In this document: piece after piece, positions 1-64,000 of the stretch
Position numbering within the stretch: the stretch's first letter is position 1
Layout of the letters: each line of letters starts with the position of its first letter
Origin: Candidatus Electrothrix scaldis
Lineage (GTDB): Bacteria; Desulfobacterota; Desulfobulbia; Desulfobulbales; Desulfobulbaceae
Reading direction: 5' to 3'
Assembly (NCBI GenBank): GCA_033584155.1
Contig: CP138355.1
Coordinates: 124,001 to 188,000 of the forward strand
DNA: 64,000 nucleotides
The notes under the pieces: generated by a model
Told to the model about the DNA's origin: nothing
What the model saw: only the letters and a program-made list of their open reading frames with translations
Databases searched by the model: none
Translations under genes and position numbers: made by a program

Positions 1-236
1 TGAGGTCTTCCTTGTCCGCACAACAAAAACCTCACCTCCCACCCCTCCACAACCTCAACCCCACTCCGCACCCAACGCCGCCACCGCTCCACATACCGAC
101 CAATGTCCTTTGCAGAAACACCTTGCTCATAAAGCTGGTTCAGTTTGTCCCGATGGTTACCCTAGGTCATCCAGGCAATTGTCAATCCATTGATCAACCG
201 ATTACCAATCCGATAACCGAAGAAGTCAAAGCTGTT
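1..236 (-). pseudogene. Coding-like remnant cut by the insertion sequence
   Basis: Read on the minus strand from the IS boundary down to base 1, this stretch is open except for one in-frame TAG near base 160. It gives a protein-like composition, for example FDFFGYRIGNRLINGL and then LYEQGVSAKDIGRYVERWRRW. I do not recognise the family. The IS end lies directly upstream, so this is probably the 3' part of a gene broken by the insertion and carrying a stop as well. No matching 5' part was found on the other side of the element. The proline-rich plus-strand frame over the same bases looks like an antisense artefact. Confidence 0.25.
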
Positions 237-260
237 AAAATATTTCGACCTGTGCGGTTA
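237..260 (+). repeat. Left terminal inverted repeat of the IS
   Basis: Perfect 24-bp match, in inverse orientation, to 1873-1896. It lies 14 bp beyond the transposase stop codon. Confidence 0.9.
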
Positions 261-273
261 GCCGTTTTTTAGT

Positions 274-1560
274 CTATGCAGCCAGTTTAAAATCAATATC
301 CTTTTCCTCAAACCATTTTCTGTATTCATTATTGTGCGCAAGAGCAGTAATCGTGGCCAAGGCCACTGTTCCTTTGTTAGTCCAGCTCATTCCATTATGT
401 TTTTGTCGTTCTGACACAATGAGATCATTCGCCTTCTCACCGGCAGCACTTGAATTACAAAGTCCGAGTTCTTTTCGGGCAGCATAACAGGGAATATAAG
501 GTCGGTTCCTTTCCAGATAGGCGATAAGTTTTTCTAATAATTGACTGTTCTTTATATCCTGCTCTGGAATTTCACGCAAAAACTCAATTGCTTTATCGGT
601 GAGACCGTGCCAGAGCAAAGGTTTGATTTTATTGAGAACTTCATTGCGTGGTTTCCGACCATTCATTGTTTGACTCAGCAACTCCCCACACTTCTTACCA
701 AGATGGTACCAGTCCAATATTATTCCCATATTTTTTTTCCAAGAGCAGGACTTCATGATTGCTGTATTCAAGGCTGTATGGCCATCAGTAAAAAACTGGA
801 ATCGTTTCCCGGAAAGACCGTTAGCAAGCAAAAAAGACATTATAATGGGAAGTAGAGAGGTTGTGGACGCCCCATTTAAGACATATTTTGTCCCGTTGTG
901 AGAAAGACGAGCGATTGTGTTATGTGCGTATTTCCGTTTATGCGTGGTTCTTTTTTGCCCCGGAATCCTGTTGTCTTCCTGTCTTTTTACATTAACATCA
1001 TCGACCGCTATGTTGACTGTTTCAGAAGGATTCTCGTAGCCTATCGGATTGTCTATGTAACCATCAGAAAAGGAATATCCTTCTGTACAAACAGAGAGTG
1101 CTTCGTCAATCCTGGACTGAGGCAGAAGGACGGGGCGGGATTGAGTATACTGTGGATTCCGTCCTCGGTATATCCCGGTCTCTTCAAAGCCGTGATGAGA
1201 TAATATCTGTTTAGATTTTCTTGTAATATGCTCAAGAAGAGAAGTACCTTCCCGCTCTGTAACTTCATGAAGTGTACGAGATGGAGTGCCGTCTTTTTCC
1301 TGGTACCGGATGCGATTGATCAATCGTGTTGTCTTTCTGTATGATTCTTTCGTATCACCGTAAATCAAAGCTATTTCTTTGAAACCTGCGGTTAGATAAT
1401 ACTCTTTTCCGTGCAGGCACGAAAAAACATCTCGACCGGTGTTGTATTGCACGTCGCCATTCTTCAGGATACTATGAGTAAGGAATGTAAATCGTCCGGC
1501 TTCACCATCAACTTTGTATGGACAACTATTTTGAATTACTTGTTCTCCTGCTTCACTCAT
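274..1560 (-). CDS. IS transposase, DDE-type, family uncertain
   Basis: A 428-residue protein filling most of the element. The central part contains a DDE-like region: IAVDDVNV near residue 185, FFTDGHTALNTAI near 260, and ILDWYHLGKKCGELLS near 283, a D-x-Y/F-H segment typical of ISKra4- or ISLre2-like transposases. The expected job is cutting and pasting the element through its inverted repeats. The ATG at 1558-1560 lies one base past the TGA (1562-1564) of the small upstream gene, so translation is probably coupled. The frame is intact. The family assignment rests on motif resemblance only. Confidence 0.8.
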   Translation of the reverse strand: MSEAGEQVIQNSCPYKVDGEAGRFTFLTHSILKNGDVQYNTGRDVFSCLHGKEYYLTAGFKEIALIYGDTKESYRKTTRLINRIRYQEKDGTPSRTLHEVTEREGTSLLEHITRKSKQILSHHGFEETGIYRGRNPQYTQSRPVLLPQSRIDEALSVCTEGYSFSDGYIDNPIGYENPSETVNIAVDDVNVKRQEDNRIPGQKRTTHKRKYAHNTIARLSHNGTKYVLNGASTTSLLPIIMSFLLANGLSGKRFQFFTDGHTALNTAIMKSCSWKKNMGIILDWYHLGKKCGELLSQTMNGRKPRNEVLNKIKPLLWHGLTDKAIEFLREIPEQDIKNSQLLEKLIAYLERNRPYIPCYAARKELGLCNSSAAGEKANDLIVSERQKHNGMSWTNKGTVALATITALAHNNEYRKWFEEKDIDFKLAA

Positions 1561-1561
1561 T

Positions 1562-1789
1562 TCACCAGCTTTTTTTTTGAGACACCCTGGTAAGGTGCTC
1601 GGATAAAGCAGACCGTATTGTCGGATATGCGGTTTGTAAAATCGTTTTTTCGCACTTGTCTATACTTACAGCATCTTTCTCGTTGATAACCATACTGAAA
1701 CTTCCATCTTGCTGCTTTGTCGGGCTATCGCTAATAGATTCGTTACACTCTACAAGTTCAACGCTTACTTTCACTTTATACCCAGTCAT
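1562..1789 (-). CDS. Small IS accessory protein upstream of the transposase
   Basis: A 75-residue protein inside the element, immediately upstream of and in a different frame from the transposase. Its N-terminus (MTGYKVKVSVELVE) is strand-like and the C-terminus is helical and basic. I recognise no domain. The stop-start junction with the transposase gene (one base between them) suggests either translational coupling or an ancestral single gene split in two or joined by frameshifting. A role as the N-terminal DNA-binding part of the transposase is inference from position only. Confidence 0.55.
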   Translation of the reverse strand: MTGYKVKVSVELVECNESISDSPTKQQDGSFSMVINEKDAVSIDKCEKTILQTAYPTIRSALSEHLTRVSQKKSW

Positions 1790-1872
1790 TCTGATCCCTC
1801 CGCATGAAATATAAGTCCTGTCCTTCTATAATTTTAATCACATATCACGCGTGAGGGTAGTAAAAAATAATC

Positions 1873-1896
1873 TAACCGCACAGGTCGAAATATTTT
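1873..1896 (-). repeat. Right terminal inverted repeat of the IS
   Basis: Perfect inverse copy of 237-260. It lies 83 bp upstream of the small accessory gene, so the promoter for the IS genes should lie between 1790 and 1896. Confidence 0.9.
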
Positions 1897-2192
1897 TTAT
1901 GTCATCTTATGGTGCTTTTGCAAATGATTTTATGATAATAGTTACTTCATGATATAAAACAAAGCAAAAAACAACACGAGCATCCTTGATTTTTTCCTGT
2001 GGCACAGGCATATTCACCACAAAGCCAGTACCAATAAATTTTTACAAAAAAAATCATCCACCCACCGCCTGCCAGCAAAAAAAACAACCGTCCACGCTTC
2101 TTTTCAACAGCGTCCCTTCAGCTTCTTTTTCGTTCTTCTTGAGCTTGCACCCCGTTTGGGCTACAATACAGAAAAACACAAGGAGAATCGCC
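1897..2192. other. Spacer between the IS and the toxin-antitoxin pair
   Basis: About 300 AT-rich bases. On the minus strand a short open stretch ending at 1908 reads like the C-terminus of a RelE/HigB-type toxin (DARVVFCFVLYHE, then TIIIKSFAK), but it is blocked upstream by a stop near 2040 and has no credible start, so at most it is a relic. On the plus strand an AAGGAG ribosome-binding site at 2180-2185 precedes the antitoxin ATG at 2193. Open frame upstream of that ATG is probably not translated. Confidence 0.4.
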
Positions 2193-2453
2193 ATGAGTAA
2201 AACAGCAAGCGTACGTGCTCGCATTGAGCCTGATTTAAAAAACCGTGCGGAACAGATCTTCCGTCAGCTCGGCCTGACCACCACCCAGGCCATCACCATG
2301 TTTTACAAACAGGTGGAACAGAGAAAGGGACTGCCTTTCTCTGTAGCATTACCTAATGAAGCCACCCGCCGTACCTTCGACGACACAGATGCTGGGCGTG
2401 ATCTGGTCGTCTGCGAAAATGCTGAAGATATGTTCAACAAGCTCGGCATCTGA
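2193..2453 (+). CDS. dinJ: Antitoxin, RelB/DinJ family
   Basis: An 86-residue antitoxin with the ribbon-helix-helix start of the RelB/DinJ family (SKTASVRARIEPDLKNRAE), followed by the conserved GLTTTQAITMFYKQV helix and the GLPFSV segment. The N-terminal part should bind the operon's own promoter as a dimer, and the C-terminal tail should wrap the toxin. ATG at 2193 is chosen because an AGGAG box lies 8 bases upstream and because it begins the family's usual N-terminus. The stop overlaps the toxin start by one base (TGATG), as is normal for coupled type II pairs. Confidence 0.9.
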   Translation: MSKTASVRARIEPDLKNRAEQIFRQLGLTTTQAITMFYKQVEQRKGLPFSVALPNEATRRTFDDTDAGRDLVVCENAEDMFNKLGI

Positions 2454-2725
2454 TGCTGACTCCCGTATATACCCGGAAATTCGAGCGGGACATCAAACGT
2501 ATGCGGAAGCGCGGAAAGAATCCTGATAAAATCAAAATGATTATTCGTTCGCTGGTTGCGGAAGAACCTCTTGATCCTATCCATCGGGATCATAGACTCA
2601 TCGGCAACTGGAAAGGAAGACGGGAATGCCATATTGAATCCGATTGGCTGCTCATCTATCAATACAAGTCAGACAGTATTATTTTTGAGCGGACAGGTAC
2701 TCATTCTGATTTGTTTCGCAAATAA
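2453..2725 (+). CDS. yafQ: mRNA interferase toxin, YafQ family
   Basis: A 90-residue RelE-superfamily toxin that should cut mRNA on the ribosome. The residues known to matter in YafQ are all present at a constant offset: His47, His60, Asp64, His84 and Phe88 (in HRDHRL, CHIESDWLL and THSDLF). The fold-typical basic helix RKFERDIKRMRKRGK lies at the N-terminus. It is translated from the overlapping TGATG junction with the antitoxin. Length and catalytic set suggest an intact toxin. This pair sits directly beside an IS, a common accessory context. Confidence 0.92.
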   Translation: MLTPVYTRKFERDIKRMRKRGKNPDKIKMIIRSLVAEEPLDPIHRDHRLIGNWKGRRECHIESDWLLIYQYKSDSIIFERTGTHSDLFRK

Positions 2726-2937
2726 AACTGATATTCTCAGGATTCGAGCTGCAAGCCCCCTGCCGGTAGAGACAAAGTTCAGCCCTGCTGTTTCATGTCG
2801 TCCCAAAAGAAGAACCAGGCCCTCTTTCCCCTTGAACTTTCCGAAAACATACGATAGTTGTCTATACTTCTTTCGACTATTTCTTCCGCCAATTCCGGTC
2901 GGAAGCAAACAATAAAACGCCTCTTGCTTACGCTATA

Positions 2938-4050
2938 ATGAAACTCAACATCCCCCAAAACATCGCCGACATCATTCCTTATCCCCCAGGCAAACCCCTG
3001 GAGGAACTGGAACGGGAATACGGCATCACCGACTCCATCAAACTGGCCTCCAACGAAAACCCCTGGGGACCGTCCCCCAAGGCCGTGGCCGCCGTCCAAG
3101 CGACCTTGAACGGCCTGCACCGCTACCCGGACGGCTCCAGCTATCACCTCACCAAGGCCGTGGCCGAATGGACCGGCGCAGCCCCGGAGGAAATTATCCT
3201 CGGCAACGGCTCCAACGAGGTGATCGAATTTCTGGTCAAGGCCTTTGTCCGCTCCGGCGATGAGGTCATCACCAGTCACCCCTCCTTCCTCATGTACCAG
3301 AAATTCGTCCAGGTCCGGGGCGGCACCAACGTGGTGATCCCGCTCAAGGACATGGTCCACAACCTGGAGACCATTTCCGCCGCCGTGACTGAGCGCACCA
3401 AGCTCATCTTCCTGGACAATCCCAATAACCCCTGCGCCACCCTGGTCAGCAAGGAGGACTTTGCCGCCTTCCTCACCAAGCTGCCCGAAGAGGTGGTGGT
3501 GGTCCTGGACGAGGCCTATATCGATTTTGTCGAGCAGGAAAAACGCATCGACGTCCTCTCTCTAATCCGGGAACCGGAAGGCATCCCGGCCGTAGTGGCC
3601 CTGCGCACTTTTTCCAAGGCATTCGGTCTTTCCGGCCTGCGGGTGGGCTTCGGTATCATGCATGCGGATATCGCCTCCCTGCTCCACCGGGTCCGCCAGC
3701 CCTTTAACATCAACCTGCCTGCTCAGGCAGGTGCCCTGGCTGCCCTCAGCGATACCGAGCATTACGAAAAGACCATGACCGGGACTGCGGCAGGCCGGGA
3801 ATGGCTCTCGGAACAAGTCCGTGCCCTAGGTTGTGTGCCTTACGCCTCCTGCACTAATTTTTTTCTCATTGATGTGCAGGGCGATGCCACGGCCCTCTAC
3901 GATGCCATGCTCTACAAGGGTGTGATCGTCCGTTCCATGAAGGCTTACGGTTATCCTCATTTTATCCGCATCACCATCGGCACTGAACAGGAAAACCAAC
4001 GTTTTGTTGCGGCCCTGAAGGATTGCCTCAAGGAGCTGGGTTATGTCTGA
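2938..4050 (+). CDS. hisC: Histidinol-phosphate aminotransferase
   Basis: A 370-residue PLP-dependent aminotransferase of fold type I. It converts imidazole-acetol phosphate and glutamate to histidinol phosphate in histidine synthesis. Visible marks are the N-terminal LASNENPWGPSPKA, the HRYPDG substrate loop, the LDNPNNPC motif, and the Schiff-base lysine in RTFSKAFGLSGLR (about Lys227). The length is normal for the family. The ATG at 2938 follows about 210 bases of spacer. Its end overlaps cmk by 8 bases, so the two are co-translated. The gene is GC-rich compared with the preceding accessory genes. Confidence 0.97.
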   Translation: MKLNIPQNIADIIPYPPGKPLEELEREYGITDSIKLASNENPWGPSPKAVAAVQATLNGLHRYPDGSSYHLTKAVAEWTGAAPEEIILGNGSNEVIEFLVKAFVRSGDEVITSHPSFLMYQKFVQVRGGTNVVIPLKDMVHNLETISAAVTERTKLIFLDNPNNPCATLVSKEDFAAFLTKLPEEVVVVLDEAYIDFVEQEKRIDVLSLIREPEGIPAVVALRTFSKAFGLSGLRVGFGIMHADIASLLHRVRQPFNINLPAQAGALAALSDTEHYEKTMTGTAAGREWLSEQVRALGCVPYASCTNFFLIDVQGDATALYDAMLYKGVIVRSMKAYGYPHFIRITIGTEQENQRFVAALKDCLKELGYV

Positions 4051-4756
4051 ACAGGGGAGTAAGCCGGAAAAACTGCGGGTCGTCACCATTGACGGCCCCT
4101 CCGGGGTAGGTAAATCCACGGTCAGCCGCCGGGTGGCTGCCAAACTGGGCTTTACCTATCTGGACACTGGGGCCATGTACCGGGCTGTGGGGTATGCCTG
4201 CGCCCAGGCTGGCATTGATGTGGATAACCCGACCCACCAAAAGGCATTAAACAAATTGTTGACTGAGCTGGATCTCCGCCTCCTTCCTCCTGCCAAGGAG
4301 GGAGATGAAGTGCGGGTTTTTCTCGGGAATGAGGATGTCAGTGCGGCAATCCGCCTACCGGAGATGAGCATGGCCGCCTCTAAGGTATCTGCGGTCCCGG
4401 CGGTGCGAGCTCGCCTTACCGTAATGCAGCAGGAGATGGGGCAATCCGGGGGCCTGGTGGCTGATGGTAGGGACACCGGCACAGTGGTCTTTCCCAAAGC
4501 GGCCTGGAAATTCTACCTGGATGCCTCGCCGGAAGAACGATGTCGCCGTCGGGTAGACCAGCTACGGAGACGGGGCCAGGAGGTGGATGAGCAGGAGACC
4601 CTGGCTCAGATCATCGAACGCGATCGAAACGACCAAGAGCGCACCATTGCCCCATTAACTATGGCGGAAGATGCGATTCTGATTGACTCCTCCTCTCTTA
4701 ACGCAGATGAGGTGGTGGGGAGGATGCTGGAGGTTGTTGCTTCCGGGTGCGTTTAA
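4043..4756 (+). CDS. cmk: Cytidylate kinase
   Basis: A 237-residue nucleoside monophosphate kinase that phosphorylates CMP and dCMP with ATP. The P-loop GPSGVGKST is at residues 18-26, followed by the YLDTGAMYRA substrate segment. The GRDTGTVVFP motif and the arginine-rich lid (RRRVDQLRRRG) are in place. It overlaps hisC by 8 bases, giving a two-gene operon of unrelated pathways, an order seen in several deltaproteobacterial lineages. No obvious defects. Confidence 0.96.
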   Translation: MSEQGSKPEKLRVVTIDGPSGVGKSTVSRRVAAKLGFTYLDTGAMYRAVGYACAQAGIDVDNPTHQKALNKLLTELDLRLLPPAKEGDEVRVFLGNEDVSAAIRLPEMSMAASKVSAVPAVRARLTVMQQEMGQSGGLVADGRDTGTVVFPKAAWKFYLDASPEERCRRRVDQLRRRGQEVDEQETLAQIIERDRNDQERTIAPLTMAEDAILIDSSSLNADEVVGRMLEVVASGCV

Positions 4757-4809
4757 AAGTAGAATGAGGAACGGCATGGTCCGCCTTTCACGGAATACAA
4801 GGAGAACTC

Positions 4810-5436
4810 ATGGAAAAGATATCCATCACAAGAGCGCTAGTTGAATTAAAAACTCTGGAAAAAAGAATATATAAAACTTTGAAGAACCTTCAGCCTGTAA
4901 TCGTACTGATTGGAAACAAACCAGAAGCGGGAATTACGAGCAAAGAGGAATTTGAAAAAAGTGTGAAGGCATCATATCAAAGTCTTACCTCACTTATCGA
5001 GCGAAAGAGAAAAATTAAATCCGCTGTTGTCAAATCGAATGCGGCCACTGAAATTTCTGTAGCAGGTGAGAAAATGACAGTAGCAGAGGCCATAGAGAGA
5101 AAAAATTCCATCGAAATAGATAAAAATATCAGAAAAGATCTGGCCACAAAATATTCCGAAAAAATCAAAATGATCGAAAAGCATAACGACAGCATTCAAA
5201 ATCAGTTGTTCAAATTACTGGAGGCCACATACTCAAAGCCGGAAGCAGAGATTGCAAAAGAGGACTATGATAGAATCGCTATTCCATTCAAAGAGAATAA
5301 CGAAGCACAATCTTTTGATCCTCTTGATATAAAAAATGCGTTACAGGAGATGGAAAAACAGATTGATCTATTCGAGTCAGAAGTAGATATTGCTCTGACA
5401 GAATCAAACTCAAGAACAGAAATCGAAATCCCGTAA
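4810..5436 (+). CDS. Hypothetical helical protein
   Basis: A 208-residue, almost wholly helical and lysine/glutamate-rich protein with no signal peptide or membrane segment. The plan (helical LKTLEKRIYKTL, then LIERKRKIKSAVVKSNAAT, then MTVAEAIERKNSIE) resembles the small DIP1984/DUF6847-type helical family, but the match is only by pattern. A good AAGGAG box lies before ATG 4810. It begins 53 bases after cmk, but its lower GC content and codon use differ from cmk, suggesting it is a later arrival. No function is assigned. Confidence 0.7.
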   Translation: MEKISITRALVELKTLEKRIYKTLKNLQPVIVLIGNKPEAGITSKEEFEKSVKASYQSLTSLIERKRKIKSAVVKSNAATEISVAGEKMTVAEAIERKNSIEIDKNIRKDLATKYSEKIKMIEKHNDSIQNQLFKLLEATYSKPEAEIAKEDYDRIAIPFKENNEAQSFDPLDIKNALQEMEKQIDLFESEVDIALTESNSRTEIEIP

Positions 5437-5478
5437 ACTTAATGAGTTCTCTTTTCCTATCAATAAATTAAGGGGTAC

Positions 5479-5793
5479 GGCTGACCATACGTAAGTCGCT
5501 AAAAATCAGACCTGGCTCAGGTGAGAGCACGCATAGAGGCCGGTGGTATTTTATACCGTGCAGGTTCAAGTCCTGTCTCACGTCACGGCGTGAGTGGCGG
5601 AATTGTAGACGCGCCGGTTGCATCTTGCAGTTCTGAAAGCTCAAAACCTAAAGGTCAGAAATCTTCTTTCAACGTTCAGAATTCAAAGCGTGAAAGTTCA
5701 GGACCCAAGCCTCAAAGTTTTATCAAATCCCGGATTCAAGTACACAGGGCCTCTGAATTTGCCTTGCGACGCTTCCGGGCTGTATGGTCAGCC
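5479..5793. repeat. 315-bp segment bounded by a 12-bp perfect inverted repeat
   Basis: GGCTGACCATAC at 5479-5490 recurs inverted as GTATGGTCAGCC at 5782-5793; the match does not extend beyond 12 bases on either side. The repeat encloses the permuted tRNA-Leu-like halves. It could mark the ends of a small non-autonomous element, or be chance, which is unlikely but possible at this spacing. No flanking target duplication was seen. Confidence 0.4.
5534..5619 (+). pseudogene. tRNA-Leu-like halves in permuted order (3' half, then 5' half)
   Basis: Bases 5534-5583 read as a tRNA-Leu 3' half: TAG plus AG as anticodon and 3' loop, GCCGG stem strand (5539-5543), a long variable arm with stem GGTAT/ATACC, a T-arm GCAGG-TTCAAGT-CCTGT (5560-5576), then acceptor strand CTCACGT (5577-5583). 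After only four bases, 5588-5619 reads as a tRNA-Leu 5' half: acceptor GCGTGAG, D-arm GCG/CGC, then CCGGT. The two acceptor strands pair over all 7 positions and the two anticodon-stem strands over all 5, so the halves belong to one tRNA. Against function: the D-loop lacks one of the two invariant guanines, U33 is doubtful, and no CCA is encoded. It is probably a relic or a rearranged tandem, possibly a structured RNA. Confidence 0.5.
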
Positions 5794-5895
5794 GATCTTT
5801 GCACATACTCGGAAAAAAACTAACCACCGGAAGGCATTTCGGAAGACGCCCTCCTGCCCGAACCCCTCCGCATTGATGTACAAGGTCAGATCATT

Positions 5896-6945
5896 ATGCT
5901 CCAACAACTTGATATTAAAAACTTCACTGTTTTTCAAAATGCCGACTTAACTTTTGCGAACGGTCTGAATGTCGTTATCGGAGAAAACAGTTCAGGAAAA
6001 ACGCATATCCTTAAGCTTGCCTATTCCATTATAGCTGCCAGTGCAGAGGCTGAAAAAAAGTTCCGCCAGGAAGCCCCGACCAAGAGTATTTTACAAGGAA
6101 AACTGGCAGACAAACTCCATCATGTTTTTCGGCCAGAAAGGCTTGGGCGACTGGTACAGCGAAGGCAAGGGCGGGAGCGTTGCACGATCAAAGCTCAATT
6201 CGCAAAAACATCGTTAAATACAAGCCTTAGCTTTGCCTCACAAAGCAAATCAGAAGTAAAAGTGGACCTTCTGCCGAAAGTGTGGGCAGATAAACCGCCG
6301 GTGTACCTGCCGACCAGAGAACTTTTAAGCTTGTATCCCAATTTCATATCTGTTTATGAAAATCATTACCTTGAATTTGAAGAAACATATCGGGATACCT
6401 GCCTGTTACTGGGAGCCCCACCTCTCCGGGGAGCCCGAGAAAAAAGAATTGCCGAGCTGCTCACCCCTATAGAGGATGCTATGGGAGGCAAAATTTCTTT
6501 AGATAAAAACGGACGATTTTATCTCCATATCTCAGGCAGAGGAAAGATGGAAATCCAGCTCGTTGCCGAGGGATTACGAAAAATAGGTATGGTCACAAGC
6601 CTGATAGCCACAGGTTCATTACTCGACAAAGGGTATCTCTTCTGGGATGAACCGGAAACAAACCTTAATCCCCGATTAATCAAACTGGTTGCCGAGGCTA
6701 TTTTTCGTTTATGCTGCAACGGTATTCAGGTTTTTATTGCAACGCACAGTCTGTTTCTCCTGAGAGAGCTAGAAATTCTCTCGCAGCAAAAGACGTTTAA
6801 TACAGTAAAAACCAAATACTTTGCCTTGGGTCGTTCCGAGAGCGGAATCACCCTGCAACAGGGAGAAAGTATAGATGATATTGATCCTGTTGCGGCCCTA
6901 GATGAATCCTTGATGCAGTCGGATCGTTACCTGGCGGAGACTTGA
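5896..6945 (+). CDS. AAA family (ABC/SMC-like) ATPase, putative defence protein
   Basis: A 349-residue soluble ATPase of the AAA15/AAA21 (RecF/OLD-like) group. It has [14 protein letters not shown] at the start, Walker A GENSSGKT at 29-36, a signature-like region near 222-235 ([13 protein letters not shown]), Walker [13 protein letters not shown] near 250, and the switch histidine in [13 protein letters not shown] near 282. There is no Toprim domain, unlike OLD nucleases; the effector is probably the next gene, whose start overlaps this stop. The ATP-binding parts are intact. An anti-phage or anti-plasmid role is inferred from architecture and from pairing with a nuclease. Confidence 0.8.
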
Positions 6946-7457
6946 ACATGTTGGAAATTCAAGAAGGTAAACTTACCTTCAGCTTTCCTAATGATTGGAG
7001 AGTAAGCAAGTATGACGACTGGGCGTTCTACAGAAAACAATTTTTAAAACTGACGGATCCAAAGGCTGTTGATATTCTTGCCGTAGATCCTCACAACCGG
7101 CAGGCTTGGCTCATTGAAGTAAAGGATTATAGAAAACATCCAAGAACAAAGCCGATGGATTTACCGTGGGAAATAGCCATCAAGATGCGTGATTCATTGG
7201 CAGGTCTTGCCTGCGCCGGAGTCAATGCCAGCGACACGAAGGAACAGCAATTAGCCCATGAGGCTGTTACAGCGAATAGTCTCCGCGTGGTACTGCATCT
7301 GGAACAGCCTGCAAAGCATTCAAAACTTTTCCCGCGCGCGATAGACCCGGCTGACATACAACAAAAGTTAAGAAAGCTGGTAAAAGCGATTGATCCCCAT
7401 CCCTTGGTCATAGAAAAAGCAGTCAACTTAGACAGGGTACCTTGGTCTGTTCATTGA
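6942..7457 (+). CDS. PD-(D/E)XK-like nuclease partner of the ATPase
   Basis: A protein of about 171 residues, starting at TTG 6942 or more conventionally ATG 6948, overlapping or abutting the ATPase stop (6943-6945). The segment from residue 39 has the restriction-fold pattern: Asp44 in VDILAVD, then Glu59-x-Lys61 in WLIEVKDYR, with hydrophobic strands on both sides. The C-terminal part ([10 protein letters not shown], then a helical tail) is of unknown fold. I infer a small nuclease whose activity is controlled by the neighbouring ATPase, as in other ATPase-nuclease defence pairs. I do not match the pair to a named system. Confidence 0.65.
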
Positions 7458-7520
7458 TATTACAAGGCAGAGCAAGCGGAAAAGGAAAGTTATAGAGGAA
7501 AGTTAGAGATAAATCCAGGG

Positions 7521-8105
7521 CTATCGGGCCTGTACATTACCATAGACAAGGTCTGATACTCCCCCTGCAAGGCTCTTATCATGGTCTTTGCAATATTTTC
7601 TTTCAGGACAATTCTTCCCGCCGCACACCGCAGAAGGATGAGCTAAATACCCCTGTGAGGAGGGGCCAGCAAGGGCCGGAGAGGGCAACAAACTGCGCAT
7701 GGGTAAAATTTGCAAAACAAACTGTCGCCAATCTTCAGAATAACGAGTTATATTAAAACCGATTCGTGTTACATCGTCCGTCTTTGCCTTCCAACGTGGA
7801 CGGGCAGCTAAGGCATAGCTACTACTATTATGCGCTTTATGCCAATCCGTTGACGCAGCAGGCGCTCCGTCCGGCTTGGTTGAAAAGACGAGCCTGTACT
7901 CAGGAGCTCTATGCTCAAAAGGTTTCCGCTCCCATGAAACAGAATTTTTTACCATCAGTTTCGTATTACGACGACAAAATTTCACTCGTAATCCTGTCAG
8001 GGAGACATTCTCAACAACACCGGTATAGAGCAGGTCATTATCGTTGAACTGAACTAAATAGCCGTCCACCCGTAACCGTTTATTTTTTCGTTTTTCGTCT
8101 TCCAT
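7521..8105 (-). CDS. PilZ-domain protein with a cysteine-containing tail
   Basis: A 194-residue protein whose first 45 residues match the start of a PilZ cyclic-di-GMP receptor: KRLRVDGYLVQF (the RxxxR region in degenerate form) and VENVSLTGLRVKF (the D/N-x-S-x-x-G strand). The middle carries the rest of a beta-barrel (VTRIGFNITRYSEDW). The tail is unusual, with three cysteines in VCGGKNCPERKYC near residues 163-175. It stands alone, convergent with the nuclease gene. Cyclic-di-GMP binding is plausible, but the arginine motif is not perfect. Confidence 0.6.
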   Translation of the reverse strand: MEDEKRKNKRLRVDGYLVQFNDNDLLYTGVVENVSLTGLRVKFCRRNTKLMVKNSVSWERKPFEHRAPEYRLVFSTKPDGAPAASTDWHKAHNSSSYALAARPRWKAKTDDVTRIGFNITRYSEDWRQFVLQILPMRSLLPSPALAGPSSQGYLAHPSAVCGGKNCPERKYCKDHDKSLAGGVSDLVYGNVQAR

Positions 8106-8231
8106 GATACACCGCCTCCACGTCCTTTCTTCATGTGCTCTTTGTTATACCACCCTTCTTTAAAGAGTGCAATTTATTGAACCGTGTTGTATCATTTTTT
8201 ACACCACTAAAATTATCATTCCCAAAAAGCT

Positions 8232-9086
8232 ATGACAGAAGACAAACAATACAGCTGGGACGCTGAAGACTACGAGCAACACTCCTCTGCTCAACAGAGC
8301 TGGGCCAGGGAGCTGATGAAGAAACTGGATCTCCAGGGGCATGAGTCTGTTTTGGATATTGGTTGCGGCGATGGTAAGGTAACAGCAGAAATCGCTGCTC
8401 TCCTACCTGAGGGTGAGGTCCTTGGTATAGACAGTTCCCCAGACATGTTGTATCTGGCCCGGGAAAAATTTTCCTGGTCAACCCATCCCAATCTTTCTTT
8501 CCAGGAACGAGACGCCAAGGACCTGACCTGTGAGGCAGAATTCGATGTTGTTTTCTCCAGCGCAGCCCTCCATTGGGTGCTGGACCATCGTCCGGTCTTA
8601 ACAGGCATAAGCAGGGCTCTGAAGCTGGGAGGACGCATACTTTTACAGATGGCTGGCAAAGGAAATGCTGCCTCTGTCATTGCAGTTCTTGATGAACTCC
8701 TCCAGTCAGAAAAATGGCAACCTTATTTTGCTGACTTCACCTTCCCCTATGGTTTCTACGGACCTGAACTGTATAAAGCCTGGCTCAGTCAGGCAGGACT
8801 GCATCCTATCCGGGTTGAACTTATTCCCAAGGATATGTCTTATCCTGATCGGGCCGGATTAGAAGGATGGGTACGGACAACCTGGCTGCCCTATACAGAA
8901 CGAGTCCCGGTTGAACAAAGAGATGCCTTTATCACTGCGATCGTTGACAAATACCTTGAGGAACATCCCGCAGACAATAAGGGACAAATACATGTAGAGA
9001 TGGTACGTCTTGAAGTGGAAGCCTGTCCGGGAAAATACCGGGAAATGAATCTTATTGATCTGCCCAGTCCAACAGACGCTCCATAG
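8232..9086 (+). CDS. SAM-dependent methyltransferase, class I (trans-aconitate methyltransferase-like)
   Basis: A 284-residue class I methyltransferase. Motif I VLDIGCGDG is near residues 40-48, the acidic ribose-binding strand is LGIDSSPDML, and motif IV is FDVVFSSAALHWVLD. Overall layout and the ALHWV segment resemble Tam and BioC-type enzymes acting on small carboxylates. The substrate cannot be read from sequence. Its 3' end overlaps the convergent membrane-protein gene by 35 bases. Confidence 0.8.
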   Translation: MTEDKQYSWDAEDYEQHSSAQQSWARELMKKLDLQGHESVLDIGCGDGKVTAEIAALLPEGEVLGIDSSPDMLYLAREKFSWSTHPNLSFQERDAKDLTCEAEFDVVFSSAALHWVLDHRPVLTGISRALKLGGRILLQMAGKGNAASVIAVLDELLQSEKWQPYFADFTFPYGFYGPELYKAWLSQAGLHPIRVELIPKDMSYPDRAGLEGWVRTTWLPYTERVPVEQRDAFITAIVDKYLEEHPADNKGQIHVEMVRLEVEACPGKYREMNLIDLPSPTDAP

Positions 9087-9417
9087 AGACTCTGGTGAAC
9101 CAACGAAAAAAAATAAGGGAATAGGTTGCACCGGAGAGGTACATCCCGAGCATGAAAACAAGATGAGAAAGGCCGTAGACCAGCGGTCCGCCTACTGCGG
9201 CGATCCACGGGTTATGGAGCTTAAGGGCGAGCAGAGCGAAGAGAGCAACCGCAGGCCAACCCAGGACAAAGCTAAAGGCGATGGCAAAGACACCGGCAAG
9301 GATGGTCGGGGTTGGCTTTTCCTTAAAAGCGGAGAGGTCTGCCTCTTCCGCAATAGCGGAGCGTACATACGCTGTTGCCCCGATTTTTTTGATCCCCTGC
9401 CTGATCATTTGCCTCAT
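9052..9417 (-). CDS. Small inner-membrane protein
   Basis: A 121-residue protein with a soluble, charged N-terminus of about 35 residues followed by two or three hydrophobic segments (ILAGVFAIAFSFVLGWPAVALFALLALKL, split here as one long hairpin region, then GLSHLVFMLGMYLSG). It ends with a short amphipathic tail. I do not recognise the family. It overlaps the methyltransferase 3' end on the opposite strand by 35 bases, which suggests that both ends are under little constraint. Confidence 0.6.
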   Translation of the reverse strand: MRQMIRQGIKKIGATAYVRSAIAEEADLSAFKEKPTPTILAGVFAIAFSFVLGWPAVALFALLALKLHNPWIAAVGGPLVYGLSHLVFMLGMYLSGATYSLIFFRWFTRVSMERLLDWADQ

Positions 9418-9552
9418 ATCGGTTTCAAAAAATCACGAACTGTGTTCAATTGCGGTATGGTGTTAACTCATTCTGCCGCGCCTTTTCCCCTGCCTTGTTC
9501 ATCAAGCATACCCTGAAAACAGCCCGGTATTCAACAGAGAATCGCTAAAAAC

Positions 9553-10293
9553 GTGAAACAGACTGTTCCATTGGATTGTTGGGCCTTTTTTGACAAAATT
9601 TACTGCATCTCCTTGCTGGAACGGGAAGACCGAAGGGCCGCAGCCCGCAAGGCCTTTACTGCGGTAGGCCTGCTGGAGCGAGTTGAGTTTGTTTTGGTGA
9701 AAAAGCACCCTGTCTCCCCGGAGCAGGGCATTTTTGAATCGCACCTGATCTGCCTCCGCAAGGGTCTCCAGGAAAAGGCCCAAACGATGCTCCTTTTTGA
9801 GGACGATGTCTTTTTTCAACGTTTTGATCCCTCAGCCTTGCACAAGGCCTGCACCTCTCTGAAAAAAAAAGACAGGTGGCAAGCCCTGTTTCTTGGGTGT
9901 ATCAGCAATGGCAGCTGGCGAACCAAAGACCGGCATCTTGCACAAATCCGTTACCGTTGCCTTTCCCATGCCTATGCTGTGCATCATTCCTTTGCAAAAC
10001 AGCTTATTCAGGAAGAATGGCAAGGCATCCCCTATGATATGCTCCTGCAGCAATATAATCGCGAGCAACACACGGAAAATTTTTATGCCCTCTATCCGCT
10101 CTGCGCCTTTCAGGGGCTGGAGAGCACGGATAACCAAACCCTGCGCATAGACCAGGCCCGGCGACTCTTGGGCGGCCTGCCCTTTATCCAAAAGATGAAC
10201 GAGCTGTACCAGAATCATAAAGTGCCGCTCCTGCTCTCTCATGCGCTCACGCTCCTCCTGCTTGCTTTGCTTATTTTTTCCTGGACCAAATGA
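9553..10293 (+). CDS. Glycosyltransferase family 25-like protein with C-terminal membrane anchor
   Basis: A 246-residue protein. The start (FDKIYCISLLEREDRRAAARKAF) and the downstream FESHLICLRKGL and MLLFEDDVFF motifs match family 25 (LPS-type) glycosyltransferases; the EDD in the last is the likely metal and nucleotide-sugar site. One hydrophobic helix at the C-terminus (LLSHALTLLLLALLIFSW) should hold it at the inner membrane. It is coupled to the next gene by a 4-base ATGA overlap, so it probably modifies the lipid or polymer that the next protein exports. Confidence 0.8.
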   Translation: MKQTVPLDCWAFFDKIYCISLLEREDRRAAARKAFTAVGLLERVEFVLVKKHPVSPEQGIFESHLICLRKGLQEKAQTMLLFEDDVFFQRFDPSALHKACTSLKKKDRWQALFLGCISNGSWRTKDRHLAQIRYRCLSHAYAVHHSFAKQLIQEEWQGIPYDMLLQQYNREQHTENFYALYPLCAFQGLESTDNQTLRIDQARRLLGGLPFIQKMNELYQNHKVPLLLSHALTLLLLALLIFSWTK

Positions 10294-13200
10294 TCAATTA
10301 TAAAAATCTTTTTGTCGTTTCCTGTGTACTTATCGCCTTAACAATCTTCGGTTTATTGCGTTTACAAATTGATACTGACGTAGTGCGTTCCTTACCCACT
10401 CAGGAAAAAAGCATTGCCGATGGAATCGAGATCTTTGAACAGCATCCCATTCATGACCAGATAGCTATCGACATAAGCTTGATCAAGGCCAATCCAGATC
10501 GTCTGGTGGAAATCGGCAAGGCCCTGGAAGAAAAATTAGAGCAAAGCGGTTTCTTTGCACAAGTGGGTACTGATAGCCTTGGCTCCCTTATTCCTGAGTT
10601 GGCCCTCTATGCGGCCAAGCACCTTCCCCTGCTTTTTACCGAGAAGGAGCTGAAGGACAAAATCACGCCCCTCCTGGAACCAGAGCAGATAAATCAACGT
10701 CTCCAGAAACTGTATCAAGAACTTAGTGGCATGGAGGGGATTGGACAGGCAGAGTTTATGGGACTGGATCCCCTCGGACTTAAAGATCTTGTCCTGGCCC
10801 GGATGGCTCCCCTTGCACCCTCGCTCAATTCCCAGTTCTATCAAGGGAGTTTGCTTTCCAAGGATGGGCACCATCTCTTGGTTACAGCTCGCCCCAAGGC
10901 TTCCGGCACTGACACGGCTTCGGCCCGGCAAATTTCCCAGTTCCTTGATCAAGTAGAGCAGGAGCTTACCCGGCAATATCCTGAGGAGAAAATACAGCTC
11001 ACCCCAGTGGGAGCCTATCGGGCGGCCCTGGATAACGAGGAAATCATTCGCCATGATGTGAATCTTGCTCTCGTGCTCGCCACCCTGGGCATTGCCTTGC
11101 TCCTCTATTTTGCCTTTCCCCGGCCTCTGACCGGACTCCTGGCCTTTGTCCCGGCTCTTGCTGGCACCGGAGCATCGCTCTTTATTTACTCCCTGCTTCA
11201 TTCCTCCATCTCCATCATGGTCTTAGGGTTTGGAGGAGCGTTGATTTCTATTACTGTGGATCACGGCATTGCCTACCTTCTTTTTCTGGACCGCCCCCAG
11301 AAAACCAGGGGCCAAGAGGCCTCCCGAGAGGTACGAGCCATCGCCCTGATGGCGGTTGTCACCTCAGTCTGTGCCTTTCTCATCCTCAGCAGCAGTGGTT
11401 TTCCGGTCTTTGTCCAACTCGGCCAATTTACAGCCCTGGGGATTTTATTTTCCTATCTTTTTGTCCACACGATTTTCCCCCGGCTCTTCCCGAGCATGCC
11501 GCCTGCGGAGCATACCCGCTCGCTGCCGCTCCGCCGTTTTGTCGATCTCCTCTATCGCACAGGCAAACCGGGCGCTATTGCGGCCTTGCTGCTCTTTATC
11601 TGCTTAGCCTTTTTTGCCAAGCCCCAGTTTCATGTAGACCTGACCAGCATGAATACCATGTCTACCGAAACCCAGGCTGCGGATGCCCTTTTTACCGAGG
11701 TCTGGGGTAATATCAATGAACGGGTCATCCTGATGCGTTCTGTTGATTCCCTGACAGAACTTCAAAACGGTAATGACCAGCTCCTTGCCAAGGTGGAAGA
11801 GGATACCGCTCAGGATGTCTTGGCCGGGGCCTTTGTCCCCTCCATGCTTTTTCCAGGACAAGAGCGAGCAAAAGAGAATTTCAGGGCTTGGCACACCTTC
11901 TGGAATGATGAGCGCGTACAACAGGTCCAGGAGAAGTTTACTCGAATGGGAGAAGAACTCGGTTTTGCTCCCGCAGCCTTTGCGCCTTTTTTTACCCAAC
12001 TTCAGCAGACTGAGATCGCAACTATAAATCCCATAACCATTCCGGAAAAATTTTACGAACTCCTGGGGATCAGGCCCAACAGTGAGCGAACAGGCTTACT
12101 TCAGTTTCTCACCCTCATCCCCGGAAAAAACTACACGGCTCAGGAGGCGGTGCAACGCTATGGACAGGATGCCAGCTTCTTTGATGCAAAGTATTTTACA
12201 GCGCGCCTGGCAGAAATTCTTTTTTCCACCTTTCGCAAGATGCTAGTGATCATTGCCCTCAGTATCGTGCTCCTCCTGGCCTTGTTCTATCTTGATCTGC
12301 GCCAGACCCTGCTTACCCTCTTACCGCCCTTTTTCGCCTATATCTGCACCCTAGGCACCTTGCACCTGATTGGACACCCTCTGGATATTCCCGCACTCAT
12401 GCTCTCCATCGTGATCCTGGGCATGGGAGTAGATTATTCTGTCTTCTGCGTTCGGGCTCATCAACGTTACCAGGATATCGCCCATCCTTCCTATGCCTTG
12501 GTGCGAACTGCTGTGTTTATGGCAGGCGCATCCACCCTGATCGGCTTCGGGGTGCTTTGCTTTGCCGAGCACGCTGTCCTGCGCAGCATTGGTATTGCCT
12601 CCTTTCTCGGCATCGGATATTCGTTGCTCGGTACCTTCCTGCTCTTACCGCCCTTGCTGGATCGCTTTCTTTTTTCTCAGCAACAGGAAGGAACTGGGGA
12701 GAGAAAAAACATGGACGTAGAAGCTCGTGTTCGCCACAGATACAGAACGCTGGAGGCCTACACCAGGATGTTTGCCCGATTTAAACTACGCTACGACCCG
12801 ATGTTTGCCGACCTGCCTACCATGCTGACCTATAAACAAGGAGAGATCAAAACCGTTATTGATATTGGCTGCGGCTACGGGGTACCAGCCTGCTGGTGCC
12901 TTGAACAATACCCCGGAGCTGTGGTCTATGGTATTGATCCTGATTCTGAACGGGTACGCTCTGCCACCATCGCCTTTGCTGGACAAGGCAAGGCTATTTG
13001 CGGTTACGCCCCTGAACTCCCGCCCACGCCTTCTCCAGCCGATTTGGTTCTTTTACTGGATATGTTCCATTACCTGGATGATGAAACCGCAGCCGCAGTA
13101 CTCCACAACAGCTTTGAGGCCCTTGATAAAAACGGTTTACTGGTAACTCGTTTTGTTATCCGGCCCGTGGGTAAACTTTCGTGGAATTGGTATCTGGAAG

Positions 13201-13370
13201 ATTGGCGGATCAAATCCGCAGGCGGTCAAGCCTATTATCGCCCCGCCAACAGAATGGCTGAGTTTATGCGCCAAGCTGGTTTTACGGTGGTTTATAATGA
13301 AGTATCAGCAGTGAATCGAGAACTGATCTGGCTGACAGGGAAAAAGGAAGAAGGTGGCGTTAAGGAATGA
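10290..13370 (+). CDS. MMPL/RND-type exporter fused to a SAM-dependent methyltransferase
   Basis: A 1026-residue fusion. Residues 1 to about 800 are a complete two-half MMPL-type RND transporter: an N-terminal helix, a large periplasmic loop, five or six clustered helices (from LALVLATLGIALLLYF), then a second copy with helices near 640-800 (ILGMGVDYSVF carries the acidic proton-relay region). From about residue 807 the protein becomes soluble and shows a class I methyltransferase: VIDIGCGYG at 855, VYGIDPDSER, and LVLLLDMFHYLDDE. RND proteins of this type export lipids or pigment-like acyl products (hopanoid- or aryl-polyene-associated exporters). The fused methyltransferase would act on the cargo on the cytoplasmic side. 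Translation is coupled to the GT25 gene. Confidence 0.85.
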   Translation: MINYKNLFVVSCVLIALTIFGLLRLQIDTDVVRSLPTQEKSIADGIEIFEQHPIHDQIAIDISLIKANPDRLVEIGKALEEKLEQSGFFAQVGTDSLGSLIPELALYAAKHLPLLFTEKELKDKITPLLEPEQINQRLQKLYQELSGMEGIGQAEFMGLDPLGLKDLVLARMAPLAPSLNSQFYQGSLLSKDGHHLLVTARPKASGTDTASARQISQFLDQVEQELTRQYPEEKIQLTPVGAYRAALDNEEIIRHDVNLALVLATLGIALLLYFAFPRPLTGLLAFVPALAGTGASLFIYSLLHSSISIMVLGFGGALISITVDHGIAYLLFLDRPQKTRGQEASREVRAIALMAVVTSVCAFLILSSSGFPVFVQLGQFTALGILFSYLFVHTIFPRLFPSMPPAEHTRSLPLRRFVDLLYRTGKPGAIAALLLFICLAFFAKPQFHVDLTSMNTMSTETQAADALFTEVWGNINERVILMRSVDSLTELQNGNDQLLAKVEEDTAQDVLAGAFVPSMLFPGQERAKENFRAWHTFWNDERVQQVQEKFTRMGEELGFAPAAFAPFFTQLQQTEIATINPITIPEKFYELLGIRPNSERTGLLQFLTLIPGKNYTAQEAVQRYGQDASFFDAKYFTARLAEILFSTFRKMLVIIALSIVLLLALFYLDLRQTLLTLLPPFFAYICTLGTLHLIGHPLDIPALMLSIVILGMGVDYSVFCVRAHQRYQDIAHPSYALVRTAVFMAGASTLIGFGVLCFAEHAVLRSIGIASFLGIGYSLLGTFLLLPPLLDRFLFSQQQEGTGERKNMDVEARVRHRYRTLEAYTRMFARFKLRYDPMFADLPTMLTYKQGEIKTVIDIGCGYGVPACWCLEQYPGAVVYGIDPDSERVRSATIAFAGQGKAICGYAPELPPTPSPADLVLLLDMFHYLDDETAAAVLHNSFEALDKNGLLVTRFVIRPVGKLSWNWYLEDWRIKSAGGQAYYRPANRMAEFMRQAGFTVVYNEVSAVNRELIWLTGKKEEGGVKE

Positions 13371-14108
13371 TCAGTCCCCTTTCCTGATATTTTTTTTTCT
13401 AAGCAGCCCTATCAGCTTCTTTGCCAGCAAGGGAAAAACACCGAGCAGGGCAAAGGAAAGCAGCAGTCCTGGCGATAAAACACCACTTGCTGACTCGATT
13501 TTACCGAGCTGGGTACCCGCATTCACATAGACCAACGTTCCCGGAATCATACCGATTTGACTGACCAGAAAAAAGACTGCTGTACGGATAGAAGTTAAGC
13601 CCATAACCAGATTAATAATAAAAAAGGGAAAAACGGGCACGAGACGCAGGGAAAAAAGATAGAAGGCCCCATCCTGCTCAATGCCCTTATTGATGGCTGT
13701 GAGCTTTTCCCCGAAGCGGCGCTTGATGGCATCACGCAGAAGAAAGCGTGAGACGAGAAAGGCAAGGGTTGCCCCGATAGTACTGGCAAAAGAAACCAGC
13801 AAAAAACCAAGCCACAGCCCGAACAGAGCACCACCGCCCAAGCTCATGATGACAGCTCCTGGTAAAGACAGGGCCGTGACCAAAATATAGAGCAGCATAT
13901 ACGCTGCAATGGTGAACAATTGATGTTCGTTGTAGAAATCCTGCAAAATTTGGCGACTGGACTTGAGGGAGGCTAAACTCAGATATTGTTGTCCGTCAAA
14001 AACAAGAAAAAGAAACACAAGAACTACTACGATCAGCAGAAGGGTAAGTTTCGCGTAGACTTTCTTCTTCGAAGAAGGGGGTTGTGCTGTCGCGGGGGAA
14101 TCAGTCAT
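13371..14108 (-). CDS. TVP38/TMEM64 (VTT-domain) membrane protein
   Basis: A 245-residue inner-membrane protein of the DedA/VTT superfamily. After a basic cytoplasmic start it has a first helix (LTLLLIVVVLVFLFLV), then the VTT core with LSLPGAVIMSLGGGALFG and the re-entrant FSLRLVPVFPFFIINLVMG segment containing the conserved arginine and prolines. Family members act in lipid flipping or membrane homeostasis. It lies 19 bases downstream of the AraC-type regulator gene on the same strand, so it is likely co-transcribed with it, and its stop directly abuts the convergent exporter gene. Confidence 0.88.
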   Translation of the reverse strand: MTDSPATAQPPSSKKKVYAKLTLLLIVVVLVFLFLVFDGQQYLSLASLKSSRQILQDFYNEHQLFTIAAYMLLYILVTALSLPGAVIMSLGGGALFGLWLGFLLVSFASTIGATLAFLVSRFLLRDAIKRRFGEKLTAINKGIEQDGAFYLFSLRLVPVFPFFIINLVMGLTSIRTAVFFLVSQIGMIPGTLVYVNAGTQLGKIESASGVLSPGLLLSFALLGVFPLLAKKLIGLLRKKNIRKGD

Positions 14109-14127
14109 ATATCCTCTTGGTTTCTTT

Positions 14128-15162
14128 CTACATCATCTCTTTCCTCGCTTCGGCAGGAGTCCTTCCTGACCAGCGCTTAAAAGCCTTTCTAAAGCCCCGG
14201 TCGCTCTCAAATCCCAACCGGAAAGCCACTTCATCCACACTGAGGCGTTGATCAGCCAGCATGCCCATCGCATTTACATACCGCACTTCCTCCAGTAGCT
14301 TACGCACCTTGATATCAGAGGGCACGCGACGTTGCAAGGTACTGAGGCTCATCCCCATACTGCGGGCAAGCCCGGAGACTGAATAGTCACCTTTGATGGC
14401 ATTTTTCATAATAGCCTTGCGGACATCGGCAGCTTCATCAGCCTTTTCCAAACCGAGTTCCTGACGGAGCCGGAGCAGGCGTTGCTCCAGAGAACTGCGG
14501 CTTTCAGGGGTCCCGCGCCTGTTGAGCACATCTAGCTTTTTAGCATTTAACACCAGGGCATTGCAATCAGATTGAAAGCGAACCGGCACATTAAAAGTCT
14601 CTTCATAGGCTTTAGCTTTTCCTCGGGCCTTATGGCGAAATTCCACGCGAGAAAGGAGCCCCTCTCCAAAACAATCCCGCACGATCCTTGTTCCCAGTCC
14701 TAAACCAATCTCCTGACTAATCCCCTTAACCACCTGATCAAGCGGTTGCTCCGTACAGAGAAAGATCTCCCTACTGCTGCTTTCAACAACCTCTATTTTC
14801 AGGCGATCCGCAAGCAGGTCGCTGTTGCCTGCAAACATTTCCACCATAGACTTAGCATCCGGCGCCCGGAGCAAGAGCCGACCAGGAGTGCCAAAATAGG
14901 AGAGCGGTGCGAGCTGGGCCAATTCCAGAGGAATATTTCTATCAGGAAATTCCTTGACCAGAAGATTAAAAAATTTCTCAAAAAAATCTTCTGGAAGGTA
15001 TTGCTCTGGATCCATGAGAAGAGCGGGATCAATGCCGGTCTCCTTACTGATACGCTCTACAGAGAGCCCGACATAGGCAGCAAATAAAACCGCGACACTC
15101 CCCATACTGCCAAGAATACGACCTTTGGATGAGGACTGGGAGGAAGAAGACATAGTAATCAC
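14128..15162 (-). CDS. AraC-family transcriptional regulator
   Basis: A 344-residue regulator. The N-terminal part (LFAAYVGLSVERISKETGIDPALL) belongs to the PF12625-type ligand-binding region of OruR-like regulators. The C-terminal part, residues about 255-344, has the double helix-turn-helix: DYSVSGLARSMGMSLSTLQRR, then LSVDEVAFRLGFESDRGFRKAF and the closing GRTPAEAR. It probably senses a small hydrophobic or amino-acid-like ligand and controls the downstream VTT gene or nearby envelope genes; the ligand is unknown. Confidence 0.9.
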   Translation of the reverse strand: MITMSSSSQSSSKGRILGSMGSVAVLFAAYVGLSVERISKETGIDPALLMDPEQYLPEDFFEKFFNLLVKEFPDRNIPLELAQLAPLSYFGTPGRLLLRAPDAKSMVEMFAGNSDLLADRLKIEVVESSSREIFLCTEQPLDQVVKGISQEIGLGLGTRIVRDCFGEGLLSRVEFRHKARGKAKAYEETFNVPVRFQSDCNALVLNAKKLDVLNRRGTPESRSSLEQRLLRLRQELGLEKADEAADVRKAIMKNAIKGDYSVSGLARSMGMSLSTLQRRVPSDIKVRKLLEEVRYVNAMGMLADQRLSVDEVAFRLGFESDRGFRKAFKRWSGRTPAEARKEMM

Positions 15163-15623
15163 CTCGCAACGAATAATGGTTCTTTATTGTCTAAACCTGA
15201 CCACAGAGCTCTTCTTTTTAAAATGTATTTAACATAAAGGCTATATTAATTTTTACAAATACACACATAGAGAAAAACTAGAAGGACTTTCTTATTATCC
15301 AAAGAAATACGTATCATTGAAGATAAACAGAGGATCAGGAGTTTTTATATAAGTGTATATTATACAATAATATAAAGTCAATAATTATTCTCAATAATAA
15401 CAAAACGACTCCCCCGCAAGAAACTCTTCTAAAAACAAAACCACGGTCGACTTTTCACCCTTTTTATTCTTCAAGACAAAACGAATCAACAGCTCCTACA
15501 AGAAAATTTTACAAATCCCTTTGCTGCACACTTGACTTTATCCCCAAAAAGAAGAAGTAATAAAAATTACCCTTCCTGCCGGAATCCCGGTGAACATTCA
15601 TCACTACAAGATGTTATAAAAAC
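15163..15623. other. AT-rich regulatory spacer
   Basis: About 460 AT-rich bases between the divergent AraC-type gene and the small gene before plsY. Promoters for both directions must lie here, but no site stands out clearly enough to mark. Open frames across it (for example one starting at 15532) overlap the small gene in another frame and lack family resemblance. Confidence 0.5.
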
Positions 15624-15821
15624 ATGCGTTCATCAAATGAAGCCTGGGACCACCTGGGAGAACTATCTGAAGACGATGCTATACACGTACTCACCCGCTT
15701 ATTCGCCCTATATGAGGAGCAGGAACAACGTAATCCCGATGATCCAGCAGCCCCTCTTTTTTTTAGAAACCTGATAACGGCCCTTGAGCAAACCTCCTCC
15801 TGCAACCTGAACCGACGATAA
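15624..15821 (+). CDS. Small acidic helical protein coupled to plsY
   Basis: A 65-residue protein, acidic and helical (LSEDDAIHVLTRLFALYEEQEQ). Its TAA shares one base with the plsY ATG, so the two are translationally coupled. No domain is recognised. The ribosome-binding site before 15624 is poor. The coupling and its amino-acid make-up (no low complexity, regular heptads) argue that it is a real gene. Confidence 0.5.
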   Translation: MRSSNEAWDHLGELSEDDAIHVLTRLFALYEEQEQRNPDDPAAPLFFRNLITALEQTSSCNLNRR

Positions 15822-16438
15822 TGCAATTTTCCTCTTTCTTTCTCATCATAGCGTCCTACCTGATTGGTGCTGTTCCCTTTGGACTCCTGCTCTCCCGTGG
15901 AAAAGGAATAAATATCCGCGAACAGGGCAGTAAAAATATCGGGGCAACGAATGTCTCCCGCCTCTTGGGCAAAAAGCTGGGATTTCTGACCTTCCTTCTG
16001 GATTGTACAAAGGGATTTCTCCCCATGTTTCTGGCAGGACGTTTACTCGGAGAGGGAGAAACGCAGAATGGAGTGATAGCCCTCTGCGGAGCTGCAGCAG
16101 TTATCGGGCATATGTTTCCAATCTATCTCCGCTTTAAAGGAGGAAAGGGAGTGGCCACAGGCCTTGGTGTTTTTCTCTACCTGGCCCCCTTGGCAGTCCT
16201 AATCAGTATGGTCATTTTTATCGCCGTAGTGGCCGCCACGGGCTATGTCTCTCTTGGTTCCCTGCTCAGTTCCGCCGTGGTCTTGCCCTGTCTTTATTTT
16301 TTCGCTGAACCATCCTGGAAACTCTCCGTTGCTGGTTTTATCATCATTATGATCTGGATCAAGCATCATGAAAATATAGGGCGCCTGCTGAAGGGGACGG
16401 AAAAAAGCTTTAAGAAGAAAAAAGAGCCAGCCCCCTAA
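15821..16438 (+). CDS. plsY: Acyl-phosphate:glycerol-3-phosphate acyltransferase
   Basis: A 205-residue integral membrane enzyme that makes lysophosphatidic acid from acyl phosphate, the first step in phospholipid synthesis. The three family motifs are clear: GSKNIGATNVSR (motif 1), RFKGGKGVATGLG (motif 2) and KHHENIGRLLKGTE (motif 3), among about five hydrophobic helices. The length is normal. Its stop overlaps the convergent recO gene by 4 bases. Confidence 0.96.
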   Translation: MQFSSFFLIIASYLIGAVPFGLLLSRGKGINIREQGSKNIGATNVSRLLGKKLGFLTFLLDCTKGFLPMFLAGRLLGEGETQNGVIALCGAAAVIGHMFPIYLRFKGGKGVATGLGVFLYLAPLAVLISMVIFIAVVAATGYVSLGSLLSSAVVLPCLYFFAEPSWKLSVAGFIIIMIWIKHHENIGRLLKGTEKSFKKKKEPAP

Positions 16439-17268
16439 GGCTCCTCGGAAAGGGAAAAGGGAAGATGCAAGCCCTCTTTATTTCTTCCCCCACCCTGAGA
16501 AATGTTGCGCGCAAAAAAATTCCACGAGTGAAGATCAGCTTGTAGGAGGTACTTGGCGTAGCAGGACAAAACGAACAGGCACTCTATCGCAACGTGTTCC
16601 GGCATCTGGAGACGTTGCACCTGCTTTATTGTCATCTTCTGTGCTGTTTGAAGAAATTTAAGACTTTGCAGCGAAAGAGTGAAGCGAGAACGGCTCACAT
16701 TACTCCTGCAACGACTGCAAACAAGGGCACCCTCGCCAGGCTGAAGGGTAAAATGACCTTGTCTACTCTTTTCCGGGGGGCAAGAACAAGTTGCACAACC
16801 ATCTAAACTGGGATGATAACCGCAGACACCCAACAGATGCAGCAGGAAAAAGACAAGAACAGGGACAGGTGAGGAACCTCTATGAATAGATTCTAGTGCC
16901 CAATGAAGAAGAAAAAAAATCCGGCGATCAGGATCATGCTCGCCGGTGAAACGAAGAACCAGTTCACAAACGAGCATAGCAGCACTGTATCGCTGCCAAT
17001 CCGTCCGCAAAAAAAGAAAGGCGTCTTTTAACTCCGCCTCACTCAAAAAGTGAAGGCGATTATCCTGTCGCGCCGGACGATACGTAACATCAAGCAAAGA
17101 GAAAGCTTCTAACTTATTAACAAAACGCTTTTTCGAACGCTTTGCCCCCTTAGCAATAACAGTCAACCGTCCAGCATCCAAACTATACAGGGTAATAATT
17201 CTATCCGATTCGCCAAAATCGACGCTTCTCAGGACAATCCCCTCGGTACGGCACAGTTGATCGGGCAA
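16435..17268 (-). CDS. recO: DNA repair protein RecO
   Basis: A 277-residue recombination mediator that loads RecA with RecR and anneals SSB-coated strands. The N-terminal OB fold shows RTEGIVLRSVDFGESDRIITLYS. The zinc site is four cysteines in CATCSCPPE and CSRC, around residues 160-190. The length is slightly above the usual 240-250 because of a polar C-terminal tail. It starts 3 bases after the rodZ-like stop, so it belongs to the surA-rodZ-recO minus-strand run. Confidence 0.93.
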   Translation of the reverse strand: MPDQLCRTEGIVLRSVDFGESDRIITLYSLDAGRLTVIAKGAKRSKKRFVNKLEAFSLLDVTYRPARQDNRLHFLSEAELKDAFLFLRTDWQRYSAAMLVCELVLRFTGEHDPDRRIFFLLHWALESIHRGSSPVPVLVFFLLHLLGVCGYHPSLDGCATCSCPPEKSRQGHFTLQPGEGALVCSRCRSNVSRSRFTLSLQSLKFLQTAQKMTIKQVQRLQMPEHVAIECLFVLSCYAKYLLQADLHSWNFFARNISQGGGRNKEGLHLPFSLSEEP

Positions 17269-17271
17269 TGG

Positions 17272-18006
17272 CTACTCAGAGGACGGCGCAGAACTCTGCT
17301 CAAGGGCATCACTGTTTCCTGTCCCTTCTTCAGCCCCTTGCTTTTGTGTTTCTTGCTGCCCGACCTCAGGAATGGTCTCTTCCGAAGAGAGCACCTCTTC
17401 TTCATGAGCAGTTTCATCTGATGCTCCTGCTTCAGCATCAGACACGGATTCCGGCAAAGAAGGAAGAGGAACCACGGTTGCGGTATTCACCTGGGCTGGC
17501 TCCTGTTCAAAAAAATAAGCAAAGGGACTCCAGCCAGTGTACCAACTAAAGCCAACAAGGAAACCAATAACCACCACAAGTAGGGTCAGAGCCCAAGTCG
17601 CAGAAGAAATATGAGCTGGCTCGGCAAGCCTATTCGTGGACATTCCTCTCCCCTGCGACTCAAATTGTTCTTTTTCCTTCCCGCTTAAGCACTGAGCACG
17701 TTCTTCAAAAAACAGGCGGGCAGCTTCTGCCCCGTCAAGACCGAGAAATTTAGCATAAATGATTATCTGACCTCGGATAAAAGTATCTGCTGGTAGCTCG
17801 TTATAATTACCCAGCTCAATAGAGGTCAGGTTTGAAGAGGAAATATTTGTTTCCCGCGAGATATCATGAACCGTTAATGCTTTTTTCTCGCGCACTTGCC
17901 GCAGCAATTTACCAATAGGAAGATTTTCCTTTTCTTGTTGGAGCCCCTGCTCCTCCAGATCCTCTTTGGATTTCTCTGAATCTTTCGCTTCTTGCTTTGT
18001 CATCAA
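17272..18006 (-). CDS. rodZ: RodZ-like helix-turn-helix membrane protein
   Basis: A 244-residue bitopic protein. Residues 30-95 are the cytoplasmic HTH of RodZ (IGKLLRQVREKKALTVHDIS, then FIRGQIIIYAKFLGLD). One membrane helix follows (WALTLLVVVIGFLVGF) and then an acidic, proline-poor periplasmic tail rich in Glu and Ser. RodZ links MreB to the cell-wall elongation machinery. The usual C-terminal beta domain (DUF4115) is absent or reduced, so this is a short form. It sits directly upstream of recO. Confidence 0.82.
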   Translation of the reverse strand: MMTKQEAKDSEKSKEDLEEQGLQQEKENLPIGKLLRQVREKKALTVHDISRETNISSSNLTSIELGNYNELPADTFIRGQIIIYAKFLGLDGAEAARLFFEERAQCLSGKEKEQFESQGRGMSTNRLAEPAHISSATWALTLLVVVIGFLVGFSWYTGWSPFAYFFEQEPAQVNTATVVPLPSLPESVSDAEAGASDETAHEEEVLSSEETIPEVGQQETQKQGAEEGTGNSDALEQSSAPSSE

Positions 18007-18137
18007 CTGGCTGTTATTTAGAGTTATTATTTTCTTCTGTAACCTTTCTACAGAGCTGTAAGAACGGACCTACCAAGCCGATATATTTTCTTGGCAATAT
18101 CTATGAAAATGGTCGGTGAAACCGGCCAAGCTAAGAG

Positions 18138-19127
18138 TTAGAGAATCTTAATATATGCTTCACTCCGTATTTTCTCCAGCCATTTTTTATATCGCTCTTC
18201 TGCTTCCTGCTTATACAAGGTATTGCGGATTTCTTCTTTAATATTATCGTTAAGTACTTGCTCTTTACCTTCTTCTTCCTGACCGTTTGCCAGGAGTTTA
18301 AAGAACATGTAGCTATCAGAGCGCTCAATAAGAGGGCTGAGTTCTCCGGGTTGTAAGGATGTTACGGCGTCTCGCATGTACGCAGCCATCTCATCTTTTT
18401 CAAAAAAACCTAAATCACCACCATCGGTAGCGGAAGGCAGGTTTGAATACTGCCGTGCAAGTGCTTTAAAATCACCCCCTTCTTTGGCAAGCTCATATGC
18501 TGCTTCAACCTGCTTCCGAGCCTCCTCTTTTGCTGCCGCCACGCTGACTCCTTGACCAGCATTAGCCCAGGACACTCCGAGCTGCAGGATATAATAGCCC
18601 TCAGTTTTGGCTTGTTTGCTATATTGCTCATCAAAATATCGCTGAATTTCCTCATCCGGGATAACAATCCTGGAGCGCACCTCATAACCGACCAGTTTAC
18701 TCCGGAGGATCTGGTCACGCAGAGTCTCACGATACTGAGTTTCGCTCAGGCTCATATTTTCTAACTCTTCCTTAAAATCTTCTTCGGAAAAGCCATTGCG
18801 TTGCAGCACCTGTTGTCTCGCACGTTCAACCTCTCCATCAGAAACCGAAATTCTAAGAGCAGCTGCCTGCTGATTAAGGAGTTTATTCTCTATCAGCTGC
18901 CTAATAATTTTCTGCTGCGCCAGCCTCAAGGCTTCCTCACGCTGCTCAGGTGGAGCTTCTTCATTTATTTTTCGAAAAACCGCTTCTCCGATCCTATTCA
19001 CATCAGAACGGGTAATAACATCTTCATTAACAACCGCAACACAGGAGTCGATAATCTCAGATTGGGCAACAGACGAGTAAATGACCAAGAAAAAGGCCAA
19101 CAACATATATAAACGGCTTATTTTCAT
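18138..19127 (-). CDS. surA: Periplasmic peptidyl-prolyl isomerase/chaperone, SurA-like
   Basis: A 329-residue secreted protein. The signal peptide is MKISRLYMLLAFFLVIYSSVAQS. It is followed by the SurA N-terminal chaperone domain (SCVAVVNEDVITRSDVN onward, helical to about 155) and a parvulin domain of about 100 residues (EGYYILQLGV, GGDFKALARQYS, GGDLGFFEKDEM). It should help outer-membrane proteins cross the periplasm. Only one parvulin domain is present, whereas E. coli SurA has two. It is the first gene of the minus-strand run with rodZ and recO, 131 bases upstream of rodZ. Confidence 0.9.
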   Translation of the reverse strand: MKISRLYMLLAFFLVIYSSVAQSEIIDSCVAVVNEDVITRSDVNRIGEAVFRKINEEAPPEQREEALRLAQQKIIRQLIENKLLNQQAAALRISVSDGEVERARQQVLQRNGFSEEDFKEELENMSLSETQYRETLRDQILRSKLVGYEVRSRIVIPDEEIQRYFDEQYSKQAKTEGYYILQLGVSWANAGQGVSVAAAKEEARKQVEAAYELAKEGGDFKALARQYSNLPSATDGGDLGFFEKDEMAAYMRDAVTSLQPGELSPLIERSDSYMFFKLLANGQEEEGKEQVLNDNIKEEIRNTLYKQEAEERYKKWLEKIRSEAYIKIL

Positions 19128-19404
19128 AACATTGTGAAATTATTTTCGCGAAATAGCAAGAAAAAACAAGAAACTCGCCCCCATAGACACAGCTCTGAGC
19201 AAAATTTTTTTCGTGCTTCTTGAGGACATGTAAGCATTACACAAAAGCTTGTAAAGACGCAATGCTTTTTAGAAGGTCAATAAAACAAGGGCCACATCTA
19301 AAAATCTCCCGAAAAGCTGAAAAAACTCATAGTACCTACACATGGCCCCACACTTCCCGCCCTTTTTTCCTGTAAGAGAGTGATAATTCGAACAAGCTTC
19401 TTTA
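19128..19404. other. Divergent intergenic region of surA and the tlpA-like gene
   Basis: AT-rich spacer upstream of both genes. It must hold the minus-strand promoter of surA. Apart from the plus-strand promoter at 19405 nothing could be marked with confidence. A short hydrophobic frame on the minus strand (19269-19511) lacks a ribosome-binding site and is not called. Confidence 0.5.
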
Positions 19405-19432
19405 TTGACAAATCCATACAGATAGATATAAA
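19405..19432 (+). promoter_or_regulatory. Sigma-70-type promoter for the tlpA-like gene
   Basis: TTGACA at 19405-19410, a 16-base spacer, and TATAAA at 19427-19432, about 70 bases before the gene start. It is a near-consensus -35 and a good -10 box. Confidence 0.6.
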
Positions 19433-19501
19433 TAATGATATAAAGATAATATCCAGACTGAGCATCAAGCAAAGAAAACATACCATGCAGGAGATATATA
19501 C

Positions 19502-20053
19502 ATGAACTCAATAGTCACGAAAAAAATTTTCGTTGTCTGTACCCTTATCTTATTAGCTCTAAGTAGCCACGCGATGGCGACACCAATGCCGGATTTCACC
19601 CTTCCCTCTGCTGTGGATGGAAAAGATATCAGCAGTAAGGATTTTAAAGGAAAGGTATTATTAGTAACTTTTTTTGCAACTTGGTGCCCACCCTGCCGCC
19701 AGGAAATCCCTTCGCTCATTCAGCTGCAAAAAGATTTAGCAGCAAAAGGATTCTCTGTTCTCGGCCTTTCCCTTGATGAGGGGGATGCAGATCTTGTTAA
19801 CGAACTCGTTGAGCAAGACAAAATTAACTATCCCGTTTTAATGGCAGACAATGAAGTTGTGACTGGTTTTGGCGGAGTTACAGGAATTCCAACCTCCTTT
19901 CTTATCAGCCACGAAGGCAAAATGGTGCGCACTTATGCCGGATATGTCCCACACGAACTTCTGAAGGAGGACATTGAAAAGATCATTCCCCATGAAGAGA
20001 AAAAAATCGAAAAACCAAAGAAACAGCAAAAATCGTTAAAACTGACAAGGTGA
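19502..20053 (+). CDS. TlpA/ResA-like periplasmic thioredoxin
   Basis: A 183-residue secreted thiol-disulfide protein. It has a signal peptide ending near HAMATP, then an AhpC/TSA-type thioredoxin fold with the redox site WCPPCRQE at about residues 61-68 and the cis-proline in GVTGIPTSFLIS. The tail is lysine-rich. It should reduce periplasmic disulfides, for example in apocytochrome c; a CcsA-type assembly gene lies 2 kb downstream. Its own promoter is at 19405. Confidence 0.9.
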   Translation: MNSIVTKKIFVVCTLILLALSSHAMATPMPDFTLPSAVDGKDISSKDFKGKVLLVTFFATWCPPCRQEIPSLIQLQKDLAAKGFSVLGLSLDEGDADLVNELVEQDKINYPVLMADNEVVTGFGGVTGIPTSFLISHEGKMVRTYAGYVPHELLKEDIEKIIPHEEKKIEKPKKQQKSLKLTR

Positions 20054-20071
20054 GTAAATAATCTTTTCGTA

Positions 20072-20100
20072 TTGACAAGCCGTTAAGAACGATTTAGAGT
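20072..20100 (+). promoter_or_regulatory. Sigma-70-type promoter for the small periplasmic protein
   Basis: TTGACA at 20072-20077, a 17-base spacer and TAGAGT at 20095-20100, some 55 bases before the ATG at 20155. The -35 box is consensus and the -10 box is moderate. Confidence 0.5.
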
Positions 20101-20154
20101 ACCGATTATTAATATTTATAATTTTATTTATACAATATAATTCAGGAGATTAAC

Positions 20155-20367
20155 ATGAAAAAAATTGTAGCAGCTCTTTTGGTAACCGCTTTTGCTTTTT
20201 CCGTTGGTGTCGCTTTTGCAAAAACAGAAAAATGTACTGTAAAAACAGTGGCTGTTGAGGGTGAAAAAGCCACCGTTACTATGGAATGCGAAAAAGATGC
20301 TGAGCTGAAAGAAGGTGATAACGTAAAGGTAAAAGTTGCAAAGAAAAAAGTCGTTGAAGGTTGCTAA
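20155..20367 (+). CDS. Small periplasmic beta-strand protein with cysteines
   Basis: A 70-residue protein: signal peptide MKKIVAALLVTAFAFSVGVAFA, then about 48 mature residues with alternating strand pattern (CTVKTVAVEGEKATVTMECE and EGDNVKVKVAKKK) and three cysteines (Cys26, Cys45, Cys70). Similar tiny exported proteins occur in sulfate reducers, with no fixed function that I know. A strong AGGAG box lies before the ATG. It has its own promoter and terminator, so it is a monocistronic and probably well-expressed gene. Confidence 0.75.
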   Translation: MKKIVAALLVTAFAFSVGVAFAKTEKCTVKTVAVEGEKATVTMECEKDAELKEGDNVKVKVAKKKVVEGC

Positions 20368-20422
20368 ACGCCCTTAAGGTTCCTCTCGTAGAAGACAGGA
20401 AGCACCTTGACGTTTTTATTCT

Positions 20423-20458
20423 AAAAGCCGACAGCGCGCATACGCGTTGTCGGCTTTT
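20423..20458 (+). terminator. Rho-independent terminator after the small periplasmic protein gene
   Basis: A 16-base stem, nearly perfect (AAAAGCCGACAGCGCG with CGCGTTGTCGGCTTTT), four-base loop CATA, followed by TCTG. The T-run is part of the stem, so it can work in both directions. Confidence 0.85.
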
Positions 20459-20530
20459 CTGTTTAAAAAAAACAGCCCCGTATCTTTCTAGCTATAATGA
20501 CGGGTCGCTATTAACACAAAGAGAAAAAAT

Positions 20531-21223
20531 ATGGATCCGCAGACGCTCCCCGCAGCATCCCAGGAGCTTTATCAAAAAATTAAGCAGCAGTATCGCGTTG
20601 GTTTTGAATCCTTAAAGCTCAATGATGACCTTCAACTTCATCTCCTGAAAATTATTGACCTTGAGCAACTCCTTGACGGTAAAGACCCGCTCAAGAATCC
20701 TTCAGAATTTCCTTTTTGGATACGCCTTTGGGAAGCCGCTATTGTCCTGTCCCGCTTCATGGTGAACTTACGCCCTGCCCCCGGTACAACAGTGCTTGAG
20801 CTCGGGGCTGGCTTGGGGGCTCCAGGCCTGACCGCTGCTGCCTTGGGTTGCGCAGTCACCTTAACAGACTATGAAGAAATAATTCTCGATTTCGAAAAAG
20901 TCAGTGCAGCAGCCTCAAAACTAGATCAGGTACGATTTTCTTTGCTGGACTGGCTGAATCCACCAGAAATGGAACGCTACGATATCATCCTTGGCGCTGA
21001 AGTCCTGTTCCGGGATGAATTCTTCCAGCCCTTACTTTCTGTTCTGCGCCGGGCTCTAAAACCGAATGGCGCTATCTATCTTGCCCATGATATCAAGAGG
21101 AAGTCGGTTCCTCCGTTCCTGCAATTAGCAGAAAAAGAGTATGCGATCTCCGCCTCAAAACGAGTCCTCAGAAGCCTGGAGCAGGACAAAGAGATTCTGC
21201 TCACACGCCTGACGCCTCGCTAA
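20531..21223 (+). CDS. METTL21/lysine-methyltransferase-like SAM enzyme
   Basis: A 230-residue methyltransferase of the family-16 (METTL21/Nnt1-like) type. After an N-terminal segment (PFWIRLWEAAIVLSRFM) it has motif I VLELGAGLGAPGLTAA, the acidic strand LTDYEEI, and motif post-II YDIILGAEVLFRDE. The family often modifies protein lysines; the target here is unknown. It begins the plus-strand run leading into the tetrapyrrole genes and is separated by 14 bases from the next gene. Confidence 0.8.
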   Translation: MDPQTLPAASQELYQKIKQQYRVGFESLKLNDDLQLHLLKIIDLEQLLDGKDPLKNPSEFPFWIRLWEAAIVLSRFMVNLRPAPGTTVLELGAGLGAPGLTAAALGCAVTLTDYEEIILDFEKVSAAASKLDQVRFSLLDWLNPPEMERYDIILGAEVLFRDEFFQPLLSVLRRALKPNGAIYLAHDIKRKSVPPFLQLAEKEYAISASKRVLRSLEQDKEILLTRLTPR

Positions 21224-21237
21224 TTCTTACTCCGGCA

Positions 21238-21915
21238 GTGTACCCTATCAGCTTAAATATCAAGGGGAAACTCTGTGTCGTTATTGGGGGAGGAAATGTG
21301 GCTGAACGGAAGGTCCTTTCTCTCCTCAAAGCTCATGCTTGTGTACGTATTATCAGTCCCCAACTCACTCTGATGTTGTCTGAACTCGCAGCAAATAACG
21401 CTCTGGACTGGCGCAATAGGGGCTATCAAACTGGAGATCTGGAGGGTGCCCTCCTGATCTTTGCAGCTACCAATAATCGAAAAATACAGGAGAGCGTTGT
21501 TCGCGATGCAGAGCAAACAGGCCAATTGATTAATGTGGCCGATGCTCCTGATCTTTGTGATTTCCAGGTACCTGCGGTTGTCCAGCGAGAAAATCTCAAT
21601 CTTACCGTTTCCACCAATGGAGCAAGCCCAGCCCTGGCAGCAAAAATCCGTCTGGAGCTGGAAGAAAAATACGGAGAGGAGTATGCCATCCTTCTCCGCC
21701 TGATGTCTCGCATTAGGAAACAGCTCTGTAAGGATTCCTCTTCAACATACACGGAGAGGAAAATAGTATTCCAAAATATCCTCCATGAGGATATAATTCA
21801 CTGGATACGAGGTGAGCAATGGGAACAATTATCACAGCACCTCAAGACTGTCCTCGGCCCGAATACACATTTTAATCTCCTTGAACTCATAGAAAAAGAG
21901 ATAAAATCCTCATGA
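21238..21915 (+). CDS. Precorrin-2 dehydrogenase / sirohydrochlorin ferrochelatase
   Basis: A 225-residue NAD-dependent enzyme of the Met8p/CysG N-terminal type. It oxidises precorrin-2 to sirohydrochlorin and may also insert iron, giving sirohaem for sulfite reductase and, in sulfate reducers, haem through the alternative route. The Rossmann motif VVIGGGNVAERK is at residues 13-24, and the chelatase-like STNGASPALAAKIR follows near 125. It starts with GTG at 21238 and overlaps ccsA by 4 bases. Confidence 0.92.
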   Translation: MYPISLNIKGKLCVVIGGGNVAERKVLSLLKAHACVRIISPQLTLMLSELAANNALDWRNRGYQTGDLEGALLIFAATNNRKIQESVVRDAEQTGQLINVADAPDLCDFQVPAVVQRENLNLTVSTNGASPALAAKIRLELEEKYGEEYAILLRLMSRIRKQLCKDSSSTYTERKIVFQNILHEDIIHWIRGEQWEQLSQHLKTVLGPNTHFNLLELIEKEIKSS

Positions 21916-22712
21916 GCTATCTGCTTTTTCAAGCCAGCCTCGTAGGCTATGTAGCTGCTGCTGTCGTTTATGCTGTCTTTTTTTTCAGCCAGAAAATTCC
22001 GACAAGAAATATTGCCCGCTCTCTCTTTATCGTTGCAGCCTCTCTGCATACCCTGAATATCCTCTTCCGTTATATAGAAGCGGGGCATACTCCTATCACC
22101 AGCATTCACGAGACAATTTCCTTTTTTTCCTGGTCTATTGCCTGGTGCCACTTGTCTTTTCGCTGGCGGTACACTGTGAAAAATTCAGGAACCTTTACTT
22201 CTCTGATTGTCCTCCTTCTCATGCTGACAGCCTCATTTGCTCCACGTGAGATATTTCCCCTCCCTCCTGAGATGCGTTCCTGGATTCTGCCCGTTCATGC
22301 TTCCATTTCAATCATCGCGGACGCCTTTCTGGCCCTGGCTGCTATCGGTGGCATTATGTATCTCCTCCAGGAAAGAGAATTAAAACAGAAAAAATTCGGC
22401 TTCTTTTTTTCTCGCCTTCCCTCCTTAGATACGCTGGACAAGTTGAATCAGCACTGTATCAGTATTGGCTTTCCCTTAATGACCGTGGGAATGCTTGCCG
22501 GGTATATTTGGGCACGGCAGCTTTGGGGCGGTCGCCCCTGGCACTGGAACCCCAAAATTATTATGTCAGTGTTTACGTGGTTACTGTATGCCGGACTTAT
22601 GCATCAACGTTTCACCCTGGGCTGGCGAGGACGCCGGGCGGCCTGGATAACGGTCATCGCCTTTCTTGCTGTGCTCCTGACATTCTGGTTCATGTTACGA
22701 GGAGGTATGTAA
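21912..22712 (+). CDS. ccsA: Cytochrome c assembly protein, CcsA/HemX type
   Basis: A 266-residue integral membrane protein with about eight helices. The tryptophan-rich haem-handling motif is WGGRPWHWNPK near residue 200, with the paired histidines of the family in the flanking loops (HETISF, PVHASI, HQRF). It should deliver haem to apocytochromes in system II together with a CcsB-like partner, not seen here. It sits between precorrin-2 dehydrogenase and hemA with a 4-base overlap and a 3-base gap. Confidence 0.93.
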   Translation: MSYLLFQASLVGYVAAAVVYAVFFFSQKIPTRNIARSLFIVAASLHTLNILFRYIEAGHTPITSIHETISFFSWSIAWCHLSFRWRYTVKNSGTFTSLIVLLLMLTASFAPREIFPLPPEMRSWILPVHASISIIADAFLALAAIGGIMYLLQERELKQKKFGFFFSRLPSLDTLDKLNQHCISIGFPLMTVGMLAGYIWARQLWGGRPWHWNPKIIMSVFTWLLYAGLMHQRFTLGWRGRRAAWITVIAFLAVLLTFWFMLRGGM

Positions 22713-22715
22713 GAT

Positions 22716-24005
22716 ATGGGGCAGTATTCCATAGTTCTCCTCGGAGTAAACCACAAGAAAACCCCTCTGGAAATACGAGAGAAGCTTGCGCTCACCGGAG
22801 GATATGAAGATCCGCTAAAAAAATTGCGCTCACTGGAGGGACTCCAGGAATATTACCTTCTTTCAACCTGCAATCGAGTGGAAGTCCTCTTCATCTGTGA
22901 AGATCCCGAACAAATGCGCCGCGAAGTGCTTGACCTGCTTTTTGCAGGCAAGGTAAGTCGTGATGAGGTGGCAGGTTGCTTCTATGTCTATGAAGATGAG
23001 GAAGCGATCCGACACCTGTTCATGGTTTCCTCCAGCTTAGACTCCATGATTGTCGGTGAAGCGCAGATCCTGGGACAATTAAAAGAGGCTTTTCGCCACG
23101 CTGCGGAACAAAAAACAGCGGGCTTAATCCTCAACAAACTGCTGCATAAATCATTCTCTGTGGCCAAACGGGTGCGGACCGAGACCCGCATTGGAGCTAA
23201 TGCGGTTTCCATCTCCTATGCTGCCGTGGAATTAGGGCGGAAGATTTTCGGAGACCTGCATGGCAAGCGCGTCATGTTGGTTGGAGCCGGTGAGATGGCA
23301 GAACTCGCAGCTGAGCACCTGATGAATCAGGGAATCAAGGAAGTTGTTGTAGCCAACCGTACCTTGGAACGTGCCATGAAGCTTGCAGCCCGCTTCAAGG
23401 GTAGAGCTGTTGGATTGGATGAAGTGGTTGAGCAACTGCTCACTGTGGATATCCTGATCAGCTCTACCGGTGCAGAAGGGCTTGTCCTGCTTAAGAAAGA
23501 TATTGCGCCGCTTATGCCACGACGTCGCAACAGACCGCTCTTCTTTATCGATATTGCGGTCCCACGCGATCTTGATCCGCAAATCAATACGCTGGAGAAT
23601 ATTTACCTCTATGACATTGATGATCTGAACAATGTGGTGGAGATGAACCGCGAGCAGCGGGACAAGGAAGCCATCAAGGCCCGACGTATTGTCGAGGAAG
23701 AAACGCTGAAGTTTCAGCGCTGGCTCGATGGTATGGAGGTAACCCCCACCATTGTTGATCTCCGGGCGGCTGCTGAATCTATCTGTCAGGCAGAACTCGC
23801 TAAAACCCTGCCCCGACTTAACGGTATCAGTGCCAAAGAGCAAAAATGCATTGAGCGAATGGCCTCCTCCATAGTGGGAAAAATACTGCACCACCCCATG
23901 CAGTATCTTAAAAGTGATCATGGCTGTGTTGACCAATCCGAGCGAATCATGCAGGTCCGCAACCTGTTTCACCTCAATGAACAAGCAGGACGGAGTGACA
24001 AGTAA
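22716..24005 (+). CDS. hemA: Glutamyl-tRNA reductase
   Basis: A 429-residue enzyme of the C5 pathway that reduces glutamyl-tRNA to glutamate semialdehyde, the first committed step to tetrapyrroles. Catalytic Cys52 lies in LLSTCNRVE; the substrate motif GEAQILGQLK follows. The NADPH Rossmann motif MLVGAGEMAELAA is near 190 and a helical dimerisation tail lies at the C-terminus. Its length is normal. It is embedded in the tetrapyrrole/cytochrome run, a typical arrangement in this lineage. Confidence 0.97.
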   Translation: MGQYSIVLLGVNHKKTPLEIREKLALTGGYEDPLKKLRSLEGLQEYYLLSTCNRVEVLFICEDPEQMRREVLDLLFAGKVSRDEVAGCFYVYEDEEAIRHLFMVSSSLDSMIVGEAQILGQLKEAFRHAAEQKTAGLILNKLLHKSFSVAKRVRTETRIGANAVSISYAAVELGRKIFGDLHGKRVMLVGAGEMAELAAEHLMNQGIKEVVVANRTLERAMKLAARFKGRAVGLDEVVEQLLTVDILISSTGAEGLVLLKKDIAPLMPRRRNRPLFFIDIAVPRDLDPQINTLENIYLYDIDDLNNVVEMNREQRDKEAIKARRIVEEETLKFQRWLDGMEVTPTIVDLRAAAESICQAELAKTLPRLNGISAKEQKCIERMASSIVGKILHHPMQYLKSDHGCVDQSERIMQVRNLFHLNEQAGRSDK

Positions 24006-24008
24006 AGG

Positions 24009-24506
24009 ATGCAGGAACGCCGCAGTATCATAGAAGACGAACTCTTTCTCCTCAGAGATTCTGGAGAATTGCCGGAGATCGCCTATCATTCCTCCATCTA
24101 CTATCTAACGGAAGATCAGGACGGCCCTGGACTAGTCCTCACCGAAAGCGAAAAGAGCCTCCTCCAGGAGGCAGCTCTGGAGCGTTGCCGGGAGATAGTC
24201 CTGCGTGACCTCATGCCGGATAACCGGGACCTGGGGATCTATCGGGGGCCGCAGCGCAGCATCTATAACTGGCGCAGGTATTGTTCGTTTTGTCGGAGGA
24301 GCGGAAGACGGATTGATGACTGCTTCCGTGCTGAGGTCGCGCAGGCCTTTATCAATTTTATTCAGCAGGAACTGAGGGATTTTGCAGAGGGAGAGGGAAG
24401 CAGTTCTGTCAACTGTGGACAGGAGGATCTGATCTTTTTTGCCGAGCAGATTGGGATCTGCCCTGACACCCTGGAAAACGGGTGGCAGGCGCTTTGCCCT
24501 GCTTAA
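24009..24506 (+). CDS. Conserved-looking hypothetical protein after hemA
   Basis: A 165-residue soluble protein starting 3 bases after hemA, thus co-transcribed. The N-terminal half is acidic. The middle has a basic, cysteine-containing stretch, IYNWRRYCSFCRRSGRRIDDCF, with a CxxC pair that might bind a metal. The rest is helical. I know no function; position suggests a link to haem synthesis or its regulation. Confidence 0.65.
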   Translation: MQERRSIIEDELFLLRDSGELPEIAYHSSIYYLTEDQDGPGLVLTESEKSLLQEAALERCREIVLRDLMPDNRDLGIYRGPQRSIYNWRRYCSFCRRSGRRIDDCFRAEVAQAFINFIQQELRDFAEGEGSSSVNCGQEDLIFFAEQIGICPDTLENGWQALCPA

Positions 24507-24567
24507 AACCGAAAGAAGAAAGGAGCCCCCGACTGAAAATTCATCCAGCCGAGGGCGGGAGGGACCA

Positions 24568-25290
24568 TTAAAATTTATACGCAACCGCTACGTTCACGAC
24601 CCAGGGATCGATATCCACATCCACTTCGTGGGTGCTGCCCAAATCTGTGGTCAATTCAGCCGTTGTGCTGATGTCAATATACCATACTGCGGCATTGAGA
24701 TACCAGTTCTCAGCAACTTTTACGTCTACACCAGCCTGAGCTGCAATACCAACTGAAGGATCCAACTCCATATCAATGGAACTAATCCCACCCAAAGCTG
24801 CAATAGTCGGCAGGGTATTCAGGGTATCAACAAGCTGTCCATCGACCTCTTCGTCGAAAAACATGGTGACATTGAGACCAACGCCGACATACGGATTAAA
24901 GATGCCGTTTTCACTACCAAAGTGATACTGCAGAGAGAGTGTAGGGGGCAGGTGCATAGTTTCTCCCACTGCAACACCTTCGATATCTCCTTCACCAACG
25001 ATATCATGTGTAAAGGGGGTTGCCGCCAGCAATTCCAAGCCTAAATTATTGGTCAGCATATAAGTCGCTGTCAAACTAAGCTGCGTGTCATCTTCAACAC
25101 TCACCCGAGCATCATCAACACCATCAGGCAAATTTGTAACAGCACTACTTTCACTATCTGGCATAACCGTGACTGCACCTACACGAAGTAAGACATCGCC
25201 TGCGCTATGCGCTGCCATGACCGTGGACCCCATTCCGCAAGACATTCCAAGTACGAAAGCAGCAACTCCGAATTTACTTAACACATGCAT
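24568..25290 (-). CDS. ompW: OmpW-family outer-membrane beta-barrel protein
   Basis: A 240-residue outer-membrane protein. The start is set at ATG 25290 because a GGAGGG box lies 5 bases upstream; an in-frame upstream ATG at 25332 would bury the signal peptide. The signal peptide ends near STVMAAH. The mature part shows the OmpW pattern: GDVLLRVGAVTVMPD, NNLGLELLAATPFTHD, LPPTLSLQYHF, NPYVGVGLNVTMFF and the terminal VNVAVAYKF with the C-terminal aromatic sorting signal. The family forms small eight-strand barrels passing hydrophobic compounds. Confidence 0.92.
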   Translation of the reverse strand: MHVLSKFGVAAFVLGMSCGMGSTVMAAHSAGDVLLRVGAVTVMPDSESSAVTNLPDGVDDARVSVEDDTQLSLTATYMLTNNLGLELLAATPFTHDIVGEGDIEGVAVGETMHLPPTLSLQYHFGSENGIFNPYVGVGLNVTMFFDEEVDGQLVDTLNTLPTIAALGGISSIDMELDPSVGIAAQAGVDVKVAENWYLNAAVWYIDISTTAELTTDLGSTHEVDVDIDPWVVNVAVAYKF

Positions 25291-25504
25291 AATTTCCCTC
25301 CAATTACGTGGCGTTGTTGACCTGATCACCATCTATATGATAGCTGTTATCATCTGTCTTTTTATTGATTTTCCATGATACAGTATAATGTGTCAAGCAA
25401 TAAGTTTAAAAAATTGAACTTCAAGAAAGAGGGAGAGATAATATTTTTTGAGATAGAAAGGTTACTGAGGCATTCTTTTTCCAGGAGCTTCCCCTGCTCA
25501 CTCG

Positions 25505-26719
25505 TTATTGCTGAAGAAGATAATCCTCGAATTCAGAAAAGACGAGATTGATAGGAATGGCAAAGCCCAAGCCTTCAAATTTGCGAGTGAGGAGCTTCAT
25601 TGTATTAACCCCGATCACCCTCCCCTGGCTATCAATCAAAGGACCACCACTATTTCCTGGGTAAATTTGAGCATTCGTCTGAATGAAATTAGCACGAAAA
25701 GCGGACAACACACCTGAAGTCACTGTGTTTTTCAATTTGAGATCCACAGGGCTTCCTACAGCAAAAACCTTTTGCCCCTGGGCTAACTCCTTTTGCTGGA
25801 CAGGATGAAGGAACGGCGTTTTATACCCACTGATTTTGAGTAAAGCCAAGTCATGATCATCACTGATTCTATAAAGAGATGCATATAATTCGGTTTCGTC
25901 AGCCAAAATAATTGTGAAGCTTCCCTGTCTCGCCAATTCCCTTTGGCTACGGAAAAATTTCTCTGTTTGCTTGTCAAAGGCCTTTTTTTTAGATCGATAC
26001 TCCTTTTCCGCCTTGGCTAACCGTTGTTCCTCCCGCCGAAGGCGTTTTTCGGCTTCATACAATTCCTGCTGCTTTGCCTTAAAATATGCCCGTTCGACTT
26101 GCCCTGTTTGTCTCAGTTTCTTTAAAAGTACCTCCTTTTCCTCCAAATCATCCCTATAAATTTTGTACTGTTTTTCAGCCGTATCCAGAGAATGCTTATA
26201 CCGCCGGAGATTTTGCCTATTCTGCTCAATCGTAGTCTCAACCTTTTGCTTTTGTTTTTCACTCCCCCGAACAACATGTCTATTGGTAATGATATAACCA
26301 TCATCTGAAAGAAAAAATCCTGACCCAAAACCAGCAGCGGTTTTAACAGAAAGGGTACACATACTTGCCCGTTCCACAGGGGTCTTCGGCGCTAAGGCTT
26401 TGGTCAGTTTTGCTGCCAAATCTTTTTCAGGAGGGATCAATCTTTTTCCAGCTTCCCCTTCTGACTGCCCCCCAGACGTAATCTCAGTATCAACGTTCTC
26501 TTCCACCTCCTGGGGAGTATCATAAACAACCCCCTTAACCTTCGTATAAGAGATCGAAATCGTCCCACCATATTGTTCGTAGTGAACCGTATCCCCATCT
26601 CTCCAAACGTTGCTGGTATTTATAACGCGACCATCTTTTAGATACAATTCATGAGCAAAAAGGGAGGACTCCAGCCCCAAAAGAAACAATAATAAAAACA
26701 GAGGATAATATTTTGTCAT
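25505..26719 (-). CDS. Trypsin-like serine protease with an internal coiled coil
   Basis: About 404 residues from ATG 26719 (the frame is open to an ATG at 26752, giving 415). It has a signal peptide, then an SH3-like or strand-rich segment (ELYLKDGRVINTSNVW), then a DegP/HtrA-type chymotrypsin fold. Using the longer numbering, the triad is His159 (ITNRHVV), Asp301 (DDHDLALLKI) and Ser368 (YPGNSGGPL). Unusually, about 110 residues of charged coiled coil (roughly 165-275) separate the His and Asp strands. There is no PDZ domain. It probably works in the periplasm; the coiled coil may form trimers or bind a partner. Confidence 0.85.
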   Translation of the reverse strand: MTKYYPLFLLLFLLGLESSLFAHELYLKDGRVINTSNVWRDGDTVHYEQYGGTISISYTKVKGVVYDTPQEVEENVDTEITSGGQSEGEAGKRLIPPEKDLAAKLTKALAPKTPVERASMCTLSVKTAAGFGSGFFLSDDGYIITNRHVVRGSEKQKQKVETTIEQNRQNLRRYKHSLDTAEKQYKIYRDDLEEKEVLLKKLRQTGQVERAYFKAKQQELYEAEKRLRREEQRLAKAEKEYRSKKKAFDKQTEKFFRSQRELARQGSFTIILADETELYASLYRISDDHDLALLKISGYKTPFLHPVQQKELAQGQKVFAVGSPVDLKLKNTVTSGVLSAFRANFIQTNAQIYPGNSGGPLIDSQGRVIGVNTMKLLTRKFEGLGFAIPINLVFSEFEDYLLQQ

Positions 26720-26752
26720 GGGAAACGACGGATAGACGAAGAAAGAAGACAT

Positions 26753-26784
26753 GGACCGGGTTCCGCGAAAGGAAAACCCGGTCC
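26753..26784 (-). terminator. Strong hairpin after the lipoprotein gene
   Basis: A perfect 10-bp stem, GGACCGGGTT with AACCCGGTCC, between the lipoprotein stop (26812) and the protease start. No clear U-run follows in either direction, so it may be an attenuator or mRNA-stabilising hairpin rather than a classical terminator. Confidence 0.5.
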
Positions 26785-26811
26785 TCGCTGAAGAGAAAGA
26801 GGAAGAAGGGG

Positions 26812-27228
26812 TCAGGGCACAGAGGTTTCCTCAGCCTCCAAGTCAATAGAAAGCACGGCAGTGTAGTCACTCTCCTGCACTGCTACCCCCTCAGTAGGAT
26901 GGGGTTTCAACTCCTCTAAAGTAATGACATAGCCGTTATAGACCTCAGAGCGGGGAAATTGAGCGCCGGTGTTCAAATGTACGGTTTCCAGGTCACCTCC
27001 GCTCAGTTCCAGCAGGATTTCCGCATTACCTTCCCAAGCGCACTGCGCACCGGTGGGGCAACGGGAGTCCTCCAAAACCGAGTTAAAACGAATCGAGAGG
27101 TCGTTACTCACCTTTTTTGACGCATGTGATTGCAACTCTACGGTTTGGGGATAATCTTCCGGCTGCTTATTTTGAGCACAGGCAACAAGCGTGACAAGAC
27201 AGACACAGAGTATAAACAGTTTTTTCAT
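26812..27228 (-). CDS. Small lipoprotein
   Basis: A 138-residue lipoprotein starting at ATG 27228, where the signal peptide MKKLFILCVCLVTLVACAQ begins and a GGAGAG box lies just upstream; the open frame extends further but without a signal. The lipobox is LVAC. The mature part has the family signature DSRCPTGAQCAWEGNAE, found in a group of small secreted proteins of unknown role with two conserved cysteines, followed by beta strands. It precedes the serine protease gene on the same strand, 92 bases upstream of it. Confidence 0.8.
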   Translation of the reverse strand: MKKLFILCVCLVTLVACAQNKQPEDYPQTVELQSHASKKVSNDLSIRFNSVLEDSRCPTGAQCAWEGNAEILLELSGGDLETVHLNTGAQFPRSEVYNGYVITLEELKPHPTEGVAVQESDYTAVLSIDLEAEETSVP

Positions 27229-27383
27229 CTTCTCTCCTCCTTTTTTAGAACGGGGGAACATGTTCTTTCTCTCCAATTTTCTTTACTTTAACGGATTCCC
27301 CGTTATTCGGCCAAAGCAAAATAGATATCCAACTTCTTTTTTAACTCAATACACATGCTTCATCAAAAACTCTTGAGCAGCAG

Positions 27384-28760
27384 TTATCTGGTCATCTGAA
27401 AGGCCTTTTCATATCCAGGCAAACTGGTAATCAGAGGATGGCTTTTCCAAAAATAATTACCGTATTCGAGCAGAGCCAGATTATCAAGGAGTTCGTGACT
27501 TTTCTCATCTGTAAAGTCATCAGGGGCATCAGGATGGAGATCAATTTGCACAAGCCGGGAGTAATCACTATCATTAATAAAGCGCCGATACTCATTGGCT
27601 ACCTGTTTTACCGCTTTTTCCGCTGCATCACGGTCAATACAATCTTCATCAGCATAGCTGATAGCCACATTGAGGAGACGCAATAAGTCCCGGGGATGTC
27701 CACCGCTGTAGCGAACCAGATAATCCACCGTGCCCAGCTCATCAAAAAATTGCTCGGGCACGCGCCGCAGAGCCATTTCACGCATCACAGCCATATTTTC
27801 CAACACATCTTCTCCATCACGGTCCCGAATCTTCAATAGAGGCAAACGAACAGGCTCGCTCAACCCCGTATGCAAGATCTTATCCTGATGAAAAAGATGA
27901 AGAGGAGCGCAACAGACAAACAGACTCTTGATGCGAGTGAGCAGTTGAATATCCTCTCCAAAGAACTGAGCTGCGTCTTCTCGCGGAAGCCGATCCGTAC
28001 CGTCCACAGTAAAGAGAATACGCTGCCCCTTGCCAGCCTCTTGAAGCTTTTCCTCGCTGCCTAGAATGAGCAGATTAAAGGCAGCAACAAACTCGCTATA
28101 ATTATTGCGCACTGCCAAACGCAGCTCATCGCGATACGTGGCCCCTGTTTTTATGTTACTGGTGAGTTTTCCAAGCACCCTCACGAGCCAAGAGTGTTCT
28201 TCGGGCTGTATTCGAGGATCTAGCTGCTTAATTTCATCAGCATAACGTTCAAGAAGAGGAGATGCTTCCAGCCGTTCTTTACACCAATTTTCCAGAGGAG
28301 CGAGAACATTTTGTCCAACGACGACAGAATGTTCTCGCTCCAGCTGTTCCAGTAACCTTGCTACTAAGGCCCAAAGGACATCAGCATATTGCAAATTATT
28401 GCTGTCCAGTTGCTCCAGACAATCGAGATGAATAACGTAATAGCGATCAGGATGGTGTAGATAGGCTGTGGCCTGAAAAAGCTCTGTGCTTTTACCGCAA
28501 CCACGATGCCCAGTAAAGAGGATATACTGCTTACGAGGGGGGGTATGAGCTATACCTTGGTTATCAATATTCAGTTCCCGGTACAATCGTCTCAGGCTAA
28601 AGCTCTCCCGTGCCAGCGCTGTCTCAACAAAAAGAGGGTCACCGGGCCTGAGTGGATCTGGAGAAATTAGCCGATTTTTGGCATCCCAAATGGTAATTTC
28701 CTTATTTTCGTGGGCCACCTTCGTGTCTGTATGCATATAAATGGCTCGGTCGTACGACAA
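27384..28760 (-). CDS. P-loop ATPase, STAND/AAA-like
   Basis: A 458-residue soluble ATPase. Walker A is FTGHRGCGKSTEL near residue 82-94; the Walker B-like strand is ILFTVDGTDRLP near 250. The sensor/arginine region and a winged-helix-like C-terminal part with SGGHPRDLLRLLNVAIS match the ATPase domain of AAA_16/STAND-like signalling proteins. No effector domain is fused and no obvious partner gene lies beside it, so the effector may be elsewhere or the protein may act alone. Length and motifs look intact. Confidence 0.72.
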   Translation of the reverse strand: MSYDRAIYMHTDTKVAHENKEITIWDAKNRLISPDPLRPGDPLFVETALARESFSLRRLYRELNIDNQGIAHTPPRKQYILFTGHRGCGKSTELFQATAYLHHPDRYYVIHLDCLEQLDSNNLQYADVLWALVARLLEQLEREHSVVVGQNVLAPLENWCKERLEASPLLERYADEIKQLDPRIQPEEHSWLVRVLGKLTSNIKTGATYRDELRLAVRNNYSEFVAAFNLLILGSEEKLQEAGKGQRILFTVDGTDRLPREDAAQFFGEDIQLLTRIKSLFVCCAPLHLFHQDKILHTGLSEPVRLPLLKIRDRDGEDVLENMAVMREMALRRVPEQFFDELGTVDYLVRYSGGHPRDLLRLLNVAISYADEDCIDRDAAEKAVKQVANEYRRFINDSDYSRLVQIDLHPDAPDDFTDEKSHELLDNLALLEYGNYFWKSHPLITSLPGYEKAFQMTR

Positions 28761-28874
28761 AAAGCTTCTGTAGCTGCCAGCTTAATTGAGGAAGCAATAT
28801 ATTCTTTCTTTCGGTATAGTAGCATAAACGGTTCTTTTTTTTCTTTCAATTACTTTTACATTTCGCTGTGATAT

Positions 28875-29597
28875 ATGTTTGAACTGAGAATCCACCCACG
28901 GAAAACGGCCCTCTTTTTCTTGACAATTGTCATACTATTAACCGTACTCCATAGTATCGCTCTCACAACCTTCTTCTTAACTGACGATCAGAGTCTCTTA
29001 GAAATAACAGAATATGTTGATTTAGATATAGAAAAAAATATCCCTTCATTTTACTCGGCCTTTGCCCTCTTTTCCTGTTCCCTTATCTTTTTTTGTATCT
29101 CCTGGCTAGAAAAAAATCAAGGAAGAATGCGCTGTTATTGGCTGGGACTGGCTACTATCTTTCTCTTTCTTTCCCTTGATGAGGCCTTTATTATCCATGA
29201 GGGGCTTGGGGATTACACCGAAAAACATATTAAAACAAGCGGGCTATTACAGGCAACCGGCCTCTTATATTTTCCCTGGGTTCTTCCTTATATGGGGCTC
29301 ACGAGTATCCTGGGGCTCCTGTATTTCCGTTTCATTTTCAGCCTTCCCCGCAAAACAACCATTCTTCTCGTCAGTTCTGCCATCATCTTTCTTACCGGGG
29401 CTGTTTTTTTTGATATGCTCGGTGGCAAAGAAGCAGAACTCCACGGTTATTACAGTATCACGTATACAGTACTGTATACGCTTGAGGAATTCTTAGAGAT
29501 GATCGGGGTTGTCCTGCTCATCTACACCCTGCTTGATTATATTGAACAGAAATTCGGTGTGCTCTACTTCTCTCTGGAAGTTAAAAATAGCAAATAA
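28875..29597 (+). CDS. Multi-spanning membrane protein
   Basis: A 240-residue integral membrane protein with about seven hydrophobic helices. Two acidic/histidine motifs lie inside or at the edge of helices: FLSLDEAFIIHEGLG (near 97-111) and YTLEEFLEMIGVV (near 207). Such D/E-x-x-x-x-H/E pairs in helices suggest metal coordination, but the family is not known to me. It is transcribed divergently from the P-loop ATPase gene, 114 bases away. Confidence 0.7.
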   Translation: MFELRIHPRKTALFFLTIVILLTVLHSIALTTFFLTDDQSLLEITEYVDLDIEKNIPSFYSAFALFSCSLIFFCISWLEKNQGRMRCYWLGLATIFLFLSLDEAFIIHEGLGDYTEKHIKTSGLLQATGLLYFPWVLPYMGLTSILGLLYFRFIFSLPRKTTILLVSSAIIFLTGAVFFDMLGGKEAELHGYYSITYTVLYTLEEFLEMIGVVLLIYTLLDYIEQKFGVLYFSLEVKNSK

Positions 29598-29606
29598 AAC
29601 AATTTG

Positions 29607-30989
29607 CTATTCCTGAAAACCTTTCATTTGCTGCATGGTCTGGATAAAACACCTGGCTACCTCTGGCGTTCTGCCCCAATGGAGATGAACATAACCTGCT
29701 AAGGTATTTCCTTGCAGGTACCCCTCGACTCGCCCATCGTCCAGCACATAGCCACGTTGAATCTCCTTGGGCATGGTCCCAATGGTCGAATAATGAAATT
29801 CGTGTCCATAACAATGGCAACCGGCATGGCCAAGAATGGTATCAGTCTGTATCTCCACCTGCCGATACCCCAGCCTACGTAGACCTTTCTGCATCCTTGC
29901 AATGACCGGATATACTCCAACCAGCGGGTATTCCTTTTCATCTGAAGAGATAATAGCCTCGGTCAAATACATAAACCCACCGCATTCGGCATACACTGGC
30001 TTACCGGAGCAAGAGAATTTTTGTACAGCTGAACGCATAGAAGTATTACCAGACAAGATCTCAGCATAAAGTTCAGGATATCCTCCACCTAAGTATAGCC
30101 CATCAAGTCCATCAGGAAGAGAGGCATCATGAAGAGGGCTAAAGCGTACCAACTCTGCCCCTTCCCTTTCCAGCATGTCCAAATTATCTTGATAGTAAAA
30201 GCAAAAGGCCTCATCACGGGCGACACCAAGACGAACCGAAGCTGGACAGGATGGCCGAGAAAAGGGTTCTATTTCTGCTTGCGGGAAATTCTCTTTCTGA
30301 CACTGTTGCGATATTTTCAGCAAGAGATCCACATCAAGAGCTTCCTCTATGAGTGCCACTAGCCCTTGTCGGTTGAGTTCAACTTCCGTGCCCATATGCA
30401 AGCCAAGATGGCGGGACGGCAAGGCAATCTCACTCTCTCGGGGCAAGAAACCTATAATCTCAGCCCGGCAATATTGCCTGACAGCATCTCTGATCATTTG
30501 GATATGACGCTCACTTCCGACCCGATTAAAAATCACCCCGGCAACCTGCACCTGAGGGTCCAGGGTCTCAAAGCCTTTGACGACAGCGGCCACACTCTCG
30601 GCTGCGGAGCGAACATCCACCACAAGGAGCACAGGCACATTGAGCGTCCTGGACAAGGTAGCAGCAGAACCTTGACCACCATCAAATAAGCCCATTACCC
30701 CCTCAATAATCGATATAGCTCCAGGTGGCGTAGGTATTGTTGAGGGTGCATGGGTATAAAAGAGACGGCGCACATACTCCTCTCCGCACATCCGTACATC
30801 TAAATTGCGCGAAACCTGATTGGTCATCAAATGATGTAGGGTGGGGTCGATAAAATCCGGGCCGCATTTGAAGGGTTGGACGTGCATGCCCCGTTCCTTC
30901 AAGGCAGCCATAATTCCAAGGGCAAGGGTGGTTTTTCCACAGCCGGAATGAGTTCCAGCTATAATAAGGGCGTTTCTGCTGTTCATCAT
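29607..30989 (-). CDS. cbiA: Cobyrinate a,c-diamide synthase
   Basis: A 460-residue ATP- and glutamine-dependent amidotransferase that converts cobyrinic acid to the a,c-diamide in cobalamin synthesis. The N-terminal P-loop GTHSGCGKTT is at 12-21. The C-terminal glutaminase half has YLGGGYPELYAE, the catalytic cysteine in YAECGGFMYLTEA, and the terminal GYVHLHWG. It stands alone on the minus strand; no other cobalamin gene and no cobalamin riboswitch is visible within the upstream 130 bases. Confidence 0.93.
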   Translation of the reverse strand: MMNSRNALIIAGTHSGCGKTTLALGIMAALKERGMHVQPFKCGPDFIDPTLHHLMTNQVSRNLDVRMCGEEYVRRLFYTHAPSTIPTPPGAISIIEGVMGLFDGGQGSAATLSRTLNVPVLLVVDVRSAAESVAAVVKGFETLDPQVQVAGVIFNRVGSERHIQMIRDAVRQYCRAEIIGFLPRESEIALPSRHLGLHMGTEVELNRQGLVALIEEALDVDLLLKISQQCQKENFPQAEIEPFSRPSCPASVRLGVARDEAFCFYYQDNLDMLEREGAELVRFSPLHDASLPDGLDGLYLGGGYPELYAEILSGNTSMRSAVQKFSCSGKPVYAECGGFMYLTEAIISSDEKEYPLVGVYPVIARMQKGLRRLGYRQVEIQTDTILGHAGCHCYGHEFHYSTIGTMPKEIQRGYVLDDGRVEGYLQGNTLAGYVHLHWGRTPEVARCFIQTMQQMKGFQE

Positions 30990-31010
30990 AATTATAAAAA
31001 GTCGGGAGAT

Positions 31011-31041
31011 AAAAAAAGGGCGTCGGAAAACCCGACGCCCT
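31011..31041 (-). terminator. Rho-independent terminator
   Basis: A 9-bp perfect stem GGGCGTCGG / CCGACGCCC with a short AAAAC loop. On the minus strand it is followed by seven T residues, so it ends transcription of the FecR-like gene pair just before cbiA. Confidence 0.9.
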
Positions 31042-31118
31042 CACTCTTCAATACGATTTCTCTGCTCTTCGCAGAGTATCTTCTTACCTAGTCAGACATA
31101 CAATCTTGGGCATTCCCA

Positions 31119-32069
<951 letters not shown>

Positions 32070-32268
32070 AAATTAGCTCCTTTCATATCTCAAATGGGTT
32101 GCCTATACACCTTATTATTTAACTGATACAGGGGATAAAGTAAAGAGGGGTTAAAGGGGGATACCGAACGCACCTGTCCCCCTTCCCCCCTTTTCTTCAA
32201 ATCTTGAAGCTCTTTTCTCTGCACATTGCAGATATCCTACAGTGTGAGTGTCCTCTGTTATTCCCTCA

Positions 32269-33132
32269 TTACGCAGAAGGGCTGGGGGTACGTCGCCACC
32301 TTGGATTTGCCCAAGGGGGCGGGCCAGTCCTCTTGGATTTCTTTGACTTCTTATAAGACTTATTCGATTTAGAAGAAGTAGATGAGGAAACCGTCGAAGA
32401 CGATGAGGCTGGTGGATCATCATCGTTGTTATTATCAACCACTACAACAGTGGTCGCTGCTGCCGCCGCTACAACTGCACCTGTGGTAAGAATGGTCCCG
32501 GTGCCAAATGCCCCAGCCGTAGCAGCTGCTCCAGCTGTAGCTGCTGTTCCCGCACCACCTGCTGACGCAGCAGCACTGGTAGCGGCACCGACTTCAGCCT
32601 GTGCAAGCAGAATATATTCGTTGCTATTAACTGTTTTTGGACCTTCTCCGGTATTAAAAACCATGCGCCCCTGACGAAGCCCAACACGAGCACTACCATC
32701 CTCAAATACCTGCATGTAACCGCGAACAACACTCTCCATGCTCGTATTAAACAAAGGATCACCAACGGTGTACTGTCCTCCCTTGGTATAGAAGCCCACC
32801 TTACCAACTTGCTCAGTCAGAGAAAAATTCACTAAACCGTTCACAACCAGCAAGTTAAACTGTCCCTGCTCATTTTTAACGGCCATCTCTGTACCCTCTT
32901 GCATAACGAAGGAGATACCGCTGGTCTTAACCAAACAATTCTCTACACATACAAGTAGAGCATCTTCTATTACCGGAGTGGTACCAGACATTTTCTCCAC
33001 AAGCTGCCCCTTCTTATATACAGAAAAGTCCCCTTGAGCAATAATGCCGGAAAGTCCGGCAAAAGCGCTCGTGCCTCCAGCAATAAGAAATAAAACGCCA
33101 ATCCCTGCTGCTAGCAAATAATGTTTTTTCAT
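32269..33132 (-). CDS. FecR-like exported protein, paralogue with basic tail
   Basis: A 287-residue protein from ATG 33132, chosen because the signal peptide MKKHYLLAAGIGVLFLIAGG starts there and AGGAGG precedes it. It is clearly homologous to the next gene along most of its FecR-like part (GIIAQGDFSVYKKGQL, GTEMAVKNEQGQFNLLVVNGLVNF, GDPLFNTSMESVVRGYMQV). The tail differs: an alanine/threonine helix-like run, then a serine stretch and a basic KKSKKSKR segment ending PPPWANPRWRR. The pair must come from a tandem duplication with diverged tails. Confidence 0.78.
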   Translation of the reverse strand: MKKHYLLAAGIGVLFLIAGGTSAFAGLSGIIAQGDFSVYKKGQLVEKMSGTTPVIEDALLVCVENCLVKTSGISFVMQEGTEMAVKNEQGQFNLLVVNGLVNFSLTEQVGKVGFYTKGGQYTVGDPLFNTSMESVVRGYMQVFEDGSARVGLRQGRMVFNTGEGPKTVNSNEYILLAQAEVGAATSAAASAGGAGTAATAGAAATAGAFGTGTILTTGAVVAAAAATTVVVVDNNNDDDPPASSSSTVSSSTSSKSNKSYKKSKKSKRTGPPPWANPRWRRTPSPSA

Positions 33133-33211
33133 GCATTTCCTCCTGTTATATATTTCAGATGGACTACCCATCTTGATGGACCATATTATACCTTACCTTT
33201 CCTTATACACC

Positions 33212-34621
33212 TTACTCATCCTGAGGAGCCTGCGTTCCGTTCATATCCCTGTACAGCTTAAAGGCCATCATCCCAACAATCAATACTCCTGACAACAAAA
33301 CCCCCCAAAGTAACCAGCGACGCCAAGACAAACCTTGGGTCATGACAAGACGCTCCTCTCCGCCGAGCACCTTCTCTGCTCCTGCTTGGGCCCTTGCCAC
33401 CAGCTTTTTCTCACTCTGCGGATCAAGAGCCTGAAGAAGTCTATCCACCGGGTAAAGTGCCTGACTCAGGCCAACACGGCCATAGGCCAGAGTGTAGGGG
33501 CTCTCACCTTGCGCCATAAAGACCAATTGACCGGGCAACCAGCCTAACTCCAGGGTTGGTGCTTGTTGGATACCACTATTCGCTTCCAGTTCCAGTCGCC
33601 AATAGCGATCAGATGTTCGATTGATAGTGACTCTTCCGTTATCCAGGTTCACGCCATCAACCGTGATTCTATAGGCAAAAAAAGCAGCTCTTCGTTTCCA
33701 AGAGGCTTCCTTATCAGCCCTGGAAAAAACCACAATCTGCGACAGAGAATTTTGTTCAGGCAGCTGAATTTTTAACTGATCAACAGGGAAAAAGCCCTTG
33801 CTGTCATACTGAAAACGCAATACGCCATGTTCCGTGACTGGCAAGGCCTCACCAGTCAAGGCGAGCATTGAACGGAAATGGGCCTGCGCTTCCCGATTAT
33901 ATCCGGCCATGACCCTAACCAACTGCACTCCATCTTTGCCAGCAGGCCAAGAGAGGCGGAGGTAATTTTTACGCTGAATGCCTTGAGGAACGGAAATCCT
34001 TTTCCGCAACAGGGAATGTCCGCCAAAGCGGAGTTCAGCCAAAGCCGACGACGAGACCTGAGGCGACCAGATATTCAGATCATGACTACTGGCCAGTGAC
34101 ACTGAGGTCGAAAAATTCTCTCCTTGCCCTTCCCAGGTGAACTCTAACCAATCTGCTGGATACTCCAGGCTGCTGGTATCGATGATATAGGCGGTTATGA
34201 TCTGGCCATACTGCCTCTGAGTGTTCTGCCGAATATCGATAATCGTTCCCTGGCTATTGGTAGAGATATGGAGATCAGGAGGGGAAGTATTCTGTCCCTT
34301 CCCCCCACTAAAAAGGGGAAAAAAGGGCAAGGTCTGGGCAGGCCGTTCTGTCTCCTGGACAACCTGAGCCCGTAAGAGATGAGGTACTGTATGGTTCGCA
34401 TTAAAAACCCGCAGATCGCCGAGATCGGCCCGAGTACATCCCTGATAAACAGCTACAGGCAGATTGAGCCCGTAAATGGCATGATTTCCACTAACAGTCA
34501 GATCCATCCCATAAGCAAAATTTTCACGCTGTAAAGGCTGCGTATTCTCATCACATAAAGCGGGAAGACCGCAGAATACGACAAAAAACAGAAAAAAACA
34601 GTACTGCAAAAGTCTCATCAT
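33212..34621 (-). CDS. DUF3999 family exported protein
   Basis: A 469-residue protein: signal peptide, a large strand-rich periplasmic part (DLGDLRVFNANHTVPHLLRAQV at the start is a DUF3999 hallmark) and one C-terminal membrane helix (RWLLWGVLLSGVLIVGMMAFKLY). The function is unknown. Its ATG overlaps the stop of the DUF2339 gene by 4 bases, and this pairing of the two domain families recurs in other Gram-negatives, suggesting a joint envelope complex. Confidence 0.85.
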   Translation of the reverse strand: MMRLLQYCFFLFFVVFCGLPALCDENTQPLQRENFAYGMDLTVSGNHAIYGLNLPVAVYQGCTRADLGDLRVFNANHTVPHLLRAQVVQETERPAQTLPFFPLFSGGKGQNTSPPDLHISTNSQGTIIDIRQNTQRQYGQIITAYIIDTSSLEYPADWLEFTWEGQGENFSTSVSLASSHDLNIWSPQVSSSALAELRFGGHSLLRKRISVPQGIQRKNYLRLSWPAGKDGVQLVRVMAGYNREAQAHFRSMLALTGEALPVTEHGVLRFQYDSKGFFPVDQLKIQLPEQNSLSQIVVFSRADKEASWKRRAAFFAYRITVDGVNLDNGRVTINRTSDRYWRLELEANSGIQQAPTLELGWLPGQLVFMAQGESPYTLAYGRVGLSQALYPVDRLLQALDPQSEKKLVARAQAGAEKVLGGEERLVMTQGLSWRRWLLWGVLLSGVLIVGMMAFKLYRDMNGTQAPQDE

Positions 34622-37392
34622 ACATCCTCAGTCTCCGAACGTACCGGAGGTAGGGGGGCAAAATAACCTATAATTAACATTAACACACCGACAACGAGAA
34701 AAGAAACGATACGTTCCACCGTACCGCTATTTGCCAAATCGACCAGAAAAAGTTTGACCACAGTAACACCTACCAAGCCTGCTCCAATCAACCAGAGAGT
34801 ACGATGTTTCAGGCGATGCGCAGTTACCATGAGAAGCAAGGCAAGGCTCCCCCAAAGAATAGCCAAAGCTGACTGGTAGAGCTGCGATCCGAGCATATCC
34901 CTTTTCCGGAAAGGGACTGTGGCAAAATGATGGACAGCACGAGCCAATACCGTGTTCAGCCAGAGAAAGGCTGTGGCACTGCCTAGAACGATAAAATTTT
35001 TCAAGGGAATTTTTAAACTGACATAATCCCGCCAGAGAACAGCCCAACGAAAAACAACCAGAAACACGATCAACAAGCTCAGCTCTAAGGGATTAAAGAT
35101 AGGGATAAAAGGCAATGGCGTAGCGTTACCAGGGCTCAGCAAAGCGCCTCCCAAGAACCAGAGCCAAAGCAATACAGCAAGGACACTAGCCCCTTGCTGC
35201 TGATATTGAACAGCATACATAGAAACAGGCCAATACGACTCTAAACGCTTACTCTGCATCAGCTGGAGCATAGTCGCTGGTATCAACCCCCATACGATCA
35301 AATTCCAGGCACCAATGCCACCAGTTGAATGATGTACTTGCCAGGCCATTTCCGATGTGAGAATCACTACCAGCAAAAGATATCCACCAACATGTGTCAA
35401 ACCGAGCAAAAACGCTGGCAATCGCTCACGTCCCAAATAAAGGCAATAATGGAGGAGGAGAAAAAATACCGGCCAGGCCAACCAGCCTTGGTGGGCGAAG
35501 AAATGACTGCTTCTATAAAAACCCCGCCAACCAAAGGCATCTATACCCACCAAGATCATGATCGGTAAAAAGCCCAAACTTGGCCAAGCAGCAATGGGCC
35601 AAGAAATTCTCTGTGCCAGAGTGATCATGGCAGCACAACTCACGCCGACAAAGAGCAACACAGCATAATTCTGTGAGGTATAATAGGGAATCAGTTGGTA
35701 GTTCAGCTCATTAATTCCACCGCCAAACCACCAGATAATCCCCCAGACAAAAAGAATGAGGTGATGATGGCATTCAAAATCACGTAGGTTCTTTGCTCGA
35801 TAGAGGTACCAGGAGGAAAATAAGGCTGAGAGGCTGATTATCAGACAACCTAAGTACATCCCGTTCAAGACGATCATCCGCTCATCAAGAAAACGGCCAC
35901 TGGAGAGAAAAAAATAGGCTGCGATAAACTGGAGCAGGGTGCCAAAATTTCTCGGGAGTACCCGGTTCTGCCGCACGCCGACCCAAATCAGGGCAGCCCC
36001 TTCCAAGGCCCAGGTGACAGCGGTCCAGCGCCCGCTCAGGGCCAGGGGAACAGCCAGAGTAACAAAAACTACCCCCAAGGCGAGAAAGGCCTCGGTTAGA
36101 GTGCGCATTCCCTGCCGTAAACGCTCATTGCCCTTATTCCAGAGAAAACGTGCCAAACCAATATAAAACAGGCTGACCAGTAAGGCACTGATTGCCAGCC
36201 CGTATTTGATATCCCTGACCAAGCCTGTCTGGAGAGAAAAGCAGATAATCGGGGTACCAAAGACCAGGGTACCGTCCACATAGCCACGTAATTTAGGAGG
36301 CTGGCGAAAGGCAAACAACACCCCGATACAGGTGAACATCACAAAGAAAAGGACAAGAAAGGGTTCTGTGGAGGCAAAAAAGCGCGGTTCATAACTGCTC
36401 ACGCCCCAGAAACTGCCGATCCCCAGGGTGAACACAAAGCCGAGCAGATTCAGTTCCCGCCATGCCTTGAACCAGGCAATGATCAGGATACCGGTATTGA
36501 GCAGGGCATAATAACTGAACAGGGCTACATGATTGCCGCTGCCGGTAGAAAGAAGAACCGGGGCCAGAAAACCGCCGGTCGCACCGAAAAAAGCAAGGGA
36601 CTTTGCGTTCTGGAGCAGAGCCAGGGCCGCAGAGGTACAGACCAACCCCAGCATAAGAGCAAAAGCCAAGGCTGCCGGTAAAAGATGATATAACTTAAAG
36701 GCCGCAAAAACATCAAGAAACAACAGGCCGACCCCTCCACCCTGCATCAGCAGGGCAAAGCCAGCCCGTTGCAGGCGTTGCCGCCAACCAAAAACCAGCA
36801 TGGCAATCCCGAACAGAGCCACCCCGAGCAGACGAAACTCTATGGGCAGCATATTGCGTTCTGCAGCGTATTTAAGAAGAAAGGCAACCCCAAAGAACAG
36901 CACCAGCAGCCCCACCCGCAGGACTACATTCCCCTGGGTGAAAAATTGCTGCACATAGGCGATGGCTCGTTCCAATAGAGCCGGAGGAGCATCTAAAGAG
37001 GAAGGACTGGCCAGTCTTCCTGGACTTCCGACCGGACTCGGTTGCTCTTTGGGTTCTTCCTCGACAACCTGGAAAGATACTTCCTGCGCTGGAGAGGCAA
37101 CCCTGCGCGGCGGGGTTGTCTTCACGCGCTCTTCCTGATGGGAAGAACTTGCCCGCGTCTCATCTTTTTCCAGAGGAGACGGAGACGAGTGCCTCTGCTC
37201 TTTTTGAGGAGAAGATTCAGCAGAGGTCTTTTTTGCGGGAAGAGCAGCAAGAATGGCTTCGCACTTGTTCAAGCGTTTTTCCATGCCCTGAATGAGTCTC
37301 TTCTGCGCCGAGGTTCTGACTAAGAGAAATCCCAGTGCAATCCCGACAAACAGAATACCGCCAATAATGATAATGATGATCATTTCGATCAT
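34618..37392 (-). CDS. DUF2339 family giant membrane protein
   Basis: A 924-residue protein with more than 20 hydrophobic helices. It starts with one helix (MIEMIIIIIIGGILFVGIALGF), a charged and coiled cytoplasmic linker of about 110 residues, then a continuous helix-rich membrane body that is typical for DUF2339 (FGVAFLLKYAAERNMLPIEFRL, GATGGFLAPVLLSTGSG). Its role is unknown; the 4-base overlap with the DUF3999 gene implies co-translation and a shared function in the envelope. Confidence 0.88.
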   Translation of the reverse strand: MIEMIIIIIIGGILFVGIALGFLLVRTSAQKRLIQGMEKRLNKCEAILAALPAKKTSAESSPQKEQRHSSPSPLEKDETRASSSHQEERVKTTPPRRVASPAQEVSFQVVEEEPKEQPSPVGSPGRLASPSSLDAPPALLERAIAYVQQFFTQGNVVLRVGLLVLFFGVAFLLKYAAERNMLPIEFRLLGVALFGIAMLVFGWRQRLQRAGFALLMQGGGVGLLFLDVFAAFKLYHLLPAALAFALMLGLVCTSAALALLQNAKSLAFFGATGGFLAPVLLSTGSGNHVALFSYYALLNTGILIIAWFKAWRELNLLGFVFTLGIGSFWGVSSYEPRFFASTEPFLVLFFVMFTCIGVLFAFRQPPKLRGYVDGTLVFGTPIICFSLQTGLVRDIKYGLAISALLVSLFYIGLARFLWNKGNERLRQGMRTLTEAFLALGVVFVTLAVPLALSGRWTAVTWALEGAALIWVGVRQNRVLPRNFGTLLQFIAAYFFLSSGRFLDERMIVLNGMYLGCLIISLSALFSSWYLYRAKNLRDFECHHHLILFVWGIIWWFGGGINELNYQLIPYYTSQNYAVLLFVGVSCAAMITLAQRISWPIAAWPSLGFLPIMILVGIDAFGWRGFYRSSHFFAHQGWLAWPVFFLLLHYCLYLGRERLPAFLLGLTHVGGYLLLVVILTSEMAWQVHHSTGGIGAWNLIVWGLIPATMLQLMQSKRLESYWPVSMYAVQYQQQGASVLAVLLWLWFLGGALLSPGNATPLPFIPIFNPLELSLLIVFLVVFRWAVLWRDYVSLKIPLKNFIVLGSATAFLWLNTVLARAVHHFATVPFRKRDMLGSQLYQSALAILWGSLALLLMVTAHRLKHRTLWLIGAGLVGVTVVKLFLVDLANSGTVERIVSFLVVGVLMLIIGYFAPLPPVRSETEDV

Positions 37393-37701
37393 ATCCGCCT
37401 TCTCCCCTGTTATCTGCGGTTTTCATTGAATCGAAAGAACTGCTGCGCTGCTGATGGACAATATGCTGCCACTCTATCAATATAGCAGAAATTATCTTTT
37501 GATACGAAAAAATTGCGGGAATATCGCTCTGGAAAATCTTTGCAGCTTGCGGAAAGCAGTTTTTCGCCTCTCCGTCTTTTCATGACGGTCTTTCTATTGA
37601 CTTTTCAGTATGATATTGTATTTTATCTGAAAGATAGGCTGTCGGTCTTTTCAATGCAGCTATGATCGGGCCCCCTATTCCAGAGCCAACAGGTCAAGAG
37701 A
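37393..37701. other. Intergenic region before the YhcG-type nuclease
   Basis: AT-rich spacer between divergent genes. It contains a recognisable plus-strand promoter (37597-37624) and short GACGGTCTTT / GTCGGTCTTT direct repeats near 37584 and 37640, which may be an operator or chance. Nothing else could be named. Confidence 0.5.
37597..37624 (+). promoter_or_regulatory. Likely sigma-70 promoter of the YhcG-type nuclease
   Basis: TTGACT at 37597-37602, 16-base spacer, TATTTT at 37619-37624. It lies about 80-155 bases upstream of the possible starts. Confidence 0.45.
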
Positions 37702-38796
37702 GTGAAGAAGAACAATACCAAAGAGACAAAAAAGGTTGGCCGACCCGATGCATCGTTTCCCACGTCTGTGGGGAAAAATATGCTCCCGAATGATTATGCT
37801 TCCGTACTGAAAGAACTCAAGGAGCGTATTCAATCTGAACGCCTGCGCGTCACCTTGGCAGCTAACTCGGCTATGGTTCTTCTCTACTGGGATATAGGAA
37901 AAATCATTGTAGAGCGACAGCAGCAGCAAGGCTGGGGTGCCAAAATCATTGATCGTCTTTCCTTGGACCTCAAGTACAGCTTTCCAGAAATGAGCGGATT
38001 TTCGCCGCGTAACCTCAAGTACATGCGGAAATTTGCCGAAGCTTGGCCGGATCAAGTAATTGTGCAACGCACCGTTGCACAAATTCCTTGGCGGAGTAAC
38101 TTGGCTCTGCTTGAAAAGCTGGATGATGTGGAAACACGCCTGTGGTATGCCCAAAAAATCGTGGAAAACGGGTGGAGCCGAAACATTCTGGTCATGCAGA
38201 TCGAAAGCCGTTTGCATGAGCGTCAAGGGCAGACTATAAACAACTTTGCTGTCACCCTTCCGCCGCCTGATTCCGACATGGCAGCCCAGATTTTTAAAGA
38301 TCCTTATCTGTTTGATTTTCTCGGCACCACCAACCTCAGAAAAGAACGCGAAGTCGAGCAGGCATTGATGGATCATGTGCAGGAGTTTCTTCTGGAAATG
38401 GGGGCCGGATTCGCCTTTGTCGGTCGTCAGATGCTGCTGGAGGTCGGAGATCAGGATTTTCGCCTTGATCTGCTTTTTTACCACCTCAAGCTGCGCTGTT
38501 TTATTGTGGTGGAATTAAAGGCTGTACCTTTTGATCCCGGTTTTACCGGCCAACTGAATCTCTACCTGTCCGCAGTTGATGATTTGATGCGGCATCCTGA
38601 TGATAAGCCGACGATAGGTCTGCTGCTGTGCAAGAGTAAAAACGAACTGGTGGTAGAATATGCTCTGCGCGGCCTCAACAAACCTATGGGTGTGGCGCAA
38701 TGGGAAACGCAGCTTACTGAAACCCTGCCTGATAATTTGAAAGACAGTTTGCCGAGTATTGAGGAGATTGAGGCGGAATTAAAGGGTGAGGTGTAG
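37702..38796 (+). CDS. yhcG: YhcG-family PDDEXK nuclease (DUF1016)
   Basis: A 364-residue protein (GTG 37702; ATG 37780 would give 338 and matches the usual N-terminus MLPNDYASVLKELKERI better). The N-terminal DUF1016 half has LLYWDIGKIIVERQ, GFSPRNLKYMRKFAEAWP and WRSNLALLEKLDD. The C-terminal nuclease half has YLFDFLG and the PDDEXK core DFRLDLLFYHLKLRCFIVVELKA, with Asp, Glu and Lys in place. Related proteins are found near restriction and other defence genes; the next genes downstream are also nuclease-like. Intact. Confidence 0.9.
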   Translation: MKKNNTKETKKVGRPDASFPTSVGKNMLPNDYASVLKELKERIQSERLRVTLAANSAMVLLYWDIGKIIVERQQQQGWGAKIIDRLSLDLKYSFPEMSGFSPRNLKYMRKFAEAWPDQVIVQRTVAQIPWRSNLALLEKLDDVETRLWYAQKIVENGWSRNILVMQIESRLHERQGQTINNFAVTLPPPDSDMAAQIFKDPYLFDFLGTTNLRKEREVEQALMDHVQEFLLEMGAGFAFVGRQMLLEVGDQDFRLDLLFYHLKLRCFIVVELKAVPFDPGFTGQLNLYLSAVDDLMRHPDDKPTIGLLLCKSKNELVVEYALRGLNKPMGVAQWETQLTETLPDNLKDSLPSIEEIEAELKGEV

Positions 38797-38854
38797 GAGA
38801 ACCTGTTAATTAGTTTGCATATTAAAAGAGTTAGCAGAAGCATGGTTAAATAGT

Positions 38855-39680
38855 ATGGCAAATCCAAATCATCTTGAAATATTGAGCAAAGGTACAGAAG
38901 CGTGGAATAGATGGCGGCTTGATCATTTAAAGGAACTGCCTGATTTGAGTGAGTCAACACTTATTGAGTTTAATTTTAGTAAAGCCAATTTCAGCAACAC
39001 TAACTTTACACTTGCAGAATTAATTGGGTCTAGCTTTAGCAATGCAAACCTCTCTAATGCTGATTTAAGCGGAGCAGACCTTCGGTATGCTAACTTTACG
39101 GATGCAAATTTAACAGGAGCATCTTTAAAGTATGCTATATTGGTAGACGATACCGGTTTGGGGGCAGACCTCACACGCGCAGTTCTCAAAGAAACACGTT
39201 TTTCAAAAAGCAGTGATACTGTTGAAAGTGGAAACAGTTTCTTTTTAGATTTAGCTTGTACTACTGGACTTGAAACAGCTGACTTTGGGAACCCTACTAT
39301 ATTAAATAACTATCTTATAGATACTTTTGAATATGCACATATACAAAACACAGCGGATGCAGAAACATGGCCCAAGTTATTAGAAAAAGCTATTCAAAGA
39401 ATAAAATCACTTCGCTCACTATTTTCTGCATCAAGTGTACCACCGACTGGTTTAATCCAAGTTGTTAAGACCATAAATGCTGAAATCATAAAGCAGTTGG
39501 CTCATAGTCCAACAGACCTTTACACACTTTCTCCTCGTGGTTTTGAAGAACTAATCGCGGAAGTTTTGTCTTCATATGGATGGGAAGTTGTTTTGACACC
39601 TGCTACTAAGGATGGCGGTTATGATCTTTTTGCCATCACCAAAAATAAATCTGGCCTCCAAGCTTCTTGGATTATTGAAT
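38855..39680 (+). pseudogene. Pentapeptide-repeat / Mrr-type nuclease, 5' part (split by an IS)
   Basis: The first part of one gene interrupted by the IS1380-family element. Residues 40-105 hold about a dozen A(D/N)LxX pentapeptide repeats (for example NADLSGADLRYANFTDANL). A helical linker follows, then from about residue 225 an Mrr-like restriction endonuclease domain (LSPRGFEELIAEVLSSYGWEV, then DGGYDLFAI with the catalytic Asp). The frame reads through the insertion point as WIIE, then the IS supplies a stop 5 bases later. Removing the IS and one 5-base target copy joins it in frame to 41326 onward. Confidence 0.88.
39676..39680 (+). repeat. Left target-site duplication TGAAT
   Basis: TGAAT at 39676-39680 and again at 41321-41325, directly outside the IS ends. 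A 5-bp duplication is as expected for IS1380-type elements (4-5 bp). Confidence 0.9.
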
Positions 39681-41320
39681 CCTAAATTGAGCGATTCATG
39701 GTCTGGGTAAAGCAATTCCGGTAAGAAAAGCTCAATTTTTTAAAAATTGGTTCTCAGGGGAAAACAAAAACACCTCTGAATATAGCTTTTCTTCAGATCC
39801 GTTACGTTTTGGGGCCAATTTCCGCAGTTTTCATGAAAATTGGGCGCACTTATCCTGTCTGAATTCAAATTGAGAATTGCCAGAGATGCTCACCTAGTGT
39901 TGTAACACAGGGGGCTCAATACACCTTTTTAACATTTCGGCTAATTGAAGCCCTTCAAAAGCACACCGGGCCACTTTTAATACAACCTGACCGCTGTGCC
40001 TGACAATTTTACCCGCTACATCTATCAGTTGACGGCGCACTGTTGATGCATAGGCTGTTATTGAAACTACGGGAGAAGCTGCATCCTCTTTGAATGATTC
40101 AAAAAGAAAAAAGCCGACCAGTAGCATGTAATACCACGCAGCGTTTGGAGTGAATCGAGTGAACGGCAGTTGTTCATGGCCAAAATCCTTGAAACCTCGG
40201 TTAACCAACTCGTCGCTACCGCGTACATGATACCCTGCAACAATAGCGTTGGCACTTACATATTCTGACATAACTCCCGCCTTTTCAAGAAGTTCGTCAA
40301 TAGTTCCGCCACGCCCAAGATTTGTAATGATCACGGTGTCTGGACCAGTTCCTGGAAGCCGAAGCTGAGACCCGTGGTTGCACAGGCGACAGTATATAGC
40401 ACGTCGAAATTGCTTCCAATTACCCCTTTTAGTGCCGAATTCCGCATACTCCCAAATATCTTTCTTACCGGGTGCGGCAAAACGCCTCCAACGGGTTGTC
40501 TCACTTGCAAATTCTTTTATATCTTTATACATCTTCCCACCACAGATATAACCAACACCAAGTTGCTCACAAAATTCAAAAATCTTCTGGTCGAAAAAAC
40601 CACTGTCCATTCGGATAACAATCGGGACATCATGTCGATATTCCTTTCTGATGCGATTCACAATATGCAATATCATTTTTTGGACAGTGTCACCGTGATT
40701 CGAGTGCTTATCACCACCGCGAAAAACCGCATCTACAAAAAATCTTCCCCAGTTCATCTGTAACGGCTGGAATCCTTTCTTTTTTTTATAGGTCGGTTTT
40801 ACTCCATGTCGACACTCTGCGTCATCGTTTTCCATAACCATTGTATCAATGCCGAGTTCAACAACGGCTGGCTTGGTTATATTCAATCGCCAAATGAACA
40901 GTTTCTGCAGCAGACGTCGAAAAACAAACACTTTAACAAAAGAAAAATTGCCGAAAAAACGCTTGATTGTATGCGAGGAGGCCATGTCATCCTCTGATGT
41001 CTCTATACAGGCGGCATAGCCCTTATCTGCCTTAAGAGGATCGCCGAACAAACTCTCAATAATAGGGAATAATGAAATACCATGCAGGTACGCTATAAAA
41101 AGAGACAGACCTGACCGACTGGTCAAACAGTCGTCAGTTATGTCAATATAATTAATTTTCAGGTCACTTTTTCGATAGGTCGTGTTTTTTTTCTTCTTCA
41201 TGGTACTTCACCCGGAGGGTTGCAAATCAATTAAGCTGTAGTTCTTTACTTACATGAATAATAACATATGGTTGAAACATGGAAAAGGATTATTTTATAT
41301 CAAGAATCGCTCAATTTAGG
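39681..41320. mobile_element. IS1380-family insertion sequence
   Basis: 1640 bp, with 17-bp perfect inverted ends CCTAAATTGAGCGATTC at 39681-39697 and its complement at 41304-41320. It carries one intact transposase and a 5-bp target duplication TGAAT on both sides. It lies in a nuclease gene exactly within the codons of the catalytic E-C-K motif. The perfect ends and target copies suggest a recent insertion. Confidence 0.95.
39894..41201 (-). CDS. IS1380-family transposase
   Basis: A 435-residue DDE transposase. Diagnostic parts of the IS1380 family are LGIDTMVMENDDAECRHG, YKKKKGFQPLQMNWGRFF, FRGGDKHSNHG and VIRMDSGFFDQKI with the catalytic acids, and the C-terminal NAAWYYMLLVGFFLFE segment. 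The frame is complete. It is read in the opposite direction to the interrupted nuclease gene. Confidence 0.95.
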   Translation of the reverse strand: MKKKKNTTYRKSDLKINYIDITDDCLTSRSGLSLFIAYLHGISLFPIIESLFGDPLKADKGYAACIETSEDDMASSHTIKRFFGNFSFVKVFVFRRLLQKLFIWRLNITKPAVVELGIDTMVMENDDAECRHGVKPTYKKKKGFQPLQMNWGRFFVDAVFRGGDKHSNHGDTVQKMILHIVNRIRKEYRHDVPIVIRMDSGFFDQKIFEFCEQLGVGYICGGKMYKDIKEFASETTRWRRFAAPGKKDIWEYAEFGTKRGNWKQFRRAIYCRLCNHGSQLRLPGTGPDTVIITNLGRGGTIDELLEKAGVMSEYVSANAIVAGYHVRGSDELVNRGFKDFGHEQLPFTRFTPNAAWYYMLLVGFFLFESFKEDAASPVVSITAYASTVRRQLIDVAGKIVRHSGQVVLKVARCAFEGLQLAEMLKRCIEPPVLQH

Positions 41321-41588
41321 TGAATGTAAGCGACATGCTAAACATCGCAAGGTAGGTGTGGATATTGTACGAGCACTTTATGGTGTTAAACATGATTTGA
41401 GAGTTGGAAATGCCCTTTTGGCAACCACTTCTAACTTTACTAAGGGTGTATATGATTTTAAAGCCTCCCGCTATGACCTGGAATTAAGAGATTTTGAAGG
41501 TATTTTGAAGTGGCTTAACGAATATCATCCTAACCCAGATGGCGAGTTGCACATTAAAGATAACAATCTAGTCTTACCTGACAATTAG
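41321..41588 (+). pseudogene. Mrr-type nuclease, 3' part (split by an IS)
   Basis: Continuation of the gene begun at 38855. After excising the IS and one TGAAT copy the joined reading is WIIECKRHAKHRKVGVDIVRA, restoring the E-x-K catalytic motif of Mrr/PD-(D/E)XK nucleases, followed by LYGVKHDLRVGNALLATTS, the usual helix and strand of the family, and a C-terminal helical tail. No other lesion is visible, so the disruption is entirely due to the IS. Starts at 41268 within the IS end would give a fusion reading through the right repeat but not an active nuclease. Confidence 0.88.
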
Positions 41589-41629
41589 CGACGGTTCGCA
41601 GGATACATAAAGCGCACCGCTATCATGCC
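41585..41629 (+). repeat. Dispersed 45-bp repeat, copy 1
   Basis: Begins TTAGCGACGGTTCGCAGG at the stop of the Mrr gene; a related sequence (about 70% identity over 45 bases) stands at 59850-59894 after the UPF0158 gene. Both lie just after a stop codon and have a CATAAA...GCACCGCT core. Likely a degenerate intergenic repeat. Confidence 0.45.
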
Positions 41630-41948
41630 AAAACAAAGAGAGAATGTTAAAAGTATCGGAAGACAAGAAATCAAGCAAGGCCGATACAAAATAAACACCA
41701 ACCTCCTCAAAAGCATTCTCGGTAAAAAACGAGCACTCGACACATATCGCCCGCTCCCTCCCGCCATAGTTAAAAAACTCGAAGAGGAATTTTCTATTGC
41801 CTGGACCTACAATTCAAATGCCATAGAGGGCAATACCCTCACCCTCCAGGAAACCGAGATTGTCCTTAACTCAGGGATTACCATCGGCGGCAAAACGGCA
41901 ATTAGGGACGTAGCCCGTTTTAGTTTTTTCTGCTTCGGTCGTCGGTAG
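41625..41948 (+). pseudogene. Truncated Fic-family protein
   Basis: 107 codons. Residues 50-95 match the N-terminal inhibitory/linker part of Fic AMP-transferases: FSIAWTYNSNAIEGNTLTLQETEIVLNSGI, where SNAIEGN contains the family's inhibitory S/T-xxx-E-G/N motif. Right after IGGKTAIRD the family similarity ends abruptly and a short unrelated run closes at a stop. The catalytic HPFxxGNGR motif is absent from all frames downstream to tex. A deletion or insertion has removed the core; probably non-functional. Confidence 0.85.
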
Positions 41949-42064
41949 CCTGCGGCGAAGTACCTGCGGATATTCGTATCCGCAAGGAAAAAAATCCGTT
42001 AGACCGGACGATGAAGGGGCGATCCTTGTAATCGCCCTTGTTGCTTGTCCCAAGGATGAACTTT

Positions 42065-44230
42065 CTACCCCTCCCGCAAAGAAAGCGCAATCCTTCTCCG
42101 CTGCTGATCCACCTCCAGCACCCGCACCGTTACCTGCTGCCCCACCTTAACCACCTCAGCAGGATCTTTAACAAAGCGATCCGCCAGTTGGCTGATATGA
42201 ACCAGTCCGTCCTGATGCACCCCGATATCAACAAAGGCCCCAAACTTAGTCACATTGGTGACAATGCCAGGCAGGCGCATTTCCTCAATCAGATCGTCCA
42301 TCGAATTGACCCCATCAGCAAAGGCAAAGGCTGTGAACTCCTGACGGGGATCACGTCCTGGTCGGGCCAGCTCTTCCAGGATGTCCCGCAGAGTGGGAAG
42401 CCCAAGGGCCTGGCTCCCTCCTTTTCCACTGTCCTTGCTGACATATCGTTGCAGATCAATCCTGTCCCGCAGCTCTTTTTGCTGCATAAGCTCCTGAACA
42501 GTACAGCCCAGATCAGCAGCCATTTTCTCCACTACGGCATACCGTTCCGGGTGGACAGCAGAGTTATCCAGGGGATTTTCTGCTCCGTGAATACGGAGAA
42601 AGCCTGCGCATTGCTCAAATGCTTTCGCCCCCAGACGAGGCACCTTGAGCAGTTGTTTACGACTGACAAACGGCCCCTGCTCTTCCCGCCGGGCAATGAT
42701 CTTGGCTGCCAAGCCCGGCCCCAGGCCGGAGACATAGGTAAGCAGCTCCAGCGAGCCGCTGTTCACCTCCACCCCAACCGTATTCACACAGTGCATGACC
42801 ACATCATCCAGAGCCTTTTTCAGGGCAGCCTGATTGACATCATGCTGGTACTGCCCGACCCCGATGGAAGCAGGATCAAGCTTGACCAGCTCTGCCAGAG
42901 GATCCTGGAGGCGACGCCCAATGGAAACCGCTCCCCGCACCGTGATATCATGGTCAGGAAATTCCCGCCGAGCCACCTCGGAGGCGGAATAGATTGAGGC
43001 CCCGCTTTCATTGACTAAAGTGATGAGAATCCCCTTATCCAGCCCAAGACCACGGACAAACTGTTCTGTCTCTCGCCCGGCAGTGCCGTTACCAATGGCA
43101 ATGGCCTGAATCCGATGCTTCCGGCAGAGCGTTGTGATGGTTTGCCCGGCCTCATCCTGCTGCTTTGTCCCGTGGGTGGGATAGACCGTGGTAAAATCCA
43201 GCAACTGGCCCTGCTCGCTGAGACAGACCAACTTAGCTCCGGTACGAAAACCCGGATCAAGGGCCATGACCCGTTTCTGCCCCAGAGCCGGAGCCAGCAG
43301 CAATTCCCGGAGATTATCAGCAAAGACCTGAATGGCCTCCTGATCAGCCCGCTGCTTCAGGTCTGCCCGCAATTCGTTTTCCAAAGACGGGCCAAGCAGT
43401 CGCTTATAGCTCTCCTCTGCTGCCAGCTGTACCTGCTCACGAAACCTGCCCTGAGACGAAAAACGCCTTTTGATTAAGGCAAGGGCAGCGTCCTCATCCG
43501 GTCGGATCACGAGACGCAGCACCTTTTCCTCTGCTCCGCGAAACATAGCCAGTAAACGATGACCGGGAGCTTTATGTGCTCCCTCCTGCCAATCAAAATA
43601 ATCGCGGAACTTTGCTCCTTGCTCCTGATTCTTCTTCACCACGGTGGAACGAATCTCCGCCTTATTGGCAAAGAGTCGGCGCAGGTCAGCTCGCAAATCC
43701 GCGTCTTCGTTCATCCACTCGGCCATGATGTCCCGGGCACCAGCTAAAGCCTCTTCCTCTGAATGCACTTCTTTTTCCGGATCAACAAAGGCTCCCGGTT
43801 GAATCTGATTATCCTGACCGGTAAAGAGAGCCTGGGCCAGCGGCTCCAGACCCTTTTCCCTGGCCATCACCGCCTTGGTCTTACGCTTCTGCTTATACGG
43901 CAGAAAGATATCTTCCAGCGTGGTCAGGTCTTCTGCCTTGCCCAATGCCTGCTCTAATTCCGTGGTGAGTAATTCCCGTTCAGCCAGGGAATCCAGCATA
44001 TTTTTTCGCCGCTTGTTCAGGGCAGCAACGTCAGCCAATTGATCACGAATGGCTGCGACCTGGGTTTCATCAAGGGAACCGGTCACCTCCTTCCGATAGC
44101 GGGAGATAAAAGGGACAGTCGCCCCTTCTTCAAGGAGTTGGGCTGTGGCAAGTACCTGCTGGGAAGTAATTTGCAGGGCTTGAGATATACGATGCGCGAT
44201 ACGATGATCTTGTTGCTGATTCTGGGACAT
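42065..44230 (-). CDS. tex: Tex-family RNA-binding transcription accessory protein
   Basis: A 721-residue cytoplasmic protein. The N-terminal Tex helices begin near GATVPFISRYRKEVTGSLDE; the YqgF/RNase H-like core has VMALDPGFRTGAKL; the helix-hairpin-helix part has VNSGSLELLTYVSGLGPGLAAKI and SRKQLLKVPRLG; the C-terminal S1 RNA-binding domain has GIVTNVTKFGAFVDIGVHQDGLVHISQ. The length is slightly short of E. coli Tex (773) but all domains are present. Core gene in an otherwise eroded stretch. Confidence 0.95.
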   Translation of the reverse strand: MSQNQQQDHRIAHRISQALQITSQQVLATAQLLEEGATVPFISRYRKEVTGSLDETQVAAIRDQLADVAALNKRRKNMLDSLAERELLTTELEQALGKAEDLTTLEDIFLPYKQKRKTKAVMAREKGLEPLAQALFTGQDNQIQPGAFVDPEKEVHSEEEALAGARDIMAEWMNEDADLRADLRRLFANKAEIRSTVVKKNQEQGAKFRDYFDWQEGAHKAPGHRLLAMFRGAEEKVLRLVIRPDEDAALALIKRRFSSQGRFREQVQLAAEESYKRLLGPSLENELRADLKQRADQEAIQVFADNLRELLLAPALGQKRVMALDPGFRTGAKLVCLSEQGQLLDFTTVYPTHGTKQQDEAGQTITTLCRKHRIQAIAIGNGTAGRETEQFVRGLGLDKGILITLVNESGASIYSASEVARREFPDHDITVRGAVSIGRRLQDPLAELVKLDPASIGVGQYQHDVNQAALKKALDDVVMHCVNTVGVEVNSGSLELLTYVSGLGPGLAAKIIARREEQGPFVSRKQLLKVPRLGAKAFEQCAGFLRIHGAENPLDNSAVHPERYAVVEKMAADLGCTVQELMQQKELRDRIDLQRYVSKDSGKGGSQALGLPTLRDILEELARPGRDPRQEFTAFAFADGVNSMDDLIEEMRLPGIVTNVTKFGAFVDIGVHQDGLVHISQLADRFVKDPAEVVKVGQQVTVRVLEVDQQRRRIALSLREG

Positions 44231-44380
44231 ATGAGGGTATCAGAGAAATGGAATAATGGAACGATCAGGACTCTTGGTGTAACCGGTTATGGTTATAACG
44301 AATTCCTGCGGGAAGGGCAAAGAGATTTTGGTTATCTTGCGGTTAAGGCTGCTTCACGCCGCAAAAAGAAGAAGCGCTGA
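44231..44380 (+). CDS. Short basic protein or fragment
   Basis: A 49-codon open frame from an ATG that overlaps the tex start by one codon on the opposite strand. The product (TLGVTGYGYNEFLREGQRDF then LAVKAASRRKKKKR) has a lysine/arginine-rich end. There is no convincing ribosome-binding site and no family is recognised. It may be a relic of a longer gene. Confidence 0.25.
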   Translation: MRVSEKWNNGTIRTLGVTGYGYNEFLREGQRDFGYLAVKAASRRKKKKR

Positions 44381-44400
44381 ATGAACTTTTTGCAGTTCAC

Positions 44401-44610
44401 TTACATATGAGGGAAAACAGGGGACAAGGCATCCATGAACAGCGGAAGGGAAGCGAATTTTTCCAGGGCATCCCGTGCTGCCTGTTTACAGTCGGAGCGA
44501 GGAGTGCCTAAGGTCAAGAGAAGTTCAATGACCTCGGTGTCGGTCAGGGCCTCAATGCCCTTTTCCTGGAATTTATCCCGGAGTCGCTGGCTTGTCTGAT
44601 TTCGTTGCAC
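44401..44610 (-). pseudogene. RadC-family N-terminal fragment
   Basis: 69 codons that match only the helix-hairpin-helix N-terminal part of RadC/YsxA proteins (LRDKFQEKGIEALTDTEVIELLLTL and ARDALEKFASL). The JAB-like metalloprotease domain, with its HxHPSG motif, is missing; the frame runs into unrelated sequence and stops. A full-length RadC has about 225 residues. Probably a relic. Confidence 0.8.
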
Positions 44611-44650
44611 TCAATCAAGACCTACGAAACTCATAAATCTATCCAGAAAA

Positions 44651-45718
44651 TCAGGAAAGAGTTGCCACATAATCATACAAGGCAAGATCTGCTTTCACTA
44701 AGGGTAAAAGGATCTCCTTTATTTCATCAGAATGCACATCATATAGTGGTTCTATTTTCGCCTTATTGAGTCGTTTTGGTTGTTCGACATAACGGAATCC
44801 ATTATCACGACAAAAAGAAGCTGCAAACTCTTTATATGATTCCGTTAAACCTACCCTCCTAAAGAGAGAACAATTTTTCTTTGCTACCTGTAGGTCTTCG
44901 TCACCAACTCTCGCTGGTCGATAATCAAGAAAATATCTTGTCTGTATATTATCAAAAAAATCAATTTCAAAGCCATCGAGATTATCAACAAAATCTCGCA
45001 GCATCGTTTTGATATCCTTTTTTTTCAAGGCCAACTCCATTGCAAGCTTCTGCACCACAGGGGGATGCCTTTTATAAAAATCACTTAATGTATCAACCCC
45101 TACCCCTTTCACCCAATTCAGATGGGAATGCAAGTGTTTAAAGGGATCACGAAGAATAGTATAGTATATGAATCTGTCAGGAGGATTCAGCTGAGCTAAT
45201 TTTTCTAAGGACAAGTGCCCTGCTATATAATGATACCGCTCAAAGACCTCTGCTTTTTCATGCTGGATACCTTCAATATGGGTGATTGAAGAGCCTTCAG
45301 GAAAAAACTGCCTTGCATAGTAATTAAAAGAGGTGCCAGCAGTCTTGGGTATATGCATAAAAAAAATATTTGGCAGTTCGCCCTCACACACTTGCGCTAT
45401 CTCGTTATACTCATAGCTTGCAAGTAAGCAAGGCACCAGGCTCTTCATGTATATTTTTAAAGCAAGCCCTTCTTTCAGCTCGAAATTCTCAGGAAGAGTG
45501 AAGGTGAAGCCACATTTCCCTGTAGGATGTCCAGCTACATCTATGAGATCCTGCCTGAATTCATCATTTATCAACTCGCCTATCAACTCTTCTCCATAAT
45601 AAATATGAAGAACTATGGGTCTTGTCGGAAATATCCTCCAGTAACACCATCCGGTTATTCTCTGCGTAGTGACTGTATCAATTGCGTATTTGATGATTCT
45701 TTTTGCCATAGGGTTCAA
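44651..45718 (-). CDS. Sulfotransferase family protein
   Basis: A 355-residue cytoplasmic or peripheral protein (start at 45718 or, one ATG later, 45709). The N-terminal 110 residues are strand-rich and unassigned. From residue 115 comes a PAPS-type sulfotransferase fold: the 5'-phosphosulfate loop FFMHIPKTAGTSFNYY and the 3'-phosphate site YYTILRDPFKHLHSHL. The substrate is likely a polysaccharide or other glycan. The low GC content compared with tex suggests separate ancestry. The upstream 250 bases show no other gene. Confidence 0.85.
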   Translation of the reverse strand: MNPMAKRIIKYAIDTVTTQRITGWCYWRIFPTRPIVLHIYYGEELIGELINDEFRQDLIDVAGHPTGKCGFTFTLPENFELKEGLALKIYMKSLVPCLLASYEYNEIAQVCEGELPNIFFMHIPKTAGTSFNYYARQFFPEGSSITHIEGIQHEKAEVFERYHYIAGHLSLEKLAQLNPPDRFIYYTILRDPFKHLHSHLNWVKGVGVDTLSDFYKRHPPVVQKLAMELALKKKDIKTMLRDFVDNLDGFEIDFFDNIQTRYFLDYRPARVGDEDLQVAKKNCSLFRRVGLTESYKEFAASFCRDNGFRYVEQPKRLNKAKIEPLYDVHSDEIKEILLPLVKADLALYDYVATLS

Positions 45719-45973
45719 TTTCGTTCATTTGAGGCCTTTCCGCCTCTTTTTATCAAGTTTCACCTCAGTGCTTCACGAGCTGCATCGAAACAGCTCCATA
45801 AGAGACACATTCTCTCGTTATTGTCCATATTTTTTTATAAGCTATTTACTCAGTATGTCGACTCATGTATCATAAACAACTTAACTGTGGCCTGCTGGTC
45901 GAAAAGGCAAAGCAGAGCCCTCAAAACTTGCCAATAAAGCAAAACCGCAAACACTTACCCCAAAAATATTACG

Positions 45974-46270
45974 ATGTTTATACTTGGAAACTTCCTTTTG
46001 GCTCTGGCAAAACTTATTAATATTGTTTTTACGGCCTATACCTGGATCATCATTGCCCGCGCTGTTATATCCTGGGTCAATGCGGACCCCTACAACCCTA
46101 TCGTCAGGTTTCTTGTCCAGGTCACAGAACCGGTCTTAGAAAAAATTCGCCGCTACCTACCTCCAATGGGAGGGCTTGACCTCAGCCCTATGATCCTCAT
46201 TTTTGCCATTATCTTTCTGCAAAGCTTTCTTGTGCCAACACTCACCAGCATAGGAATGTCCATGCACTAA
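45974..46270 (+). CDS. yggT: YggT-family membrane protein
   Basis: A 98-residue protein with two hydrophobic helical regions. The family motif is YTWIIIARAVISWVNADPYNPIV, followed by LVQVTEPVLEKIRRYLPPMGGLDLSP. YggT-type proteins occur with YggS/YggU, in cell-division or osmotic contexts. It is followed after 19 bases by the yggU gene, the usual order. Confidence 0.92.
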   Translation: MFILGNFLLALAKLINIVFTAYTWIIIARAVISWVNADPYNPIVRFLVQVTEPVLEKIRRYLPPMGGLDLSPMILIFAIIFLQSFLVPTLTSIGMSMH

Positions 46271-46289
46271 TCGGGCAACGCCCTATCCC

Positions 46290-46580
46290 ATGCCCTACTT
46301 ACAGACCCAGCCCGATGGCAGCCTGATGCTCTCTCTCTATGTCCAGCCCAGAGGTGGCCAAAATGCCATCGTTGGTCTCCACGGAGAAGCAATCAAACTG
46401 CGGTTGAGTGCGCCCCCAGTGGATGGCAAGGCAAACAAGGCAATTATCGCTTTTTTTGCAAAGTCTTTAAAAATTCCCAAATCTGCGGTAACTATTAAAA
46501 GCGGCTTACAGAGTCGCATGAAAAAGATTTTATTGTCTGGAGTGGATGAAGAGCAGGTTCGCGCCCTTATTAAGGGCTAA
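46290..46580 (+). CDS. yggU: DUF167/YggU-family protein
   Basis: A 96-residue alpha/beta protein of the YggU family: LSLYVQPRGGQNAIVGLHGEAIKLRL, then SAPPVDGKANKAIIAFFAKSL, and the KIPKSAVTIKSGLQSRMKKILL end. The role is unknown but the family is widespread. Coupled with yggT. Confidence 0.92.
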   Translation: MPYLQTQPDGSLMLSLYVQPRGGQNAIVGLHGEAIKLRLSAPPVDGKANKAIIAFFAKSLKIPKSAVTIKSGLQSRMKKILLSGVDEEQVRALIKG

Positions 46581-46644
46581 TCAAGCTCTCCTCTACTCTT
46601 TATCTTAAGATATTGCGCATAACAAGGTGGTAAGGAAAAAAGGT

Positions 46645-48117
46645 ATGGAAAAAAATCAGCTAAAGACTGTCACCGAGATTTTTTCCGAAGCATGGGATCT
46701 GTATAAAAGCAAGGCCGTTTCCATCGTGCTTGTTGCCATCATCTCTCTCCTTGTGAGCGCCCTTGTCCTCGTCGGAGGAGCAACAGCAGCCTTTTTCGCC
46801 CTAGGTGGACAACCTTTCTTTGCAGGAGATCTTCGCGAACTCCTCATGAACCCAAAAGTCCTTGGAGCAGGCGTTCTCTTGCTCCTTTCGAGCATTCTCC
46901 TGGCTTCCTGGAGTCAAGCTGCTGTTCTTACGGCCACGGTTCGTCAGGACAGCAGCATCCCTGGTGTGCTCATAAAAAGCTGGAAATATGCCTTCCCCCT
47001 TCTCTGGATCACAAGCCTTTATGTCGGGATTATTACGGCAGGAATCACCTTCTTTGTTCTCCCAGGCCTGATACTCGCCTTATCACTGTCCTTTTGTTTT
47101 TTCAGTATGGCAGATGAAAATCGGACAGGCATTGATGCTCTTCTTGCCAGCCGATTCTATGTACGGGGACATTGGTGGAATACCTTGTTCAAACTCCTGC
47201 TGGTCTGGATACCTGCGTTGTTCATCAACCTCATTCCTTTCCCCTTCGTCCCTCAAATCCTCACCTTGTTTTTCACACCCTTCCTGATGCTCTACACGGC
47301 AAGGGTGTACTCTGATCTCAAAGAATGCGCAGAGGAGAGCGAGCCCTCCCTTGGTTTAGGCTGGCTTTGGGTCCTTTTCGGTGTATTCGGATTTCTTCTT
47401 CCACTGCTTACGGTTATCGGTTCCATCGTGGCTCTTGGTCCCCAGCTCCCCGAGATCATCAAGCAGGTGCAAACAAACGCCAATCAAGCTCTTGGCAGAG
47501 AGCTTTTCCCTCAGATTCTAGATGATTCTCGAAAAAATCCTGATAAAAAACCAGGCAAACCTCCGCTCGTCCGGCAACTCCCTTCTATAAATGGCTTCCT
47601 GGTCTGGAGAGACCCCATCGGAGACACCCACAATCCTCTTTTGGATATCAAAGAAGTTTCCGCAAAAGGAGAACAGGATAACCTCATCCTTGCTATTACC
47701 ATGATTCGGCCTTTTTCCGATTATTTCCTCTCTGCAAAACCAGGTAACTTTGACTCATTGGTCAGCTTTTACCTGGATACCGACACCAATCGAGCAACAG
47801 GAGGTACGCCTTTTAAGCAAGACCAGAGAAGAAACGGATATGATCTGGATGTGCAGGTACAACTTGTCGTACAGCAAGGGAAGAATACGTCAGGAAGGGC
47901 GGAAGCAAGCCTGTATCAGCTTTCTACCAATGAAAGAAGGTCTATTGGAACGTTGGATAAAAATGCTGTCACTGTATCCGGGGATACAGTGACAATTCGT
48001 GTACCTTATACGCAGTTGAAGGCCGCTTCCGGGGATATCATCAGAGTCTGCTATCAGGAAGCGGCACAGGAAAAGGGACGCAGCTTAGCCAAGGATAAAT
48101 TGGTGCCGCTCAAATAA
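46645..48117 (+). CDS. Multi-spanning membrane protein with a C-terminal strand-rich domain
   Basis: About 490 residues from ATG 46645, preferred over the GTG at 46627 because AAGGA lies 8-9 bases before it. Residues 1-270 contain about six helices and a glycerophosphoryl/DUF-like arrangement (VTEIFSEAWDLYKSKAVSIVL at the start is typical of proteins that bundle a membrane domain of unknown function). Residues 310-490 are soluble and beta-rich, including YLDTDTNRATGGTPF, a feature resembling secreted carbohydrate-binding or DOMON-like strands. Function unknown; it follows yggU after 64 bases. Confidence 0.75.
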   Translation: MEKNQLKTVTEIFSEAWDLYKSKAVSIVLVAIISLLVSALVLVGGATAAFFALGGQPFFAGDLRELLMNPKVLGAGVLLLLSSILLASWSQAAVLTATVRQDSSIPGVLIKSWKYAFPLLWITSLYVGIITAGITFFVLPGLILALSLSFCFFSMADENRTGIDALLASRFYVRGHWWNTLFKLLLVWIPALFINLIPFPFVPQILTLFFTPFLMLYTARVYSDLKECAEESEPSLGLGWLWVLFGVFGFLLPLLTVIGSIVALGPQLPEIIKQVQTNANQALGRELFPQILDDSRKNPDKKPGKPPLVRQLPSINGFLVWRDPIGDTHNPLLDIKEVSAKGEQDNLILAITMIRPFSDYFLSAKPGNFDSLVSFYLDTDTNRATGGTPFKQDQRRNGYDLDVQVQLVVQQGKNTSGRAEASLYQLSTNERRSIGTLDKNAVTVSGDTVTIRVPYTQLKAASGDIIRVCYQEAAQEKGRSLAKDKLVPLK

Positions 48118-48126
48118 GGGCTCTTC

Positions 48127-48525
48127 TTACTTGTGGGTAACCGGATAACTGTTCATAAGCCACTCAGTCCAACCGCCGCTCAAGGCGTAAACATGCGTAA
48201 AACCCTTTTCCATGAGCTTCTGGGCCAATCGACCACTTGTCCCTAAGCCCTCACAAGCACAATAAAGGACCAGCGGGGTGTTTTTATGAAAGTTCTCTGC
48301 CCAAACATCTACTTTATCGCCTGGCAGACGAATTGCACCAGGAATTTTATTATCACTGGCATTCCAATGATTATCAGCGCGCACATCCAAAATCGTGTAC
48401 TCATAGGAACCAAGCTTGGACTTCAGCTCCTCCTTGCTGATCGTTTGAATATCAGCGGAAAGTGCTTGATTTGCACCACCTATCCCCAGTAATACGGCAA
48501 CGACGAGCAGCAGAATGTTTTTCAT
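48127..48525 (-). CDS. Periplasmic rhodanese
   Basis: A 132-residue single-domain rhodanese from ATG 48525 (an AGGAG box is directly upstream; the frame extends to 48561). Signal peptide MKNILLLVVAVLLGIGGANQALS. The domain has ILDVRADNHWNASDNKIPGAI, the active-site loop LYCACEGLGTSGRLA with the nucleophilic cysteine, and the final GGWTEWL. It should carry sulfane sulfur in the periplasm. A diverged second copy with an in-frame TGA in the same loop lies directly upstream on the same strand. Confidence 0.9.
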   Translation of the reverse strand: MKNILLLVVAVLLGIGGANQALSADIQTISKEELKSKLGSYEYTILDVRADNHWNASDNKIPGAIRLPGDKVDVWAENFHKNTPLVLYCACEGLGTSGRLAQKLMEKGFTHVYALSGGWTEWLMNSYPVTHK

Positions 48526-48635
48526 GACATTTTCTCCTTTATAAAATAGTTGCTGATCCATTTACTTGTTGCTTACAGACTGTCTTGACTCATCAACAGG
48601 GCATGGGATGCTTCAACTACTGCAACCAGAAGAGC

Positions 48636-48948
48636 CTATTTCTTTTCCACAGGAAAATCACCAGCCCTCCATTGCCTCCAGCCCCCTTTTCAGGACATAG
48701 ACATCAGTAAAATCTCTTGCTACGAATTTGCGTGCCAAACTGGCACTGCCTCTTTCGTTCACTCATGAACAATAGAGAATCATTGTATTATCCTTAGGTA
48801 AGAATGACGACCATTCATCAAAATTATCCCACGTCACCTGGATTGCGCCGGGGATTTTAAACTTACTACGGCTCCAGCCTCTTATTAAGTATCCAAGGGC
48901 CGTCCCGATGCAACATACTGATTTTATCTTCAATAAATACACATTCAC
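48636..48948 (-). pseudogene. Rhodanese homologue with in-frame TGA (selenocysteine-type), 5' end damaged
   Basis: A second rhodanese reading on the minus strand: FKIPGAIQVTWDNFDEWSSF, then TMILYCS, a TGA at 48763-48765, and the frame continues VNERGSASLARKFVARDF and DVYVLKRGWRQWRAGDFP to TAG at 48636. The TGA replaces the second cysteine of the CxC loop of its neighbour (YCAC). Sixteen bases after the TGA a perfect 5-bp hairpin GTGCC-AGTTT-GGCAC (48746-48732) with a GT in its loop fits a bacterial SECIS. Upstream, a KISMLHRDGPWIL segment lies in another frame, consistent with a 2-base deletion before RGWSRSKF, and no signal peptide is found. So the Sec part looks intact but the N-terminus is broken or misassembled. 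Confidence 0.7.
48732..48746 (-). promoter_or_regulatory. SECIS-like hairpin for the rhodanese TGA
   Basis: Stem GTGCC / GGCAC with loop AGTTT, extended by an outer GC/GC pair around an A bulge. It begins 16 bases after the TGA, and the loop GT lies 22-23 bases after it, within the distance that bacterial SelB hairpins require. Inference from structure; no selenocysteine genes are in the window. Confidence 0.55.
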
Positions 48949-49415
48949 TCTCTATCTACTAGCACTGTACAGTTTTTTACATTGCATGTACAGTTTTTTT
49001 TATATTAAATTTTTAATCTTTTGTAAATAATTGCAACAGCGTGGCACACATTTCTGTAACCAAGACCAGGAAAGACCTCTCTTCCTGGCCTCGTTAGGGC
49101 AACAACCCAATATGGGTTCGATATGAATTTACTTTCTCGCAGAGCATAAAAAGGAAGAGATCGAAGTAAAACAAGAAAAGGAACACTGAGCAAGGAAGCG
49201 ATAATGGCAAGGAGGGGGTAAAAAAAGACAAAAAAAACCGCAAACCAATGAAGGCTACGGGCTTTACGTCAAAGTCAAAGGACGAGATGGACTCGTAACC
49301 CTCTATTTTCCCTCTGTCAGTTCCTCATACAGGGCAAAAAGAAACTGCATCCTTTTCAGTTCGTTGGCAAAGGCCTGCCGCTTCTTGTGACGGCAGCTGA
49401 GCCTTAAAAAAAACA
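48949..49415. other. Repeat-rich intergenic region
   Basis: AT-rich spacer without a credible gene. It contains a direct repeat GTACAGTTTTTT (near 48966 and 48990) and a degenerate copy of the tRNA-Leu terminator region (49231-49290). Open frames here lack family resemblance. Confidence 0.5.
49231..49290. repeat. Degenerate second copy of the tRNA-Leu downstream region
   Basis: A-run, then AACCAATGAAGG and ACGGGCTT, ACGTCAAA and GACGAGATGGA, matching the sequence between the tRNA-Leu(CAG) 3' end and its terminator (53306-53360) in the same orientation, with several changes that spoil the hairpin. No tRNA is present here. Confidence 0.6.
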
Positions 49416-49594
49416 GGCCCCGCCTTTAAAAGATGATAACTGTCCTTTTTATTCCAGACCCTCGGCATGAAAAGGTGACGACTGTTTTTTTAATTCCAAG
49501 CCCCCGTCTTTAAAAGAAGATGACTGTCCTTTTTATTCCATGCCTCCGGTATTAAAAGGTGATGACCATTCTTTTAATACCAGGCCTCCGGTTT
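49416..49594. repeat. Tandem 41-42 bp palindromic repeat, 4.3 copies
   Basis: Units start at 49416, 49457, 49499, 49541 and (partial) 49583. Each has a C-rich head, a TTAAAAG-type stem, a GATGACTGTC-like middle and a CTTTTTATTCCA end. In the fourth unit the stem TATTAAAAG/CTTTTAATA is a perfect 9-bp inverted repeat around a GTGATGACCATT centre. Lengths 41, 42, 42 and 42. Not CRISPR: repeats are directly abutting with no spacers. Confidence 0.85.
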
Positions 49595-49655
49595 CTTTTC
49601 CTGACAGCCCGGTTGTACAAGGTAAGCCCCTGCTGTTTTCCTGTCCGGACATGGC

Positions 49656-49690
49656 GGATAATCCAGGCATCGGGGCGTTGAAGATGAGGG
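49656..49690 (+). repeat. Direct repeat B, copy 1
   Basis: 35 bases, with GGCATCGGG and CGTTGAAG as conserved cores, matching 52324-52358 at 30 of 35 positions in the same orientation. It lies just beyond the vapC stop. Confidence 0.65.
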
Positions 49691-49722
49691 GGGATGTGCT
49701 CAGGATAGCCGGGTGGACCGAG

Positions 49723-50103
49723 TCAGCCCGACTGCTTCCTGAAAAACTTCACTCCCGGCAGCCCCTTGAAATGCGCGTCCGAAGTAACCAGCAGGGCCTC
49801 ATGAAAGCGGGAGGTGGCATAGATAATGGAATCTGCAAAAGAAAGGGAATATTCTGCGGAGAGATCAGCAGCGGAAAGGGCTATTGCTGTTGACAGGGGA
49901 ACAACACTGCCCTGTTCAGTTATGGCTGCGGCTTCCAGAGCTGTCTGAAGATTCCGCTTCCGGGCAGTCCATTTATACAGCTCATACTGAACTGAAGTCG
50001 GCACGATGACCGATTCAATCGGGCTGAAATACGGTTCAAACTGAGCACAAAGCGGACCGTCTGTCAGCCACTCAATCCAGCCGCAGGTATCAATCAGGAT
50101 CAT
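49723..50103 (-). CDS. vapC: PIN-domain toxin, VapC family
   Basis: A 126-residue RNase toxin from ATG 50103, where the typical start MILIDTCGWIEWL begins (the frame is open to 50151). The PIN acids are Asp5 in ILIDT, a glutamate in VQYELYKW, and the aspartates in ALSAADLSAEYSL and SFADSIIYAT. It should cleave tRNA or rRNA when freed. It overlaps the VapB stop by 4 bases. Confidence 0.93.
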   Translation of the reverse strand: MILIDTCGWIEWLTDGPLCAQFEPYFSPIESVIVPTSVQYELYKWTARKRNLQTALEAAAITEQGSVVPLSTAIALSAADLSAEYSLSFADSIIYATSRFHEALLVTSDAHFKGLPGVKFFRKQSG

Positions 50104-50324
50104 TCCGGGCTGCGCTCCGTCCTGTCCCTGTATTCGGATGAATCCGCGCATTCACAGCCGGAGAGCATGCCCTTTGCCTCCTTAACTGATCGCTGCGGGA
50201 TCAACTCAATGATACGGCCCCGCGCAAGCAGGGTGAACTGCTGCCCGGCTCTGAGGTCAAGGGCGTTGCGCATGGCTTTGGGAATGGACAACTGAAATGT
50301 GCTGGAGAGTTTTGCCTGAAGCAT
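50100..50324 (-). CDS. vapB: AbrB-type antitoxin, VapB family
   Basis: A 74-residue antitoxin with a swapped-hairpin AbrB N-terminus (LSSTFQLSIPKAMRNALDLRAGQQFTLLARGRIIELIP) that should bind the promoter as a dimer, and a charged tail (SGCECADSSEYRDRTER) that inhibits VapC. The ATGA overlap with vapC shows coupled translation. Confidence 0.93.
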   Translation of the reverse strand: MLQAKLSSTFQLSIPKAMRNALDLRAGQQFTLLARGRIIELIPQRSVKEAKGMLSGCECADSSEYRDRTERSPE

Positions 50325-50496
50325 AAGTTTTACCTTTTATCTATCGTTCTTTCTTGAGAATAGGCTATTGTTGATCCGCACACAAGTCTTTTCTGTTCTT
50401 TCCTGCCTGTTGACTGATGTGCATTCAGGAGGCAATTTGGTCAACGGGAACAGAAAAACAGGGGAAGTCCATTCACGAATGAATTCCATCCTGTCC
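50325..50496. other. Spacer upstream of vapBC
   Basis: It should carry the vapBC promoter and operator. The plus-strand frame at 50368-50643 lacks a ribosome-binding site and family similarity, and is not called. Confidence 0.4.
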
Positions 50497-50661
50497 TTAT
50501 GGAGATACAAAAATATCCTTGCATATTTTAATGATATTTGCGATTCCGACCGCGATGCCGATGTAATCCTTTATTCTGGAAACGACAGATGGGGATTCCG
50601 ATTCATCCTTTTGGGACTTTTGAAGATGAACAGTTGTTGTTGATTTACTTTTTAAAGCCAT
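50497..50661 (-). CDS. Small protein with one hydrophobic helix
   Basis: A 54-residue protein from ATG 50661, supported by AAGGAG 7 bases upstream. After a polar start (KSKSTTTVHLQKSQKDE) it has a helix-forming end, IKDYIGIAVGIANIIKICKDIF, amphipathic or weakly membrane-spanning. Its length and make-up suggest a membrane-active peptide such as a toxin or leader, but no family was recognised. Confidence 0.45.
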   Translation of the reverse strand: MALKSKSTTTVHLQKSQKDESESPSVVSRIKDYIGIAVGIANIIKICKDIFVSP

Positions 50662-50765
50662 ACAGTTTCTCCTTGGTAACTTGTGATCCTTCGTTTCTTC
50701 CATGAAGACTATACGGCTGTTTTGACATGGAATCTATATGATAAAAATTCCCTTTTGAAAAAAAG

Positions 50766-50799
50766 TAAAAAAAGCCCGCTATTGCAGTAATAGCAGGCC
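50766..50799 (-). terminator. Rho-independent terminator
   Basis: Near-perfect stem GCCTGCTATT / AATAGCGGGC around a short loop; on the minus strand it is followed by seven T residues. It ends transcription of the gene at 50875. Confidence 0.85.
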
Positions 50800-50874
50800 A
50801 TCGCGAGTATTTCCTTACAGAAGCCACCCGAATACTTTTTATCAGTTGTCAGATCAGTCTGTTAAGTATTATTC

Positions 50875-51570
50875 TTATTTCTTGGGCTTTCTTTCGTCTA
50901 TCACCTGCCGGACAAGACCGGGTAAGGTGCCGCCTAGATCAAGCGGCCTGTTCAATATTGCTATCAACTGTTGAAGCATCCCGTTCGGATTATTAGTTGG
51001 ACGTTTACCTGAAACATTATGGCATTTTTGATAAAGGCGCTCTACCAAAAAACGTTCGGCTATCTTTCCTTGGCCTTTTCGCCGACCTGTTCGACTTTGT
51101 TGTTTCTTCACGCGGTTGGAAATATGACGAATCATACCGAGGTCAAAAAGGAGATGTGATTTACCGCAACTGGAGTTAGGATTGTCGAGCTGCCTTGCAG
51201 CCCACTCGTATGAATTAAGGTTTGACTGAATTTTATTTTGTAGGTGAGATACGAGTTTATTGTCATTTAGAAGTTTTTCCAGCGCACTGGCGTGTTCCCC
51301 AAGCTGAAAAAGTTTTTTATTCAGATCGTTTATTGTGACACCTCCGTAATATTTCCTTTTCACTAAAAAAGATTCCCCAATAAAGTGTATACCTGCTAAG
51401 GAATCTTTTCCCATCAACTCGACAAGTTCTATTTCCTCTTCATTAGTAAACAGGTTGGCTGGGACAGTTCCTTGTATTGCCTTCGGCCAAATATAGCATT
51501 CACCAATATCATTTGAACTTGTATCATCTTTCGATGATTCTTCGTTATACACAACCAACATATTCTTCAT
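50875..51570 (-). CDS. Hypothetical accessory protein
   Basis: A 231-residue soluble protein with no recognised domain. The N-terminal third is acidic; the middle is a helix-rich stretch (INDLNKKLFQLGEHASALEKLL); the C-terminal third is basic (RVKKQQSRTGRRKGQGKIAERFLVERLYQKCH), which might bind nucleic acid. It has its own terminator. Low GC content fits an acquired gene in this accessory block. Confidence 0.6.
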   Translation of the reverse strand: MKNMLVVYNEESSKDDTSSNDIGECYIWPKAIQGTVPANLFTNEEEIELVELMGKDSLAGIHFIGESFLVKRKYYGGVTINDLNKKLFQLGEHASALEKLLNDNKLVSHLQNKIQSNLNSYEWAARQLDNPNSSCGKSHLLFDLGMIRHISNRVKKQQSRTGRRKGQGKIAERFLVERLYQKCHNVSGKRPTNNPNGMLQQLIAILNRPLDLGGTLPGLVRQVIDERKPKK

Positions 51571-51671
51571 AAAACCCTATCCTTCAATTAAGATGAGATG
51601 ATAACCTTTCTTATGCGACTAACACCCCCGGAATAAGCTGCTGACCGAAAGGCCGGTCATTCTTGGACCTG

Positions 51672-51896
51672 TTATTGTCCTTCGTCATCAATGATAATAG
51701 GTGTTCCCACGGTGTCCTCTACTACGGTATGACATTCGACAACAAACCACTCGTTAAACAGGTTGAACGTCCTCTTCTCTGGCCAGAGTTTCCTGTCAGT
51801 GTACCAGGACGCCAACTCCGCCTCAAAGAGGGTTTCATAATTACGCTTTATCCAACGCTCAACATCCGTTGTATCCTCTGCATCTTCATCCGACAC
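51672..51896 (-). CDS. Acidic hypothetical protein, possibly 5'-truncated
   Basis: From GTG 51896 it encodes 74 residues (SDEDAEDTTDVERWIKRNYE, then ELASWYTDRKLWP and EWFVVECHTVVED). The open frame continues upstream without a start to a stop at about 52011, still in protein-like sequence (AVEWINEADPSAEGQGV). This suggests a longer gene whose 5' end was lost where the 15-bp inverted repeat at 51988 begins. Family unknown. Confidence 0.45.
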   Translation of the reverse strand: MSDEDAEDTTDVERWIKRNYETLFEAELASWYTDRKLWPEKRTFNLFNEWFVVECHTVVEDTVGTPIIIDDEGQ

Positions 51897-51987
51897 AAGA
51901 TAGACTATCCCGTCATTATGTACGTTTTCTACCGTTACACCTTGGCCTTCAGCAGAAGGATCAGCTTCATTTATCCATTCAACCGCT

Positions 51988-52215
51988 TTGGGTGCGGCTC
52001 TTCTTATTCAATTCTAGCTAACTAATAATACATCAATTGTAGATTTCAAATTGAGCGTTATTCGCTCGAACTGCTCGACTTTTAATCCGGTAAAAATAGA
52101 CCCCATAATTACCACCGCATTAACAGGAACAGTTTAGGCAAATAACAGTTAAAGTGAAATGAAGTATTGACACTTTTTCAAGACGATAACTTTGATTTAA
52201 AAGAGCCGCACCCAA
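51988..52215. repeat. 228-bp segment bounded by 15-bp inverted repeats
   Basis: TTGGGTGCGGCTCTT at 51988-52002 and its perfect complement at 52201-52215. The inside contains a GAGCG/CGCTC hairpin near 52054-52068. It may be a small non-autonomous element; it coincides with the broken 5' end of the acidic hypothetical gene. No other IS features are seen. Confidence 0.45.
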
Positions 52216-52551
52216 CCGCTTTTTGCTTATATCTCAGAATGATTGCTGCTCTGTTAATAGTCATTTTTTATAATACCTGTTTTTGTACATGTTTTATGCA
52301 AAGCTGTTGCGCATCTTGTCAGCGGGTCATCCGGGCATCGGGTCGTTGAAGCTGAGGGAGTGGAAAAAGGGAAGGAGGGGTAATGAGGTTGTACGGACGC
52401 GGCTCAAGTCATTGATGCGGGCTTAGTGCGCCTTCATCAGGGCACTTCCTTAACAGACTTGAGCCGCTGGCAGAGTAGGGGGGCTTTTCAACCGCATATC
52501 CAGCCAACGCGGGATAGTTGCTGCGGAATAAAAAAGAAGAAGGGCGAGCTC
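52216..52551. other. Non-coding region with direct repeat B
   Basis: No convincing gene. Direct repeat B copy 2 is at 52324-52358. A 60-codon plus-strand frame at 52167-52349 crosses the repeat and the inverted-repeat element and is not supported. Confidence 0.4.
52324..52358 (+). repeat. Direct repeat B, copy 2
   Basis: 30 of 35 bases identical with 49656-49690, same orientation. The two copies bracket vapBC and the hypothetical genes. Confidence 0.65.
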
Positions 52552-53172
52552 TTATTTTCTGATAAGAACAACAACCCATGTACCGTAGTCGTCTTTCAAT
52601 ATCAATTGATCGCCTCTTGTTTCATATCCTACAGCAGCCCGGAAGGCTTCCAAGAGAAGGTCATCCTGCCTCATGCGTCTTTCTTCGCATCTCATATATG
52701 TCGAACTACCTGCTTTCATAGAAATTCGATCTCCAGAGACAGTATAATCTCCCATATAATTATTACAGAAAGATCGCCCCCAAAATCTACCGTCTTCCCC
52801 AAATTGCATGTCGAGTTCTTTGTAAAAGTTTATATCGACAAGTCCTCGACCGTCATTATAACTGGTCACCTCCCAGGAGGTTCCGGCTAACTGAATATTT
52901 TCCAAAGAAAAAAAAGAATCTACCTGATAATTTGCCAGCCCACCTTTATCAGAGCAAAAATTACACGCATCGTTGTAAAGAACCTGTGCTGCCTGTTCCT
53001 CAGTGCAATGATCCGTCCTTGTTTCTATTGAATACATCGAAAAGGAGTCGTAGCAGGTGAATTCACCTCTTGCTCCTATAGCGTAGGCAGCAGTTGCGAA
53101 AGATAGAGACAATGCAACGAGACAACAGCTTGTAAGAATTTCTTTTGTTTTCTTCAGAGCAAGGTTCGACAT
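52552..53172 (-). CDS. Exported META/HslJ-domain protein
   Basis: A 206-residue secreted protein. Signal peptide to AAYAIGA; a cysteine-rich N-terminal part (six cysteines within about 60 residues, in FTCYDSF, DHCTEEQ, NDACNFCSDKG); then a META domain: LAGTSWEVTSYNDGRG, FGEDGRFWGRSFCNNYMGDY, and the terminal DDLLLEAFRAAVGYETRGDQLIL. META proteins (such as HslJ) are small envelope proteins, often stress-related. The cysteines suggest disulfides in the periplasm. Confidence 0.85.
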   Translation of the reverse strand: MSNLALKKTKEILTSCCLVALSLSFATAAYAIGARGEFTCYDSFSMYSIETRTDHCTEEQAAQVLYNDACNFCSDKGGLANYQVDSFFSLENIQLAGTSWEVTSYNDGRGLVDINFYKELDMQFGEDGRFWGRSFCNNYMGDYTVSGDRISMKAGSSTYMRCEERRMRQDDLLLEAFRAAVGYETRGDQLILKDDYGTWVVVLIRK

Positions 53173-53305
53173 GACAGGGCCTCCCGAATAGGTGGATGCA
53201 AAATAGGTGGGTACATCTTTTTAGTAGACAATACCCGCTTTTGTACCCGCTTTATGCGGTGGATGTCAATGGAAAATAATGGAGAAAAACGAAAGAGAAG
53301 GCATG

Positions 53306-53337
53306 AAAAAAACCCGCTAACCAATGAAGGTTGCGGG
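53306..53337 (-). terminator. Terminator of tRNA-Leu(CAG)
   Basis: Stem CCCGC-T-AACC / GGTT-GCGGG with loop AATGAA; on the minus strand it is followed by seven T residues. It lies about 35 bases after the tRNA 3' end. Confidence 0.85.
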
Positions 53338-53370
53338 CTTAACGTCAAAAGACGAGATGGAACTAAAATA

Positions 53371-53457
53371 TGGTGCCGAAGGGGAGAGTCGAACTCCCAC
53401 GAGCGTACGCCCACTAGACCCTGAACCTAGCGCGTCTACCAATTCCGCCACTTCGGC
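53371..53457 (-). tRNA. tRNA-Leu (CAG)
   Basis: Class II tRNA with long variable arm. Acceptor GCCGAAG pairs with CTTCGGC; D-arm GCG GAATTGGTAGA CGC; anticodon loop TTCAGGG (anticodon CAG, reading CUG); variable arm GGGCGTACGCTCG; T-arm GGGAG TTCGACT CTCCC; discriminator A, and the CCA tail is encoded (53371-53373). A terminator follows. Its 3' side borders the accessory block, a usual place for integration. Confidence 0.97.
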
Positions 53458-53685
53458 ACGGCGAGAAGAATATGCCTCATTTTGAATCCCCTGTCAATAT
53501 ATTTTTATCCGCTCTTTTAAAAAAATGCATATACCATCTCAAAGCCCCTATGAACTGTTTGCGGGTTTGGCCTGCTTAGAGTACATATTCTGTTTTATCC
53601 AAAAAAATATGCTTGTTTTCCGAAACGGTCGTTCGAATCGGAAAAAATACATGACCCGCATGATAAAGCGAGGCAATAAAGATAT

Positions 53686-54666
53686 ATGCAGCTGTATAGA
53701 AGTCTAGACGAAATCAAGAGCCCTTTTGAACGCCCGGTAGTCACCATCGGCAATTTTGACGGGGTACACCTGGGACACCAGCTTCTTTTTCATGAGGTGG
53801 CAATTCGAGCCAAACGGAGCGGCGGCACCTCCGTAGCCATCACCTTTGACCCGCATCCACTTAAAGTGTTGCGGCCCGATGGTATCAGACTGATCTCCTC
53901 GACCCGGCAAAAAATCGAGCTCATTCGCATGGCGGGAATTGACGCTCTGCTCATTCTCCCCTTTGATCAGAAATTCGCAGAAACCACGGCCAGCGACTTT
54001 GTCAATACCGTGCTCTGCAACACTATAGGGGTTCATGAATTAGTGGTGGGGTATGATTATGCCTTTGGCAAGGGCAGAGAGGGGAATATCGACTTCCTCC
54101 GTAGCCAGGGCGAAAAAAAAGGCTTCCCGGTCACCATAGTTGAGGCCCATCATGAAGAGGGGATGCTGGTCTCCAGCACCAAAATTCGCGAGTTGGTTAT
54201 GGAAGGGCGAATGGACGATGTGCGTAACTTACTCGGTCGCTGCTACCACATTCACGGCGAGGTTCAACGGGGCAAGCAACGGGGCGGCTCTGAGATAGGC
54301 TTTCCCACCGCAAACCTGAAACTTTCAGAAGAGGATCTCTGCCCGAAAAAAGGCGTCTATGTCACCCAGGTCATCTATGATGACAAGATGTACGGCAGCG
54401 TCACCAATATAGGCTATAATCCCACCTTTGCAGAAAATGAACTGGTGGCTGAAACACATATCTTTGATTTCAACAAAGATATCTATGGCCACCCTATCCA
54501 CCTTAACGTGCTCCGTTATTTACGTGGGGAAGTGAAGTTCAACTCCATACAGGAGCTCTCCGCACAAATCAAGCAAGATGTCGCTACAGCAAAGCAGGTA
54601 CTTGCTGATGCTGCAAAGGAGCGTGTTCTCTCCTGCGAGGAGCGCTTTAACACTCTAGCGGTCTGA
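53686..54666 (+). CDS. ribF: Bifunctional riboflavin kinase / FMN adenylyltransferase
   Basis: A 326-residue enzyme that makes FMN and then FAD. The N-terminal FAD-synthetase part has VTIGNFDGVHLGHQLL (nucleotidyl-transfer HxGH-like motif), FDPHPLKVLRP and STKIRELVMEGRMDD. The C-terminal flavokinase barrel has GFPTANLKL near residue 205, GVYVTQV and NIGYNPTF. The length is normal. It lies divergent from tRNA-Leu; the 160 bases upstream hold no other gene. Confidence 0.96.
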   Translation: MQLYRSLDEIKSPFERPVVTIGNFDGVHLGHQLLFHEVAIRAKRSGGTSVAITFDPHPLKVLRPDGIRLISSTRQKIELIRMAGIDALLILPFDQKFAETTASDFVNTVLCNTIGVHELVVGYDYAFGKGREGNIDFLRSQGEKKGFPVTIVEAHHEEGMLVSSTKIRELVMEGRMDDVRNLLGRCYHIHGEVQRGKQRGGSEIGFPTANLKLSEEDLCPKKGVYVTQVIYDDKMYGSVTNIGYNPTFAENELVAETHIFDFNKDIYGHPIHLNVLRYLRGEVKFNSIQELSAQIKQDVATAKQVLADAAKERVLSCEERFNTLAV

Positions 54667-54704
54667 TCTGCTTTATATGTGAAGCAGAGCTTCAGGGGAC
54701 AGGA

Positions 54705-54728
54705 GTTCCCAAGCAAGAGCTTGGGAAC
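54705..54728. repeat. Perfect 10-bp hairpin after ribF
   Basis: GTTCCCAAGC, AAGA loop, GCTTGGGAAC. There is no following T-run, so it is not a classic terminator, although its position between the convergent ribF and pckG genes suggests an mRNA-end role. Confidence 0.5.
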
Positions 54729-54874
54729 CAGTACAAAGGGTATGCGGAATGTGGGTTATACTCTTATAAGGCGGGGATTCATCTTCTGCAAGGCGTCGCT
54801 GTCAGCGATGCCCTTTCCCTGCTCTGTCGCACGGGGAAAGCTCCACATACGCAGCTCTCCAGCTATGCTATCAG

Positions 54875-56869
54875 CTAGCCCTCCATATGCGCAGCTGCAT
54901 ATTCAATCACCTGCGCAGGCGTCACCACAGAGCCAACAATAGATTCCAGGGCCCGCAAATCCCCTCTCCAGGTATCCAGAGTATGGAAAAATTCTTCTGG
55001 CATCTCCTGCTCCTTGGCAAACTCCTCAATAGACATATCTATCCGCTGGATAAGCTTTTCAATATGAAGAGAAAACTGGTAGGTGTACACTTCCTCCGAA
55101 TAGTCCTTATCAAGCAACTCACGAAAGAGCTGCTTCAGGTCCCGATATTTGGGGATCAGCCCAATAGGGGTCCAAATGGTTTCCACCTTTCCCTGATGCA
55201 TCAAGGCCATAATCCGCATCCAGACCTTAGTGTCCCGTTTTTCTCCCAACAGGCCATCCTCTTCTCCCGGAGCAAGCTCCCGACGGGAACTCTTATGCAG
55301 CCAGTAATTGACTTGGAAACCGCTGGGCAGACAGTCCTCATTGATGTCTGGATTTTCTCCAAAGGCCTTATAATGAGCAATGTATTCCCCTAAGGGACCG
55401 GGAAAAAAGGCCTCATTGGCAAAAGGAGAACGTTTCTCACTGCCATCCGCACCAAGCTCTGTAGCTGTGGTTGCAGAGCGGATAATGGCCCCATGCACCA
55501 CGGTGTTCATCCAGTCATGGGCCATGACAATGGTGGGCATGGTTGTGTAATCCCGCCCGCCAAAGACAAGGGCACTGAGCTTGACCCCTTCGGGATTTTC
55601 TGTGGCCGAATCGTAATTGGTCAAGGTATCCAGGGAAATGGTAAAGCGAGCGTTTTTATGGGACAGGGGCTGGCCGGAATCTTTTGTCCATTCTCCTGTA
55701 AAATTACGCCCTGCATCCGGCAGGTCATAGCCGCAGCCCTGCCAGTATGGCTTTTGGTCATGGATCAGCAGGTTAGAGAAAATAACCTCCTCTCCCTCCC
55801 GCTCTAGCACGTCCATTGTTTCTGGATCATCCTTCCGGTTCACCCCTTCGATAATCCCAAACATGCCCTTTTCCGGATTCACGGCCCGAACCTCACCGCT
55901 TTCCTTGTCGATGAAGATCTTGGCAAGATCATCGCCAATCAGAGCATCGCCGGTCATGGCGGTTCCAGTCTTACCACATCCGCTGGGATAGGCCCCTGCA
56001 AAATAAACCGTCTCGCCATCAACATCAAAACCAGTGATAAACATATGCTCATCCAACCGACTGCCAAAGTAACGGCGCAGATTGTTCATATTGGCAAAAC
56101 GATGATTAATCTTTTTCGGGGCAATAGAGTTGCCTGCGTACTGATTATTGGCGCTATAGGAATGATAGCGCTCTACATCCATATAGATACGACGATACTC
56201 CAAATGCGCAGAGACATGCTCAGGTGTCAGTTCACCAGCCGTATGATAATTCACAAAAAGATACCCTTTTGTCTCAACCTCACGGGAAAAGGTCGCTGGA
56301 TCAAGCATGCGATAGAGCAGATACTCACTATGAATAACATAGTAGGAATCGGTGATCTGAAGCGTAGGGTCAGCAACTTTGCTGCCAATAGGACCACGGG
56401 AAATAAAAGAGACGATCATCTCCTTATTCACCATAAGATCATCCATAATCATACGAACTTCCACTAAACCTGCCCGGTGTTCAAGCTTCTGCTGGAGCGA
56501 ACTAATATGCGTATCAGGATAGGCAAGATATTTGGTATTTGCTGTATCACGGCCCTGATCTTTCGGTCCATCAAAATGACAGGTATGGCCCGGGGTCGCC
56601 AGTGAGAATTCTTCATTATGATTAAGTGCCTGCCGCCTGATATAGGCCATATCCTCTGGAGAACCGGTATTCAGAAACAGCGAGGCCGGATTCATTCTGG
56701 TCGCCCCGTTGAAGATCGGCTCAATAACAGCCGGGCTACACTGCATGAGCTTGGCAGTGTCGGCTTCATCCATCAAACCAGCAAGAAAAGTTTTCATGGT
56801 TTCGAGTCTGAAAACGCTTGTCGAGCTGTCTTGCGCATGGCGGTTATTCTGTCGGTCAGCAGTATTCAT
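54875..56869 (-). CDS. pckG: Phosphoenolpyruvate carboxykinase (GTP)
   Basis: A 664-residue cytosolic enzyme interconverting oxaloacetate and PEP with GTP/GDP. The kinase P-loop is GAYPSGCGKTGTAM (about residues 291-304), preceded by the YAGNSIAPKKINHRFANMNN region. The hallmark cysteine is in PSGCGKT, and the GTP-type signature FGGRDYTTMPTIV follows near 435. The length is somewhat above 600 because of a 25-residue N-terminal extension. It uses PEP as a link between C3 and C4 metabolism; anaplerosis or gluconeogenesis is expected in an anaerobe. Confidence 0.94.
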   Translation of the reverse strand: MNTADRQNNRHAQDSSTSVFRLETMKTFLAGLMDEADTAKLMQCSPAVIEPIFNGATRMNPASLFLNTGSPEDMAYIRRQALNHNEEFSLATPGHTCHFDGPKDQGRDTANTKYLAYPDTHISSLQQKLEHRAGLVEVRMIMDDLMVNKEMIVSFISRGPIGSKVADPTLQITDSYYVIHSEYLLYRMLDPATFSREVETKGYLFVNYHTAGELTPEHVSAHLEYRRIYMDVERYHSYSANNQYAGNSIAPKKINHRFANMNNLRRYFGSRLDEHMFITGFDVDGETVYFAGAYPSGCGKTGTAMTGDALIGDDLAKIFIDKESGEVRAVNPEKGMFGIIEGVNRKDDPETMDVLEREGEEVIFSNLLIHDQKPYWQGCGYDLPDAGRNFTGEWTKDSGQPLSHKNARFTISLDTLTNYDSATENPEGVKLSALVFGGRDYTTMPTIVMAHDWMNTVVHGAIIRSATTATELGADGSEKRSPFANEAFFPGPLGEYIAHYKAFGENPDINEDCLPSGFQVNYWLHKSSRRELAPGEEDGLLGEKRDTKVWMRIMALMHQGKVETIWTPIGLIPKYRDLKQLFRELLDKDYSEEVYTYQFSLHIEKLIQRIDMSIEEFAKEQEMPEEFFHTLDTWRGDLRALESIVGSVVTPAQVIEYAAAHMEG

Positions 56870-57408
56870 AGTTGGATTCTCGCAGAGGTTATAGAAAATG
56901 ACGCAGCTTGAGCTTGCTTTGGAATTTTTTTGGACTTTCGCTCTTCAGACAATACCCATAGCATATTTCTGAAAAATCTGAAAGCTCCTTAAAAAAAGTT
57001 CAATACAGGAGAGCATACACAGCGTGCAAAAGAAAAAAGAGCAATACATCTAAAATACTAATAAAAAATTACACCAGGCAAGACAACTTTCCCCTCCTCT
57101 GCCAGCAAGCTATAGAGCAGCACAGCATAATATGAGGAAAATATTAGGGAGGTATTAGGGATATACTGATGATGTGCAACAATTACCCGCGACAACCAAC
57201 TTGCTTATATTCCGTCATTAACAACACAAGATCCATTTCAAGACAAAATATACCATGTGTAATTAATATTCATGGCCAGTAAGCAGGAATTCCCATCCAG
57301 AAGTATCTATTCAAAATAATTAATTATTATTTTTATAAACGTTCAGGAATAATTTATGCATATCTTTATATTAGATCAAGCCGTCAAATCCAGAAAAGAA
57401 GAGTATGC
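56870..57408. other. AT-rich intergenic region
   Basis: About 540 bases between the divergent pckG and the small membrane-protein gene. It is strongly AT-rich. No gene, RNA or repeat is recognised; the promoter of pckG should be in the first 150 bases. Confidence 0.5.
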
Positions 57409-57708
57409 ATGTACAATATATGGAAATTTTCCTTAACCAACGGACTGACTGCCTTGGCAAGTTTCATCGTTTCATTTATGATTCTTATAATCAGCCACTC
57501 CTGCGCACTTGGTTTATTTTCCATCATTATCGCACCATTAATAGGTGGATTTCTGGCATCCTATATGGTACTTTTTCTCCTCGAAGACGGGGATCTGGCA
57601 TACTTGGCTCAGACATTTTGGCATACCCTTCTCTTGGGGATAACAATCTCTCTGATTGTTGCTGTCGGCTTTGTCTGTACAATATCTCAGCATTATTTAT
57701 TTTTTTGA
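57409..57708 (+). CDS. Small membrane protein with three helices
   Basis: A 99-residue hydrophobic protein: helices around LTALASFIVSFMILII, LGLFSIIIAPLIGGFLASYMVLFLL and TLLLGITISLIVAVGFVCTI. No family is recognised. A second frame over the same bases, starting 4 bases earlier, is richer in Arg, Trp and Tyr and looks like noise. A modest ribosome-binding site is present. Confidence 0.6.
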   Translation: MYNIWKFSLTNGLTALASFIVSFMILIISHSCALGLFSIIIAPLIGGFLASYMVLFLLEDGDLAYLAQTFWHTLLLGITISLIVAVGFVCTISQHYLFF

Positions 57709-57765
57709 GGGCAGAAAAGGATTGAACTTTTCTTAATTATCAAATCACTACGATAAGGGTTTGTT

Positions 57766-57945
57766 ATGGAAAACGAAACAACAAAACGAGATCGTATCAC
57801 TGAGTTGAAAAATAAAATTTACTATGCTGAAACAGCAAAAGAGACGTACAGGGGGACACATGCCATTCTGTACGAAACAAATTCTCTGTATGTTGACGCC
57901 CTAAAACAGGAGCTGAGTAATTTAGAATATTTAGAAGAAGCCTGA
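57766..57945 (+). CDS. Short helical hypothetical protein
   Basis: 59 codons from ATG 57766 to TGA 57945: METKRDRITELKNKIYYAETAKE-like helical start (KRDRITELKNKIYYAETAKE), then an acidic end (ELSNLEYLEEA). A GGGT spacer box precedes the ATG. Helical, charged, no family known. It lies 57 bases after the small membrane protein and 100 bases before the CRISPR array. Confidence 0.5.
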   Translation: MENETTKRDRITELKNKIYYAETAKETYRGTHAILYETNSLYVDALKQELSNLEYLEEA

Positions 57946-58046
57946 GCCGTAAAGTGATAATTGCAACGTGGAAAAGAAGTCTAAAAAAGAGGTTCGCGCA
58001 ATTCAGTGTTTAACATTTTGTTTTTTAAAATGAAAAAATGCTGACA
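57946..58046 (+). promoter_or_regulatory. Presumed CRISPR leader
   Basis: About 100 AT-rich bases immediately before the first repeat, with a run of T and A (TTTTGTTTTTTAAAATG). Placement on the left is inferred because the degenerate repeat is at the right end. Confidence 0.4.
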
Positions 58047-58224
58047 GTTGCAACGACCTACCCTATGAAGAGGGTATTAAGACAACACGGTTCGAGATTG
58101 CCAGTAGCAATCCCCCTGTTGCAACGACCTACCCTATGAAGAGGGTATTAAGACTGACTCCAGGTGTTTGAGGGCATCTTTGCCATGGTTGCAACGACCT
58201 ACCCTATGAAGAGGGTATTAACGC
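58047..58224 (+). CRISPR. Three-repeat orphan CRISPR array
   Basis: Repeats of 37 bp start at 58047, 58118 and 58188, each beginning GTTGCAACGACC and the first two ending GTATTAAGAC; the third loses its last bases (GTATTAACGC), as expected for the end away from the leader. Spacers are 34 bp (58084-58117) and 33 bp (58155-58187), with no similarity to each other. The central CCCTATGAAGAGGG is an imperfect dyad. No cas gene occurs in this window, so the array is an orphan here or depends on cas genes elsewhere. Confidence 0.95.
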
Positions 58225-58257
58225 TGGTGCTCAAGCTCCGCTTTTGGGTACCAGTGT

Positions 58258-58298
58258 AAAAAAGGGCCGCCAGCTTAATTGCCAGCGACCCTTTTTTT
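58258..58298. terminator. Bidirectional terminator after the CRISPR array
   Basis: A-run and T-run flank a stem AAAAAAGGG...CCCTTTTTTT with inner GC and CAGC-type pairs and an AATT loop region. Works for either strand. Confidence 0.75.
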
Positions 58299-58376
58299 AC
58301 GACCAGCTTTTTTTATTCTTCCTGAATCCCAATAAAAAGCACATAGTCTCCCCACAGACACCTTGCACCAGCCCCC

Positions 58377-59102
58377 ATGAACCCCGCCATCATTATCCCT
58401 GTCTATAATCACGGCACGCAAATAGGCGAGGTCATCCGCCAAACCCGGCAGCTTGCCCTCCCAATCTTTGTCATTGACGACGGCTCCACCGACTCCACCC
58501 CGGAAGTTTTAGCTGCTCTTGATGGCATTACCGTCCTGCGCCATGCAGAAAACTTAGGCAAAGGAGCAGCTCTACTCACTGGCTTCAAGGCCGCAGAACA
58601 ACAAGGCCATGATTGGGTTATCAGCCTGGATGGTGACGGGCAGCACAAGCCTGAAGACGCGAAACAATTATTGCAATCAACTGAAAACACTCCCCGTTGC
58701 CTGGTTGTGGGCAAACGACAGGGCATGGAAGATAATGCCAATGTCCCCTGGACCAGCCGCTTTGGCCGGGGCTTTTCCAATTTCTGGGTCTGGGCAGCAG
58801 GAGGTCCCTTGCTGGCAGATTCCCAATCCGGCTTTCGCCTCTATCCCCTCCCGGAAAGCCTGCATCTCCATGTCCAGGCCCGACGCTATCAATTCGAGGT
58901 GGAAATTCTGGTCAAGGCTCGCTTGCACGGACTTCCTGTCAAAGAGGCTCCCATCCAGGTGCTTTACCAAGCCAAGGGCGTCCGGGTGAGTCATTTTCAA
59001 CCCTGGCTGGATTTCCGGCGCAACTCCGCCACCTTCAACCGCTTAATCTGGGAAAGAATTTTCAGGATATTTAATTCTATTTTAAAAATCATAACCTTCT
59101 GA
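58377..59102 (+). CDS. Glycosyltransferase family 2 protein
   Basis: A 241-residue GT-A enzyme of the dolichol-phosphate-mannose synthase-like type: IIIPVYNHGTQIGEVI, VIDDGSTDSTPEVL, LGKGAALLTGFKAA, and the DxD-type ISLDGDGQHKPED. The end DFRRNSATFNRLIWERIF is basic and may be membrane-associated. It should move a sugar from a nucleotide sugar to a lipid or glycan. It stands alone. Confidence 0.9.
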   Translation: MNPAIIIPVYNHGTQIGEVIRQTRQLALPIFVIDDGSTDSTPEVLAALDGITVLRHAENLGKGAALLTGFKAAEQQGHDWVISLDGDGQHKPEDAKQLLQSTENTPRCLVVGKRQGMEDNANVPWTSRFGRGFSNFWVWAAGGPLLADSQSGFRLYPLPESLHLHVQARRYQFEVEILVKARLHGLPVKEAPIQVLYQAKGVRVSHFQPWLDFRRNSATFNRLIWERIFRIFNSILKIITF

Positions 59103-59424
59103 TCTATCTATAAAAAGATCTTGAAATATCCCAGAAAAGTTATATCCTTCATCAGGAGCAATTTGATTGCTTTTTGAGCATACTGACTCCTAATAACAGC
59201 TGTCAAAAAACAACACCCACAGTCAATCGCCCTGATGATAACTTTATTATTTCTATGAACTCTCCTTGCCAAAAAAAACAAAAAAGTACCGGAGTGGGAT
59301 ACCGTTTAATAGAACACCGGCAGCCGACCGTCTGATTCCGCCAATCATTTAATGTCACCTTTTTCCTACCGGCCTTTTTGTCCGGTGAGTTTGATCGTTA
59401 ACTCTCATACAATCTAAACCGCAT
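59103..59424. other. Intergenic region
   Basis: About 320 bases between the GT2 and UPF0158 genes. No gene, repeat or terminator is clear. Confidence 0.5.
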
Positions 59425-59841
59425 ATGGCAATAAAATTTTCTGATATTGAATTTGCTTTTGACTTTGTGAGCATGGGCCAAATGCATATGCACAGTGCCT
59501 ACATTTGCCGCAAAACTGGCAAAATATTCTATACCTCAGAAATGGGGGACTCCGACGAACTGCCAGAAGATATTTATGAAAATGAGCAGTATGTCAAAAT
59601 TCCGCACAAAAACGATCTGGACCTTGGCAAAGCTTTGGTAATAGATTTCACGTCCGACCACATGCCAGATAATATTGAAGATGTTTATTCAATTTTCCGT
59701 AAGAAAGGGGCCTACTCAAAATTTAAGAACTTACTGGAAGCAAAAGATTTACTGGAAGAATGGTACTCATTCGAAGAAAAGCGTCAGAATGAAGCATTAA
59801 GAGATTGGTGCAAAGAAAAGAAAATAGAAACAACGGGGTAA
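59425..59841 (+). CDS. UPF0158-family protein
   Basis: A 138-residue acidic protein. It matches the UPF0158 pattern: KFSDIEFAFDFVSMG, then HSAYICRKTGKIFYTSEMGD, IPHKNDLDLGKALVIDF, and AYSKFKNLLEAKDLLEEWY with the C-terminal DWCKEKKI. The function is unknown; homologues are scattered among mobile and accessory regions. ATG 59425 has no strong ribosome-binding site. Confidence 0.9.
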   Translation: MAIKFSDIEFAFDFVSMGQMHMHSAYICRKTGKIFYTSEMGDSDELPEDIYENEQYVKIPHKNDLDLGKALVIDFTSDHMPDNIEDVYSIFRKKGAYSKFKNLLEAKDLLEEWYSFEEKRQNEALRDWCKEKKIETTG

Positions 59842-59849
59842 ATCAAACG

Positions 59850-59894
59850 TTAGCAGCAGTTCGTAGGGCGCATAAAATGCATCGCTCTTCTACC
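59850..59894 (+). repeat. Dispersed 45-bp repeat, copy 2
   Basis: About 70% identical to 41585-41629; both begin TTAGC and share GTTCG, CATAAA and a CGCT core. Confidence 0.4.
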
Positions 59895-60056
59895 GAATGA
59901 ATCAAACCGCCCTGAATCCCCCGCTGGCTCCAGGCCATTCCTCTGTTATCTCCGCCATTCACCTTGCCCCTTCTCACCGCATCAGTTAATATCCATCCTA
60001 TCAAAATGCACAGCCCCTCTGATTGAATGAAATATTTGGTGGCCTACCCTTAGCTC

Positions 60057-60131
60057 TGCCACCAGATCAGGCAATTGTGCAAGAGATGCTTGCACAAACT
60101 CCTTGGCGGAGTGACAATAAACAAACATAAG
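60057..60131 (+). pseudogene. Fragment of a DUF1016/YhcG gene
   Basis: The reading [20 protein letters not shown] matches WPDQVIVQRTVAQIPWRSN of the intact YhcG-type nuclease at 37702. Only about 22 codons remain before a stop. It shows that a second copy once stood here. Confidence 0.65.
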
Positions 60132-60140
60132 GGAAAATTA

Positions 60141-61799
60141 ATGAGCATACACCACCTTGCAGGAAAACCTGCCCCGAAGTCCATCTTAGTCAATGTTCCA
60201 GAGCTTATCTCCGCCTATTTCACCCGGAAGCCCGATGTCCAGGAAGCCACTGAACGGGTCAGCTTCGGCACTTCGGGCCATCGCGGCAGCTCGCTGAAAC
60301 GGAGCTTCAACGAGGCCCATATTCTGGCTGTGACCCAGGCGGTCTGCGAGTATCGACAGCAGGCCGGGATTAATGGCATTCTCTTTATGGGCATGGACAC
60401 CCATCCCCTGTCCTGGCCTGCCCAACTGACAGCACTTCAGGTGCTGGCTGCCAACGATGTGACCGTCCGCATTGCAGCCGGACCAGGAGGTGAGGACTTT
60501 GGCTACACTCCGACCCCGGTGATCTCCCATGCTATCCTGACCCATAACCGCAACAGTAAAGACAGCAGCAAGACCTGCGACGGCATCGTCATCACCCCGT
60601 CCCATAATCCACCGATGGATGGTGGCTTCAAGTATAATCCCCCACATGGTGGCCCGGCTGATACGGACGTGACCAAGGTGATTGAGGCCCGCGCCAATGC
60701 CATTCTGGAAGACGGGTTGACAGCAGTAAAAATGGTCCCGCTTGCGGACGCGCTCAAGGCCGAGAACGTCAAGCTGTATGACTACATCACACCGTATGTC
60801 AACGATCTTGAACAGGTGATTGATATGGAGGCCATTGCGCAATCCGGTATCCGCATTGGTGCGGATGCAATGGGTGGGGCCGGCATGGCCTATTGGCAGG
60901 CCATTAAAGAGCAATACGGCCTGAATATGGAGATCTTCCATGACAGCCTGGATTCCACCTTCTCCTTTATGCATTGCGATAAGGACGGTAAAATCCGAAT
61001 GGACTGCTCGTCGCCCTATGCAATGGCCGGACTGGTTGCCATGAAGGAAGATTTTGCTATCGCCTTTGGGAATGATACCGACTTTGACCGACATGGGATC
61101 GTCACCAAAAGCGTGGGTCTGATGAACCCGAATCATTACCTGAGCGTGGCGATCTCCTACCTTGCTCAAAATCGTCCTCAATGGCGGAATGATCTCAAGA
61201 TCGGCAAAACTCTGGTCAGTAGTTCTATTATTGATCGGGCAGCGGCTCATCTTGGCAGAAAGGTGATTGAGGTGCCGGTGGGCTTTAAGTGGTTTGTAGA
61301 CGGCCTGCTCAAGGGGACTGTTTTCTTCGGCGGCGAGGAAAGTGCCGGGGCCAGCTTCCTGCGTAAGGACGGCACGGTCTGGAGTACGGATAAGGACGGT
61401 ATTATCCTTAACCTGCTGGCAGCGGAAATCACGGCCAAAACCGGACGTGATCCGGGAGAGCATTATCAGGAACTAACCGAGCAGTTCGGCGCACCCATCT
61501 ACGCCCGCATTGATGCCCCGGCAAGCCCGAAACAGAAGGCCGTGCTCAAGAATCTCAAACCGGAAGATGTCCAGGCAACCTCTTTGGCCGGAGAACCTAT
61601 CACCGCAGTGCTTACTAATGCACCGGGTAATGACGCGCCTATCGGCGGCCTGAAGATCGTGGCGGAAAATGGTTGGTGCGCCCTGCGGCCCTCCGGCACC
61701 GAGGATATCTACAAGATCTACGCGGAAAGCTTTATTGATGAGGCCCACCTGAGCCGAATTCAGGAAGAGGCCAAGGCAATGGTCGCGTCCCTGTTATAA
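60141..61799 (+). CDS. pgm: Phosphoglucomutase (alpha-D-glucose phosphate-specific)
   Basis: A 552-residue enzyme swapping glucose 1- and 6-phosphate. Start ATG 60141 fits the family start ([14 protein letters not shown]) with a GGGAA box upstream; the frame is open to 60075 but includes the YhcG relic in another frame. Landmarks are [13 protein letters not shown], the phosphoserine loop [13 protein letters not shown] (about Ser154), metal loop [11 protein letters not shown] (about 309), sugar loop [11 protein letters not shown], and the phosphate-binding [16 protein letters not shown]. The length is normal. Confidence 0.95.
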
Positions 61800-61814
61800 G
61801 GAATCGGAAACAAC

Positions 61815-62645
61815 ATGGACACCTTTCTCCTCGACGAACAACTCCGCCATTTCCTGCGGGAAGATCTGGAACACGGCGACATCACCACGGATGCCATCTT
61901 TTCTGATCAGGAAACCGCTTCGGTCACTCTCCGGGCCAGAGAAGCCTTGGTTGCTGCTGGCCTGGAACGGGTTGCTGCCAGAGTTTTCCAGCTCCTTGAT
62001 GGGCGCGTGACGTTTTCTCAGGCAACACCGGATGGACAGCAGGTAGACTCCGGTGATGTGCTGATGACCGTCAGCGGGCCGGTTCGCAGCCTGCTCCGGG
62101 GCGAGCGCGTGGCCCTCAACCTTATCCAACGGCTCTGCGGCATTGCAACCCTAACCCGTCAGTACGTGGATGCGGTGCAGGGACTCAAGGCCAGGATTGT
62201 TGATACTCGTAAAACCACCCCAGGCCTGCGCATGCTGGAAAAATATGCCGTCCGGGTCGGCGGGGGCAGGAATCACCGCTACAGCCTCAGCGATGGCGTT
62301 CTGATCAAGGATAACCATATTGCGGCCTGCGGCTCCATCCGCCAAACTGTGGAACGGGCACGGGCAGCAGTGCCGCATACCATCGCCATTGAGGTGGAGA
62401 CCGATACCCTGGAGCAGGTCCAGGAATGCCTGGAATGCAGGGCACAGATCATCATGCTGGATAATATGGACCTCGACACCATGCGAAAGGCCGTCAGTAT
62501 GATCAACGGCAAGGCCTTAGTCGAGGCCTCCGGTGGGGTCAACCTGGACACTGTGCGGAGCATAGCAGAAACCGGGGTGGATATTATCTCTGTCGGTGCC
62601 CTCACCCACTCCGCCAGATCCTGTGATATCGGATTAGATTGGTAA
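61815..62645 (+). CDS. nadC: Nicotinate-nucleotide pyrophosphorylase (quinolinate phosphoribosyltransferase)
   Basis: A 276-residue enzyme that makes nicotinate mononucleotide from quinolinate and PRPP in NAD synthesis. Landmarks are REDLEHGDITTDAIF, NLIQRLCGIATLTR, VDTRKTTPGLRMLEKYAVRVGGG, RYSLSDGVLIKDNHI, VEVETDTLEQV, and IIMLDNMDLDTMRKAV. It follows pgm after 15 bases, so probably one operon. Confidence 0.96.
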   Translation: MDTFLLDEQLRHFLREDLEHGDITTDAIFSDQETASVTLRAREALVAAGLERVAARVFQLLDGRVTFSQATPDGQQVDSGDVLMTVSGPVRSLLRGERVALNLIQRLCGIATLTRQYVDAVQGLKARIVDTRKTTPGLRMLEKYAVRVGGGRNHRYSLSDGVLIKDNHIAACGSIRQTVERARAAVPHTIAIEVETDTLEQVQECLECRAQIIMLDNMDLDTMRKAVSMINGKALVEASGGVNLDTVRSIAETGVDIISVGALTHSARSCDIGLDW

Positions 62646-62928
62646 TAAAAGCCAACAACATAGCTCCAGTAAAAACCAGCGCCTCTCTTCTCAGCTTCTT
62701 GACTCCATAAAAAAATGGAAAATCGGCACGTCCTACATCACACGTTACTTTCTCCTCTCTATTATGTTTACCCTGTTCTATCTGTTAAAATTGCAGTACA
62801 ATATTTGATATAGAAATATTATTTTTTCGACAACTACAATATTATAAACAGATACTATGTATCAAAGTACAAAAAAGGACCTCAAATTCGTCATGAAAGA
62901 ATGACAAAGAAAGAGGCAAGGAGGAAGC

Positions 62929-63120
62929 ATGATTGTCTGTATCGTTGAACAACATGATCTTGTCGATTCTTCCGGTACCCCTACCGGCGAACAAGAACTC
63001 TTTGCCACCTATGCTATTGACCTTGAAACCCATAATATTCTCTCACTGCCGCACCTTTCACTCTGTCAACTTGATGCTGTCTATTCACCCTCGTTAGGGA
63101 GTTGGGTCATACAGTCGTAA
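62929..63120 (+). CDS. Small protein of unknown function
   Basis: A 63-residue protein with an excellent AAGGAGGAAGC box before ATG 62929. The product (CIVEQHDLVDSSGTPTGEQE, then IDLETHNILSLPHLSLCQLD) has no known domain. The strong ribosome-binding site is the main support. The 280 bases upstream are AT-rich and featureless. Confidence 0.6.
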   Translation: MIVCIVEQHDLVDSSGTPTGEQELFATYAIDLETHNILSLPHLSLCQLDAVYSPSLGSWVIQS

Positions 63121-63262
63121 GGGTACACAGCCTTACGGCTGTATGAAAAATTTGAGGGTATCGCGGAAGAAAAGAGAACGTAGGTCACTCGTTTTTTATC
63201 CGAAGCCTTCCTTGAGTTTCGGGAAATTCGCGAGCAGCAAAAAAACGCCCCGGAGCTTCGTA

Positions 63263-63580
63263 ATGAATAAAAAGGAATGGCAGGCCATTGAACAGGCCCG
63301 CGAAATATTGCACTTAGGCGGGCAGGCAAGTGCAGCTGAAATAAAGCAGGCCTATCACCTGATGTGCAAAAAATATCATCCAGACCGAGCAGCAGAGGAA
63401 AATAAAAAAAAGTACGCTGAAATTATGTGCCGTTTGACGGCGGCTTACGAGCTCCTCATGCGCTATATCAAACAATACCGATTTCCCCTGAAACCGGACA
63501 AAGATACCCTCTATGATCCTGAAGATTGGTGGATGAATCGTTTTGGGGATGATCCGCTTTGGGGAAGAAAAAAACGCTAA
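63263..63580 (+). CDS. Short DnaJ-domain protein
   Basis: A 105-residue protein from ATG 63263; the frame is open upstream to 63143, but homology begins at MNKKEWQAIEQARE. It is a J domain: helix II IKQAYHLMCKKYHPDR with the essential HPD at about 37-39, and helix III KKYAEIMCRLTAAYELL. The tail is aromatic and acidic (LYDPEDWWMNRFGDDPLW). It should recruit an Hsp70; no client-binding G/F or zinc domain follows. Confidence 0.88.
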   Translation: MNKKEWQAIEQAREILHLGGQASAAEIKQAYHLMCKKYHPDRAAEENKKKYAEIMCRLTAAYELLMRYIKQYRFPLKPDKDTLYDPEDWWMNRFGDDPLWGRKKR

Positions 63581-63604
63581 AGAGAGAGGACAAAGCCGCA
63601 GGCA

Positions 63605-64000
63605 TTACAGGACCTTTTTTTGATAGATCCGAGCATTCTCATTGATCACCTTCATAGCCTCTTCCAAGCCGGAAAACCGGAGACTCTCCTTACTGCCGAG
63701 ACAAAAAAAACCGTCAAAGACCAGACTGTCCCGAAAAATATCCAAGACTCGTTTCTGTAAATTTTTATCAAAGTAGATCAAAACATTACGGCAGAGAATT
63801 AAGTGCATTTCACCAAAGACAGTATCTGTGACCAAATTATGGTTGGCAAAGGTAATATTCTTCTTCACCCTTTCCTGAATAACATGTCCTTCCTCTGCCA
63901 GGCTAAAATAATTCGTTAAGGCGTCGGTCCCTCCTGCCTGCTGATAATTTCCGGTAAAAGTCTCCACTTGCTCCAGGGAATAAACACCCTTCCTGGCTTG
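63605..64000 (-). CDS. CheR-type methyltransferase, partial (runs off the window)
   Basis: C-terminal 132 codons of a CheR-like SAM methyltransferase; the frame stays open through base 64000. The signature MHLILCRNVLIYFDKNLQKRVLDIF is the usual motif of chemotaxis-receptor glutamate methyltransferases, followed by GFFCLGSKESLRF. The N-terminal part lies outside. Whether it stands with chemotaxis genes cannot be seen. Confidence 0.85.
   Translation of the reverse strand, partial: QARKGVYSLEQVETFTGNYQQAGGTDALTNYFSLAEEGHVIQERVKKNITFANHNLVTDTVFGEMHLILCRNVLIYFDKNLQKRVLDIFRDSLVFDGFFCLGSKESLRFSGLEEAMKVINENARIYQKKVL

Follow-up and report, generated by a model that had tools for sequence, protein, structure and literature searches.

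The window, by which we mean the whole 64,000-nucleotide stretch of DNA analysed here, carries at positions 5478-5794 a structured non-coding RNA that very probably belongs to a class of RNAs associated with the phage protein family phrog_1491. On balance, we favour the reading that it is a phage-derived member of this class, which would form a ribonucleoprotein with its phrog_1491 protein and act as a tRNA-mimicking decoy or scaffold. The RNA starts shortly downstream of a phrog_1491 gene and comprises a long closing stem, a tRNA-Leu-like arm with its halves in permuted order, an A-rich linker and a conserved 3′ core. The gene and the parts of the RNA are as follows.

4810-5436, + strand: gene for a 208-amino-acid helical protein of the phrog_1491 family (PHROG E 2.6e-54)
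5478-5794, + strand: structured non-coding RNA of ~320 nt, starting ~40 nt past the gene at 4810-5436
5478-5491, + strand: 5′ strand of closing stem P1, 14 of 14 pairs with 5781-5794
5510-5522, + strand: hairpin P2 (ACCTG-GCT-CAGGT); the version in the related genome G125 is ACCCGGCTCGGGGT, a compensatory change from U-A to C-G
5534-5583, + strand: tRNA-Leu-like 3′ half (61.3 bits with covariance model R1, whose training set includes the window)
5534-5536, + strand: anticodon triplet TAG, in the 3′ half
5539-5543, + strand: 3′ strand of the anticodon stem, 5 of 5 pairs with 5614-5618, one of them G-U
5545-5557, + strand: variable arm, 5 of 5 pairs
5560-5576, + strand: T-arm, with 5 of 5 pairs in the T-stem
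5577-5583, + strand: 3′ strand of the acceptor stem, 7 of 7 pairs with 5588-5594, one of them U-G
5584-5587, + strand: CACG loop, closing the acceptor stem and separating the two tRNA-Leu-like halves
5588-5619, + strand: tRNA-Leu-like 5′ half, with the acceptor 5′ strand at 5588-5594
5597-5612, + strand: D-arm, with 3 of 3 pairs in the D-stem
5614-5618, + strand: 5′ strand of the anticodon stem, in the 5′ half
5634-5725, + strand: A-rich linker with repeated AAGNTCAAAG-like words, common to the phage homologues; homology with G125 extends to ~5695
5694-5782, + strand: conserved 3′ core, matched by covariance model R2 (49.2 bits, E 7e-10)
5729-5733 and 5775-5779, + strand: core helix (AATC-CCGG ... 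CCGG-GCTG), which covaries
5781-5794, + strand: 3′ strand of closing stem P1, for which own and swapped partners were compared across phages

Much of the preliminary description of this locus holds. The 3′ half, the CACG loop and the 5′ half follow one another in permuted order where it had placed them, its counts for the acceptor stem (7/7) and the anticodon stem (5/5) were reproduced, and the GCA at 5531-5533 is able to pair with the TGC at 5619-5621. The inverted repeat that it saw bracketing the whole is also present, although it measures 14 bp and not 12 bp; this repeat is the closing stem of the RNA and covaries across phages. The conserved 3′ core, which is part of the same RNA, was absent from that description. 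The fold of 5470-5800 has a z-score of -3.0. Neither ARAGORN nor Rfam at its gathering cut-offs reported the tRNA-Leu-like domain at the window locus.

The gene at 4810-5436 lies directly upstream of the RNA on the same strand. Homologues of phrog_1491 are found in 709 phage records, including T5 ORF080 and Bacillus phage G gp530, and carriers amount to one of 57 relatives and one of 395 sampled genomes of the phylum. AlphaFold predicts a helical coiled-coil for the 208-residue protein (pLDDT 93.8); its nearest fold in the PDB, with borderline scores, is that of an uncharacterised Corynebacterium protein (3kdq), and a Pfam search of the protein returned no family. The label ‘tail fiber’ attached to phrog_1491 is doubtful because of the helical coiled-coil fold, the constant RNA partner and a neighbourhood without tail genes: in the regions seen, phrog_1491 genes do not stand beside tail genes and are often accompanied by tRNA and nucleotide-metabolism genes.

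In nearly every phage locus fetched, the phrog_1491 gene is followed by an ORF-poor stretch of several hundred bases. A 3′ core of the form AAATC-N4 ... N4′-GCTG pairs exactly in 67 of 85 distinct phrog_1491 loci, and 19 different four-base strands occur among these 67. The stricter AATC form of the core is present in 60 loci, compared with 8 of 1700 shuffles. Two-sided changes in the core helix fill 61 cells, against 15.8 in shuffles, a count that arises partly by construction as the loci behind R2 were selected for core pairing (and those behind R1 for acceptor pairing); for this reason shuffles, swapped partners and untrained loci served as controls. Right after GCTG comes the closing strand, whose 5′ partner strand terminates in CG. 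Own partners pass in 76% of cases and swapped partners in 6.9%; with the 5′ strand fixed beforehand, which leaves no choice of partner, the corresponding figures are 32 of 43 and 184 of 1806.

R2, the covariance model of the 3′ core, was built from 45 phage RNAs with the window excluded. With one of its five pairs set one column off (45-101, which should be 45-102), the model matched 82 of the 85 phrog_1491 loci, including 37 of the 40 outside its training set, and always on the strand of the gene. It returned no match on 94 control loci, which total 758 kb and among which are tRNA arrays and Ro60-linked RNAs, and in the 64 kb of the window its only match is that at 5694-5782. The window RNA has the features of the class, namely the 3′ core, the closing stem 3′ of GCTG and a same-strand position downstream of phrog_1491. 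Rfam scans of the window and of 30 related loci found no family at the 3′ core, and no description of such RNAs was found in Rfam 15 or in the open literature, subscription journals and preprints being largely out of reach. The class is apparently undescribed, and its association with the partner gene and the permuted arm likewise appear to be new.

Most members of the class are without a tRNA-like arm, and tRNA mimicry can therefore account for no more than part of what the class does. Of 86 loci, 12 have a perfect T-arm at a distance of 97-143 nt downstream of the stop codon, as against 0.9% in shuffles. The T-arm precedes the D-arm, which is the permuted order, in the window, in Erwinia phage Ea35-70 (L374), in loci L388, L395, L426 and L442, and in G125; L409 and L447 have the normal order, with tRNAs called by ARAGORN within the RNA; and a T-arm alone is present in L411, L427, L428 and L444. 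A search for a permuted T-arm with 7/7 acceptor pairing and a D-arm, the D-arm rule of which excludes the Leu type, gave nine matches in 2.1 Mb of loci and none in a shuffle. Given this difference and the constant position of the T-arm across the class, the permuted arm is not a product of chance. The simplest account is that the tRNA-like domain is joined to the RNA either via its acceptor stem, giving the normal order, or via its anticodon stem, giving the permuted order, so that permutation reflects which stem is opened and not tRNA splicing. If this is true, phage RNAs borrow tRNA domains as modules that can be grafted by either stem, and such grafting would readily explain how permuted tRNA-like structures arise where no permuted tRNA gene exists.

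The window RNA is very probably not the source of a decoding tRNA. The host genome (5.09 Mb, one contig) has a complete set of ordinary tRNAs, among them a normal tRNA-Leu(UAG), complete with CCA, at C1:4290534, and every Leu and Ser tRNA gene inspected there has an encoded 3′ CCA. As the preliminary description had noted, the window arm encodes no CCA and is missing a conserved G of the D-loop, which reads AATTGTAGA, while that of the host tRNA-Leu(UAG) reads AATTGGTAGA and is one G longer. The arm also lacks U33, which neither flank is able to supply. With a full tRNA set present and the D-loop G, U33 and CCA missing, the window copy is both unneeded and ill-suited for decoding. It is thus highly improbable that the locus is a true permuted tRNA-Leu gene, whose precursor would be circularised and cut to yield tRNA-Leu(UAG), for all that the two halves are complete and complementary and the acceptor, T and anticodon stems intact; moreover, the tRNA-like domain is one optional arm of a larger RNA, and at the equivalent place homologous RNAs may hold a tRNA of another type, one in normal order or no tRNA. 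The anticodon is a usual site of group I introns in tRNA-Leu genes, and flanks of ~55 and 175 nt lie at the anticodon here. A circularly permuted group I intron around tRNA-Leu, giving a circular or spliced tRNA, can nonetheless be given next to no weight: Rfam detected no group I signal at E values up to 10 (a rotated core could escape such a scan), and homologous RNAs without any tRNA halves still retain the flanks. A relic of a tandem tRNA duplication, the preliminary description’s other suggestion, was rejected, since homologous RNAs of unrelated phages carry the permuted arrangement at the same position and the bracket covaries. Its further alternative, a tRNA-mimicking RNA, stands. The order of the halves is like that of the circularly permuted tRNA genes known from algae and archaea (PMC3978253); unlike those genes, the window arm is an optional element inside a larger RNA and very probably does not serve decoding.

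Bacterial Y RNAs of the YrlA type provide a closer parallel to the arm. In such RNAs a permuted tRNA-like module sits on a Ro60-bound stem and tethers Ro60 to its partners. YrlA, which carries a tRNA-like domain, has been proposed to inhibit a tRNA nuclease competitively (PMC7790460). The window RNA resembles the YrlA consensus in its permuted tRNA-like module with a closed acceptor stem, and differs from it in its closing stem and 3′ core, and in having an anticodon stem and a long variable arm. The Rfam YrlA model (RF02553) scores 13.4 bits on the window, far under its cut-off of 69, and a blastn search matched Brevundimonas jumbo phages; these two matches drew attention to permuted tRNA-Leu-like RNAs situated immediately upstream of Ro60 (TROVE) genes. 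A pattern scan of genomes and viral contigs, followed by an acceptor-pairing filter, gave 13 sites with 7/7 pairing. Ro60 adjoins several of the pattern-search sites and none of 12 tandem-tRNA control records, which shows that permuted tRNA-Leu arms do exist in Y-like RNAs. RNAs of this kind beside Ro60 or in the same locus were seen at L306, L308, L309, L310, L311 and L312, a set that comprises jumbo phages and several bacteria and in which some members have an anticodon stem and a variable arm. Searches with Pfam, with a single phage Ro60 and with a profile of seven Ro60 proteins detected no TROVE/Ro60 gene in the host genome or in its relatives within the genus. For this reason the Y RNA lead explains the architecture and not the window locus, and a Y RNA working with Ro60 was rejected for the window. 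That the window RNA is itself a Y RNA of this type is improbable, in spite of the shared architecture and of the similar RNAs beside Ro60 in Brevundimonas phages and several bacteria, as its 3′ core is missing from the Ro60-linked RNAs and tied to phrog_1491 instead.

The nearest kinds of RNA to that of the window are these tRNA-mimicking Y RNAs and the GOLLD and ROOL RNAs of phages. The latter are likewise structured, non-coding and encoded by phages and prophages, in many cases close to tRNA islands. GOLLD has been proposed to enclose linked tRNAs (PMC12286853). Rfam scans matched GOLLD or ROOL neither in the window nor in any of 30 related loci. In contrast to GOLLD and ROOL, the window class is about half the size or less and shows permuted as well as normal tRNA arms; for ROOL no protein partner has been identified, whereas the window class consistently adjoins one protein gene. 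A homo-oligomeric cage is a further feature of GOLLD and ROOL. In Brevibacillus phage Jenst, a skipping-rope RNA (RF02924; L366 3625-3702) lies between the phrog_1491 gene and the class RNA; it is a motif of 80 nt, separate from the class RNA, and is absent from the window and the other loci scanned.

The relatives of the host yielded one further copy. A DNA search of 37 relatives (G125 not included) found no homologue. When R1, a covariance model of the permuted core trained on loci chosen for their acceptor pairing, was run over 258 genomes of the order, the window, itself in the training set, scored 61.3 bits and G125 43.4 bits; G125 is the one real relative, nearly all other top matches inspected being ordinary tRNA-Leu genes. 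G125 belongs to the same family as the window genome and to another genus. The two RNAs can be aligned over ~220 nt, at 77% identity and E 1.6e-39; hairpin P2 differs by a compensatory change and the acceptor stem by a two-sided one. The gene preceding the RNA in G125 is 76% identical to that for the 208-residue protein. The 3′ core is missing from the G125 copy, which is cut short by a contig end and a transposase-like ORF, and the T-loop of this copy is degenerate; for these two reasons it may be non-functional. A gene for an RtcB-like RNA ligase (L356 7587-8954) is situated upstream of the gene-RNA pair in G125.

The host bacterium probably acquired the gene-RNA pair from a phage. It is conceivable, if rather unlikely, that the window copy has since decayed, a formerly functional phage RNA now being a non-functional remnant beside a defence locus. 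Such a history would fit the finding of just two copies among the 74 genomes of the family, one of them truncated, the deletion in the D-loop of the window arm and the near absence of phrog_1491 from the phylum. Against it, the window RNA keeps all 14 closing pairs and the core helix, and the 208-codon reading frame is intact and 76% identical to that of G125.

On the favoured reading, that of a functional ribonucleoprotein, the RNA at 5478-5794 would be made beside the small helical phrog_1491 protein and would probably work with it, the binding of the two being predicted from their adjacency. The 14-bp stem closes the RNA, whose 3′ part is the conserved core, and a tRNA-like arm is grafted into the 5′ half. 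The window version of this arm is a tRNA-Leu held by its anticodon stem, from which the permuted order of its halves follows. The arm might then imitate a tRNA towards a tRNA-binding target, and the RNA, as decoy or scaffold, could shield translation in the infected cell, for instance from tRNA-cutting defences. This protective function is a tentative proposal, and its main alternative would be a GOLLD-like scaffold holding tRNAs. Likewise less likely than not is the wider suggestion of a widespread, unnamed phage ribonucleoprotein system, consisting of an RNA and its own protein and shared by most of the phages with phrog_1491, which number in the hundreds and include T5, in which whole tRNA-like modules, normal or permuted, would be swapped to match the tRNA-targeting threats of the host. 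If this is true, T5, which is among the best-studied phages, and hundreds of others hold a conserved structured RNA that standard annotation has overlooked, beside a protein doubtfully labelled as ‘tail fiber’.

Several other elements were seen in the course of the analysis. Downstream of the RNA, the window encodes an ATPase (5896-6945) and a PD-(D/E)XK-like nuclease (6942-7457). These match HEC-02B and HEC-02A of PADLOC, with E 5e-166 and 6e-67, and are candidates for a defence system. A link between the RNA and this pair was rejected, as homologues of the pair elsewhere have no such RNA upstream. In the viral contigs L206, L259 and L289, an outer tRNA-like structure has a permuted tRNA-Leu-like domain nested in its anticodon arm. 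Permuted tRNA-like domains are also present in phage tRNA arrays at L250 980-1110 and L280 ~4321 (reverse strand), inside a stem in which the motif ACAGCAA is repeated; they possibly represent another RNA class, without Ro60 or phrog_1491. The order of the halves is normal in tRNA-like genes at L058 1490-1700 (G035) and in L059 (G013), which have long insertions in the anticodon arm and no CCA and were missed by ARAGORN. Lastly, the host genome (G000) contains tRNA-Glu-like remnants at C1:3574422, C1:4980287 and C1:4999237, with intact T-arms and damaged 5′ halves.

Follow-up and report, generated by a model that had tools for sequence, protein, structure and literature searches.

A probable remnant of a selenocysteine rhodanese gene upstream of its intact cysteine homologue in Candidatus Electrothrix scaldis

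Results

The window analysed here, a stretch of 64,000 nucleotides from Candidatus Electrothrix scaldis, carries on its minus strand a gene remnant in decay that, with a probability of about 0.88, represents the first gene of an Electrothrix rhodanese tandem, in which a selenocysteine (Sec) form precedes a cysteine (Cys) form. No working product is expected from it because the start, the signal peptide and the N-terminal third are gone, and the remnant presumably has no function. The copy, from a known selenoprotein family, is dying and almost certainly a pseudogene. The genome (G000) is a single contig of 5,089,909 bases; the relatives search covered seven other genomes of the genus (G001 to G007).

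The rhodanese locus

The remnant comprises positions 48636 to 48883 (minus strand), the part that can be aligned clearly with intact orthologues; it extends from about codon 50 as far as the homologous TAG stop, as seen in an alignment with four intact orthologues and the G005 copy. Its partner is an intact Cys-form rhodanese (MKNILLL... YCAC) at 48127-48525 (minus strand), with an ORF open from 48561 and a putative signal peptide, judged by eye. The in-frame UGA of the Sec position (YCS-U) is at 48763-48765, read 48765-48763, and aligns without gaps on the minus strand with the second Cys of YCAC in this neighbour, where the earlier note had placed it. The window copy presents an in-frame UGA aligned with Cys in homologues, the pattern of a selenoprotein gene. 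Both genes show the YCx[U/C] loop of the family NF041203, as YCS-U in the remnant and as YCAC in its Cys partner. A 61-aa ORF is read downwards from 48948 and ends at this TGA; read through the UGA, it continues as YCS-U-VNERGSASLARKFVARDFTDVYVLKRGLEAMEGW and then meets another TGA as stop, the homologous residues after the UGA being VNERGSASLARKFVARDFTDVYVLK. Sixteen bases separate the UGA from the stem of the GTGCC-AGTTT-GGCAC hairpin at 48746-48732, also in agreement with what had been claimed.

Other elements were identified upstream of the rhodanese locus. Direct repeats with a 42-nt spacing are present at 49415-49582, and similar TTTTAAAAG-rich repeats were recognised by eye upstream of the locus in G001. 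One minus-strand ORF (49723-50151) resembles, by eye, a VapC-type PIN toxin, and another (50100-50324) an AbrB-type antitoxin. Collinearity between G000 and G005 ends from about 49650 onwards, which suggests that an insertion or rearrangement has its boundary close to this locus.

SECIS hairpin

The hairpin alone is weak evidence, because some perfect 5-bp hairpin occurs 10-40 nt on from 192 of the 2305 TGA triplets in the window (both strands); 12 of the 2305 meet a stricter SECIS-like rule. The 51-nt fold of the window hairpin has a z of -3.08, and 2 of 200 shuffles fold equally well.

Among the homologues, the codon at the Sec position is TGA in 16 of 16 Sec copies and TGT or TGC in 8 of 8 Cys copies. 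All 16 Sec copies form five out of five standard stem pairs, with G-U allowed, and in 15 of them the 45 nt that follow the UGA include the stem in their minimum-energy fold. The exception is the G008b copy, where the paired arms are present but the minimum-energy fold is a different one. The 8 Cys copies have 0-3 of the 5 pairs and the stem is formed in none. Homologues with an ordinary stop and no hairpin had been named beforehand as evidence against a Sec protein; homologues were instead found to have the UGA and the hairpin at this site.

Stem conservation and covariation were examined in 97 distinct stretches drawn from 118 Sec loci, some of which are one record found twice. The 118 comprise 74 unfiltered loci and 44 added by a filter. 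Because the filter demanded AG at +16/+17, G at +23 and T at +38, these columns carry no evidence for the 44 added loci. Left out were L095, L099, L104, L135 and L170, where the motif was not placeable, and L010 and L041, with two candidate stretches each. The stem pairs are standard in 96, 97, 97, 97 and 97 of the 97 loci. The third-codon pair +18/+30 is T-A in 82, C-G in 11, T-G in 4 and C-A in none (Fisher p 1.4e-11, ignoring the relatedness of the loci), and pairing is the natural reason for this covariation because AGT/AGC and GCA/GCG are synonymous. In a control set of 79 stretches, which lacks 37 of the 44 added sources, the mutual information of +18 with +30 is 0.423, and with 10 other third positions it is 0.000-0.106, the highest being +12, a value reached by 16 of 1000 permutations. 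The window hairpin at 48746-48732 is very probably a genuine SECIS, and it is the conservation in the family that makes it compelling.

Selenium machinery and the dispersed paralogue

The genome encodes selA, selB, tRNA-Sec (selC) and selD, each with a match over its cut-off; the tRNA-Sec scores 75.3 bits against a gathering score of 47. The absence of sel genes, which the earlier note had named as a ground for rejecting its proposal, does not apply, and the sequence is borne out as that of a selenocysteine rhodanese with a SECIS by these genes together with the UGA and hairpin conserved in homologues. The selD gene (L060, G000:C1:3826318-3827244) has an in-frame TGA and may itself encode a selenoprotein.

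A second, intact Sec copy was identified at G000:C1:2882858-2883265, also with an in-frame TGA (MKKILFL...VVYCSUHSEGSSASLARKL...YPVEKK). This dispersed paralogue is 46% identical to the Cys neighbour and is present in G000, G001, G003, G004, G005 and G007. It was not found in G002 (93% complete), which keeps an intact tandem Sec copy. The dispersed paralogue is likely, by prediction, the working Sec enzyme of G000.

Family membership

Eight proteins were scanned with the NCBIfam model NF041203 (rhodanese_LYCAU, 'rhodanese-related (seleno)protein', curated cut-off 115 bits). The intact orthologues, the paralogues and the Cys neighbour are over the cut-off: the tandem Sec copies of G003 and G007 score 150.4 and 147.0 bits, the dispersed Sec copy 145.3 and the Cys neighbour 143.7. 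The G005 orthologue reaches 105.5 bits, and the window remnant differs from the family in being 5'-truncated, with 78.1 bits against 115. With Pfam PF00581 (gathering score 22.2 bits) the remnant is recognised at 27.9 bits, the Cys neighbour at 55.8 and two other intact proteins at 62.8 and 62.5.

In the class, 68 of 257 genomes have an NF041203 match over the cut-off. The 83 matches in these 257 genomes, counted from the listing, comprise 72 with an in-frame TGA and 11 without it, the latter from the genus of the window (7) and one other genus of the same family (4). One family member over the cut-off (G246:C295:7135-7473) has two in-frame TGA codons. A contig scan covered the best 80 of 149 relatives; the motif was placed in 75, with UGA in 74 and TGT in 1, a ratio that leans to Sec because the query alignment held Sec proteins only.

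That CxU rhodanese selenoproteins had been described before, as the earlier note stated, agrees with NF041203 and with the listings of two reviews, PMC9312934 and PMC13188914, which give the same example protein, TKB26178.1. The entry in PMC13188914 is 'Rhodanese-like domain-containing protein form 3', with a CxU motif and assigned to NF041203; the motif and the UGA position are common to this form and the present family. The CxU rhodanese of PMC9312934 has the same motif and domain, going by the description there, which gives no experimental function for it.

The rhodanese domain and the six-residue active-site loop are also shared with GlpE and PspE, single-domain rhodanese sulfurtransferases. 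The present family differs from these in having a second Cys before the Sec or Cys (CxU/CxC) and a signal peptide, recognised by eye.

Active site and proposed mechanism

The active-site loop of rhodaneses comprises six residues. In the present family a Ser is found six residues after the Sec in 29 of 30 aligned proteins (the search began at six), with S96 invariant, a spacing that we take to be that of the rhodanese loop. In the ILDxR motif, D46 and R48 do not vary among the 30 intact proteins. The dispersed paralogue, modelled with Sec read as Cys (mean pLDDT 86.1), matches rhodanese domains in 134 PDB chains at E <= 0.001. In the comparison with 6mxv the loop Cys aligns without gaps with the Sec position rather than with the first Cys; the gapped alignment of 6pfz pairs its loop Cys with the first Cys and not with Sec, so the catalytic assignment is not unanimous.

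An intact first gene of the tandem would encode a secreted NF041203 rhodanese, leader peptides judged by eye suggesting export. The UGA would be decoded as Sec through the SECIS just downstream, and this Sec would occupy the position of the rhodanese catalytic nucleophile, with a Cys two residues before it (CxU). The Sec would accept sulfane sulfur as a selenosulfide, the preceding Cys would resolve it, and the outcome would be sulfur transfer or persulfide reduction in the periplasm.

Damage to the window copy

The start codon, the signal peptide and the ILDxR region are not recognisable in the window copy, and no frame runs unbroken from a start codon as far as the homologous stop. The remnant is joined instead to a leader-like sequence (48884-48965, minus strand) with no recognisable start codon, signal peptide or N-terminal third. 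The DNA upstream of about 48883 matches the 5' part of the gene of G002, G004 and G007 no better than shuffles do; the comparison with that of G003 is borderline: with queries of 100, 50 and 220 nt the score is reached by 45, 6 and 3 shuffles out of 200. The same DNA matches the promoter leaders of G002, G003 and G007, the three included in this comparison, better than 200 of 200 shuffles (220-nt query). The global alignment pairs short stretches immediately upstream of 48883 and opens gaps of 4 and 7 columns there, so heavy decay and not one clean deletion is possible. The missing signal peptide and the decay suspected in the earlier note fit these results. Its single 2-base deletion upstream does not: as the sole 5' defect it is ruled out by the orthologue alignment and the shuffle comparison. 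The 5' loss is common to the window copy and G005.

A second defect affects the 3' part. The A-run at 48690-48687 (minus strand) is one base longer in the window than in the five aligned orthologues, and the homologous end PVEKK-TAG (48638-48636) is consequently out of frame. After the run the window frame ends at a chance TGA (48660-48658) following KRGLEAMEGW. The frame had been said to continue past the UGA with homologous residues to a natural stop; the residues are there, and the natural stop is not reached. The G005 copy stays in frame and ends KGGWRQWRAGDFPVEKK; its open frame, 104 aa from stop to stop, passes the UGA and reaches the true C-terminus, so the C-terminal shift of the window copy could be an assembly error or very recent. 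The A-run is a likely place for a long-read error, and this defect may be unreal.

From GTG 48948 to the UGA, G000 and G005 differ by four substitutions, all four of which alter the amino acid. From the UGA to the homologous stop there is no substitution, only the difference in run length, and the UGA and the hairpin are identical in both. Over 73 codons, and with many dS values near or above 1, G005 gives a dN/dS of 0.10-0.15 when compared with the four intact tandem Sec orthologues, no worse than the 0.14-0.26 seen among the intact tandem copies themselves. For the Cys copies of five genomes dN/dS is 0.00-0.09 in the 7 pairs, out of 10, that have a usable dS. The low dN/dS in the 3' part points to constraint for most of its history, so that the damage is young or some constraint remains; the decay of the window copy is recent, or a residual function persists. 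Few SNPs separate G000 from G005 over the remnant; this was discarded as a sign of selection, the 400 nt at 46600-47000 being equally low (1 SNP).

Comparative series in Electrothrix

The tandem locus was identified in seven genomes (G000 to G005 and G007), with no match in G006 (69% complete). An intact Sec gene lies directly upstream of the Cys gene in G002, G003, G004 and G007. In the remaining three the Sec gene is eroded: it is 5'-truncated in G000 and G005, and in G001 the remnant is the 3' end only, beginning within the SECIS. The Cys gene is open in all seven. From the sequences, the Sec copy was apparently eroded in two independent ways; the erosion in G001 looks independent because the tree places its Cys gene apart from the group formed by G000, G005, G003, G004 and G007 (96/79, not starred). 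A spare dispersed Sec copy is present in all three eroded genomes, but also in three intact ones, and the numbers are small. Redundancy, with both a Cys copy and a dispersed Sec paralogue at hand, would be a reason for the loss of the tandem Sec copy. The selenoprotein losses described for Deltaproteobacteria in PMC1794560, where a gene is lost in sister genomes, are the same kind of event; changes from Sec to Cys are reported there, in a survey of 2006, as few in number.

Origin of the Sec and Cys forms

The tree comprises 38 proteins and uses 14 of the 30 class loci; the window remnant was left out, and the G005 copy included in it is nearly identical to the window copy. The tandem Sec proteins (5 rows: the G005 copy and the four intact copies) form one clade (100/100), as do the dispersed Sec proteins (5 rows, 99/97) and the Cys proteins of the genus (7 rows, 100/99). 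All 10 Cys rows, of which 3 are from the other genus (its fourth, G100, is absent), form a single clade (99/93) nested among the Sec rows, and one state change suffices. This nesting, in an unrooted tree, suggests that the direction was from Sec to Cys. It was also considered whether the tandem pair had arisen by recent duplication within the genus; a clade of tandem Sec and genus Cys proteins is rejected with p-AU 0.022, a modest test on 129 columns.

Upstream element and intergenic stretch

An operator-like element with two AAAAAACTGTACA repeats 21 bp apart is found at 48966-48999 (minus strand). Its pattern is CTGTACA-N4-[AG]TGTAAA-N3-CTGTACA, with the 21-bp spacing of a direct repeat. All seven Electrothrix genomes searched have the element at the rhodanese locus, and where the Sec gene is intact it lies upstream of that gene. 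With up to two mismatches, two sites were identified per genome in all seven, one at the rhodanese locus and one elsewhere, against 0 for a control pattern; three of the second sites, L182, L183 and L184, adjoin a dnaG-like gene (by eye). An Rfam search of three loci around the element gave 0 matches at E <= 0.1. There is no promoter signal in 48100-49400, because the scan found 3 sites against 1.8 +- 1.1 in shuffles. The stretch between the Sec and Cys genes aligns in seven genomes with 73% mean column identity; no convincing conserved RNA structure was found between the genes (consensus -1.95 kcal/mol), nor any terminator-like site between them in the window. Of the upstream signals left to the Cys gene the element would be the most plausible and, at a guess, is possibly the operator of an OmpR/PhoB-type regulator.

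Discussion

It is unlikely that the shortened gene is a working, N-terminally remodelled selenoprotein starting at GTG 48948, with the C-terminal frame loss as an assembly error. The same 5' structure with a frame open through the UGA to the homologous C-terminus in G005, the unchanged UGA and hairpin and the low dN/dS of the 3' part are in line with such a protein. However, the lost part includes the signal peptide, the first strand and both the Asp and the Arg of ILDxR; the four substitutions between G000 and G005 before the UGA all change the amino acid, and in G001 the loss from the same gene goes even further. That the copy is a dead Cys rhodanese whose UGA is an ordinary nonsense mutation, with a chance hairpin and no selenium involved, is extremely improbable. 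The copy is indeed broken and 5-bp hairpins near a TGA are common (192/2305), but orthologues and paralogues with otherwise intact frames have the same UGA codon and hairpin, sel genes are present in the genome and the remnant resembles the Sec rather than the Cys copies. A chance nonsense mutation is ruled out by the homologues and the SECIS covariation.

A third reading, compatible with a dead protein, is that the remnant is kept as a leader in which UGA/SECIS decoding senses selenium and tunes the Cys gene. The operator-like element remains upstream in 7 of 7 genomes, the intergenic stretch aligns in all seven (73% mean column identity) and both eroded versions lose the 5' part and retain the 3' part. 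G001, however, has neither the UGA nor the SECIS 5' arm and yet keeps its Cys gene, the intergenic stretch has no convincing conserved structure (-1.95 kcal/mol) and, in the window, no terminator-like site, and we consider the leader very unlikely. A wider proposal, rated just as low, would make the Sec/Cys tandem a selenium-dependent isozyme switch for periplasmic sulfur, with the eroded Sec cistron of some species as a regulatory leader for the Cys enzyme. The preferred reading is still a decaying remnant of the Sec gene.

The enzyme family is already known, and its value here is the use of Sec in cable bacteria. In the literature searched, no report of selenoproteins or selenocysteine use in cable bacteria was found. 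A 2026 paper on cable-bacterium sulfur metabolism counts up to seven rhodaneses per genome (PMC13047784), and by a word search its main text contains no word beginning with selenoprotein or selenoc-. Ordinary annotation would cut such rhodaneses at the UGA, and rhodanese counts for cable bacteria may therefore miss Sec forms. The locus also offers a small comparative series of seven genomes, with the Sec gene intact in four, 5'-truncated in two and a 3' remnant in one, and the Cys homologue retained. The finding indicates that cable bacteria use selenocysteine, and its value lies as well in the visible stages of the loss of a Sec gene and in the probable change from Sec to Cys.
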